NCBI GenBank assembly: GCA_023249635.1
Contig: JAHFCH010000034.1
Location: 1 to 40,058, forward strand
DNA length: 40,058 nt
Source: Fibrobacterota bacterium
GTDB lineage: Bacteria > Fibrobacterota > Fibrobacteria > UBA11236
Direction of reading: 5' to 3'
Shown: positions 1-40,058 of the stretch, in pieces
Numbering within the stretch: position 1 is the first letter of the stretch
Layout of the letters: each line of letters starts with the position of its first letter
The notes under the pieces: model-generated
Database searches by the model: none
What the model saw: only the letters and a program-made list of their open reading frames with translations
Told to the model about the DNA's origin: nothing
Translations under genes and position numbers: made by a program

Positions 1-811
1 CGAATGCCAAAGGATCCCCATTCACTGCGGTAAATCGTAGATCCGAGCCGTCCCCATTGCATTGGGTGAAGTCGAAGGCCGGTTTCGCCAGCCTTACCAG
101 CAATGGGTAGCCGATCAAGGTATCGCCCGCAAGCGCGCCGGTTCCCGTTACCAGCCCCAGACGGGCCTGATGCGCCCACTCGGCATAGGCGAGGACATTA
201 CTCACAATGCCCGGCGCGACCGTAACGCTATCCGTCCAGGCATGCAGCGAGGTATCCGCCAAGGCCTCCGCGTACGAGATAGGCGGGAGCACCCCGGCAG
301 GCAGGGAATCCAACACCGTACCGCCGGAGTCCGATTCCAGTCCCGCCAAGACCCGTTGGAACACCCTGCCGCGCTGCACCAGTACGCCCTTGCGCGCGCC
401 GTCCCAGCGTAGGCGCAGTCGGCCCGGAGCTTGTAAGGAATCCGTACCTACCCGTTCCAAGGAACCGGCCCGCAGTAAGAGCCCCGCTTTGAACACCCCT
501 GCGCCGTCCTTGGGCTGCCAGACTTCCAGGTTATAGCGGCCTGGTTTCAGACCATGGAACCGGTAGGCGCCGTTCGCGTCCGCCATGGTGGTCAGGCTTT
601 CCGGGAGAGATCCGCGCCGCGCATCGAAGTCCACCGGGATCATGCTGACCCGCGCTCCGGCGGCTTGGCCCGGCAAACCGGCCAGGTTGCCTTCCGTCGT
701 TTCCACGCCGCCACCGCCCGCCACTTCGGAGGGCTTGGCCTGGTAACACGCGCACAGGCAAGCCGCCAGCAGCAGGAGTAGCGGATGGGCCATCGTGTGC
801 CTATTCCTCAT
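1..811 (-). CDS. DUF2341-type surface lipoprotein, partial (runs off left edge)
   Basis: The reading frame is open from 811 to the window edge, so the C-terminus is missing. The start at 811 gives MRNRHTMAHPLLLLLAACLCAC, a basic N-terminus, a hydrophobic stretch and a lipobox-like LAAC/LCAC, so it is probably an outer-envelope lipoprotein. A later ATG at 793 would lose the positive charges. A carboxypeptidase-regulatory-like beta domain follows (DANGAYRFHGLKPGRYNLEV). Just before the edge comes the opening of a DUF2341 domain (GYPLLVRLAKPAFDF, then GDGSDLRFTA). The domain order matches the lipoprotein at 9448-11097, which continues into a LamG-like domain, so this gene probably does too. It overlaps the upstream TIGR02147 gene by 11 bases, which suggests translational coupling. 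Surface glycan binding is inferred from the domains; the substrate is unknown. Confidence 0.75.
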   Translation of the reverse strand, partial: MRNRHTMAHPLLLLLAACLCACYQAKPSEVAGGGGVETTEGNLAGLPGQAAGARVSMIPVDFDARRGSLPESLTTMADANGAYRFHGLKPGRYNLEVWQPKDGAGVFKAGLLLRAGSLERVGTDSLQAPGRLRLRWDGARKGVLVQRGRVFQRVLAGLESDSGGTVLDSLPAGVLPPISYAEALADTSLHAWTDSVTVAPGIVSNVLAYAEWAHQARLGLVTGTGALAGDTLIGYPLLVRLAKPAFDFTQCNGDGSDLRFTAVNGDPLAF

Positions 812-1625
812 GGTCCACCCGGGACAAAGGGAACAAATTGATGTTGAGCTGATAAACGCGATCCGGGTTGGGCGCGTTCTTGGCCATCTCGAGGATGCGC
901 TTGCGCACCGATCCCAGTTCCCCTTTGATCCACCGGAATTCCCCGTGCGAGATGCATAAGGTCAAGGTGGAATGGGCCCGGAATTCCTTGTCAGTCAAAT
1001 CGTAGCTGCGCCGGGCCAGGTCCAAGGTCTCGATCTGGAAGCCCGTCACCGCCGTGCTCTGCCAGATATCGCCGGTCGTCAACGTGGCATCCAAGCGCTC
1101 GTAGATGCCATAGGGATTCTTACGGATAAGGTTGAGCCGTTCCAGTAGTTTGATGGCATCCTTGGCTTCGGATGCGGTGATGCGAGGCACCAGCGAATCG
1201 GCCAGTTCCTTGAAATCGTCCTTGAATGGGATGATGCCCAACAGCTCCCGGACCGCCGGATAATACCATTTCGTGAAGAACTCGAACTGGCCTTCGTCCA
1301 GGGTCTTGAGCTTGGCCTTTTTCAATGCGATCAACTTCTGGAAATAATGCTGCTTGTCCGACTGGGTCTTCGCTTGATTGAAATGCACCAGATTCTCGAA
1401 GTACTCCAGCTCGTAAGCCTTGAGCTTGAATACAGTAGCCAGGCTAAGCGCGGTGCGGATGGAAATGTTGGTCTTGCCCTGGATGATTTGCGAGAAGAAA
1501 CCCGCGGAGCGGAATCCCGCTTTGGCCGCCATGTACCGGTATGAGAATTTCACGTCCTTGGCTTTGCGTTCGGCATAGAGGTCACGCAACAGCAGGCGGT
1601 AGTCGGAATAATCGAGGATATCCAT
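801..1625 (-). CDS. TIGR02147 family protein (putative regulator)
   Basis: A 274-residue protein opening with DYSDYRLLLRDLYAERKA, then a helix-turn-helix-like segment (residues about 25-60: FSYRYMAAKAGF, FFSQIIQGKTNIS) and a helical C-terminal half with the FFTKWYYPAVRELLGI motif seen in TIGR02147/DUF4423 proteins. The family is expanded in Fibrobacter and has no firmly established role; DNA-binding regulation is inferred from the N-terminal HTH. A paralogue of nearly equal length with the same landmarks lies at 11094-11945. Both sit directly upstream of, and overlap, a DUF2341 lipoprotein gene, so the likely target or partner is that lipoprotein. No signal peptide or membrane segment is visible, so it should act in the cytoplasm. 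Confidence 0.85.
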   Translation of the reverse strand: MDILDYSDYRLLLRDLYAERKAKDVKFSYRYMAAKAGFRSAGFFSQIIQGKTNISIRTALSLATVFKLKAYELEYFENLVHFNQAKTQSDKQHYFQKLIALKKAKLKTLDEGQFEFFTKWYYPAVRELLGIIPFKDDFKELADSLVPRITASEAKDAIKLLERLNLIRKNPYGIYERLDATLTTGDIWQSTAVTGFQIETLDLARRSYDLTDKEFRAHSTLTLCISHGEFRWIKGELGSVRKRILEMAKNAPNPDRVYQLNINLFPLSRVDHEE

Positions 1626-1957
1626 GGGTGCTCAATCGGGGTAGTCCCCGACTTCTCCAAGGTAATGCCTGGCCCCGTTCGGGACAGCGGGGGAAATCGG
1701 GTTTTTCGCCGTTTTGATCATAGCTACTAAACACCACGTCATGATTTTTTCGGATAAAACCCAATTTTAACCCTTTATTTACAGGCATTTTGCGATTATT
1801 GCTCCCAAACCGAGGTTCCACAAAATCCTGTTTTGAAACTTTCCAATGATCAGAAAGACCCGATCTGTTTGGACTTAAAATGGAATATTTATGGTTTTCC
1901 GCTTCGCGCCTTCCGCCAATCCCGCTTATCCTTGGGGCGTGTGGTAAAAGGAGCAGG
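1626..1957. other. Divergent intergenic region
   Basis: This 332-base gap separates the leftward TIGR02147 gene from the rightward discoidin-domain gene. It is much more AT-rich than its neighbours (about 1740-1900). A reading frame extends upstream of 1958 into the gap, but it carries no signal peptide before the internal ATG and looks non-coding. No RNA gene was recognised. A possible minus-strand promoter is listed separately; no convincing plus-strand promoter was found. Confidence 0.5.
1795..1823 (-). promoter_or_regulatory. Possible sigma70-like promoter for the TIGR02147 gene
   Basis: On the minus strand TTGTGG (1823-1818) and AATAAT (1800-1795) are separated by exactly 17 bases. This would give a leader of about 165 bases before the start at 1625. 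It rests only on consensus resemblance. The long leader and the GTTTTGAAAC palindrome just upstream could be regulatory. Confidence 0.3.
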
Positions 1958-2695
1958 ATGAAAACTGGTAACTGGAATGGATATCTCGCGGCCCTGGCAT
2001 TTACGGGATTGACGGCTTTCCCCATCGCCGCGCAAACTGAGTTGGAGGTATGGCCCACCGGCGTCAACGGCCCGCAAACCTGGCCTCCGGACCTCCACAA
2101 TCCCTGGTGGGACGCGGAACATAAATATCCCGAGGGCGGGCAACCCCCTCCCGTGGATTTGTTCGAACGTATCAAGTGCCCGAGCGGTTCCAAGGTCAAA
2201 ATCAAAAGCGCCAACAGCGCTCCCTGGGAAACCAGTCGCTGGCATCCGCCGGAATACGCCTTCGACGGCTACAGCATGTCGCGCTGGTCCAGCAACAGTT
2301 CCAGCGAGAAATGGCTGGCCGCGGATATGGGCGCGGAGAAGACCCTGAACCGGGTATACGTCGTTTGGGAGACCGCCTACGGCAAGGATTACGATATCCA
2401 GCTGTCCTCCGACAGCGTTGCCTGGACCACCGCCAAGGAGGTTCGCGGCGGCAATGGCCAAGCGGACGTGGTGGAACTGACGGGCAAAGGCCGCTACGTG
2501 CGCATGATGGGCGTGGCCACGGGCAGCCCGTACGGGTATTCCATGTACGAGTTCACTTTATGCGCGGCGGAATCCGGCTCCGGCCTCGCCGCGCGCACGC
2601 GCGCGGGTTTGCTCTTCGGGCGTGACGGCCTGCCCCTCGGCTTACAAGGCCCGGGCAATCGCGGGTTCCGGCCCGATGGTAAACGTTTACGCTGA
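1958..2695 (+). CDS. Secreted F5/8 type C (discoidin/CBM32-like) domain protein
   Basis: The ATG at 1958 was chosen because it is preceded by AAGGAGCAGG, a good ribosome binding site, and starts a signal peptide (MKTGNWNGYLAALAF... ending FPIAAQ). An in-frame ATG at 1880 has neither. The mature protein (about 220 residues) holds one beta-sandwich of the discoidin type at roughly residues 80-210, with landmarks YAFDGYSMSRWSS, WLAADMGAEKTLNRVYVVW, YDIQLSSDSVAW and GRYVRMMGV. Such domains bind carbohydrates or cell surfaces. No catalytic domain is attached, and there is no clear sorting tail: the last 35 residues are Gly/Arg-rich. It stands alone, divergent from the TIGR02147 gene and convergent with the gene at 2719-3729. 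Confidence 0.75.
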   Translation: MKTGNWNGYLAALAFTGLTAFPIAAQTELEVWPTGVNGPQTWPPDLHNPWWDAEHKYPEGGQPPPVDLFERIKCPSGSKVKIKSANSAPWETSRWHPPEYAFDGYSMSRWSSNSSSEKWLAADMGAEKTLNRVYVVWETAYGKDYDIQLSSDSVAWTTAKEVRGGNGQADVVELTGKGRYVRMMGVATGSPYGYSMYEFTLCAAESGSGLAARTRAGLLFGRDGLPLGLQGPGNRGFRPDGKRLR

Positions 2696-2707
2696 CATAG
2701 GGTTACC

Positions 2708-2728
2708 CCCCCGATAATTTATCGGGGG
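2708..2728. terminator. GC-capped hairpin between convergent genes
   Basis: CCCCCGATA (2708-2716) pairs with TATCGGGGG (2720-2728) around a three-base loop, a perfect 9-bp stem. There is no T-run on either side, so it is not a standard intrinsic terminator. It lies where two convergent genes meet and contains the stop codon (2719-2721) of the leftward gene. Confidence 0.45.
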
Positions 2729-3729
2729 AATGCAATGGTATCGGAGGATTCGGTTTTGCGGTTTAGTGGCATGCGCCGGGTTCTTTTCCAATCCGAGCCC
2801 GAAAGGCGAAGGAAATACATGCCGCTTCCGTAGCCGCTCACGTCGGCCGCATAATCCCTGCCTGCTCCTACCCCGTATCGGAACAATCGCCGGCCTCCCA
2901 GATCGAACAAGGAAACCGAATAAGCCTCCATACCCGATCCGCCCTCTTGGCTTCGGGAAAAAATCAGATGCGATCCGTCATAGTGAAGGCGCACGCCCGG
3001 AGTGCCATGCGGAAGTTTGGCATTGCGAATCGGAGGCAAAGGAATATCGCCCAGCCCCACGCCTTTTGCGAACATGGGGAAAGGCAATTTGATGCCGGGT
3101 CTGCGCCGATTATCGCCGCGCGCCACGATGTTCCCATCGATGAGGAAAAAAGCGCTCGACTCGAAAAAGCAGCCGTCTTGCGGTCCCACGCCCATCTGGT
3201 TCATGTGGCCGTAGGTGTCGAAGAAGGCGATGAAGGGCGTGTCGATCAAGGCCTGGAATGTGGTTTGGGAGATGTTGGGAGGCCAATAGGCGATGGTTTC
3301 ATTGAAATTCAGGTGCGTTTCCGGAATGGGCTCCTTTAGGTTGGAGAAAATCGAAACGGAAACCCTTTCGCCCTGGAGCGTATCGTAATAAACGCTTCCA
3401 TCGACGTTGACGCTGGAATCCAAAACGAGGTACCGGTGGACGCTATCTATATAGGCCAGCACGCAATGCTTGTTGGTGTTGAAATTTTCCGTCACGATTT
3501 GCCGCAGGTCCGATCGGTAAAAGGTGTCGATGGAGCAATAGCCGAATCCGGTCAGGCACACCGTCTGCACCGACATGGTATCATTGGGAATTTGCAAGGT
3601 GATGGCCGGCGGGGTCGTGCCGCAATGCGCTTCGGATTCGGGAACGCCGACCGCCGCAAAGCCGAGGAGCAGCCATCCAAAAACGAAAAACCGGCGAATT
3701 GAAATCAGCCCGAGCCTCCGGTAGAACAT
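2719..3729 (-). CDS. Secreted protein with putative T9SS-type C-terminal sorting domain
   Basis: A 336-residue protein with an N-terminal signal sequence (basic MFYRRLGLISIRRF, then a hydrophobic run ending near ESEAHC). The middle region (about residues 40-240) matches no family I recognise; it is rich in aromatic residues and cysteines (HCGTTPP, CLTGFGYCS, DGCFFES), so disulphides are possible. The last 80 residues look like a beta-sandwich sorting tail: YSVSLFDLGGRRLFRY, then SGYGSGMYFLRLSG, close to the pattern of Por secretion tails used by type IX secretion. Extracellular location is inferred from that. The stop codon is TAA inside a hairpin at 2708-2728. Confidence 0.7.
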   Translation of the reverse strand: MFYRRLGLISIRRFFVFGWLLLGFAAVGVPESEAHCGTTPPAITLQIPNDTMSVQTVCLTGFGYCSIDTFYRSDLRQIVTENFNTNKHCVLAYIDSVHRYLVLDSSVNVDGSVYYDTLQGERVSVSIFSNLKEPIPETHLNFNETIAYWPPNISQTTFQALIDTPFIAFFDTYGHMNQMGVGPQDGCFFESSAFFLIDGNIVARGDNRRRPGIKLPFPMFAKGVGLGDIPLPPIRNAKLPHGTPGVRLHYDGSHLIFSRSQEGGSGMEAYSVSLFDLGGRRLFRYGVGAGRDYAADVSGYGSGMYFLRLSGSDWKRTRRMPLNRKTESSDTIAFPR

Positions 3730-3769
3730 GTATAAACTAAGAAGCGGTCGCAGTCTTTCCCATATGCGA

Positions 3770-3795
3770 AAAGAGAGGGCGCTTGCCCTCTCTTT
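3770..3795 (-). terminator. Intrinsic terminator downstream of the LVIVD-repeat gene
   Basis: AAAGAGAGGGC (3770-3780) pairs with GCCCTCTCTTT (3785-3795) around a four-base loop. Read on the minus strand it lies 25 bases after the stop codon at 3820 and runs into TTTT. On the plus strand it also ends in a T-run, but no plus gene reads into it, so the minus gene is the likely user. Confidence 0.8.
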
Positions 3796-3819
3796 TTTAT
3801 CCGGATGACTGGAAAAAGG

Positions 3820-5334
3820 TCAGTTCCGAAGGGAAATCGTGGCCGTATGCGAATCCGCATCCTGCCGCACCTTCACGAAGTAATTCCCCGTGACGAGGTT
3901 GCCATGGTCCAAGGTCAGGGTTTGCATGCCGCCATCGGCATTGCCGTGCGCGCTGTAAACCGATTCGCCCATAGGGTTGAAAATGGACAAATCATAGGCG
4001 TCCGCCTTGGGCAAGCTGAAGCGAATCTGCTTCGAGTCGAATCCTGTGATGGCGAATTGCGGAAACCCCTTGGAGTAGCCCGCGGTGGTGGGAATGACCG
4101 TCGCGTCCGGCTTGACCAGATACAAGCCATTGGTCATATCCGTCAGGGCGTAAACCCCGGATTTGAAATTCATGTAAGCGCCCCAGATGCCGTCGAAGTC
4201 CACGGTCGCGCTACTGGGATCGAAATACGCCACCTCAACCGGCGCGGCCGGGTTCTGCAAATCGTACAAGTGCATGCCTGCCGTATAACCCGCTATCAGC
4301 AACCAGCGGGGGTTTGCCGGGTCGATGAAGGGATTATGGGCGATCACGGGCCGTTTTCCGTCTTTGAGCATGGGGAGACGGGCCACGATTTTTTGGTTGG
4401 CGGGATCGCTGATGTCGAACACCTTGACGGAACTACCCACCGTTTCTTCGCAATAGTACATGTAATGGCCGTCAACCGTGACTACGCTGTGGGCAATCGG
4501 CGTCGTTGCGCCGCCGTAAGCGGTGGCGGCGGGTTCCCCTATGGTGGCGTTGTAATTGCAGAAGTCAATGGTGGATTTGAGCACGGGGGTTGCCGGGGTG
4601 CTCACATCGTAGACCTTCTGGAAATGCGACCATTGGCCTTGGGCATACAGATAATTGCCGAAGGGGAAGGAATCGTGCGCCTCGATTCCAATCCTGCTTA
4701 TTTGCTTCGGGTTTTCCGGATCCGTTATGTCCATGATCAAAAGGCCTTTGCCTTGGGTCGCGCTGCTGCCATGGTCGGCCCCGTTCAGGTACATCAGCTT
4801 CTTCGGCGCGTCTATCCACAGCGTATGCATGGTCTTTCCGATGTTCGTTCCACCCGGATTGCTGAACTTCTTGACCATCACCGGAGCCCCGCCGGTGGCC
4901 ATAGGCGTGATATTGATGATGTAGATATCATCGCCCGTGACATCGGAAATCTTGTAGCAATAGCTTTTGCCGTTAGGCGCGTCGTAAGTCTTCAGCTCTT
5001 GCCATTCGCTTTTCACGTTGGGCAAGGTTCCCATGGATACGGGGTTGTTCACGTTGTTTCCGGTAATGTCCCAGAAGTTGATCACGCCGCCATTGGCCGA
5101 AGGAAGGATCACGAACTCTTTGCCGTTGGAAGCCGTCCAGCCCCAAATGCCGCCATAGCCTTGGGTAGGCTGAGGGTTCACGTTTTTGATCACCGTGACA
5201 TGGCTGTTACCGATGGTTTGCGAGAAGCCCGCCATCTGCAACATAGGCAACGCGCACATCCCGATTAGAGTTCTAAAGGCAATGCTCTTAACCACCGGAC
5301 CCCCCCGTTTTTCCTCGAATATAAGTCCATTCAA
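3820..5334 (-). CDS. Choice-of-anchor B / LVIVD-repeat secreted protein with sorting tail
   Basis: About 504 residues built of repeated beta-propeller-like blades, each with a motif such as FWDITG, IMDITDPENPKQISRI, VYDVSTPATPVLKS, VFDISDPANQKIVARL or LYDLQNPAAPVEVAYF. These are LVIVD-type repeats as in the choice-of-anchor B family (the DFDGIWGAY and NGLYLVK segments fit too). The C-terminal 80 residues (YDLSIFNPMGESVYSAHG, GNYFVKVRQD) resemble a type IX sorting domain. The N-terminal hydrophobic stretch FRTLIGMCALPMLQMAGFSQT is the signal peptide. The ATG at 5334 adds an acidic pre-sequence (FEEKRGG), so a GTG at 5295 or 5292 just before VKSIAFRT may be the true start. A terminator follows at 3770-3795. 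Surface-exposed; biochemical role unknown. Confidence 0.8.
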   Translation of the reverse strand: MNGLIFEEKRGGPVVKSIAFRTLIGMCALPMLQMAGFSQTIGNSHVTVIKNVNPQPTQGYGGIWGWTASNGKEFVILPSANGGVINFWDITGNNVNNPVSMGTLPNVKSEWQELKTYDAPNGKSYCYKISDVTGDDIYIINITPMATGGAPVMVKKFSNPGGTNIGKTMHTLWIDAPKKLMYLNGADHGSSATQGKGLLIMDITDPENPKQISRIGIEAHDSFPFGNYLYAQGQWSHFQKVYDVSTPATPVLKSTIDFCNYNATIGEPAATAYGGATTPIAHSVVTVDGHYMYYCEETVGSSVKVFDISDPANQKIVARLPMLKDGKRPVIAHNPFIDPANPRWLLIAGYTAGMHLYDLQNPAAPVEVAYFDPSSATVDFDGIWGAYMNFKSGVYALTDMTNGLYLVKPDATVIPTTAGYSKGFPQFAITGFDSKQIRFSLPKADAYDLSIFNPMGESVYSAHGNADGGMQTLTLDHGNLVTGNYFVKVRQDADSHTATISLRN

Positions 5335-5513
5335 GAAGTTATTCCGCGTAGCCGAACGAATGGCGTTGTCTGGAAGGTGGAAGCCCTACCGGGCCGCCTC
5401 GCCGCCTTCCAAACGGGCAACCATTTTTCTTACTTTCTTCGCTCACAAATCGTTCGGCCCGGGAAATCGGGTGGGTATTTGACATTTTTGGCCTTAAAAA
5501 CGCGGGGGGAATT

Positions 5514-7055
5514 TTGCGGATTCTATCAGTCGCTATCGTCTGTTTGGCGGCCGGCTTTGGCCTGGCCGAAACGACCTCGGATCAGGCCCCTGCAGTCAAG
5601 CTGGGCGCCTATGATATCTGGGATCTGGGGTACCTCAACCAGGGTCAATTCGTCAACAACGGCCAGCGGGAGAAATTGTCGTTCGGCGATCTCATCGGCG
5701 GGGTCGTGGTGAGCGGTAAGTTGAGGGACAACCTCACCTTGCTGGTGAACCCCGAACTCAAAAGCAATTACGGCATGCCGAATGACCGATCCGCCTCCCG
5801 CAACGGGGAGCGCGTGCTGGAAGCCCGCTGGGAAGCCTACATGGAGCAATCCAACCTTCGCTGGACCTTCGGCGACGCGGACAAGCCGAAGTGGGATGTG
5901 CAATTCGGCTACCAGTACTTCAAGGAAAACCCGGATGCCAAGGACTTCGGCGAGTACATGTTCCGCAACATGGTTTACCCGACCATGCTCACTACGAAAA
6001 TGGCCAACCCGCTGGCGCAGATTTTCGGACTGCGCGTCGGCAATCAATTAGGCGACAGCTTTCATCAAAATTTCTTCGTACTGAGCGAAATCCAGCATTA
6101 CCCCTTCTTCGACATTTCCCTGGCCTATGAAGCGAGCTACAAATACAAGAACATCCTGGAAGTGGGGGCCGGCGTCAACTTCTACCATCTCATCCCCGTG
6201 CACCCGAGCTTCACCACTCCGACCGCGATGGAAAACACCTGGATAACCCTCAGCCCCCAAGCGGGCACCCTTTTCCGGGGATCCGACGATTCGGACCAAG
6301 CCGGTCTTGTGCGCGATACGCTTACCGTCACGGCAAACGGGGATTCCTTGGACGTCACCATCGGGACAGCCACCGGCTCCACGACCAAAAGAGTCGCCTC
6401 CCATTTCATGGCCGACGTCTCCCCCGAATTGGCAACGTTGTATAACGGCGGCAACCTGGCATCCGGAGTCAAGGGTGAAAGCGGGCATTTTTCCTTCGCC
6501 GGCACCATTCCCATGGTGCGCGCCTCCATCAATCCCATGGGCTTCATGGAAACGAACCCGCTCGGAAAGGACGCCTTCAAGGTGTATACGGAAATCTCGG
6601 TGATGGGCTGGAAGGATTACCCGGTGTGGTATGCGGAGCGGTCCCAGCGCACGCCCATCATGATCGGTATCGACTTGCCCACCCTGGACTTCCTCGACTT
6701 CCTTTCGGTGGAAGGGGAATACATGCCCAACAAACTGAAACCGACCTGGGGCTTGAAGCAGAACAAATTCCTCCCGCTACCGGGCGAGGACATCGGCGTG
6801 TCGATGACCTCGAAGGATATGACCGTCTGGGACATGGAAAGCGCCGCGAGCGATGCCCGGGCCAAGAAGAATTACTGGGGTTGGGACTTGACCGCCAAGA
6901 AAAGCTTCGGAGGTTGGTCGGTCATTTTCCAAGGCGGGAAGGATCATCAAAAGTGGGAGGAGTACGTCACGCTGTTCGGCTTCCACGAATTCATGACCCG
7001 CCCGGCGGAATGGTATAGCCAAGTCCGCATCGTGGGCAGCCTCGGGCAGCTCTAG
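5514..7055 (+). CDS. Outer-membrane beta-barrel-like protein, unknown function
   Basis: 513 residues beginning at a TTG codon preceded by GGGGGG; the resulting N-terminus MRILSVAIVCLAAGFGLAE is a clear signal peptide. The rest alternates hydrophobic and polar residues with many aromatic-ended strands (LTLLVNPELKSNYG, WDVQFGYQYFKE, FDISLAYEASYKY, WSVIFQGGKDHQKW), as expected of an outer-membrane barrel. I do not recognise a named family. A TTGACA at 5479-5484 lies upstream, but no good -10 element follows at normal spacing. It converges with the multicopper oxidase gene (35-base gap) and stands as a single-gene unit. Confidence 0.75.
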   Translation: MRILSVAIVCLAAGFGLAETTSDQAPAVKLGAYDIWDLGYLNQGQFVNNGQREKLSFGDLIGGVVVSGKLRDNLTLLVNPELKSNYGMPNDRSASRNGERVLEARWEAYMEQSNLRWTFGDADKPKWDVQFGYQYFKENPDAKDFGEYMFRNMVYPTMLTTKMANPLAQIFGLRVGNQLGDSFHQNFFVLSEIQHYPFFDISLAYEASYKYKNILEVGAGVNFYHLIPVHPSFTTPTAMENTWITLSPQAGTLFRGSDDSDQAGLVRDTLTVTANGDSLDVTIGTATGSTTKRVASHFMADVSPELATLYNGGNLASGVKGESGHFSFAGTIPMVRASINPMGFMETNPLGKDAFKVYTEISVMGWKDYPVWYAERSQRTPIMIGIDLPTLDFLDFLSVEGEYMPNKLKPTWGLKQNKFLPLPGEDIGVSMTSKDMTVWDMESAASDARAKKNYWGWDLTAKKSFGGWSVIFQGGKDHQKWEEYVTLFGFHEFMTRPAEWYSQVRIVGSLGQL

Positions 7056-7089
7056 GCCTCCAGGGCATCCCTAACGCGCCAGGCCACCG

Positions 7090-8898
7090 CTAAGGCGCTA
7101 CCGAAAAGTGCGCCATCATGCCGGCTTCCAGATGTTCGGCAAGATGGCAGTGGAACATCCAATCCCCGGGATTGCTCGCGTCCAAAAGCAAGTCCACCGT
7201 GGAGCCGGGCGCGACCAGATAGGTGTCTTTCCATACGAAAGCGTCGTCGGGAACTTTCCCGTTCTGGGCCACGACGAGAAAACGCTGACCATGGAAGTGG
7301 ATGGCATGGGCCATGGGGTGGAACATGTAATGCGGGTGGGCCGGATCAACGCTCGTTGAATCGTTGTGGATGCGGATCAACGGGGCGCTCCCACGCCGGA
7401 ATACCCAATGGATGGCGTGGTTCACGAGCCCGGTTTTGTCGTCGCGCATGATCCAGTGCATGTTGGCGGTGTCGGATTGGGAATTCATGGCGCCCATGTT
7501 GTCATACCAATCGCGGTAAACGAGTTGGTTGTTGAGGTTCGGATCGTATTGCGATGCCGATACCTTGAGCGGCGCCATGGGTTGCGAATGATCCATATAG
7601 CCGTACAGCGTGATTTCCTGTTCCGGGGGGGTGCCGAAGAATACGCGGAAGGAATCGATGCTGGCTTTGACTATGGGGCTTTCGGCCGTGGTGATGCTGG
7701 ATCTCAGATCGGTGGCCGCCGTGTCGGCGTCATAAACGATTTTCCCCAGCACGAAAGTCTGATAGGGCGTGACGTGCCAAATCCGGACCGTATCCCATTT
7801 CCCGGCCGTGTCGTTGAACCATGTCTGGAAGACCAACCTCTCGGCCGGGCCGAGCAAATCCGATGTCCGGATTTTGGGAGTGAGATAACGCCCCACGTCG
7901 GAGCCGATCAGGTTCATGCGCAATTGCGGATCGGAAAACTGGAGATTGTATATCCGGGCGCTGGAGGAATTGGTGGCGTAGAAACGGATCACTTCGTTGC
8001 GCTTCACGTGGAGGACGAAGTCCGTGTCGCCGTTGATGAGGAAAACGTTGCCGAAGCGCCCCATCATGGTGTAGTTGACGTCGTTGGAGTAATAGGTTTG
8101 CAGTCCGGTCGTCTTCAGGAGCAAATCGTTGATCATGAGGGGCAGTTCCCGGTGCACTGTAGGCCAATAGGCCGAATCGGCGGGAATGACGACATAGTTG
8201 CCGTACATCCCCAACTCCTGCTGGTAATCTTCACGCACATGCGGGTGATACCAGAACATTCCCGCGTCCGGGAAATTCAAATGGTAGACGCCCGTTTGCC
8301 CGCTGTCGATGAGGGCGGAGCCGTCCATGGGCGCGCCGTCATAAATACTGCTGTCCATGCGGATACCGTGCGAATGCAGGCTCGTAGGCAGCGAGGTGTT
8401 GTTGGTGAGAAGGAGGGTAATGCGCGCGTTTTGGGGAATACGGATCGTGGGGCCGGGAATGGATTTGTTATAGCCCAGCATCCGGATCTTATGCCCGTTG
8501 ATCCGTTTTGCCACCCAATCCATCGAGAGGCGAACGGTATCGCCGTTTTGGACCGTCAAGGTGCGCGTCGAATCCGGCGGCGGAAGTCCGGCCGTGCTGG
8601 TGTCGTAGGGAAAGAACACCCGGGCCGGCGGCGGAGGCGTAGACGTGTCGAAAATGCAGGCAGCCAGGAATCCCGCGCCTAGAAAAGCGATGAATACCCA
8701 AACCGTTTGCCTGAAGGCGTTGGTAGTTTGCGCTTCGATGGGATCCCCACTGGAAACCTTCCCGACCCTGAATATAGCTGCTGCCAGCAGTAACCAGTTC
8801 CCGAATTTCCCATTTCGCGCCCCCTCCCGGGGCGGCCCGCGTGCTATTTTCCCTCCATGATCCACCCTGCGACCCCCAATCCGAATTCCCGCCTGCAC
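7090..8898 (-). CDS. Multicopper oxidase, lipoprotein-type
   Basis: All four copper motifs of the multicopper oxidase family are present: HSHG (residues 175-178), WYHPH (216-220), HAIHFHG (531-537) and HCHLAEH (583-589), the last followed by LEAGMM with the usual axial Met position. Three cupredoxin domains fit the length after the leader. Family members oxidise metals, phenols or other substrates with reduction of oxygen; the substrate here cannot be told. A hydrophobic stretch (VWVFIAFLGAGFLAAC) with a lipobox-like LAAC ends at Cys81, so it is probably an exported lipoprotein. The start is uncertain: the only canonical in-frame starts are ATG 8898 and GTG 8865, both giving over 50 residues before the signal and overlapping the divergent gene at 8857. 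A non-canonical start near 8750 is possible. Confidence 0.88.
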   Translation of the reverse strand: MQAGIRIGGRRVDHGGKIARGPPREGARNGKFGNWLLLAAAIFRVGKVSSGDPIEAQTTNAFRQTVWVFIAFLGAGFLAACIFDTSTPPPPARVFFPYDTSTAGLPPPDSTRTLTVQNGDTVRLSMDWVAKRINGHKIRMLGYNKSIPGPTIRIPQNARITLLLTNNTSLPTSLHSHGIRMDSSIYDGAPMDGSALIDSGQTGVYHLNFPDAGMFWYHPHVREDYQQELGMYGNYVVIPADSAYWPTVHRELPLMINDLLLKTTGLQTYYSNDVNYTMMGRFGNVFLINGDTDFVLHVKRNEVIRFYATNSSSARIYNLQFSDPQLRMNLIGSDVGRYLTPKIRTSDLLGPAERLVFQTWFNDTAGKWDTVRIWHVTPYQTFVLGKIVYDADTAATDLRSSITTAESPIVKASIDSFRVFFGTPPEQEITLYGYMDHSQPMAPLKVSASQYDPNLNNQLVYRDWYDNMGAMNSQSDTANMHWIMRDDKTGLVNHAIHWVFRRGSAPLIRIHNDSTSVDPAHPHYMFHPMAHAIHFHGQRFLVVAQNGKVPDDAFVWKDTYLVAPGSTVDLLLDASNPGDWMFHCHLAEHLEAGMMAHFSVAP

Positions 8899-9435
8899 CC
8901 CTCCCCCGGCCCTTCCCCGCTCCGTAATGAGATCAAGGCCGAGGAACCCTCCCGCCGCCCCAGCCCCGAGCCCGGGTCCCGTAAACCCGGACGCGCCGGC
9001 CTGGACATGGATAGGCCGCTCTCCTCCGCGCCTGCCTCCCCCGCCGATTTCGTCCCTACGCCGGGCTCGCTATTGGCCCGTCCCGCGCCCGTGCACGCGG
9101 GCCATTCGCTCCCTTCGCAGCGATCAAATCGCGCCGATCCGCCTCCGGACCTGCCGGAAGCCATGGAAGCCATGCGCAGCGCGGAACGCGAAGTCGGTGA
9201 GGCGAAGAGGCATTTCGCCAAGGCGGAGAGGGAACTGCGCACGACGCAATACGCCTTGGATAATTACCGCCGCAACCCGCCGCTGTTGATCGATGTCAAT
9301 CATCTTTCGCGCATGCAGAAAGTCGTGGATTGGAAGATCCGCGTGCTGGAACCCCTGCAGCGCCGGGTGGATGCTACGGAAGGGAACGCGGAGGAACGGC
9401 GCCGCGGCGTACGCGCCGCTTTGTCCGCGGACTGA
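8857..9435 (+). CDS. Hypothetical protein with proline-rich N-half and coiled-coil C-half
   Basis: 192 residues. The first 105 are low in complexity, rich in Pro, Ser and Arg, and may be disordered. From about residue 108 the sequence becomes strongly helical with heptad-like spacing (EAMEAMRSAEREVGEAK, FAKAERELRTTQYALDNYRR, MQKVVDWKIRVLEPLQRRV), a plausible coiled coil. There is no signal peptide, membrane segment or known domain. It is divergent from the multicopper oxidase and ends 12 bases before the end of the leftward DUF2341 gene. The coiled-coil part looks like real protein; the N-terminal part is less certain and the start could lie further in, for example Met51 or Met60. Confidence 0.55.
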   Translation: MIHPATPNPNSRLHPSPGPSPLRNEIKAEEPSRRPSPEPGSRKPGRAGLDMDRPLSSAPASPADFVPTPGSLLARPAPVHAGHSLPSQRSNRADPPPDLPEAMEAMRSAEREVGEAKRHFAKAERELRTTQYALDNYRRNPPLLIDVNHLSRMQKVVDWKIRVLEPLQRRVDATEGNAEERRRGVRAALSAD

Positions 9436-9447
9436 ACGGTGAACCCA

Positions 9448-11097
9448 TCAGGGCGCCACGCGTACGCAACCCGCACCGGGGCGTTGCGTCGCCACGGATA
9501 GCTTCAACCAATCCGGGGAGCGGGCCGCATGCTCGATGCGGAACTCGTCGATCAGTCCCTGGAACAAACGGTTACCGGGAAGATGCGCGCCCAGGTAAGC
9601 CGGCAACGCGCCGGCGGGCAGCAGGCTGCCTGGCCCGGAATATACCGCCACCCCGTCGACATACCCCGTGAAGGTCCCGCCCGCCAAGGTGAGCGCGACA
9701 TGATGCAGCGAATCGGCTCCCAGCACCGGTCCCCATTGGCGCACGCTGTCTTCCGCGCGGGTGTAATGGGACAGGCGCCCGGCCTCCCCCATCCCGAAGG
9801 CCAGATCGGAAATCCCCGCGGTATCGTTGCGAAAGCTCGCCAAGCGATAGCGGATACTGTCCCCCGTCACAGGGGCCGCGGGGCGGATCCAAGCGCTCAA
9901 GGTCAGGGCCATTCCCGCGGAAATCAACTTGTCCGAGTTCGGCAGTTGCAGCCAATCGTCCTTGCCGTCCAGTTCCATCGCATTTCCGATCACGCCCGCG
10001 ACTTTGGACTCCGGACCCAGCCCCGCGGATGGGATGATCGGATATGCGTGCTGCGAAAGGTCGGGAGCGCCGTCAAGATGCCAAACCGCGGTAAAACCGT
10101 CCGCGGTATCGAAAACCGCCGCCGGAGGTCGCGCGCCCGCTGACGCGTTCCCGGAGAATAGCCAGAACGTTTGGCCCGTATCGCCGGCACGGACGCTGTC
10201 CAACCGTACCCACAACGCGGCCGACTTGGCCTTCGCGTCCCAACTCTCGAATTCCACCGGCAGCAAGGTGGCGCTATCCGCTGCGGTCACGCGCAAATCC
10301 TTGCCGTCGGCCTCGGCGGCGGAAAAATCGAAATTGCCGGCGTCCAAGCGCACCAATAGGGGGAAACCCCGGAGGCCTTGTTTGACATCCGCGCCGGAAG
10401 GCGAGGCGTTCAGGACTATGCGCACCTTATGTTTCCATGCCCCATACGGATAGACCGTGGCCGTCCCCTCCGGCCCCACCCCGATGGGGGTATCAAGTAA
10501 GTTACGTGGCGCGTGGCCCGAGGCCCAGGGAACGTATTCCACGGCCGCATAGGTTCCCGGCGGCACCGGCGAAAGGGAGATCTCCCCGCGGGCCAGATCC
10601 GCGGAGTCGGGCGCGGCCCAGGTCCCGCTGCCGGGAAGGTAAACGTAAGCGCCCGCCTCGCGCGCATCCTCGGGCAACCGCACGCGGATGCTGCCGGCGG
10701 GGAGCAAGGGCAAGTTGTCCAGGTTCGCGGTTCCCCGGATTGCGGAGAGGGTAACGCGCGCGCCGAACGCCGTTCCTGCGCCCGCAACCAGGTTAAAGGT
10801 TCCGGAGTCCACGTCCGCGAAAGCGAATCTTCCCGAATGATCCGTCACTTGGCGGTATTTCGCCCCCAAAGCGCTGTCACCGCGCGGATCATACAGGGTC
10901 GGGTACAAATCCACTTTGACGCCGGCCGCGGGCAGGCCATCGCGGGTCAGCGTGCCTTTGATGCCGTTGGTGGTGACCGATCCCGAACCCGCCAAGCGAT
11001 CCGGTTGCCCCGTGCAGGCGGTCAGGACGACCGTGGCGGCCAGGAAGGCCGTGGCGGCCACCAATACCGCCATGCCGATCCATCGCGTCGGCTTCAC
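9448..11097 (-). CDS. DUF2341 + LamG-like surface lipoprotein
   Basis: 549 residues. The N-terminus is a lipoprotein signal (MKPTRWIGMAVLVAATAFL..., lipobox VLTAC). Next come a carboxypeptidase-regulatory-like beta domain (GIKGTLTRDGLPAAGVKVDLYP, DHSGRFAFADVDSGTFNLV), a DUF2341 domain (GFPLLVRLDAGNFDFS, ADGKDLRVTAADS, LWVRLDSVRAGDTGQTFWLF) and a concanavalin-like LamG/laminin-G fold (FTAVWHLDG, GNAMELDGKDDWLQLP, LTLSAWIRPA, FQGLIDEFRIEHAARSPDWL). This order is common in bacterial surface proteins thought to bind glycans. Its ATG overlaps the stop of the upstream TIGR02147 gene by 4 bases (ATGA), so the two are coupled. It is the complete version of the partial gene at 1-811. Confidence 0.85.
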   Translation of the reverse strand: MKPTRWIGMAVLVAATAFLAATVVLTACTGQPDRLAGSGSVTTNGIKGTLTRDGLPAAGVKVDLYPTLYDPRGDSALGAKYRQVTDHSGRFAFADVDSGTFNLVAGAGTAFGARVTLSAIRGTANLDNLPLLPAGSIRVRLPEDAREAGAYVYLPGSGTWAAPDSADLARGEISLSPVPPGTYAAVEYVPWASGHAPRNLLDTPIGVGPEGTATVYPYGAWKHKVRIVLNASPSGADVKQGLRGFPLLVRLDAGNFDFSAAEADGKDLRVTAADSATLLPVEFESWDAKAKSAALWVRLDSVRAGDTGQTFWLFSGNASAGARPPAAVFDTADGFTAVWHLDGAPDLSQHAYPIIPSAGLGPESKVAGVIGNAMELDGKDDWLQLPNSDKLISAGMALTLSAWIRPAAPVTGDSIRYRLASFRNDTAGISDLAFGMGEAGRLSHYTRAEDSVRQWGPVLGADSLHHVALTLAGGTFTGYVDGVAVYSGPGSLLPAGALPAYLGAHLPGNRLFQGLIDEFRIEHAARSPDWLKLSVATQRPGAGCVRVAP

Positions 11098-11945
11098 GAT
11101 TTGCCCCCGGCCCAGGGTTGCGACAGCGGGAACACCTGCAGATTGACCTGGTAGACCCGGTCGCCCGTGCCCGCCTGCTCCGAGATCTCCAGCATGTCCT
11201 GATGAAACCGGCGCACACGTTCCCGGATTTTTTCCATGGAACGGGCGTCGATTGTCAACGATACGGTGGAGATGTCCCGCGCCTCCTTGGGGGTATGGTC
11301 GAGTGAATGCCGGGCCAGGTCCAGGGATTGCCGCTGGAATTCCCGCACCGCGAATGCGCGCCAGTCTTCCCCCGTCGTCAGGTATTTGTCCGTGAGCCTG
11401 TAGCCCCCGTCCTTACGGGCCGCGATGAGCCCCAAGGACTCGAGCAGGGTGATGGCCTTGCGGGCCTCTTTCGGGGAGATGGCGGGCACCAATTGCCCCG
11501 CTAGCGCTTCGTAATCCCCCCGGAAAGGCATGACATGGAGCAGTTCCCGCACCGCCGTATAATACCATTCCCGGTAGAACTCGTATTGCTCCCGTTCCAA
11601 TTGCTTTCCGCCGAGGCCGGTAAAGCCCAGCATGCGTTCGAAATATTGCTGCGCCTCCGGTTCGGTCTTGGCGCGACCGTACAGCACCATCAGGGCGAAA
11701 TAATCCGCCCGCCGCTTGCTCAGTCCCAGAACCTGGGCGAAGTCCCCGATTTTCTTGGTCGAGAGCGGCCGCTTACCCTGGAAGATGCGCAAGACCAATC
11801 CCGCATCCAGGCCTACCTTGCCGCCTATGTACCGGAAGGAGAAATTCGCGTTCACGCCCTTCCGCCAGGCATAGGAATCACGCAGGAACGCCTGATAATC
11901 GTAATAGGCGTAAATGTCCGGGGCGGCGGGGACGGGACTGTCCAT
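11094..11945 (-). CDS. TIGR02147 family protein (putative regulator), second copy
   Basis: 283 residues with the same landmarks as the 801-1625 protein: YYDYQAFLRDSYAWRK at the N-terminus, FSFRYIGGKVGL and LRIFQGKRPLSTKKIG (HTH-like, residues about 30-65), YEFYREWYYTAVRELLHVMPF in the middle, and RVYQVNLQVFPLS near the end (compare RVYQLNINLFPLS). The two are paralogues, clearly diverged. It overlaps the downstream DUF2341 lipoprotein gene by 4 bases. A regulatory role is inferred from the HTH-like segment and the pairing; the family's function is not established. Its promoter should lie in 11946-12040, back-to-back with the rubrerythrin control region, but no strong match was found. Confidence 0.85.
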   Translation of the reverse strand: MDSPVPAAPDIYAYYDYQAFLRDSYAWRKGVNANFSFRYIGGKVGLDAGLVLRIFQGKRPLSTKKIGDFAQVLGLSKRRADYFALMVLYGRAKTEPEAQQYFERMLGFTGLGGKQLEREQYEFYREWYYTAVRELLHVMPFRGDYEALAGQLVPAISPKEARKAITLLESLGLIAARKDGGYRLTDKYLTTGEDWRAFAVREFQRQSLDLARHSLDHTPKEARDISTVSLTIDARSMEKIRERVRRFHQDMLEISEQAGTGDRVYQVNLQVFPLSQPWAGGKS

Positions 11946-12040
11946 ACCCGGAATATAGCATCCGGGCTTGGATACCGTCCCGGGTATTCCTTATTTCCGG
12001 CCTTTATTTGTCAACAGCTTCCAAGCAACGCAAATCCACC

Positions 12041-12077
12041 ATCGGCGAAACCTATCAAGCGCATCGAATCAAACGAT
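12041..12077 (+). promoter_or_regulatory. Predicted OxyR operator upstream of rubrerythrin
   Basis: Four tetramers with 7-base spacing: ATCG (12041-12044), CTAT (12052-12055), ATCG (12063-12066), CGAT (12074-12077). The OxyR consensus known from E. coli is four ATAG/CTAT elements with the same 7-base gaps, so the register matches fully and each tetramer differs by at most one base. It ends 56 bases before the rubrerythrin ATG. A TAGATT (12102-12107) could be the -10 element, with a poor -35 (TTGGCC, spacer 19), as is common at OxyR-activated promoters. An OxyR gene lies 0.7 kb away. Confidence 0.5.
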
Positions 12078-12133
12078 TGGCCTCCGCCCATGCCCCCGGC
12101 GTAGATTGAGTTCAAGTCAACCAGGAGCATCCC

Positions 12134-12613
12134 ATGACAGTTCTGCAACCCCAATCGGCCACCATGAAAAACCTCGCATCGGCCTTCGCGGGGGAATCGA
12201 TGGCGCATATGAAATACCTGCGCTTCGCGGGTATCGCCCGCAGCAACGGGCATGAGGAGGTCGCGAAGGTATTCGAGGAGACCGCGGCCCAGGAAATCAA
12301 GCATGCCCTGGCCCATGCCGAATTGCTCTACCCAGCGGCGCTGGTGGATACCGCCGGGGCCCTGCGCTTGGCCATCGAAGGGGAAACCTACGAGTACACC
12401 GAGATGTATCCCGGCTTCAAGCGGGACGCCAAAAAGGAAGGCAACCAGGAGGCCCAGCGGGAACTCGACCACCAGATCGAGGAATCGAAAGAACACGCGC
12501 AACTGTTCCGGGATACCCTGACCCTGGCCGCCAAGCGCTTCGCCGCCCTGGCGCGCATCGAGGAGAAACACGCCAACCAATACCGCCGGGCCCTCGCCGG
12601 CGTCGCGGCCTAA
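12134..12613 (+). CDS. Rubrerythrin-like ferritin-domain protein (no rubredoxin domain)
   Basis: 159 residues forming one four-helix ferritin-like domain. Metal-ligand motifs are visible: Glu21 (AGESMAHMKYLRFA), E54-x2-H57 (EIKH), E84/E87 (GETYEYTEMYPGF) and the EESKEH motif (116-121). In rubrerythrins this di-iron site reduces hydrogen peroxide. Classical rubrerythrin is about 190 residues with a fused C-terminal rubredoxin; here the protein ends after the ferritin domain and a separate rubredoxin gene starts 15 bases downstream, so electrons are probably delivered in trans. The ribosome binding site AGGAG lies at normal distance. Upstream lies a predicted OxyR operator, consistent with peroxide induction. 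Cytoplasmic. Confidence 0.9.
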   Translation: MTVLQPQSATMKNLASAFAGESMAHMKYLRFAGIARSNGHEEVAKVFEETAAQEIKHALAHAELLYPAALVDTAGALRLAIEGETYEYTEMYPGFKRDAKKEGNQEAQRELDHQIEESKEHAQLFRDTLTLAAKRFAALARIEEKHANQYRRALAGVAA

Positions 12614-12628
12614 GAGGAGGATAGGAAC

Positions 12629-12793
12629 ATGAAAAAATGGAAATGCATCGTGTGCGGATTCATCTACGACGAAGCCAAGGGATTGCCGGACGAGGGAATC
12701 GCGGCGGGTACGCGTTGGCAGGATATCCCTGCCGATTGGGCTTGCCCCGATTGCGGCACGCTCAAATCCGATTTCGAAATGGAAGAGACCTAG
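12629..12793 (+). CDS. Rubredoxin
   Basis: A 54-residue protein preceded by a strong AAGAGGAGG site. It has the two zinc-knuckle-like iron-binding pairs of rubredoxin, CIVCG (Cys6, Cys9) and CPDCG (Cys39, Cys42), and the conserved [14 protein letters not shown] and [14 protein letters not shown] segments. It carries one electron through a Fe(Cys)4 centre. Position 15 bases after the rubrerythrin gene on the same strand makes it the likely electron donor to rubrerythrin and part of the same transcript. It ends 8 bases before the convergent oxyR stop. Confidence 0.95.
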
Positions 12794-12801
12794 CGCCCCG
12801 T

Positions 12802-13701
12802 TTAACTAAGCGTGTCGGACAAATGCCCCGCCACCGCGCGGGCCCATGACCGTAGGAAGGCGGCCCGGGGGGCGGTCTTGCGCCATGCCAGGGCGATGTC
12901 CCTATGGGGCGCGGGATTCCGGAAGGGAAGATAACGGATGGCAGCGGCCGGAGACAGCGGGGATTCGGCCGCGAGCCGTGGCATCAAGGTCATCCCGTTT
13001 CCGGTCCCGATCATCTGGCGCAAAGTCTCCAGGCTGGTGGCCCGGAAATGGGGATGCTCATGGGCGCCTGCCGCGCTGCAGACCTCCAAAGCCTGGTCCT
13101 TGAGGCAATGGCCCTCTTCCAACAGGTATAGGGTCTCCCCTTCCAGATCCGCCGATACCAAGGCGGCTTTGCGGGCCAAGGGATGTCCGGCGGGAACCGC
13201 CAGGAAAAAAGCTTCCGTGAATACGGTTTCGTATTCCAGGCCGCCGCCATCGATAGGCAGCGCCATGAAGGCGGCTTCGAGACGACCATCGCCCAAGGCC
13301 TTCAACAAATCGCGGGTTTGCATTTCCGCGAGGTAGAGTTCGAGCTTGGGATGCAGTTTCCGCGTATAAGGCACGACCTTGGGCATCAGGTACGGGGCCA
13401 GGGTCGGGATGACGCCCAATTGCAAAGGACCGGAACGTGGGTCCTTTAAAGCGCGGGCGGCTTCTTCCAGTCGCCGACCTTGTTCCAGGATCCCCCGCGC
13501 ATGCGGCAGCAGGCTTTCCCCCGCCGCCGTCAACCGCGCTCCGGCTCGGCTGCGTTCGAACAGGGATACGCCCAACTCCTCCTCGAGTTTCTTCAATTGG
13601 CCGCTCAAGGTGGGTTGGGAGACGAAGCAACGTTCGGCCGCGCGGCGGAAATGACCGAGCTCGGCCACGGCCGCGAAATATTCCAGGTCGCGCAGGTTCA
13701 T
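12802..13701 (-). CDS. oxyR: LysR-family peroxide sensor OxyR
   Basis: 299 residues from the ATG at 13701, the usual OxyR start (MNLRDLEYFAAVAELGHF). A TTG at 13719 would add six residues. The N-terminal winged helix (AAERCFVSQPTLSGQLKKLE) is followed by a LysR substrate domain. The redox loop LLEEGHCLKDQALEVC carries cysteines at 199 and 208, the same numbers as in E. coli OxyR, where they form the peroxide-sensing disulphide. It should activate peroxide-defence genes when oxidised. It converges with the rubrerythrin-rubredoxin unit and is divergent (60-base gap) from the DUF3160 gene. No clean OxyR site was found in front of oxyR itself. Confidence 0.93.
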   Translation of the reverse strand: MNLRDLEYFAAVAELGHFRRAAERCFVSQPTLSGQLKKLEEELGVSLFERSRAGARLTAAGESLLPHARGILEQGRRLEEAARALKDPRSGPLQLGVIPTLAPYLMPKVVPYTRKLHPKLELYLAEMQTRDLLKALGDGRLEAAFMALPIDGGGLEYETVFTEAFFLAVPAGHPLARKAALVSADLEGETLYLLEEGHCLKDQALEVCSAAGAHEHPHFRATSLETLRQMIGTGNGMTLMPRLAAESPLSPAAAIRYLPFRNPAPHRDIALAWRKTAPRAAFLRSWARAVAGHLSDTLS

Positions 13702-13761
13702 AAAACGGAATACTAGCAATCACAGTGTTATCTTTGGCCGACATCCGAGCCGAGGCCAGGT

Positions 13762-16572
13762 ATGCCAATGCCGCTTCATTTCCGATCCGTCCGCGTCCTT
13801 ATCCAGGCGATTCCGCTGTGCGTCACCCTCACCTTTTCGGCACCAGGTACAGAATTCCAGCCGGCGGAAACCATCGTCTCCCCTTCCCCCGCCGAAGCCC
13901 GCTCCCTGAAGGCTGGGTCCGGTCGCTCCTTCACGGATTTGGACGTCGCGGCTTGGGGGCCGGAAGCGGCATTGATTCAGGAAGAGGCCGGAGGCGGGCA
14001 ACAAATCCTGTTGTGGAACATCGCATCCGGCGCGACGCGGAGTTGGCCGGTGCCCTCGGGGTACCGCGCCAAGTCGCTGGCCTGGCATCCCATCGAAAGA
14101 GCCTTATTCCTATTGGCCCAGCGAAAAGATTCCAGTTATATCCTACGCGTCGCAGAGGGTCACGGCGGTTGGCAAGCCCAAACAGTCTACGGCTCAAGCA
14201 AGAACCTCCGCAGATTGGTGGTGGGACCGAGGCCTTTCCAAGGCGATTCAGGAACCTACTACCGTCTCTTCCTGGGTGAGGAATACCCGGCCGGAAAGTT
14301 CGCGACCTTATCGTTGAATGAAAAAGGCCGCTTTCCTTATTATGCCATCTCGGCCCCGGGAGTCAAAAATCCCGAAAACGATATGGGTGTTCCGGCCAGC
14401 TCGGTTAGCGCGGCCAGCTCACTACCTATGGCGTTCCATCCCGCCGGCCACATTTTCCTCTGGGAAAATCCGGATCACTGCTTCGAAGCCATGGACTACT
14501 ACAATAATTGGGGCCACGAGTCGCGCCCCCTGGAAGCCAGCAAGCTCTGCCGGGGATCAGTTACCGTGACCCCCAACGGCCTCGGCTTGCTCCATTGGCT
14601 TCCCGGGGTTGCAGGGGTGGAATTGCGGTTGGAAGGAGGGAAGCGCGTCCAGCGTCTGGCCGGGGGGATCCGCTTCGCATTCACACCCTCCTCGGTCCCT
14701 GACGGCTTGGGTCTGGTCGGTGTGGTCAAATCCGCAGCAGGGTACCAGGTGCAATACGTCCCCGTCAAGGTACCCCTGCCCGACGTGGTCAACGCCTGGA
14801 TGTTCGCCGAAACCCCGGACGACGTGGCTCATCTGGCCAAATCGGGAGGCGTCTACCGATCGACCTTGTTCTCCCAGATGTATAACCTTTACGATACGGA
14901 AGCTTACTCGTGCGGGAGTTATGACACAGGCATCCCCACCCGCCCTTACCTGGTAACCACAGATGCCCTGTGGGAGGTATTCGCAGCGGCATACGAGGGA
15001 TTGTTCGTCACGGTCGAAAAGCAGAAGGCAATGCCCGCCTTCTGGGAATTCATCCGGTTGGCCGCGTCTGATTTCCGAACCCAAGCGCCGGGCTCGGTGC
15101 CAGGCCGCGTATTCGCAGTATTGGATGCGTACCGGTCGGGAAAGCTCGATGCCACTGGGGAAGCGGGGCGTATCGAAGCGGCTATAGGGTCGTTTCCTTC
15201 CCCTGCACTGGACACCGAAGTCGACTACTCGGCCCTTAAGCCGCGTGGTAACTACGCGAGCAGTCCCGCCTTCCAACGTTACTTCAAGGCCTTCACCTAC
15301 CTTACCCGGTCCGCCGGTCCCAAATTGGCCGGCGACCCCACGCTCAAAAGCCTTTCCGCAGCTCCGCGTACGCTGGCGAGTGTCTGGATTGGCGCCTACC
15401 GTCCCTTTATTTCGGCGGGGAGGAACGAACTGGTTTGGGATACCCTCGCTTTCGTACCTCCGACCTACCTCAAGCATTCTCCGGGCGGAAAAGCCCTGTT
15501 TCCCTTGTCCTGGGGCTGGGACAACGAAATCCTGAACTCGGTTGTTCAACATGAAACCTGGCCGCCCGGTGAGCAGGTCGGCCGTTACATGGCCTCCGCC
15601 CTCGACCTCCCCGCGGCAATGGGCAATCCTCTTGCGCAGCGACTTTCCACTCCGGAACACGCGCGTTACCCCAAGCTGGCGGCCGTTATGGCCGACCTGA
15701 GTTCACGTCGCTGGCGGCAGGCCAGGGATTCCCTGAACCTATACCAGAGCTGGCTGGCGGCCTTGCAGACTCAATGGGGGCAGGTGTCCGGATATCCGTC
15801 TCCGGCTCGCGATTGGGCCTTATGGGGAGGCAAGCGTTTGCAGACCGGCCTGGCATCTTGGGCAACCCTGCGCCATGCAACCGTACTCGTGAACGATCAA
15901 TCGGCCGCGGAATGCGGTGAAGGCGGCTTCGAGGAGCTCGGTCTGAGAGCCCCGCGCGGGTACGTGGAGCCGGATACTGCGACCTTTCTGGCCCTGGCCG
16001 ACCTTTTCGACAAGGCCCGTACCAACCTGGGCGCGGAACTAGCCCTCAAGGGATCGGCCAAGCTCGATCCTTACGGCGCACAGGAGCCGTTTCAGAAAGG
16101 CCTGCAGTCGCGCTTGGCGGCTTCAGCGGATGCGGCCCGGCGTTTCGCGGCCATGGCGGCGAAGGAGCTTCGCGGCCGGAGCCTCGACGATTCCGAGTAC
16201 GAGTCAATCCGGGAATTCGGCCGCGTGGCCGAACATCATTTCCTACTCTACAAGTCGCTTTCCAATGAAGGGCTTGGATTGCCGGTACCCGATCCGATCC
16301 CGAAAATCGCAGATGTCGCAAAAGGAACGGACGGTAAATCCAAACTGTATGCTGCGGTAGGCCATCCTCTGGAATGGGACCAGATCGTGCCCTATTTCGG
16401 CCGCCGCGAAGCCGTTAAGGGTGCGGTATACTCTTACTACGAGTTGGTATCCGATTCACTGTTCAACGACAAGGAATGGCAGGCTTCCATGTCCCACCGG
16501 ACCCGTCCCGCCTGGGTTGCGCCTGACGTGTTGGAACGGAATCTGGCCTGCCCGGCCCGCTCGCAATTCTGA
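13762..16572 (+). CDS. DUF3160 family secreted protein
   Basis: 936 residues with an N-terminal hydrophobic segment (VRVLIQAIPLCVTLTFSA) suggesting export. The first 330 residues hold short repeated beta units (AWGPEAALIQEEAG, SLAWHPIERALFLLA, MAFHPAGHIFLWEN), perhaps a propeller. From about 370 the DUF3160 signature appears: YLVTTDALWEVFAAAYEGL, SSPAFQRYFKAFTYLTR, LASWATLRHATVLVNDQ, APRGYVEPD and GAVYSYYELVSDS. DUF3160 proteins are large secreted proteins without a firm function. The downstream CapA-like gene starts inside this stop codon (TGATG), so the two are translated together. GTG/TTG starts upstream were not preferred, because the ATG at 13762 gives a basic N-terminus before the hydrophobic core. 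Confidence 0.75.
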   Translation: MPMPLHFRSVRVLIQAIPLCVTLTFSAPGTEFQPAETIVSPSPAEARSLKAGSGRSFTDLDVAAWGPEAALIQEEAGGGQQILLWNIASGATRSWPVPSGYRAKSLAWHPIERALFLLAQRKDSSYILRVAEGHGGWQAQTVYGSSKNLRRLVVGPRPFQGDSGTYYRLFLGEEYPAGKFATLSLNEKGRFPYYAISAPGVKNPENDMGVPASSVSAASSLPMAFHPAGHIFLWENPDHCFEAMDYYNNWGHESRPLEASKLCRGSVTVTPNGLGLLHWLPGVAGVELRLEGGKRVQRLAGGIRFAFTPSSVPDGLGLVGVVKSAAGYQVQYVPVKVPLPDVVNAWMFAETPDDVAHLAKSGGVYRSTLFSQMYNLYDTEAYSCGSYDTGIPTRPYLVTTDALWEVFAAAYEGLFVTVEKQKAMPAFWEFIRLAASDFRTQAPGSVPGRVFAVLDAYRSGKLDATGEAGRIEAAIGSFPSPALDTEVDYSALKPRGNYASSPAFQRYFKAFTYLTRSAGPKLAGDPTLKSLSAAPRTLASVWIGAYRPFISAGRNELVWDTLAFVPPTYLKHSPGGKALFPLSWGWDNEILNSVVQHETWPPGEQVGRYMASALDLPAAMGNPLAQRLSTPEHARYPKLAAVMADLSSRRWRQARDSLNLYQSWLAALQTQWGQVSGYPSPARDWALWGGKRLQTGLASWATLRHATVLVNDQSAAECGEGGFEELGLRAPRGYVEPDTATFLALADLFDKARTNLGAELALKGSAKLDPYGAQEPFQKGLQSRLAASADAARRFAAMAAKELRGRSLDDSEYESIREFGRVAEHHFLLYKSLSNEGLGLPVPDPIPKIADVAKGTDGKSKLYAAVGHPLEWDQIVPYFGRREAVKGAVYSYYELVSDSLFNDKEWQASMSHRTRPAWVAPDVLERNLACPARSQF

Positions 16573-18038
16573 TGCTCGGGGACCGTAACGGACTCGGACT
16601 CCGCCAACTACTCTTGGCCTTTTCCTTGGTACTTGGATTGGGAATGCAGCCCTTCGTCCTGGGTGGTCCCTTGCGTCGGTCCGCCCGGGATTCCACCACA
16701 ATCCGGATCCTGTTTACCGGCGACATACTCCTCTCCCGCAACGTACGCCGGGAAATCGAGACTACTGGCCGCTCTCCCTGGGATTCCCTGTCCGCGTTTT
16801 TCCATACAGCGGATGCGGTGCTGGGGAATTTCGAAGGCGCGGTCGGAAGGGCGACCGATTGCCTGCCGGGTCCCGCCGATCTCTGCTTTGCGGTCCCCGA
16901 GTCCCTGTTGAGCGTATTGTCCGGCTCAGGTTTCACCGGGTTCAGCCTCGCAAACAACCATAGTCACGACCTAGGGGCGACGGGCCTGGAACGCACCGCC
17001 GCGGCCCTGCGTACCCGCGGCTTCCTCGCCGCGACCTCGGAAGGATCGCCTTGGTTCCGATCGATCCGGGGCCGACGCTTCGCCATCCTCGCCCTCGACC
17101 TGGTCCCCGGGCGGGACGGGCTTTCCGATACCGTGCCCTCGCCCGCTATCGCCCGTGCTTTGCGTACCGCACGCGCATTCTCGGACTACGTAATCGTTTT
17201 CGCCCACTGGGGCCGTGAGCTCAGGGATTGGCCCGACCCATCCCAGACCGCGGCTGCACGATGGATGGCGCGACGAGGCGCGGACCTGATAATAGGCTGC
17301 CATTCCCACGTAATCCAGTCCCCGGATAGCCAGGTGGGGATTCCGGTCTTTTATTCATTGGGTAACCATGTGTTCGATCAGAAATATCCGGAAAGCAAAC
17401 GTGGCTTGATTGCCGATTGCAAATTCAACGCTGAAGGCGTCCATTGCGGTCAGGTATTCACGCACGCAATACCGGGAAGTTTCAATCCCATCCTGGCGGG
17501 GCGAAGCGGGTTTCCTTCCTCAACCCACCCCGTGCCGGACCGGCCGAGGCAATCCGCTTCCACGCTGGGATCACCTGCAGACAGCATAGGTTTGTTTCTC
17601 GAAAACGCCCCCGATGGTTCGGGATCCCGATTTACCGTGACGATGCCTGGAGACCGCGCTTGGCGGGGGCCATTCCGCCATAGGCTGGCCGCCCAATGCT
17701 TCCGCGATAGCGCCGGGAGCCCACTCCTCTTCTCTCTTGAATCCCACTTTTCCCCCCTGGATGGCACCGTCTCAATACGTCCGTATGTCTATGCTCTGGG
17801 ACCCGCCGGTCTCTACGCCAAGTGGCGGGGCTCAGGACTTGCGTGGCCGTTGCTCGATGCGGGTTTCGCCGAAGGAGATGAGCATACCCTCTGCGCGTTG
17901 CACCGGGGCGATTCCTTCGTGGCGCCGGATCCCGCCAACGCGGCTACGCGCATCGCAGCCTACCAGTGGAATGGTTTCGGTTTTTCCCTGACTAAAGACG
18001 CCGAGGCAGGCGCGCGCTGCGCGGATTTCTTCCTCTAG
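16572..18038 (+). CDS. CapA-like metallophosphatase (poly-gamma-glutamate synthesis protein family)
   Basis: 488 residues. A signal-like hydrophobic stretch ([20 protein letters not shown]) is followed by the CapA/PgsA metallophosphatase fold: [13 protein letters not shown] (metal-binding Asp), [25 protein letters not shown] (Asn-His pair), [25 protein letters not shown] and [11 protein letters not shown]. Family members act outside the membrane in poly-gamma-glutamate or capsule formation; the true substrate here is unknown. The last 170 residues lie beyond the usual fold and have no recognised domain. The start shares one base with the stop of the DUF3160 gene, so the pair is a coupled operon. 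It converges, with a 4-base overlap, on a kinase pseudogene. Confidence 0.85.
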
Positions 18039-18720
18039 GGCGCCTGAGCCGTGCCGCCGATCTGACCGATCCATTTCTCCATGAGCTTGGACAGTCCCTC
18101 GAAGGACAACGGCTTGGAGATATAATCGTCCATGCCTGCGGCCAGGCATTTCTCCTTATCGCCCACCATGGCATGGGCCGTCATGGCGATCACTCTCGTG
18201 GGCTTAAGCAGCGCAAGGCACGGATGATGCGGGTGGCTTCGGAGGGTGATTCCGCGACGTGGCCTTCGTCGCCCTCGCCCCGCTTCGCGAGGGTAAGCGT
18301 GCTCACCGAACCCAACATGGCCGTGAACCAGGCGCGGCTGGCTTTACCCGGCCGGGATTCGCTTCCGGAGGCCGAACCCGGCCGGCCGGAGAAGTCGACA
18401 GGCATCTTGGGCGCCGGTCCCGGGCTTTCGATTTCGCAATGGAACAGCAGGCTATCCGCGTTCGCCGGTTCGATGCCGACCTGGAAACGGATTTCTCCCG
18501 CCTGGGCCGCATCTACCGATCGGGCCATCAAGTCCAGGAGCACTTGCCTAAGCGCGGCCCCGTTGCCGGCGATGCGTACGGGAAGGTAGTCGGGGATTTC
18601 CGCGCGCAACCGCAGGCCCTTGGCCTCGGCGCCCGGCCGCAACATGAGGACCGCGTCTTCGCAGTCGGCGCGGGAGGGAACAGGTTTTCGGATGCGGCGT
18701 CCAATATAGTCCAGTGTCAT
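18035..18720 (-). pseudogene. Remnant of hybrid histidine kinase/response regulator
   Basis: From 18720 a frame encodes pieces of a histidine kinase ATPase domain: EDAVLMLRPGAEAKGLRLRAE, ALRQVLLDLMARSVDAAQAGEI (an N-box-like helix with the conserved Asn replaced), and a weak C-terminal part. It then jumps directly into the second half of a receiver domain ([12 protein letters not shown]), ending at TGA 18192-18190. The rest of the receiver ([29 protein letters not shown]) continues in another frame down to TAG at 18037. A single-base loss near 18203-18212 explains the shift. The sensor and dimerisation region, the ATP-binding glycine boxes and the receiver's phospho-acceptor Asp are all absent, so this is a truncated, internally deleted and frameshifted gene. 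Confidence 0.75.
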
Positions 18721-18747
18721 CCATCGTCTGCAACTATGCGTACCGGT

Positions 18748-18786
18748 AAAAAACGAGTCCCCCCTCGCTGCCGCAAGGGGGGACTC
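18748..18786 (-). terminator. Strong intrinsic terminator of the candidate ncRNA
   Basis: On the minus strand an 11-bp perfect stem (18786-18776 with 18765-18755, GAGTCCCCCCT/AGGGGGGACTC) with a 10-base loop is followed after one base by six Ts (18753-18748). The plus-strand side has no T-run, so it terminates leftward transcription, just before the kinase remnant. Confidence 0.85.
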
Positions 18787-18962
18787 TAATTTCGGCGACC
18801 GTGCGCCGTAGGGAGCGGCTTACGCCGCAGTCGATCCGGGATGTCTTCGAGGCCTTACCTCGTTTGGCTTACGCGTGCCCCCGGCCGCAGCTTCGCGTCG
18901 CCTGCCGGGGTCCGTAACCTGTATGTGTCCCTTCGACACACCGACGCCGACTGATCGTTAAT
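18748..18962 (-). ncRNA. Candidate structured non-coding RNA (unknown family)
   Basis: A 215-base stretch with no reading frame that can fold into a compact multi-branched RNA on the minus strand. A closing helix joins 18949-18934 with 18808-18793 (16 positions, two mismatches, two G-U pairs). Inside it: a stem 18910-18904/18885-18879 (CCCCGGC/GCCGGGG), a 5-bp hairpin at 18862-18848, and a 5-bp hairpin with a GUAA tetraloop at 18828-18815. The tetraloop is GNRA-type only on the minus strand, and a strong intrinsic terminator follows only on that strand. A plausible promoter (TTGGGT, 17 bases, ATAGAT) precedes it at about 18990-18962. It matches none of tmRNA, RNase P, SRP or 6S as I know them. 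Confidence 0.55.
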
Positions 18963-19051
18963 CTATTCTATTCAGTTCCCGGAACCCAAGCATTATTTTC
19001 GGGAATCGTGTGTTGCCGCATCAGGGAGTCCGGATCCTCCCTTATGGCCTT

Positions 19052-19921
19052 TCACGCCAACCCTTTTTCCTGCAGCTTCAAGCGGAACGGCGCGAAATGC
19101 GTTTTCGGCAAGGGCCGGAGCGCGGCCTGTTCCCGGGAGAATTTATCCTTGGCGGAGCCCGCCGGAGCCGATGCCTCGCGGCCCAGCAGCCAGCCCAGCA
19201 GGGAGGTATTCGCGCCCTCCAGGGTTTGCATGGGATATCCCTTGAGGAACAGGGTTTCAATCATACGCAAGGGTCGCTTGGGCCTTCCCGTGGACCAGGG
19301 CGCCGTAAGATCCGCGCCGATGGGCGTGAATCCGTAATGAAGCGCGAAACGGGCCAAAGGCAGATGGGTATCCGCCGCACCCACGAATCCCTTAAGTAGG
19401 CGATTACGCGATTTCTCGTACGCGACTTCGCCGGGTACGCCCCCGAAGAACCGGAATGCGCGCAGGTGCCATTCCAGGAAAGCATCCAGGTCGGCGCGCG
19501 CGCTCATCTCGGCATAGATACGGCCGGAGTATTCCAGGGCCATGGTGAACAGATAGCAAGCTCCCCCAGCGGTCTCCACGCGACCCAGATCGGCTGTGGC
19601 TCGGACCCCGGGCTCCGGTTCACGGGCCTGCCCGCCTTCGGCACGCCGGAGCGCCCGCACCTTGCGCTTCACCAGATCGTAACTTCCGGCATACCCCTCC
19701 GCTTGCAAGCGGCGATAAACATCCATGGCGCGCGCGTGCGGCCGATCGATGAGCAGGGTGGATACCGATTCCAGGTAACCCGCGAGCTTCCCCCCGGGGG
19801 GCTGGGGCGCCCCATCGGAAAGGTATTTTCGCAGGGTATTACGGCTAACGCCCAGAAGCCGGGCAATCTTGCGCCGTGAGAAGCCTTCCCCGGCCAAAGC
19901 CAGGGCTGCCGAAACATCCAT
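19052..19921 (-). CDS. IS21 IstA-like transposase, C-terminally short, altered catalytic residues
   Basis: 289 residues from the ATG at 19921 (a GTG at 19957 would add 12). N-terminal HTH (GEGFSRRKIARLLGVSRNTLRKYLSDG), then an rve/DDE integrase core (ATADLGRVETAGGACYLF, LEWHLRAFRFFGGVPGEV, RFALHYGFTPIGADLTAPW) and the start of the IstA C-terminal region (FSREQAALRPLPKTHF). IstA is normally about 390-500 residues; this stops early and no istB follows. The first catalytic Asp is present. At the second position the usual Y-D-N/K is Y-E-K, and the third motif, normally G-K-V-E-R, reads G-R-P-K-R, losing the Glu. Transposition activity is therefore doubtful, although the frame is intact. No matching terminal repeat was found on the far side. 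Confidence 0.75.
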   Translation of the reverse strand: MDVSAALALAGEGFSRRKIARLLGVSRNTLRKYLSDGAPQPPGGKLAGYLESVSTLLIDRPHARAMDVYRRLQAEGYAGSYDLVKRKVRALRRAEGGQAREPEPGVRATADLGRVETAGGACYLFTMALEYSGRIYAEMSARADLDAFLEWHLRAFRFFGGVPGEVAYEKSRNRLLKGFVGAADTHLPLARFALHYGFTPIGADLTAPWSTGRPKRPLRMIETLFLKGYPMQTLEGANTSLLGWLLGREASAPAGSAKDKFSREQAALRPLPKTHFAPFRLKLQEKGLA

Positions 19922-19956
19922 GTCCGACCTCCAGGTCCACCTGATGGTTTCGGACA
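19921..19956. repeat. Nested palindrome at the start of the IstA-like gene
   Basis: TGTCCGA (19921-19927) is inverted as TCGGACA (19950-19956), and inside it CAGGT (19932-19936) is inverted as ACCTG (19938-19942). The element ends on the ATG of the transposase-like gene. It could be the transposon's left end (IS21-type ends begin TGT), a self-binding operator, or a hairpin masking the start. Confidence 0.5.
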
Positions 19957-20025
19957 CTTAATATAGCGCGGAGGTGACCTCCGCGCCCGGAAGGGATTCG
20001 GGGTGTTTATCCCTCGGAAAATCCC

Positions 20026-20841
20026 TTAGTTGACTCCGCGGCGGAGTTCCAGGGTCGGGGGATCGCTCAAGAACACCAATTGCAGGTCTTCCCCGCCGGG
20101 TACCAGTTTCCGCAGGAGGGGCATGACATGGGATTTGTAATGCTCCCGGATCTCATCGGAAAACCCGCCGGCATCGATGGTTTCCAGGATTTCCACGGTC
20201 TTGGAGCTGGGACGGGTCATCACGCGGATTTCGCGGGGTCCGACAGCCGCCTTTTTCTCGCCGGGTTTACGTCCGCGGCGGGTACGGCTTTCCTCGGGAA
20301 TCATGCCTTGCTTGCGCAACTGGGTTTTCATGCTGAAGAAATGCGGCTTGGAGAGCTCTTTGAAATCGAGGCTTTTCACCAATTCGTCATAGGTGCATCC
20401 GGGATGCTCCTTGATGTATTGTTTCGCCTTCTCATTCAATTTCTTCTTCTCGATTTTCTTCAAGATGCGTTCCTTTTCTTCTGGGGATTCGCCATTGCCG
20501 CCGCGAACGCGATCGAACGCGCCGCCTTGCAGGAAAAGCGCGTTCACGTCCTTGGCCATCGGTCGGGCGCCTTCCGCTTGACGGGCGCGATCCCGTTCCT
20601 CACGGGCGCGCACGGCCTGTTCCACTTCGTTGAAATGTTGCCGGGAAACCACACCGTCACCGGTGAGTACCTGGAATGCTTCGTAATCCTTGCCGGGATT
20701 GCTTTTCAAAAACACATACACTTTTTGTTTCAGTGGATTGTTAAAAAGCAAATCCGGTTTTTCTTTTAGTAGCATCGTATGCATATCATCCCACTGATGA
20801 TGAGTACCGCCGTGGTCGGAAACATGGGCCCGGTAGGCCAT
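20026..20841 (-). CDS. Hypothetical protein with two tandem repeats and an AT-hook-like motif
   Basis: 271 residues, no signal peptide or membrane segment. Two similar units are visible: residues about 37-80 (LKQKVYVFLKSNPGKDYEAF, then SRQHFNEVEQAVR) and about 135-180 (LNEKAKQYIKEHPGCTYDEL, then SKPHFFSMKTQLRKQG). Each has the pattern L-x-x-K, x-(F/Y)-(L/I)-K, P-G, Y-(E/D), S-(R/K)-x-H-F, and each may be a small winged-helix-like fold. After the second comes TRRGRKPGEKK, an AT-hook-like RGRKPG. Charged linkers (EEKERILKKIEKKK) separate the parts. DNA binding is inferred from the AT-hook and basic character. The ATG at 20841 has GGAAAG upstream; Met20 or Met23 are alternatives. No family recognised. 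Confidence 0.7.
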   Translation of the reverse strand: MAYRAHVSDHGGTHHQWDDMHTMLLKEKPDLLFNNPLKQKVYVFLKSNPGKDYEAFQVLTGDGVVSRQHFNEVEQAVRAREERDRARQAEGARPMAKDVNALFLQGGAFDRVRGGNGESPEEKERILKKIEKKKLNEKAKQYIKEHPGCTYDELVKSLDFKELSKPHFFSMKTQLRKQGMIPEESRTRRGRKPGEKKAAVGPREIRVMTRPSSKTVEILETIDAGGFSDEIREHYKSHVMPLLRKLVPGGEDLQLVFLSDPPTLELRRGVN

Positions 20842-21019
20842 TCGGCCTTTCCGCTGATTCCCGTAGCTTTTGGAGTTTATCCGAGCCTGCCAGTTGGAGG
20901 CGCCCGGAGTCCTAATGCGACCGAATGGCTGGTACAGTGATTCGCGAACAAAATTACATAATTTCCCCGGGAATTCAATTACTGAAATGCCTACGTGCGG
21001 AATTAGCTATTTTTGACCG

Positions 21020-21958
21020 ATGCCACTTGTAGACCCGCATGGACGCAGGATGCGCAAGCTCCGAGTCCAACTTACCGATGCCTGCAACTTCCGGTGCTTT
21101 TACTGCATGCCGGAAGGAACGCGTTTCCAGCCGGCGCGCAATTTATTGACCCCGGAAGAGATCGGGGACATCTGCGAGACCCTCGCCGACCTCGGTATCG
21201 AAGAAGTGCGTGTCACCGGCGGCGAGCCCACCGTCAGGCCGGAGTTCGATCGCATCATGACCCGATTGGCGCGCATCGCCTGGGGCAAATTCGCGCTGAC
21301 CACCAATGGATACCTGCTGCGGGGAAAATTGCCGATGCTTCGCGATCTCGGCTGCACGAGCATCAATATCAGCATGGACAGCCTGGATGCGGATCGGTTT
21401 CGCGCCATCACGGGCAGCGGGCATTTCGCTGAAGTACATGCGGCCATCCTGGCCGCGAAGGAAATGGGATTCTCGGTAAAGGTGAATGCCATCGTCTTCC
21501 GCGGCCTCAACGACGCAGAGCTTCCCGACTTTTCGCGCTTCTCCGCCCGCTATGGGATCGAAGTCCGGTTTCTGGAGCTGATGCGCGTCGGCCCCTCGGA
21601 AAAAGACCATGGCGAACGCTTCGTCACGGCGGCGGAAATGATCGGTCGATTGCGGGAGACGGAAGAATTGATCGCGGTGGAATCCCCGGCCGATTCGACA
21701 TCCTTCGGCTTTAGTACGGCTTCGGGGGCCCGCCTGGGCTTCATCGCCTCGGAGTCGCAGCCTTTTTGCGGGACCTGCTCCCGATTGCGCCTATCGGCCA
21801 CGGGAAGGCTCCGGGCCTGTTTGTTCTCCGATGCGGGCGTGGAATTGCGGGGTCGCGATCGGTTGGATTACCCGGAGCTGGTGCACGAAACCATGGGACT
21901 TAAACCTACCGGCCGCTTGCCGCGGATTCTGCAGCCTATGAATCAGATCGGCGGCTGA
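21020..21958 (+). CDS. moaA: GTP 3',8-cyclase MoaA
   Basis: 312 residues of the radical SAM family. The N-terminal cluster motif is DACNFRCFYC (Cys22, Cys26, Cys29), followed by the SAM-binding VTGGEPTVRPEF. The C-terminal second cluster site is CGTCSRLRLSATGRLRACLF (C-x2-C-x13-C), typical of MoaA, and the protein ends in the Gly-Gly tail needed for catalysis. It converts GTP to 3',8-cyclo-GTP in the first step of molybdenum cofactor synthesis. Slightly shorter than E. coli MoaA (329). No other moa gene is in the window. It converges with the patatin-like gene (29-base gap). Confidence 0.93.
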   Translation: MPLVDPHGRRMRKLRVQLTDACNFRCFYCMPEGTRFQPARNLLTPEEIGDICETLADLGIEEVRVTGGEPTVRPEFDRIMTRLARIAWGKFALTTNGYLLRGKLPMLRDLGCTSINISMDSLDADRFRAITGSGHFAEVHAAILAAKEMGFSVKVNAIVFRGLNDAELPDFSRFSARYGIEVRFLELMRVGPSEKDHGERFVTAAEMIGRLRETEELIAVESPADSTSFGFSTASGARLGFIASESQPFCGTCSRLRLSATGRLRACLFSDAGVELRGRDRLDYPELVHETMGLKPTGRLPRILQPMNQIGG

Positions 21959-21987
21959 TCAGGGGTCCAACCGGGACCATTCCCCGT

Positions 21988-24414
21988 TCAGAAATCCCCT
22001 TCGCCGAATCCCAGCCCCAGGGATGAACCCATGCGCACGAAGTAGAAGGGCGCTTCTCCGCTCAAACCGCCCATCCCCATTCGCAGGGATCCCAGCGGCG
22101 TGGCATATCCGGCCTGGGCTTCCCAATAGGCATGGCCCGGCAACTTCGTGCCGAATATGTCATGTTCTTCCAACTGGGACTCGAAAAGCGTCGGACCGTA
22201 ATTACGCCAGGCCCCTGCCGCCAGCATCAGCCCTCCCCTGCCCCAGGTAGGGCAATATTCGGCGCGCGCGTTGCGGAACCCGGAGGAACGCAGGTCACGG
22301 AAGAAATATTCGTCCTGGAAGGAAAGCGCTTCGATGCGGCCCGCCCGGATTACGTCAAAGGCCGTCAAATCCTGGTTGGCCTGATCCGACCAAAAATATT
22401 GGTCCATAAGCCGAAAGTCGCCCAAGGCCAAGCGTAAGCGCGACTCTACGCCAGTGAAAGGATCCCTCGGCTGTCCTTGCAGGTTGATCTGGTACATGTA
22501 CCCTACGCGGCAGCGCCACGAGAGCATGTGACCGCCGCCGGGAATCGGCTTGCCCAAGCCCAGATAGGCGGTCTCCCGGAAATCCAGGGACTTGAGGGTA
22601 TCGTCCGGTTCACCGTTGCCGGGGAATACCACGCGATTGGCCTGCACGGACGATTTGCTCCAGGCATGGGTGGAGGGATACAGGTTCAGGAAAAACTGCC
22701 AGACGTCACGCTGGAAACGCATCGGCAACGGCGCCAGGGATTCCGTCTGCTTGGCTTGCGGATACGGGTAATGGATTTGCCAGAAGCTCCAGGCCAGTCC
22801 CAGATCCATCCGCACCGGAAAAATGGGAGCAATCATCAGGCGCCATTGGTAGCCGGGGCGATGCCCGCCCAGCAAAGCCCCCGCTTCGGCGTCGAAGGGG
22901 ATGTAGAAGGGCTCGCTCCAAGCCAACCCCCCATAGATTTCGGGGGGACGATCCACGATGTCTTCACCCCCGATGGCCGCGTTCCAGCCCGACTGGAAAC
23001 GCACCTTGGATTTCTCGCGCGCATCGAAGACCAGAAGGGCTTTTTCCTGTTCGCTCCCGCGGGCCCATTCCACGTCGAGGTCGCGGTAGAACCCGGAAGC
23101 CACCAGCGCCGCGATGGAAGCCTCGCCACCACTATCCGTGGCTTCGTCTTCCGAGATGCGGATGATGTCGAGGAGGAGTTGACGGCCGCCGGGAGCCAGC
23201 GGATTGACGGAAAGGCGATTGAGGCTCAACATCCCCTCGGCGCTATCGGCCGCCGCGCGCGCGCGCGGTTCGGCTGCCGCCAACGCGGATTTGAGCACGT
23301 CCATCGACCGCAAGGTGGATGTATATCCCAATTCGATCCACAAGGAGGGATCCTTTTCCTCGGGATCGAAGGCGGGTCCCGGGTCCAATTCAATGCGCAG
23401 GGCTTTCGCGGAAAGGCTGGCGGGTGCCGCTTCGGCGTTCTGGTTGGCCGCGTTCTGCTTGGAGCGCAAAGCCAGGGAATCGGTCCAGGGCAAGGGACCG
23501 GTTTCCAGGGCCGGGGGCCGTAACCGCCGCCCAGGTTGCACGATGATGATGCGATCGCATGCGAAGGGCAGCTTATCCGCCATGATGCCGTGGCCGGAGA
23601 GCAGGGAGCCGGAAGCGTAGGGCCAAAGGCTGGCGCGCCGGCGCACGGCTTCGGCCGGCAACAAGGAGCCCTTCAGGATGTTTTGAAGACTGCCCTCGGT
23701 ACGCACCGCGCCCTGGGACGATTCCAAATCGGACACCTGCACGGCCAGGCGGCGGGGCGCGGCTTCCAGCTCTTCCACCGGTCCGCCGGGGGCATCATGC
23801 GTCATCTGGGCTATGGCCCAGGAAAGATGCAGGAATTCGCCGGGATCGTCCGCTGCCACCTCGGTCCATTTCGGGGCACGCGATTGCAGGGCCTGCAGGC
23901 TGATGGGAACGTCCCATTGCAAGGGATCGCGGCCGTCGGGGATGAAGGTACGTTCTTCAAGGGGACGCTTGGCCGGAAAAGGGGACAACAAGGCTTCCAA
24001 GGGCCGGCGCGCCAGGAAGCGTTCCATGCCGGCCGCATCGTAGCCTACCGCCCATGCCGCGCCCACCCAAACCGCCTTGGATTCGGCCAACACGGCATCC
24101 GGAGCCAGCCCGTATTCTTCCAGGGCCTTGAATACCCCGATGTAGGCATACACGAGTTTGCTGTCCGCGCTCAGGTAAAGCACGTTACGGTAACGCGCAG
24201 GTTCCCCTGGGCGCGAAGCGGCGCCCTGGGGCGGAGCCGGAATCGCGGCCTGGGAATCCGGATTGGCGACGGGAACGGAAGGAGCCGCGAGAGCGGGAAC
24301 CCGATCCGGATCGGAGGTATCGAGAATCACGAACGACGGCGACGGCGCGGCGGCTAACAAGAATGCGGCGAACAATGCGTGTGGGTAGGCGCGGCGCGGC
24401 GGATGCATGGGCAT
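21988..24414 (-). CDS. PlpD-like patatin/POTRA/beta-barrel outer-membrane protein with degenerate patatin site
   Basis: 808 residues with a signal peptide (YPHALFAAFLLAAAPSPSF). Residues about 75-320 follow the patatin layout (VLYLSADSKLVYAYIGVFKA, LEEYGLAPDAVLAES, GAAWAVGYDAAGMERFL, GHGIMADKLPF). The oxyanion GGGxRG reads SADSKL, the nucleophile motif G-x-S-x-G reads ESKAV, and the D-G-G of the dyad reads G-H-G, so lipase activity should be lost. A POTRA-like unit follows (about 395-480: LSLNRLSVNP, IAALVASGFYRDLDVEW, FDAREKSKVRFQSGWN). A C-terminal Omp85-like barrel of strands such as WRLMIAPIFPVRMDLGLAW ends FVRMGSSLGLGFGEGDF. The order is that of type Vd PlpD proteins. Divergent from cutA (65-base gap). 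Confidence 0.78.
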   Translation of the reverse strand: MPMHPPRRAYPHALFAAFLLAAAPSPSFVILDTSDPDRVPALAAPSVPVANPDSQAAIPAPPQGAASRPGEPARYRNVLYLSADSKLVYAYIGVFKALEEYGLAPDAVLAESKAVWVGAAWAVGYDAAGMERFLARRPLEALLSPFPAKRPLEERTFIPDGRDPLQWDVPISLQALQSRAPKWTEVAADDPGEFLHLSWAIAQMTHDAPGGPVEELEAAPRRLAVQVSDLESSQGAVRTEGSLQNILKGSLLPAEAVRRRASLWPYASGSLLSGHGIMADKLPFACDRIIIVQPGRRLRPPALETGPLPWTDSLALRSKQNAANQNAEAAPASLSAKALRIELDPGPAFDPEEKDPSLWIELGYTSTLRSMDVLKSALAAAEPRARAAADSAEGMLSLNRLSVNPLAPGGRQLLLDIIRISEDEATDSGGEASIAALVASGFYRDLDVEWARGSEQEKALLVFDAREKSKVRFQSGWNAAIGGEDIVDRPPEIYGGLAWSEPFYIPFDAEAGALLGGHRPGYQWRLMIAPIFPVRMDLGLAWSFWQIHYPYPQAKQTESLAPLPMRFQRDVWQFFLNLYPSTHAWSKSSVQANRVVFPGNGEPDDTLKSLDFRETAYLGLGKPIPGGGHMLSWRCRVGYMYQINLQGQPRDPFTGVESRLRLALGDFRLMDQYFWSDQANQDLTAFDVIRAGRIEALSFQDEYFFRDLRSSGFRNARAEYCPTWGRGGLMLAAGAWRNYGPTLFESQLEEHDIFGTKLPGHAYWEAQAGYATPLGSLRMGMGGLSGEAPFYFVRMGSSLGLGFGEGDF

Positions 24415-24479
24415 GGCGATGTTCCAATATCATACCAATTTGCGGCGAGGCCAAGCTGTTTTTAGTACCTTCGGGGACC

Positions 24480-24803
24480 ATGTCCGCCATACTTGCGTAC
24501 ATCACGGTCCCCAATCGCGAAGACGGCTTGCGCATCGGCAAAGCCTTGTTGGAAACCCGGCTGGCGGCGTGCATCAACCTGCTGGATGGGATGCATGCGG
24601 TGTATTGGTGGCAAGGCGCCCTGGAGGAGACCCAGGAATGCGTTTTGCTTGTGAAGAGCAGCGCCGCCCGGCAGGACGCCATCACGGCCAAGGTACGGGA
24701 ACTCCACGGTTACGCTGTCCCATGCGTCGTTTTCTGGCCCTTGACCGGCGGCAATCCCGACTATCTCGCGTGGATCGAGAAGGAATCCGGCGAAAATGCC
24801 TAG
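24480..24803 (+). CDS. cutA: CutA family protein
   Basis: 107 residues, the normal CutA length, starting MSAILAYITVPNREDG. Conserved segments: GLRIGKALLETRLAACINLL, VYWWQGALEETQECVLLVKS, VRELHGYAVPCVVFWPLTGG, NPDYLAWIEKE. CutA forms very stable trimers with a PII-like fold; a role in divalent metal tolerance has been proposed but is not settled. A frame opening at 24363 runs upstream but looks non-coding. The stop overlaps the start of the next gene by 8 bases, so the two are co-translated. Confidence 0.92.
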   Translation: MSAILAYITVPNREDGLRIGKALLETRLAACINLLDGMHAVYWWQGALEETQECVLLVKSSAARQDAITAKVRELHGYAVPCVVFWPLTGGNPDYLAWIEKESGENA

Positions 24804-25350
24804 GCTTTTCATTGCCCTGGAGCTGCCCGAAAACGCCCGGGATAGCTTGGCGGAAATAGCGGGCGATTTGCCCGGCGCCGATTGGGCCTATTCCGAACAA
24901 TACCATCTTACCCTGCGCTTCTTGGGCGAAGTCGACCCGGCCTCATTCGATGCCGTACGCGAAGGCTTGGGTAGCCTTACCGCGAAATCCTTCTACCTGG
25001 ACTTACGCGGCTTGGGAGTGTTCCCGTTGCGGGGCGATCCGGAAACGCTCTGGGCCGGCGTAGAGCGCAACGGGGCCCTCATCAGCCTCCGCAACCAGGT
25101 GGAAAGCGTGGTAACCCGCAAGGGACTGCCGGTGGAAACCCGGAAGTTCCATCCCCATGTGACCCTGGGCGGCGTACGCGGCTGCCGTCCCGAATGGGTG
25201 GGCGCCTTCGTGGCGATGCATTCGCTCTTTTCCGTCGCTGAAATCCCCGTGCAAACCTTCACGCTATTCTCCAGCAAACGCGGTCCCGGGGGGGCGGAAT
25301 ATACCGTGGAGGAGAGGTACGTGTTGGAAGGGATATTGGAGGGGGAGTGA
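24796..25350 (+). CDS. thpR: RNA 2',3'-cyclic phosphodiesterase ThpR (LigT family)
   Basis: 184 residues with the two H-x-T/S-x motifs of the 2H phosphoesterase family: YHLTLRFLGEV (HLTL, His near residue 36) and FHPHVTLGGVR (HVTL, near residue 118). It opens with the typical RLFIALELPENARDSL and contains WAYSEQYHLT and LRGLGVFP. It hydrolyses RNA 2',3'-cyclic phosphates; the exact cellular substrate is uncertain. The ATG lies inside the end of cutA (8-base overlap). A heptad hairpin repeat 6 bases after the stop may end the transcript. Confidence 0.92.
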   Translation: MPRLFIALELPENARDSLAEIAGDLPGADWAYSEQYHLTLRFLGEVDPASFDAVREGLGSLTAKSFYLDLRGLGVFPLRGDPETLWAGVERNGALISLRNQVESVVTRKGLPVETRKFHPHVTLGGVRGCRPEWVGAFVAMHSLFSVAEIPVQTFTLFSSKRGPGGAEYTVEERYVLEGILEGE

Positions 25351-25356
25351 GGGATA

Positions 25357-25422
25357 GGTTTAAGGTTTAAGGTCTAAGGCGTCCCGTATTTCCTTAAACC
25401 TTAGACCTTAGACCTTAAACCT
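25357..25422. repeat. Inverted-repeat element of TTTAAGG-type heptads, copy 1
   Basis: Left arm 25357-25379: GG then heptads TTTAAGG, TTTAAGG, TCTAAGG. Right arm 25392-25422, read on the minus strand: TTTAAGG, TCTAAGG, TCTAAGG, TTTAAGG. The arms form a stem of about 21 bp with one mismatch around a short spacer. It fills the gap between the ends of the convergent thpR and ABC permease genes. A second, different-length copy lies at 38109-38176. Confidence 0.85.
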
Positions 25423-25448
25423 TCTTCTAGCGGCCGAAAGCCACCGGC

Positions 25449-26252
25449 TCAAATGAAATCCCGCTTCGAGAACCATAGGCTGGCGATCAAAAGATAGATG
25501 CAGATGAATACCAGTCCGTATAGGCTGGTATAGAGAACGTAATGCTCGGGGATGGGGAGATTATAAACCACGCGCCCCCGGATATTGAAGTTCTCCAGGT
25601 TGGGGATGGCATAGTAGACGAAGTGGATCAGTTTTTCGGTGAAGGGCGTGATGACGGGGGTGCCGGGCAGGCGCTGTCCGTATTTGCGGATGAATTCCAG
25701 GTGATTGAGCAGATCACCCGAGAGATGCCCGGCCACGTATATCCCCAGGGTGAACAAGGCGCTGAGGGTGGGCGTGGAAAAGGCCGAGAACAGCAGGGCC
25801 GCGGCGGTGATGACCGCCATTTCCATGAAGATGAGATAGATGGCGGTGACCAGGGACGGCGTGGGGCGCTCCCCGATATAGCGGAGCAGCAGAAAGAAGA
25901 CCAGGGTCATCACGGCCAGGTTCATGGCCAGTACCATCAATAGGCCCAGGTATTTCCCCACGATGAAGTGCCAGCGCGGCAACGGCTTCGCCAACAAGGT
26001 CAAGATGGTCTTCCGCTGGATTTCCTTCTGGACCAGACCGATGCCGATGAAGATGGACATCAGCAGGCCGGAGATGGACATCACGGCCATGGTAAAATCC
26101 TTGATGACGTTCACGCGGGCGAACACGGACCAATCCCCCAGCATCAACGAGAAGAGAATCAGGCCCAGGGCGAACAGCACCAGGTTGTAGAGGATCTTGT
26201 CGCGGACGGTTTCCCGGAACGCGTTTACCGCGATGATCATGATCGGTTTCAT
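25449..26252 (-). CDS. ABC-2 type transporter permease
   Basis: 267 residues from the ATG at 26252 (MKPIMIIAVNAFRETVRDK), chosen because it overlaps the ATPase stop by 4 bases (ATGA); an upstream extension to 26345 lies within the ATPase gene. Six hydrophobic spans are visible (ILYNLVLFALGLILFSLML; AVMSISGLLMSIFIGIGL; LGLLMVLAMNLAVMTLVFF; LVTAIYLIFMEMAVITAAAL; FSTPTLSALFTLGIYVAGHL; LYGLVFICIYLLIASLWF). The QKEIQRKTILTLLAKPLPR segment after the second span is typical of NosY/ABC-2 permeases and probably contacts the ATPase. It ends the minus-strand gene block. Substrate unknown; export is the usual direction for the family. Confidence 0.88.
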   Translation of the reverse strand: MKPIMIIAVNAFRETVRDKILYNLVLFALGLILFSLMLGDWSVFARVNVIKDFTMAVMSISGLLMSIFIGIGLVQKEIQRKTILTLLAKPLPRWHFIVGKYLGLLMVLAMNLAVMTLVFFLLLRYIGERPTPSLVTAIYLIFMEMAVITAAALLFSAFSTPTLSALFTLGIYVAGHLSGDLLNHLEFIRKYGQRLPGTPVITPFTEKLIHFVYYAIPNLENFNIRGRVVYNLPIPEHYVLYTSLYGLVFICIYLLIASLWFSKRDFI

Positions 26253-27157
26253 GCGTGTTTCGCCACCTCGCGGGCCAGCACGTCTTCCAGGGAATGGCGG
26301 TTGCGGCTTACCGATTCCACCCCCAGGCCTTGGGCCAACGCCCATTGCAGCAGGTGCTTCTGCGCGCCGAGATCGGGACAGGATACCGTGCGCGCATCGA
26401 TGGCGGTGCCTGCGCCCTCGGGCGGTCCGTTTTTGGAAAACTCTTTATCGAAAGCCACCACGTATTGCTCCGCTTCATCGGCCAGCACTTCGGCAACCGT
26501 ACCTTGCCGCGGAATGGTCCCGTCCACCACCATGGCGAGCCGGGTGCAAATGGCTTCCACATCGCTGAGCACGTGGCTGGAATAGAATACGGTAATGCCT
26601 TGCGCATGCAGGTTCTTGAGCAGGGTGCGCACGTCGCGACGGCCCATGGGATCGAGTCCCGACATGGGTTCGTCCAGGATCACCAGCTTGGGGCGCGAAA
26701 GCAGGGATTGCGCCAGCCCGATGCGCTGCAACATCCCTTTGCTGTAGGTGCGTAGATTCCTATCCATGGCCTCGCGCTTCATGCCCGTAAGCTCGGCGAC
26801 CTCATCCACCCGGGTCCGCAAATCCTTCCAGCCTAGGCCGGAAAGCTGGCCATAGAACCACAGGAATTCGCGACCGGTAAGGTAGTCGTAGAAATAGGGT
26901 TGTTCGGGTAGGAACCCCACGCCGAGCCGGCTGGCGGGCGCGCCCGCGGGTTTACCCATCAGGGTGGCCTTGCCCCCATCCCCCTTCAGCAACCCTAGGA
27001 GGATTTTGATGGTGGTGGATTTTCCGGCTCCGTTGGGACCGATGAAGCCGAAGAGATCGCCTTCGCGGACTTCGAAGCTTACGCTCCGGAGGGCTTCCAC
27101 CTTCTTCATCCAAAAGCCGATGCGGTAGGTTTTGCTGAGATCCTCTACCCGGATCAT
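26249..27157 (-). CDS. ABC transporter ATP-binding protein
   Basis: 302 residues. Walker A GPNGAGKST, Q-loop region FLPEQPYFYDYLTG, signature YSKGMLQRIGLAQSLL, Walker B LVILDEPMSGLDP and H-loop SSHVLSDVEA are all intact, so it should hydrolyse ATP. The type is the CcmA/NatA group that pairs with ABC-2 permeases. The C-terminal 80 residues (QYVVAFDKEFSKNG onward) form the accessory domain usual in this group, ending LEDVLAREVAKHA. It starts 7 bases after the small membrane protein gene and overlaps the permease start by 4 bases. Confidence 0.93.
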   Translation of the reverse strand: MIRVEDLSKTYRIGFWMKKVEALRSVSFEVREGDLFGFIGPNGAGKSTTIKILLGLLKGDGGKATLMGKPAGAPASRLGVGFLPEQPYFYDYLTGREFLWFYGQLSGLGWKDLRTRVDEVAELTGMKREAMDRNLRTYSKGMLQRIGLAQSLLSRPKLVILDEPMSGLDPMGRRDVRTLLKNLHAQGITVFYSSHVLSDVEAICTRLAMVVDGTIPRQGTVAEVLADEAEQYVVAFDKEFSKNGPPEGAGTAIDARTVSCPDLGAQKHLLQWALAQGLGVESVSRNRHSLEDVLAREVAKHA

Positions 27158-27164
27158 GTTGCCC

Positions 27165-27476
27165 TCAGCTTTGCTTGCGCTTGGAAAACCTTTGGTAATA
27201 CACGATAGCGCGGCCGGCGCCGTAAAGGCAGATGCTCGCCATGAGCAACCAGCGGCCGAGGAAATTGGGATTGATGGAGAAATCCTTGTGCGCGAAGAAA
27301 TCGCGGTGCCCGGTGCGATCCATGATCAGGCACAGGGCCGCGAATAACAGCGCCATCACCCCGGTGGCGATCAGGTACCAGCTTAAGGTGTCCAGGGCGG
27401 TCTTTTCGCCCAGATCGCGGTACTGCGAGGGATCGAAGCGCGGGGTTTCCGCAGGATTGGTTTCGGGTTCCGGCAT
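27165..27476 (-). CDS. Small two-helix membrane protein, unknown function
   Basis: 103 residues with a Pro/acidic N-terminus (PEPETNPAETPRFDPSQY), a first span (WYLIATGVMALLFAALCLIM), a polar loop (DRTGHRDFFAHKDFSINPN) and a second span (LGRWLLMASICLYGAGRAIVYY) ending in a basic tail (QRFSKRKQS). The basic tail suggests both termini face the cytoplasm. It matches no family I know. It lies 7 bases before the ABC ATPase gene and is the first gene after an internal promoter with palindrome (27512-27559), so it may be an accessory subunit of the transporter. Confidence 0.75.
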   Translation of the reverse strand: MPEPETNPAETPRFDPSQYRDLGEKTALDTLSWYLIATGVMALLFAALCLIMDRTGHRDFFAHKDFSINPNFLGRWLLMASICLYGAGRAIVYYQRFSKRKQS

Positions 27477-27511
27477 GCAGGGAAATATAAACCTTCCCCG
27501 CTTTCCTGACC

Positions 27512-27531
27512 ATGCGCCGCATATGGCGCAT
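27512..27531. promoter_or_regulatory. Palindrome at the transcription start, possible operator
   Basis: ATGCGCC (27512-27518) is inverted as GGCGCAT (27525-27531), a perfect 7-bp inverted repeat with a 6-base centre. It overlaps the last two bases of the predicted -10 box and the expected start point. It could bind a repressor or form a hairpin in the leader. Confidence 0.45.
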
Positions 27532-27559
27532 TATAGGATGGCGATTGCTACCGGTTCAA
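27530..27559 (-). promoter_or_regulatory. Predicted sigma70-type promoter for the ABC transporter genes
   Basis: On the minus strand TTGAAC (27559-27554) and a perfect TATAAT (27535-27530) are 18 bases apart. The start point would fall near 27522, about 46 bases before the small membrane protein's ATG at 27476. It lies just within and after the end of the lipoprotein gene, so the last three genes of the block may be transcribed separately. Confidence 0.5.
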
Positions 27560-28213
27560 GTCCTGCGCCAGGACGGTGCGGCCGCCGAATTGCTCGAGCA
27601 CGTATACGGCCTGCTCCAGATGCGTGGACTTGCGCTGGCGCGCCAGCGATTCGGCCCCCTGCAGGATGAGGGGAAGCGACTGCGCCAGGTGGAATTTCCA
27701 CTCCCCGCCTTCCCGGACGAACTGGAACACCGGGACATTGGGCGCGTCGCGCAATCCGATTTGACCGGTGTTCCCGCGGACTATGGACTCCCCCAGCTCG
27801 GTCTTGATCAGGGTTTTGCGCACCGGCCAGCTTTGCACCACGAGTTTGTCCAGCAGGGAGACCGGCCGGTCGTCAAAAGCGGGATTGAGGCGGCGCTCCA
27901 CCCGTAAGGCCAGGATGGCGAGGATCTCGTAGAACGGCCTTTCCTTGAGATAAGCCGGGGGCTCGGTACGCGAGGCGCGGCGGATATCATCCACCCAGTT
28001 GAGGGATTCCCGGGAAAGGTAGCGCGGCAGGGAGTCGGCTTGGCCCTCCTGGACCTTCTGTCGGAAGCGGAGGAAGAAGGCGTCGAGGTCTTTACGGGCG
28101 GCGGGATCCTCGGGAGGCAGCGGGGCGGAACTTCCGCAGGCGGCAAGCAAAAGTCCGGCAAGTACAAGTACGGCAATCAATCGTGCGGTAAAAAAGAGTG
28201 CGGCTCTCCTCAC
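27548..28213 (-). CDS. Lipoprotein, NTF2-like C-terminal part, unknown function
   Basis: 221 residues from a GTG at 28213 that overlaps the stop of the upstream gene by 4 bases (GTGA). This start gives VRRAALFFTARL followed by a hydrophobic core and the lipobox LLAAC, a clean lipoprotein signal; a frame opening at 28261 is less likely. The mature part is helical first (ARKDLDAFFLRFRQKVQEGQ) and ends in a segment like NTF2-fold proteins (VPVFQFVREGGEWKFHLAQS). No catalytic motif is seen. Translational coupling to the C39-like protein suggests the two act together at the periplasmic face of a membrane. Confidence 0.8.
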   Translation of the reverse strand: MRRAALFFTARLIAVLVLAGLLLAACGSSAPLPPEDPAARKDLDAFFLRFRQKVQEGQADSLPRYLSRESLNWVDDIRRASRTEPPAYLKERPFYEILAILALRVERRLNPAFDDRPVSLLDKLVVQSWPVRKTLIKTELGESIVRGNTGQIGLRDAPNVPVFQFVREGGEWKFHLAQSLPLILQGAESLARQRKSTHLEQAVYVLEQFGGRTVLAQDLNR

Positions 28214-30570
28214 GCGCCCGTTTCCAGGCGGTTCTTGTAGATGCGGATCTTCTTCTCCCAATTGCGTTGGTTGAACTCGTCGTCCGCGCGGAAGGTCTTC
28301 AGCTTGAAAGCCTCCACCAGTTCCGAGATGGCCTGGCGATCATAGGGATTCCATTTGGTCAGGTAGCCTTCCATGATGGCCAGCGCCTCATCGATATTGC
28401 GGAAGTCGACCACGGTATGCTTGCGCCAGGTCCAGAAGGCGAGATCGGCGGCCGATCCGGGGATTTTGTCCTCGGACTCCAGCAATTTAAGCGCGATGCG
28501 CCTGGCCGTTTCCGGATCATCCTGGACATAATCCTGCCCCAGCAGGAATTCCAGGGTCACGGGTTCCTGTTCGTCCAAATCGATATAGCCCAGCAGCACA
28601 TCGCCCGCCTTGGAATTGTCCCCCATCTGGTAATAGCATCCCGCCAACAAGGTCGCCATGCCCGATGAGAGCCGGTTTTCCTTGCGGTACCGCTCGATGA
28701 ACGAGATGGAGCGCGCATAATCGCCGCGCTGGTACAGGCTCTGCAGATACTCGAGGATCTGGCTTTCGAATACGTCGTGTCCCAGCATGAATCCGGAGAT
28801 GACGGAATCCTTGACCGCGGGCAACGGGCGCTTTCCGATCAGACTCTCGTATTCCCAATCGGCGAAGAAGAAGCCGTGGCCGGCGGAGCGCCCCAGATGC
28901 AGGGCACGGCGATCCACGTCATCCTCATTGATGCGCGCCAGCAGGAATTGCAGGTAGGCCTCGTTCTGGGGATCGATGTCCTTGCCCAGCAGCTCGCGCA
29001 GCAGCGGCAGCTTTTCCTTGGGGACGACGATGCCCATGGTATTGTACATGTGGCTCCAATCCTGCCCGAACTCGGTCCAACGCTCGTCATCCCAGATATC
29101 ATAGGTGTTCACGTCGTAGGTGATGAGCGTCTCCAGCACCTGGTCGTAGCCGAATACCGCGATCACGTGTCCGGGGATAAAGGCCAGCACCGGGATGCCG
29201 TGGTCGATCAGCTTGAAGATGTCCTGCAATGAGCGCAGGGGCAGCACCAGATTCGCGAAGCCGCGCGACTCGGAAAAGAACGCCTCGTCCGTGATCAGGC
29301 TGCCGCGATCGAGTTGCGTGATCTCGGCTCCGATACGCTTGGCGCCGCTGTGATCGCCCCAATAGTTCAGGATAAGGCCCAGGGAATTGGGTACGCAATA
29401 GGCGGCCTTGTACTCCGTGCGCATCTCGATGCCCGGAATCACCACCCGCTTCAGGGCCAGGCTCGTGTCGGTCTTCTTTTCCAGCTTATCGCGGAACTCG
29501 TGGGCCTCAAGCAACAGGCGGGAATCGTGGTAATACTTCACCAGCACCCGGATGAAAGCCTCCTTCGCCTCCTCCAGGTTGCCGCTCTTACGGTGGAGCA
29601 AAGCCACGCGGAATTGCAGGTAGGATTTCAGATTGTCCGAGCGGCTCCAGGCCAGTGCCCGCGAATACCAGGGAATGGCCGCATGGGGCGTTCCCGACTT
29701 TTCGTAATGCTGCCCCATGAGGAGGGCGTAGTTGATGGGCAATCCGGTGACGGTGGCCAGACCGGCCATGGCCAAGGCGATGGCCAACAGCCCGGTGGCG
29801 TAAGCCCCGATGAACCGCTTGCCCGCGCGCCACAAGCGCAGGCAATGGTGCACCAAAATGGGTACGCTGGCGAACCAGAGAATGAAGAACAGGATTTGCC
29901 GTGTGCGATCGAGCCAGGCCGGGAAAATGGCGAGCTCTTCCACTTGCCACAGAGGGATGGTAACCAGGATAAGGTGGAGTTGGTTGACGACCACATGGGC
30001 GCCCGTGACCAAGGCCACCAGCCCGAGCAGGCCGGAGAGTGACCAAGACTCCCCTTCCTTGGAGGATTGCAGCGCGGAGAAGAAAAGCAGCAGGCCGAAA
30101 TTGAGCCAGACCACGCCGAGTTCCGACGAGATTGAGTCGACGGAAGCGTTGACGGGATAGAATCCGCTCCAGAGCAAATCGGAAAGCCATTGCTCCATGC
30201 TGGCGAGCAGTACCGCCATCGGCAAGGCCGCCAGTGTCAATCCCAAGGCCGTGCGGAAACGCCGGTTGGGGGCTACGACCGCGGGAGGGCCGCGTTCCAA
30301 GGGCATCACCGCCATGGCGGCCAGGCTCCAGGCCAGGTTCCAGCCGGCCAGCAGCAGCGCCACGAAGAGCCAGTTGAAGGGCAGGATGGCCACTGCCGGA
30401 AAAGGCGCCAAGGCCGCGAGGATCATCAGTACCCGGAAAAGCCGCGAGGGCGCACGTCCCAGGTACGGGAGGAAGGGCCAGGGCCCTCCCAGCACCATCA
30501 GGAAGTACGCGAAACCGGGCAGGCCCTTGAGGGCGGGAAGCGCGGCGGTTTGCGGGCTGGGCTTGATCAT
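28210..30570 (-). CDS. Polytopic membrane protein with TPR and C39-like papain-fold peptidase domain
   Basis: 786 residues from the ATG at 30570, two bases after the stop of the upstream gene; an in-frame ATG at 30594 lies inside that gene. About residues 20-285 hold seven or eight hydrophobic spans. TPR-like helices follow (about 290-370: HAAIPWYSRALAWSRSD, GNLEEAKEAFIRVLVKYY). Residues about 385-510 look like a C39-type cysteine peptidase: AAYCVPNSLGLILNYWG (Cys392), PGHVIAVFGYD (His468) and ITYDVNTYD (Asp486), in the order and spacing of a papain-like triad. More TPR-like helices end the protein (QRGDYARSISFIERYRKE, GCYYQMGDNSKAGDVLLGYI). C39 peptidases cut leader peptides, usually at double glycine; peptidase activity here is inferred. 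It overlaps the lipoprotein gene. Confidence 0.75.
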   Translation of the reverse strand: MIKPSPQTAALPALKGLPGFAYFLMVLGGPWPFLPYLGRAPSRLFRVLMILAALAPFPAVAILPFNWLFVALLLAGWNLAWSLAAMAVMPLERGPPAVVAPNRRFRTALGLTLAALPMAVLLASMEQWLSDLLWSGFYPVNASVDSISSELGVVWLNFGLLLFFSALQSSKEGESWSLSGLLGLVALVTGAHVVVNQLHLILVTIPLWQVEELAIFPAWLDRTRQILFFILWFASVPILVHHCLRLWRAGKRFIGAYATGLLAIALAMAGLATVTGLPINYALLMGQHYEKSGTPHAAIPWYSRALAWSRSDNLKSYLQFRVALLHRKSGNLEEAKEAFIRVLVKYYHDSRLLLEAHEFRDKLEKKTDTSLALKRVVIPGIEMRTEYKAAYCVPNSLGLILNYWGDHSGAKRIGAEITQLDRGSLITDEAFFSESRGFANLVLPLRSLQDIFKLIDHGIPVLAFIPGHVIAVFGYDQVLETLITYDVNTYDIWDDERWTEFGQDWSHMYNTMGIVVPKEKLPLLRELLGKDIDPQNEAYLQFLLARINEDDVDRRALHLGRSAGHGFFFADWEYESLIGKRPLPAVKDSVISGFMLGHDVFESQILEYLQSLYQRGDYARSISFIERYRKENRLSSGMATLLAGCYYQMGDNSKAGDVLLGYIDLDEQEPVTLEFLLGQDYVQDDPETARRIALKLLESEDKIPGSAADLAFWTWRKHTVVDFRNIDEALAIMEGYLTKWNPYDRQAISELVEAFKLKTFRADDEFNQRNWEKKIRIYKNRLETGA

Positions 30571-30572
30571 GC

Positions 30573-33155
30573 TCAAGTGCTCCGCTTCTGCCAATGCTGG
30601 TGGACCTGCATATTGCGCGTATCACCCCGCCGTTTATACAGGTCGGCCAACAGGGCATGGGTTTCGGCGATGGACTTGTCCAGTTTCAGGCTGCGCGACA
30701 GCGTCGCGTAGGCGCTGCGCCAGCGCCCCTTGCGCATGGATACCGCGCCGCGAAGCGTCAGGAATTTCGCGTCTTCATCGTAGCCTTTGCATCGGGCGAT
30801 CAAGGCCGGGATATCGTCGACCTTGCCGAGCTTGAGCTTGATCCAGGCCAAGCGGTAATAGGCAGATTCGCTCCCGAAGGGATAGAGCCCGGTCAACTCG
30901 GCGTACAAGGATTCGCTGGCGGCCAGGTCCCCGCGCCGCGCGAGCAGACCCGCCAGGGAATCCAGGTAGGTCGCCTCGAAAGGATCCATGCGGTGCAGTT
31001 CCCGGAACAAGGTGAGCGCGGTATCCATGGTCAGCCGCGACTCCGCCGAAGAGTCCGGAGTAGGCGCGACATACCAATTCATCATCAGGTAGGTACCCAG
31101 CTTTCCCGCCATGATCCTCGCCACGATGGCTTTTTCCGCGGCCTTGTCCGGACCCATCTTGTCCATCCAGGCGGGGGGATAATCGTAGAACAGGTTTTGG
31201 TAATCCCGCGTGTCCGAGGCGAATTCCCAATACCTCCGCTTCAAGTACACCTTGCGCGAATCCACCTGGTCGCAAGGGAACAGGGTTCCCGCTTTACGGT
31301 ACGCTGCCGACGCTTCGGGATAATTCTCATGCTCCTGGTAATACACATCGCCCTGCTCCACCAGGAAGGCGGCCTCGCGTTCCTTCGCCGAAGCGAATGC
31401 GCTATCCCCCAGCACCATGCCTACGCCGCCGATATCCAACAGGTGTTCCATCAATTCGGCCCGCGGTACGAACTTCTGCAGGCTGTATTTGAATTCCCGG
31501 GTGCGGGCCTTCTCCGCTTCACCGCCGAAGGTCTCGCCCGCCTTGTGGTAGAACAGATCGGTATCCTCGTTACGCAGCCAATCCTGGCCTGCCGGGGCGC
31601 CGTAGGAGTAGTAATAGAATCCGTCCCGCGCCGGATCGTACCCGGAAATGGGCACCCAATGGCCGTACAGGCTGAGGAAAGGGACCTTGCCTTGCGCCAG
31701 GGCGGCGCGCAGCCGCTCCGCGTCGAGGAAACAGGTGGTGACGGGGATTTCCAATTGGCGCAGCGCGGGAATCAATTCGGGAACATTTTCCAGCCTGGGC
31801 AAATGCAACTGCACCGTGTTGGATAGGTCGAGCAGCTTCTTCTTGAGATCGAGATCGGACCAGCCGGGCTTAAGGTAGGCTACCGCGGAGAGCAAGGCGT
31901 ACCAATCCTGATCCAGGTACGATGCGGTTTTTATGACGGGCAGTTCCAATTGAGCGGTCTTACCCGGATCCGGCTTGGCCAACGCCGCCAATTCCCCTTC
32001 GGCCCGGCGGCGCAGCTTGGCGTAATAGGGTTTCCCATCGCATTTCCGCAGCATGCGGCGTAACAGCGCCTCGGCCCCCGCACGGTTCCCGGATTGGTAT
32101 TCCAATTCGGCCCATTCATCCAGCAAGTAGGGCGCACCGTGGGCCGACGGGGTGCGGGCCGATTCGGCCCGGGCCGCCATGCGGTAGGTAGCGTAGCGGT
32201 GACCCTCGAGGGCGCGCTCGCGCAACCCCGAGAGGTAGAAATTCCCGTCCCCCATCACGAACAGCATGTTGGCGTACAGGATAAGGGAAGGCAGGCCCAG
32301 GAACACGGTACGCTTGGTAAAGACGTTGGTACGCGGGGCGCTAATCAGGTAGCCCACCCCGAGCACGAATGATCCCCCGTAATACAACGCTTTCACTATG
32401 CCGCGGAACTGTTGTTCGATGCGGTAGGGGAAAAGGATGGCTTCCCGGGAAGACCCCTGGAATTGCGAGGCCAGAAACACGTCCAGGCGCTCCCAGACCA
32501 TTATCCAGCCCAGTACCACGGCGACACCGGCGTAGAAATACACCAGCGTACGCAAACCCGGCTTGAGACCGGAACGCCAAGCCATGGCGCCGGCCAAGCC
32601 CGCCACCGGGATCGCGTAGATCATCCACAGCAGGCCTTGGGTATAGACATCGCTGGGCAGATGGATGGAAAAGTTTTCCAGCTCCCCGATATTGTGGAGG
32701 AGCGACATGATATAGACCAGGGGGAAAATCGCCAGGGCCGCCGCAAGCATGGATTGCGGCAGGGACTGGAAACGGAGGAACTCCGCCCTTTCCGATTCGG
32801 AGGCATCGGTGCCTTCCGGGATCTGTACGGCCTGCCCCAGGGTGAAAAACCGTGAACGGGATGGTCTCAGGATTGCCCAGACCGTTACCGCGCAAGCAGC
32901 GAGATGTATCCCCAGGAGAAGTGCCCAATGCAGCGGGGCGAAGAAGAGGAAGGTGGAATAGCCCAGAAAACCCAAACCTAGCGCAGCTTGCCTGGATAAC
33001 CCGCTCTGTAGCAGGTTACGGCGGCGCAGTTTGGCGGTGAGGATAAACCATAGGGCGAAGGGTCCCAGCAAAAGGGTTGTCAGCGCGAACCAAATGGCCC
33101 TTAACCCGTGTTGGGAATCCGGTTTACGGAGCAATGGGAACCCTTCCGGGAGCAA
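30573..33155 (-). CDS. Polytopic membrane protein with TPR and cysteine-less C39-like domain
   Basis: 860 residues starting at TTG 33155 with GGGAGG six bases upstream. Eight hydrophobic spans occupy residues 20-300; positive loops (KLRRRN, RPSRSR, RSGLKPGLR, PRTNVFTKR) put the long C-terminal part outside the cytoplasm. TPR-like helices follow (EYQSGNRAGAEALLRRMLRK). Around 408-530 lies a domain laid out like the neighbour's C39 domain: LDQDWYALLSAVAYLKPGW where the neighbour has YCVPNSLGL, then LSLYGHWVPISGYD with His499 conserved. The catalytic Cys is absent (Trp/Tyr there), so this copy should be inactive. C-terminal TPRs (FRELHRMDPFEATYLDSLAG, RGDLAASESLYAELTGLYPF) resemble those of the neighbour. 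Same architecture, weak identity: a diverged paralogue. Confidence 0.72.
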   Translation of the reverse strand: MLPEGFPLLRKPDSQHGLRAIWFALTTLLLGPFALWFILTAKLRRRNLLQSGLSRQAALGLGFLGYSTFLFFAPLHWALLLGIHLAACAVTVWAILRPSRSRFFTLGQAVQIPEGTDASESERAEFLRFQSLPQSMLAAALAIFPLVYIMSLLHNIGELENFSIHLPSDVYTQGLLWMIYAIPVAGLAGAMAWRSGLKPGLRTLVYFYAGVAVVLGWIMVWERLDVFLASQFQGSSREAILFPYRIEQQFRGIVKALYYGGSFVLGVGYLISAPRTNVFTKRTVFLGLPSLILYANMLFVMGDGNFYLSGLRERALEGHRYATYRMAARAESARTPSAHGAPYLLDEWAELEYQSGNRAGAEALLRRMLRKCDGKPYYAKLRRRAEGELAALAKPDPGKTAQLELPVIKTASYLDQDWYALLSAVAYLKPGWSDLDLKKKLLDLSNTVQLHLPRLENVPELIPALRQLEIPVTTCFLDAERLRAALAQGKVPFLSLYGHWVPISGYDPARDGFYYYSYGAPAGQDWLRNEDTDLFYHKAGETFGGEAEKARTREFKYSLQKFVPRAELMEHLLDIGGVGMVLGDSAFASAKEREAAFLVEQGDVYYQEHENYPEASAAYRKAGTLFPCDQVDSRKVYLKRRYWEFASDTRDYQNLFYDYPPAWMDKMGPDKAAEKAIVARIMAGKLGTYLMMNWYVAPTPDSSAESRLTMDTALTLFRELHRMDPFEATYLDSLAGLLARRGDLAASESLYAELTGLYPFGSESAYYRLAWIKLKLGKVDDIPALIARCKGYDEDAKFLTLRGAVSMRKGRWRSAYATLSRSLKLDKSIAETHALLADLYKRRGDTRNMQVHQHWQKRST

Positions 33156-33643
33156 GCATACCCTCCCAGCGCCAAAATTTTAAAGAGGAAAGTATAAAAC
33201 GCCCATTTCTCAAGCAATTATAGACGGATGCGGGTTTTCCTAAGACTTAGTCCATCAGGGAGCTATAAAACCTTAACGCCTCGCCGGTTACGGCGCTGGC
33301 CAAAACGGGCATATTGTTGACGTCCTTAAGCAAGGGAGCCTATCTTTGGTGAGGACTTTGGGAAAGGTTTTTTCGCCTTCTCCCACAAGAAACAAAAAGA
33401 CAGTTTCTCCGGGGCGTATGCGGGGTGATTGTAAGCCGAAAGGCTATGAATGCGAATCGGTTTACATTCCGGTGAGCTTTTTTTGGGGGACATGCTACGC
33501 CGGGTTTACCACTGGGTCGCTTTGAAAGTCAAAGTCGCGGCCCGGTGGAATACGACCCTGTCCATGCGCGCCCCCATAATTTTGGTGAGTCGACAACGCG
33601 CCTGGATTCCAATCCAACGAACTGTTCCTAGGAGTACCGATAG
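33156..33643. other. Large divergent intergenic region
   Basis: 488 bases without a supported gene, between the leftward TPR/C39 block and the rightward sugar transferase gene. A minus-strand TATAAT (33222-33217) with a weak TCTTAG 17 bases upstream could drive the block, giving a leader of about 55 bases. Several small stems occur: CGCCG-GTTA-CGGCG near 33281, AGAAAC/GTTTCT near 33390-33410, and the hairpin at 33430-33466. The sugar transferase may therefore have a structured leader, but no known riboswitch was recognised. Two short frames near its right end look non-coding. Confidence 0.5.
33430..33466 (+). repeat. Hairpin with two alternative pairings in the leader of the sugar transferase gene
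   Basis: TGTAAGCCGA (33430-33439) can pair fully with TCGGTTTACA (33457-33466), with one G-U pair. Alternatively AGCC (33434-33437) pairs with GGCT (33442-33445) around a GAAA tetraloop. The two folds exclude each other, which is compatible with a switch but is not proof of one. Confidence 0.35.
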
Positions 33644-35749
33644 ATGAAACCATCCCTGGCCGTGCTTGTCGCCAAGAGGCTTGCGGATTTGGCCGTGGGC
33701 TGGCTGGGAACCTTGTTCTTCGTCGGCACCTACCCGATAGTGGCCCTGCTGATCAAGCTGGAATCCCGCGGTCCGGTCCTGTATTCCCAACAGCGCATCG
33801 GAATCAATCGCCGCTCCAGCCCCTATCAAATCTTCAAACCCAAGGTTACCGAGGCCGTCGCCGCAGGCGGCACCGGGGCTTTCATCCTCTCCAATCGCCA
33901 AGTGGACTATGGCGGAGAGGTATTCACCATTCTCAAGTACCGCTCCATGCGCATCGACGCGGAAAGCCTGGGCCCGCAATTGGCCAAGAAGGGGCTCGAC
34001 CCCCGCGTGACCAAGATCGGCAAATGGCTGCGGGCCCTGCACATCGACGAATTGCCCCAGTTCGTGAATATCCTCCGCGGCGACATGAGCCTCATCGGCC
34101 CGCGTCCGGAACGTCCCTACTTCACCATGCAATACGCCAAGCAGATTCCGCATTACCTGGATCGCACTCTGTGGATCAAACCCGGGCTCACCGGCTTGGC
34201 CCAGATCATCCTCGGGTACGACGATTCGCTGGAGAGCGTGGTCCGTAAGGTCCACTTCGATTACTCCTACCGCTCCGCGACATGCAATTTCTGGACCTGG
34301 TTGAAGATGGAAATGTGGGTAGGCATCAATACGGTCCTCTACCTGTTCATCAAGCCCCAATTCGAAGGCGGCGAGAACCGCGATCTCCAAGGCCTGAAAC
34401 GCGCCAAGGTCGTGGACTTCCGGGCCATGACGCCGGACAAGGGCGGGAAGCGCGACCTGACCGAAATCAAGAACCAGGTCCAGCAGCATCAAACCCGCAA
34501 GTCGGTCATCCTGGTCGGGAGCAGTCCCTACGAATTGAGCCGCACCCTCAAGGACCTGGAATTCAACCACAAGAAGACCCTGGATGTGCAAGTAAGCCCG
34601 GACGAGAATTTCGATCTCGAGGACCTGGGCTACCTCATCAACCTGGTGCATCGCGTGAAGCAGAGCGGCGGCCGTGTGGCCATCAAGAATTCCAGCCCCC
34701 GCGTGCAAAAGATGTTGAAGGAAATCCGGATGGACAAGGTGGTGGATTTGCACCGCCCCCAGGACACGGTCAAGAATTTCATGACCGTGGACGTGGAATG
34801 CTGGTTCCACGCCTACAACCTCAAGGAGCAAGTGCCTCCGTCCACCTGGCATTTGCAACCCACCCGCGTGGTCGCGAACGTGCGCAAGATCCTTGATCTG
34901 TTCCGCACCCACGACACCAAAGCCACCTTCTTCGTACTGGGCTGGGTTGCCGACCATTTCCCGGACATCGTTAAAATGATCGATGCCGAAGGCCACGAGG
35001 TCGGGACGCACGGTTATTACCATAACCTGCTGACCAACATGACCCCGTCGCAATTCGAAGAAGATCTCGAGAAATCGCTGATCGCGATCGGTAAGCAGAC
35101 CAAGCAGACCATCATCGGGCACCGCGCTTCGAATTTCACCATCGTGGAATCGACCTTATGGGCGCTGGAAATCCTGGCCAAGTACGGCATCGAATACGAT
35201 TCCAGCATCTTCCCCATCAAGCGGGAACGCTACGGCATCGCGCGCTATCCCAATCGCCTGCCGCACCAATTGCAATTCGCCGGCGGCACGCCCCTGACGG
35301 AAATCCCCATGTCCACCCTGGGCCTCGGCAACAACCTGATTCCCATCTCAGGCGGCGGCTATCTGCGGCTCTACCCTTACAAGATCACCGACCGGTATAT
35401 CGAGCAGAAGAATCAGCGCGGTCTCCCCGCCATGGTCTACTTCCACCCCTGGGAATTGGATACGGAACAAAAACGCCTCAACGTAGGCGCCGTAAAAGGC
35501 TTCCAACATTACGTGAATCTGGACAGCACGGAATGGAAGCTCAGCCGCCTGATGGAGCGTTTCTTTTTCACTTCGGTGAGGGAGAACCTGCAATCGCGCA
35601 GGGTCCAGTCCCTGCTCCGCAAGAATCCGGTGCGCATCGAACGCGTGGCCGGAGTCGCCCAAGGCGAAGAAGGCGCTTTCCGCCTCGCCAGCACCGGTGG
35701 ATCGGACGCTTTGGAAATCGAGACGACCGCGGACAAGACCGCGGTCTGA
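33644..35749 (+). CDS. Fusion of polyprenyl-phosphate sugar transferase, STAS-like domain and polysaccharide deacetylase
   Basis: 701 residues. Residues 1-240: bacterial sugar transferase (WcaJ/EpsL type), with one membrane segment (VGWLGTLFFVGTYPIVALLI), FTILKYRSM, IDELPQ and SLIGPRP; an extra 30-residue loop sits at 60-90. It should move a sugar-1-phosphate from a nucleotide sugar to undecaprenyl phosphate. Residues about 283-372: STAS-like fold (LDVQVSPDENFDLEDLGYLI, SGGRVAIKNSSPRVQKML). Residues about 378-640: deacetylase of the XrtA-associated group (FMTVDVECWF with Asp383, ATFFVLGWVADHFP, GTHGYYH with His456/His460, GHRASNF, MVYFHPWELD). It would start and trim an exopolysaccharide. Preceded by a 488-base gap with possible leader structure. 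No other polysaccharide genes follow. Confidence 0.88.
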   Translation: MKPSLAVLVAKRLADLAVGWLGTLFFVGTYPIVALLIKLESRGPVLYSQQRIGINRRSSPYQIFKPKVTEAVAAGGTGAFILSNRQVDYGGEVFTILKYRSMRIDAESLGPQLAKKGLDPRVTKIGKWLRALHIDELPQFVNILRGDMSLIGPRPERPYFTMQYAKQIPHYLDRTLWIKPGLTGLAQIILGYDDSLESVVRKVHFDYSYRSATCNFWTWLKMEMWVGINTVLYLFIKPQFEGGENRDLQGLKRAKVVDFRAMTPDKGGKRDLTEIKNQVQQHQTRKSVILVGSSPYELSRTLKDLEFNHKKTLDVQVSPDENFDLEDLGYLINLVHRVKQSGGRVAIKNSSPRVQKMLKEIRMDKVVDLHRPQDTVKNFMTVDVECWFHAYNLKEQVPPSTWHLQPTRVVANVRKILDLFRTHDTKATFFVLGWVADHFPDIVKMIDAEGHEVGTHGYYHNLLTNMTPSQFEEDLEKSLIAIGKQTKQTIIGHRASNFTIVESTLWALEILAKYGIEYDSSIFPIKRERYGIARYPNRLPHQLQFAGGTPLTEIPMSTLGLGNNLIPISGGGYLRLYPYKITDRYIEQKNQRGLPAMVYFHPWELDTEQKRLNVGAVKGFQHYVNLDSTEWKLSRLMERFFFTSVRENLQSRRVQSLLRKNPVRIERVAGVAQGEEGAFRLASTGGSDALEIETTADKTAV

Positions 35750-35753
35750 GCCC

Positions 35754-35771
35754 CCCGGCGGCGCCGCCGGG
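35754..35771. terminator. Perfect GC palindrome after the fusion gene
   Basis: CCCGGCGGC/GCCGCCGGG, an 18-base perfect palindrome 4 bases after the stop codon at 35749. A stable hairpin is possible, but there is no T-run, so termination is a guess. Confidence 0.35.
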
Positions 35772-35792
35772 AATCTGCCTAGGGCTCTCCGC

Positions 35793-35906
35793 CTAGGTCC
35801 ACAACGACAACAAGTATATCGTCACCAGGTAGCCCCAGAAACAGGCCAAGAACTTGATGTACTTGGAATGATCCAGGGTATCTCGAGGCGGAATGAATCG
35901 GCTCAT
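35793..35906 (-). CDS. 37-residue single-span membrane protein
   Basis: The frame reads MSRFIPPRDTLDHSKYIKFL..., ending in LLSLWT and TAG at 35795-35793. A near-ideal ribosome binding site GGGAGG lies six bases before the ATG, which is the main support for a frame this short. The second half (FLACFWGYLVTIYLLSLW) is one hydrophobic span, after a polar N-terminus with basic residues, so it is probably a small inner-membrane protein. It points toward, and ends 43 bases from, the fusion gene, and is some 300 bases downstream of mnmG. No family recognised. Confidence 0.6.
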   Translation of the reverse strand: MSRFIPPRDTLDHSKYIKFLACFWGYLVTIYLLSLWT

Positions 35907-36207
35907 GGAAAACCTCCCAGTACGAGGCGCCGCATGGCTTGCGGAACCTGTAACATAATTTTCCCGGGACCCGAATCAAGCGGGAAAGTGCGGGTCCTTG
36001 AGTAGGATATCGGTGGGCCAAAAATGATCTTGAACGGGAATTTCCCCCGGCGAAATCCGCGCATTCCCGCCATGCACGGATCGAATACCGATAATTCCGG
36101 GAATAAATAACCGTCGACGGGGGCGCCTGCCAGGCTGGTAGAAAGTGCGTTTTAAGCAAGGATCCGCGCGCCCTGAATCGGGAAATCGCACGGCGAAAAC
36201 CGGGGCG
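35907..36207. other. Intergenic region between mnmG and the small membrane protein gene
   Basis: 301 bases. Long overlapping frames on both strands lack ribosome binding sites and protein-like composition. No terminator with a T-run, RNA gene or repeat was found. The promoter of the 37-residue gene should be here but no clear match was seen. Confidence 0.4.
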
Positions 36208-38076
36208 TTAGGCCGGAGCCGGTGTTCCCTGATTGATGTGGAAGATGAGGCCGGATATATCCGCCGGGGTAACCCCGGAGATACGTTGGGCGAGGCCGAC
36301 GGTGAGCGGCCGTTTAAGCGCCAGCTTCTGGCGGGCTTCGGTGGACATGGCATGGGCCGCGGCGTAGTCGAAGGCCGAAGGAATCCGCAAACCTTCCAAC
36401 CGGTTATTGCGCTCGATCTCTTTCAACTGGCGATCCCAGAATCCGCGATAACGCTCTTGCGATTCCACGATCCCCATTTCGCGATCCGAGAGACCCAGGT
36501 CCAGTTGCAGGCTGGCGGCCAGGCCCGGCAGGCCTACGTCCGGTCGCCGCAGTAGGCTTAATGCCGTGGTAGCTTCATCCAACGGGGCGGTACCGCAGGC
36601 CACCAGGTAGGCATCCACGGCGGGACTGAAGGCGCGGGCTTGCGCCAGGGTTCCGCGGGCGGCCGAGAGTTTTCCGCTCCAGGCCTGGAACTTCGCGAAC
36701 GTCGCAGCGTCGACCAGCCCGAGGGTATGGCCTTTTTCCAAGAGCCTGGCTTCGGCATTGTCCTGGCGGAGATGCAGCCGGTATTCCGCCCTGGAGGTGA
36801 ACATCCGGTAGGGCTCTTCCAGTTCCAGCGAAACCAGATCATCCGTGAGCACGCCGATATAGGATTCGCTGCGGCCGAGCAGGAAGGGCGGCTTTCCCTG
36901 CAAGGCCAATGCCGCATTGATACCCGCCATCAGGCCCTGGGCGGCGGCTTCCTCGTAACCCGAGGTGCCGTTCACCTGGCCCGCGAAATAAAGGCCGGGG
37001 ATATCCTTGACCGCGTAGGTGGGATCGAGTTGGGTGGATTCGACCGAATCGTATTCCACTGCGTACCCGTATCGGAGTACCCGGCACTCCTTGAGGCCGG
37101 GAATGGTACGCAAAGCGCGGTCCTGGATTTCGGCGGGCAAGCTTGAGGAGAAGCCGTTGACGTAGATGCGGCCGTTGCCGATGCCTTCGGGCTCCAAGAA
37201 CAAATGATGGGAATCCTTATCCGCGAAGCGGCAAATCTTATCCTCAATCGAAGGGCAGTAGCGTGGCCCGATGCCCTTGATGACGCCGGTGAACATGGGG
37301 CTCTCGGCGAAACCGGTGCGCAGGATATCATGGGTCTCGGTATGGGTATGCGTGATCCAGCATACCGCGTGATTCTTGACCTTGCCTTCGGTGCGGAAGG
37401 AGAAGGGGAACGGATCGGCATCGCCATGCTGCACTTCGACGGCGGTATAGTCGATGGAATCGGCAGCCAGGCGCGCGGGTGTGCCGGTTTTTAGGCGGCG
37501 GGTGCGCACGCCCAAGCCCAGGATGGATTCGGAGAGGCGATCGGCCGCGGCCTCCCCTACCCTTCCGCCCTTGGTTTGCGAGAGGCCGGTATGCATCACC
37601 GCACCCAGAAAGGTTCCCGAGGTGATGATAAGCGCGCGGGCGTGGATATGGCCGGCGGGACCGAAGTCGAGATCGAAGACCCCGTCGGCGCCGCGGCGGA
37701 AATCGGCGAGTTCCCCGGCGAGCAGGGAAAGGTTGGGAGTGACGCGGAGCAGGGTTTGCATGGTGTCCGCGTACAGTTCCATATCCATCTGCGCGCGCGG
37801 TCCCCACACCGCCGGGCCCTTGGACAGATTGAGCATGCGGAACTGGATGCCGGCCTTGTCGGCGGCGACGCCCATCAGGCCGCCCAAGGCATCGATATCG
37901 CGTACCAGTTGGCCTTTGGCGACACCGCCGATGGCGGGGTTGCAAGACATGCGCCCGATGGCGGCGACGTCCATGGACACCATGGCCGTGCGGGCCCCCA
38001 GGCGCGCGGCCGCATGGGCCGACTCGATGCCGGCATGACCGCCGCCGATGACGACGACGTCGAATGAAGGTGTCAT
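36208..38076 (-). CDS. mnmG: tRNA uridine-5-carboxymethylaminomethyl modification enzyme MnmG (GidA)
   Basis: 622 residues, close to the usual 620-630. The FAD-binding motif VVVIGGGHAGIESAHAAARLG opens the protein, followed by the GidA signature GRMSCNPAIGGVAKGQLVRDIDALGG and GPAVWGPRAQMD, then KTGTPARL, RYCPSIEDKI, LFLEPEG, YVNGFSSSLP, GQVNGTSGYEEAAAQG and FTSRAEYRL. The C-terminal helical MnmE-binding domain ends QRISGVTPADISGLIFHI. With MnmE it modifies U34 of certain tRNAs. mnmE is not in the window. A heptad hairpin repeat separates its start from the prpD end. Confidence 0.97.
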   Translation of the reverse strand: MTPSFDVVVIGGGHAGIESAHAAARLGARTAMVSMDVAAIGRMSCNPAIGGVAKGQLVRDIDALGGLMGVAADKAGIQFRMLNLSKGPAVWGPRAQMDMELYADTMQTLLRVTPNLSLLAGELADFRRGADGVFDLDFGPAGHIHARALIITSGTFLGAVMHTGLSQTKGGRVGEAAADRLSESILGLGVRTRRLKTGTPARLAADSIDYTAVEVQHGDADPFPFSFRTEGKVKNHAVCWITHTHTETHDILRTGFAESPMFTGVIKGIGPRYCPSIEDKICRFADKDSHHLFLEPEGIGNGRIYVNGFSSSLPAEIQDRALRTIPGLKECRVLRYGYAVEYDSVESTQLDPTYAVKDIPGLYFAGQVNGTSGYEEAAAQGLMAGINAALALQGKPPFLLGRSESYIGVLTDDLVSLELEEPYRMFTSRAEYRLHLRQDNAEARLLEKGHTLGLVDAATFAKFQAWSGKLSAARGTLAQARAFSPAVDAYLVACGTAPLDEATTALSLLRRPDVGLPGLAASLQLDLGLSDREMGIVESQERYRGFWDRQLKEIERNNRLEGLRIPSAFDYAAAHAMSTEARQKLALKRPLTVGLAQRISGVTPADISGLIFHINQGTPAPA

Positions 38077-38108
38077 GGGGGGAAAGTTAGCAATGAGGGG
38101 AAGGGAAA

Positions 38109-38176
38109 GGTTTAAGGTTTAAGGTTCAAGGTTTAAGGATGATAAAGTATTCCCCTTAAACCTTAGACCTTAAACC
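38109..38176. repeat. Inverted-repeat element of TTTAAGG-type heptads, copy 2
   Basis: Left arm 38109-38138: GG then TTTAAGG, TTTAAGG, TTCAAGG, TTTAAGG. Right arm 38154-38176, read on the minus strand: GG then TTTAAGG, TCTAAGG, TTTAAGG. It lies in the 104-base gap between the end of prpD and the start of mnmG. Heptad numbers and variants differ from copy 1 at 25357-25422, so this is a family of related elements rather than a duplicated block. Confidence 0.85.
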
Positions 38177-38180
38177 CGCT

Positions 38181-39623
38181 TTATGGCTTAAAAAGCTCCA
38201 TAAATTCGGTCACCGCCATCGCGGTTAACCGGCCCTTATCCTGGAATAATCCCAACAGCCCTTTCACCCGGTCCGCATTGAACCGGGTCGCCAGGTTCGC
38301 CTCAAGTTTCGCCAATATGTGCGGAATGGATTCGGCGCGGCGGCGCTTGTGGCCCAGCGGGTATTCCACCGCTACCTTATCGGTCGCGCTGCCGTCCTTG
38401 AAAAAGACCTGGAGCGCGTTGGCGATGGAGCGTTTGTCCGGGTCGAGGTAATCGCGGCTGTAGTTTTTGTCTTCGGCTACCGTCATCTTCGCGCGTAATG
38501 CGTCGATTCGGGGATCGGCGGCGGACGCCTGGGAATAGTCCTCGGCGGTAAGCGCGCCCTTGAGCAGGCCTATGGCCGCCATGTACTGGATGCAATGATC
38601 ACGATCGGCGGGATTATGCAGCGGACCGCTTTTGTCGATGATGCGGACGGCGGGCTCCTGGGTGGTGATCTCCACGCGGGCGATGGCGTCGATGCGATCC
38701 TGGATGCGCGGATGCAGGAGGATGGCGGCTTCGACCGCGGTCTGGGCGTGGAATTCCGCCGGGAAGGAAACCTTGAAGAGAACGTTCTCCATTACGTATG
38801 TCCCCAACGGCCGGGCCAGCTCCAGCGGCTTGCCTTTGAGGATGACGTCCTGGAAGCCCCATTGCGGCGCCGCCAGGGCGGCGGGATACCCCATTTCGCC
38901 GCGCTGGACCATCAAGGCCAGCCAGGCTGCGCGCGCAGTGGCATCTCCGGCGGCCCAGGATTTCCGCGATCCGGTGTTCGGCGCATGCCGATAGGCCCGC
39001 AATGCGCCGCCGTCGACGAATGCGTGGGAAACCGTATCCAGGATTTGCTCGCGGCTTCCGCCCAGCATCGCCGCCAGGACCGCTGCCGAGGCCACGCGCA
39101 CCGACAGCACATGGTCCAAGCCCACGCGGTTGAAACTGTTGCCCAAGGCGATTACGCCTTGGATCTCATGCGCCTTCACGGCCGCACGTAACACCTCCGC
39201 TACCTTGAGCGCCGGTTGGCCGGACTTGGCGCGGGCGCGGCCCAGCCAATCGGCCATCGCCAGGATTCCGCCCAGGTTGTCCGAAGGATGCCCCCACTCC
39301 TGGGCCAGCCAGGTATCGTTGTAATCAAGCCAACGGATGAGCGTTCCGATGTTGAAGGCGCCGGCAACGGGATCAAGTTCGAAGGCCGTACCGGGCACGC
39401 GTGCCCCGCCCTCCATGCGCAGCCCAGGAACCACCGGACCCAGCATCCGCACGCATTCCGGGAAATTCAAGGCCAGCATGGCGCAGCCAAGGCTATCGCC
39501 CAGGCAGAGGGCCGCCGTATCCATGGCATCACCGGCCGGGACGGCGAAAGCATGGGCATAGTCGGCGATGGCTAGGAGCACGGGATCGGGCGGGCGTTTC
39601 TCGTTACTGATGGGGGCGGACAT
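38181..39623 (-). CDS. prpD: 2-methylcitrate dehydratase PrpD (MmgE/PrpD family)
   Basis: 480 residues from the ATG at 39623 (MSAPISNEKRPPDPVLLAIADYAHAF); a frame opening at 39863 runs back inside prpC and is rejected. Family landmarks: LGDSLGCAMLALNFPEC, NIGTLIRWLDYNDTWLAQEWGHPSDNLGGILAMADW, GLDHVLSVRVASAAV, HAPNTGSRKSWAAGDATARA, VSFPAEFHAQTAVEAA and SGPLHNPADRDHCIQYM. It dehydrates 2-methylcitrate in the methylcitrate cycle of propionate breakdown. The length matches bacterial PrpD (about 483). It follows prpC by 14 bases, so the two form an operon. Confidence 0.93.
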   Translation of the reverse strand: MSAPISNEKRPPDPVLLAIADYAHAFAVPAGDAMDTAALCLGDSLGCAMLALNFPECVRMLGPVVPGLRMEGGARVPGTAFELDPVAGAFNIGTLIRWLDYNDTWLAQEWGHPSDNLGGILAMADWLGRARAKSGQPALKVAEVLRAAVKAHEIQGVIALGNSFNRVGLDHVLSVRVASAAVLAAMLGGSREQILDTVSHAFVDGGALRAYRHAPNTGSRKSWAAGDATARAAWLALMVQRGEMGYPAALAAPQWGFQDVILKGKPLELARPLGTYVMENVLFKVSFPAEFHAQTAVEAAILLHPRIQDRIDAIARVEITTQEPAVRIIDKSGPLHNPADRDHCIQYMAAIGLLKGALTAEDYSQASAADPRIDALRAKMTVAEDKNYSRDYLDPDKRSIANALQVFFKDGSATDKVAVEYPLGHKRRRAESIPHILAKLEANLATRFNADRVKGLLGLFQDKGRLTAMAVTEFMELFKP

Positions 39624-39637
39624 GGAAATCTCCGGGC

Positions 39638-40058
39638 TTAGCGAGTGGAAGCGGGCGGATAGGGCCGGGTATCCGGGCCTACATAATTGCTGGAAGGGCG
39701 GATGAGCTTGTTGTTGGCGCGCTGTTCCAGGATATGCGCCGACCAGCCCGAGGTGCGCGACAGCACGAACAGAGGCGTGAACAGCGGCGTGGGAATGCCG
39801 CAGTAGCGGTAGGCCAGGGCGCTGTAGAAATCCAGGTTGGGGAACAGTTTGCGTTCGGACCACATGGTTTTCTCGATGCGTTCCGCCCGGGGGTAAAGTC
39901 CTGCTTCGGCGCCTGGGCGGTGGGAAAGCTTTTCGGCCCAGGGTTTGATGACGTCCGAGCGGGGATCGGAAATCGAATAGACGCGGTGCCCGAAACCCAT
40001 GATCAATTTCTTTTCCGCCAACAGATTGCGTACGCCGGCTTCCGCCGCGTCGGGATCC
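39638..40058 (-). CDS. prpC: 2-methylcitrate synthase PrpC (citrate synthase family), partial
   Basis: The C-terminal 139 residues of a citrate synthase family enzyme; the N-terminus lies beyond the right edge. Motifs: [19 protein letters not shown] (with the conserved GFGHRVY), [36 protein letters not shown] and [20 protein letters not shown]. The pairing with prpD, the FSRxSGW-like LSRTSGW and the NKLIRP ending point to 2-methylcitrate synthase rather than the TCA cycle enzyme. It condenses propionyl-CoA with oxaloacetate. It ends 14 bases before prpD. Confidence 0.9.

Follow-up and report, generated by a model that had tools for sequence, protein, structure and literature searches.

The locus considered here raises a simple question: do six closely packed genes, two of them for large polytopic proteins with C39-like domains and the others for a lipoprotein, a small membrane protein and an ABC exporter, make up a single envelope system, or is the functional unit smaller? 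All six lie on the minus strand of the window, by which we mean the whole 40,058-nucleotide stretch that was analysed. From Pfam, profiles and alignment, gene A (30573..33155) is predicted to encode a polytopic TPR protein whose C39-like domain is degenerate and dead, and gene B (28210..30570, in an ORF of 28210-30594 with its likely start an ATG at 30570) a protein of eight transmembrane helices followed by a predicted periplasmic TPR, a C39 peptidase-like domain and a TPR array. Next come the lipoprotein gene C (27548..28213; ORF 27548-28261, likely start a GTG at 28213), with an LLAAC lipobox whose Cys is kept in all five aligned members, and gene D (27165..27476), for a small membrane protein of two helices, which travels with E and F and stands outside the A-B core. 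Gene E (26249..27157) encodes an ABC transporter ATPase and gene F (25449..26252; ORF 25449-26345, likely start an ATG at 26252) an ABC-2 family permease.

Three of the junctions were read directly from the sequence: a 2-base gap from the stop of A to the start of B, a 4-base overlap GTGA that places the start of C on the stop of B, and an overlap ATGA that places the start of F on the stop of E. The C-D and D-E gaps are 71 and 7 bases, respectively. The Pfam scan matched TPRs in both A and B, ABC_tran in E and ABC2_membrane_2 in F; it gave no match for C and no reliable match for D. An earlier note on this DNA had described six co-directional genes that overlap or are tightly spaced, which the six minus-strand ORFs and their junctions bear out, and its naming of a lipoprotein, an ATPase and a permease agrees with the lipobox Cys and the two ABC matches. 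Promoter and terminator scans at the cluster gave no more matches than expected by chance.

Across genomes, it is A and B that stay together. All five genus relatives have B, as do two of the four sister-genus members and the one searched genome of a sister family. A phylum-wide profile search of 168 Fibrobacterota genomes placed A and B in one and the same set of 11, counting strong B matches and including one A that is cut by a contig end; the remaining weak B-profile matches in the phylum are short TPR matches. Two genomes from other Fibrobacterota families (G072, G075) also carry the pair. A scan of genome contigs from 84,980 species with two exact peptide motifs, which underestimates the spread (the profile search covered Fibrobacterota and Desulfobacterota), added Desulfatibacillum alkenivorans, in which A and B lie side by side, and the pair is found in 3 of 395 Desulfobacterota genomes, a sample drawn around that species and including it. 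In both phyla, A and B are adjacent in every case where a contig spans the two, and the conservation of the pair across two phyla rules out chance. The A-B loci yielded no constant third gene and no substrate. In the B tree, the window's order stands apart from a second clade of Desulfobacterota and other Fibrobacterota families (100/100, with long branches); a transfer of B between phyla is possible.

Gene B probably encodes a C39-like cysteine peptidase. The window protein scores 22.8 bits against Peptidase_C39_2 (PF13529), just under the gathering cut-off of 24 bits, which three orthologues exceed (L026 with 28.3, L048 with 32.7 and L063 with 25.8 bits). The B proteins of L048 and of L047 come from two other Fibrobacterota families and group with Desulfobacterota, not with the window's order. 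Compared with a profile built from short C39 lipoproteins of Desulfobacterota, two of which were scanned against Pfam and are strong C39 members, the B core aligns with a probability of 99.6% (E = 3.5e-23). Cys392, His468 and Asp486 of B are invariant, and in C39 order, in 13 of 13 aligned sequences, and the C39 domain is the best conserved part of the protein, with a mean pairwise identity of 0.59 (membrane part 0.28, C-terminal TPRs 0.32). The oxyanion-hole Gln of C39 peptidases is not present in B; the 13 sequences have an invariant Tyr387 (Cys-5) instead, and the motif is CVPNS where C39 peptidases have CGPxS. Because the Gln before the Cys is missing, we file B as C39-like rather than as a classical C39 peptidase, although the LahT structure questions the role of this residue in C39 peptidases (PMC6363468). 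Against the PA2778 family (NF033920, cut-off 150 bits), B scores far below the threshold, at 12.4 bits for the window protein and 17.2 for L026, and the search of the B-core profile against PDB sequences returned no C39 structure, its sole hit being mug105 at an insignificant E of 0.47.

The profiles of A and B, built from 13 rows each, align over nearly the whole length of the proteins (99.4% probability, E = 3.5e-21), so that the two are paralogues of the same architecture: eight transmembrane helices, a TPR, a C39-like domain and a TPR array. An earlier comparison, with 8 rows each, had been weak at 20.7%. The catalytic residues separate the paralogues completely. Residue positions in A were taken from the profile alignments, the exact register being approximate, and on this basis the Cys position holds Tyr or Met and the His position Trp, Phe or another residue in 13 of 13 sequences. 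The C39-matching domain of A, at an identity of 0.33, stands only a little above the remainder of the protein (0.25-0.29). A is homologous to a C39 domain and has lost the catalytic Cys, and it has no ATPase domain and is not fused to an ABC transporter, unlike the CLD of type 1 secretion transporters. Gene A would then encode a catalytically dead counterpart of B, a putative pseudopeptidase. The earlier note had likewise called B a polytopic TPR/C39-like protein, and the profiles and the Pfam matches in orthologues now speak for such a domain, flanked by TPRs; it had described A as without the Cys and B as having Cys-His-Asp, which holds throughout the aligned sequences with the His of A lost as well; and paralogy together with these losses supports A as the degenerate counterpart of B.

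Where these domains reside can be judged from the membrane part. Eight hydrophobic segments are found in B; the hydrophobicity profile of A is less clean, and its eight segments were placed by hand using the B pattern and predicted helices. In both proteins, positive charge lies mostly in loops 1, 3, 5 and 7, the even loops being neutral or acidic, which by the positive-inside rule places the C-terminal halves of A and B outside the inner membrane. The soluble halves are therefore most likely periplasmic, as had been suggested from the letters alone. AlphaFold of full-length B (9 sequences) gave a pLDDT of 69 and a pTM of 0.40 with a poor C39 region, whose strand/helix order fits a papain-like fold but whose confidence (block means of 32-50 over residues 341-430) is too low to establish such a core; for full-length A (8 sequences) the values were 76 and 0.70, and much of the degenerate C39 region is well predicted, except for an insertion near 510-540. 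Foldseek and VIA-align searches with the whole-protein models returned only TPR-type matches, since the repeats fill the list. With the C39 model of B poor and the fold searches swamped by TPRs, the C39 assignment rests on sequence profiles.

We put at slightly better than even the reading in which A and B are paralogous inner-membrane proteins whose translation is coupled and whose soluble halves face the periplasm, B with a live C39-like peptidase domain and A with a dead one. The TPR arms and the dead C39 groove of A would take hold of an envelope protein that is unfolded or newly exported, which the C39 domain of B would then cut in the periplasm for maturation, release or quality control; in this scheme we infer the proteolysis, the contact between A and B, the substrate and the pathway. 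A more specific form of the proposal, to which we give somewhat less than an even chance, is that A-B is an undescribed, dedicated two-subunit periplasmic processing machine, in which the dead C39 sister would present substrates to the live one on a TPR-armed platform, with about eight transmembrane helices per subunit, common to Fibrobacterota and Desulfobacterota. The missing oxyanion Gln, the invariant Tyr387 and the CVPNS motif would also suit a B that is no peptidase but uses its papain-like Cys-His-Asp for acyl transfer or for an amidase or transglutaminase-like reaction on periplasmic substrates; we consider this unlikely, the nearest families by profile being C39 peptidases. Nor do we expect A and B to be mainly TPR scaffolds or envelope sensors with catalysis secondary: TPRs do lie on both sides of the C39 domain, and A does lack the catalytic Cys and His, but a scaffold would seem a rather improbable account of a protein such as B, whose best conserved part is the C39 domain and whose catalytic residues never vary.

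The least probable reading, to which we give very little credence, is the one that the earlier note had put forward, that all six genes form one envelope maturation and export system in which B would mature peptides or proteins handled by the D-E-F exporter. The genes are tightly spaced, and their order is kept in the members of genus g1 with spanning contigs; in two g1 members a contig break splits the cluster, and both of its halves are there. Outside this genus, however, the arrangement falls apart. A-B, with or without C, occurs without an adjacent D-E-F in the sister genus, the sister family and Desulfobacterota, and permease F was not found in G007, G008 or G010, all three of which have A and B. 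Conversely, 36 of 41 genomes carry relatives of F, and 30 of the 36 lack A and B. At three of the four f3/f4 loci that were read, E-F is followed by a pair of PilT-family ATPase-like proteins and a patatin (assigned by a family scan at one locus and by gene order and starts at the others); at the fourth (L080), E-F has a different context. Beyond D-E-F in the window is a patatin-related gene (21988-24414). From the distribution of F and this PilT/patatin context, D-E-F is best taken as a module spread through the class, next to A-B-C in genus g1 alone. The exporter itself is of the DrrA/GldA ABC-2 type and not peptidase-containing, and peptide exporters have their C39 domains in the cytosol, whereas that of B is predicted to be periplasmic. 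The linkage of peptidase and exporter across genomes that would mark a C39/ABC peptide maturation-export system was not found, and D-E-F as part of an A-B system was rejected on distribution. Of the neighbourhood expected in related genomes, then, the adjacency of A and B stands wherever it is visible and that of the exporter only in genus g1.

Lipoprotein C lies next to B in G010 as well as in genus g1, and was not found in G007 or G008. Members of its family occur in 115 of the 168 Fibrobacterota genomes; at the four other C loci that were read the neighbours are unrelated to A-B. Being class-wide and usually unlinked, C was rejected as an obligate partner. Neither the ABC exporter nor the lipoprotein is a core part of the A-B unit. 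A defence role for the cluster was also considered and set aside, PADLOC giving no match. As a separate observation, the exporter-PilT-patatin arrangement of Fibrobacter-type genomes (L079 6177-12778, also L078 and L081; window 21988-27476) may be a module for surface motility or secretion.

What is known of C39 domains comes mainly from peptide exporters, of which they form the cytosolic blade. FapD, a small Sec-exported protein of the fap operon, differs from B in having no polytopic membrane part and no TPR arms. Like B as proposed here, it is a C39 peptidase of the periplasm that is not fused to an ABC transporter; it works in the periplasm in the functional amyloid system of Pseudomonas (PMC5557850). 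The C39 domains of the peptide-exporting ABC transporters LahT, ComA and PCAT1 share with B a core with Cys-His-Asp, but they are cytosolic and exporter-fused, have the Gln before the Cys and cut double-glycine leaders. For A, the closest parallel is the dead C39-like domain (CLD) of HlyB, which recruits unfolded cargo and in which Tyr replaces the catalytic Cys (PMC8277102, PMC6363468). Both have a C39 fold without the catalytic Cys, replaced by Tyr in HlyB and by Tyr or Met in A; the HlyB domain, unlike A, is cytosolic, is fused to an ABC transporter, and has no TPRs and no live paralogue as partner.

By profile, the nearest family to B is the PA2778 family, which also has an exported C39-like domain associated with TPRs; it has a lipoprotein anchor where B has about eight transmembrane helices, and no dead paralogue was seen. 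In two Desulfobacterota loci (L064 7169-8208, L065 7081-8249), a PA2778-type C39 lipoprotein gene adjoins a TPR lipoprotein gene, and this pair is likely a soluble counterpart of B. The literature searched had nothing specific on TM-TPR-C39 proteins, PA2778 function or C39 in Fibrobacteres, and the remark in the earlier note that no named system with such a layout is known still applies to the libraries and literature searched. The A-B pair is a new way of using C39-like domains, unnamed in those sources. If the favoured reading is true, a membrane-anchored periplasmic C39 domain with a constant dead sister widens the role of this fold in cell envelopes, and A-B becomes a clear-cut example on which to study how enzymes pair with pseudoenzymes. 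Setting the pair apart from the adjacent ABC exporter also avoids a wrong annotation.

Two features upstream of A may be recorded. A divergent gene at 33644-35749 in the window, encoding a fusion of a bacterial sugar transferase with an XrtA-type polysaccharide deacetylase, separates A from mnmG in genus g1 and was not found in this position in G007, G008 and G010. mnmG itself (gidA; 36208-38076 in the window) lies upstream of A-B in all examined genera of the window's order, which is possibly only positional conservation.
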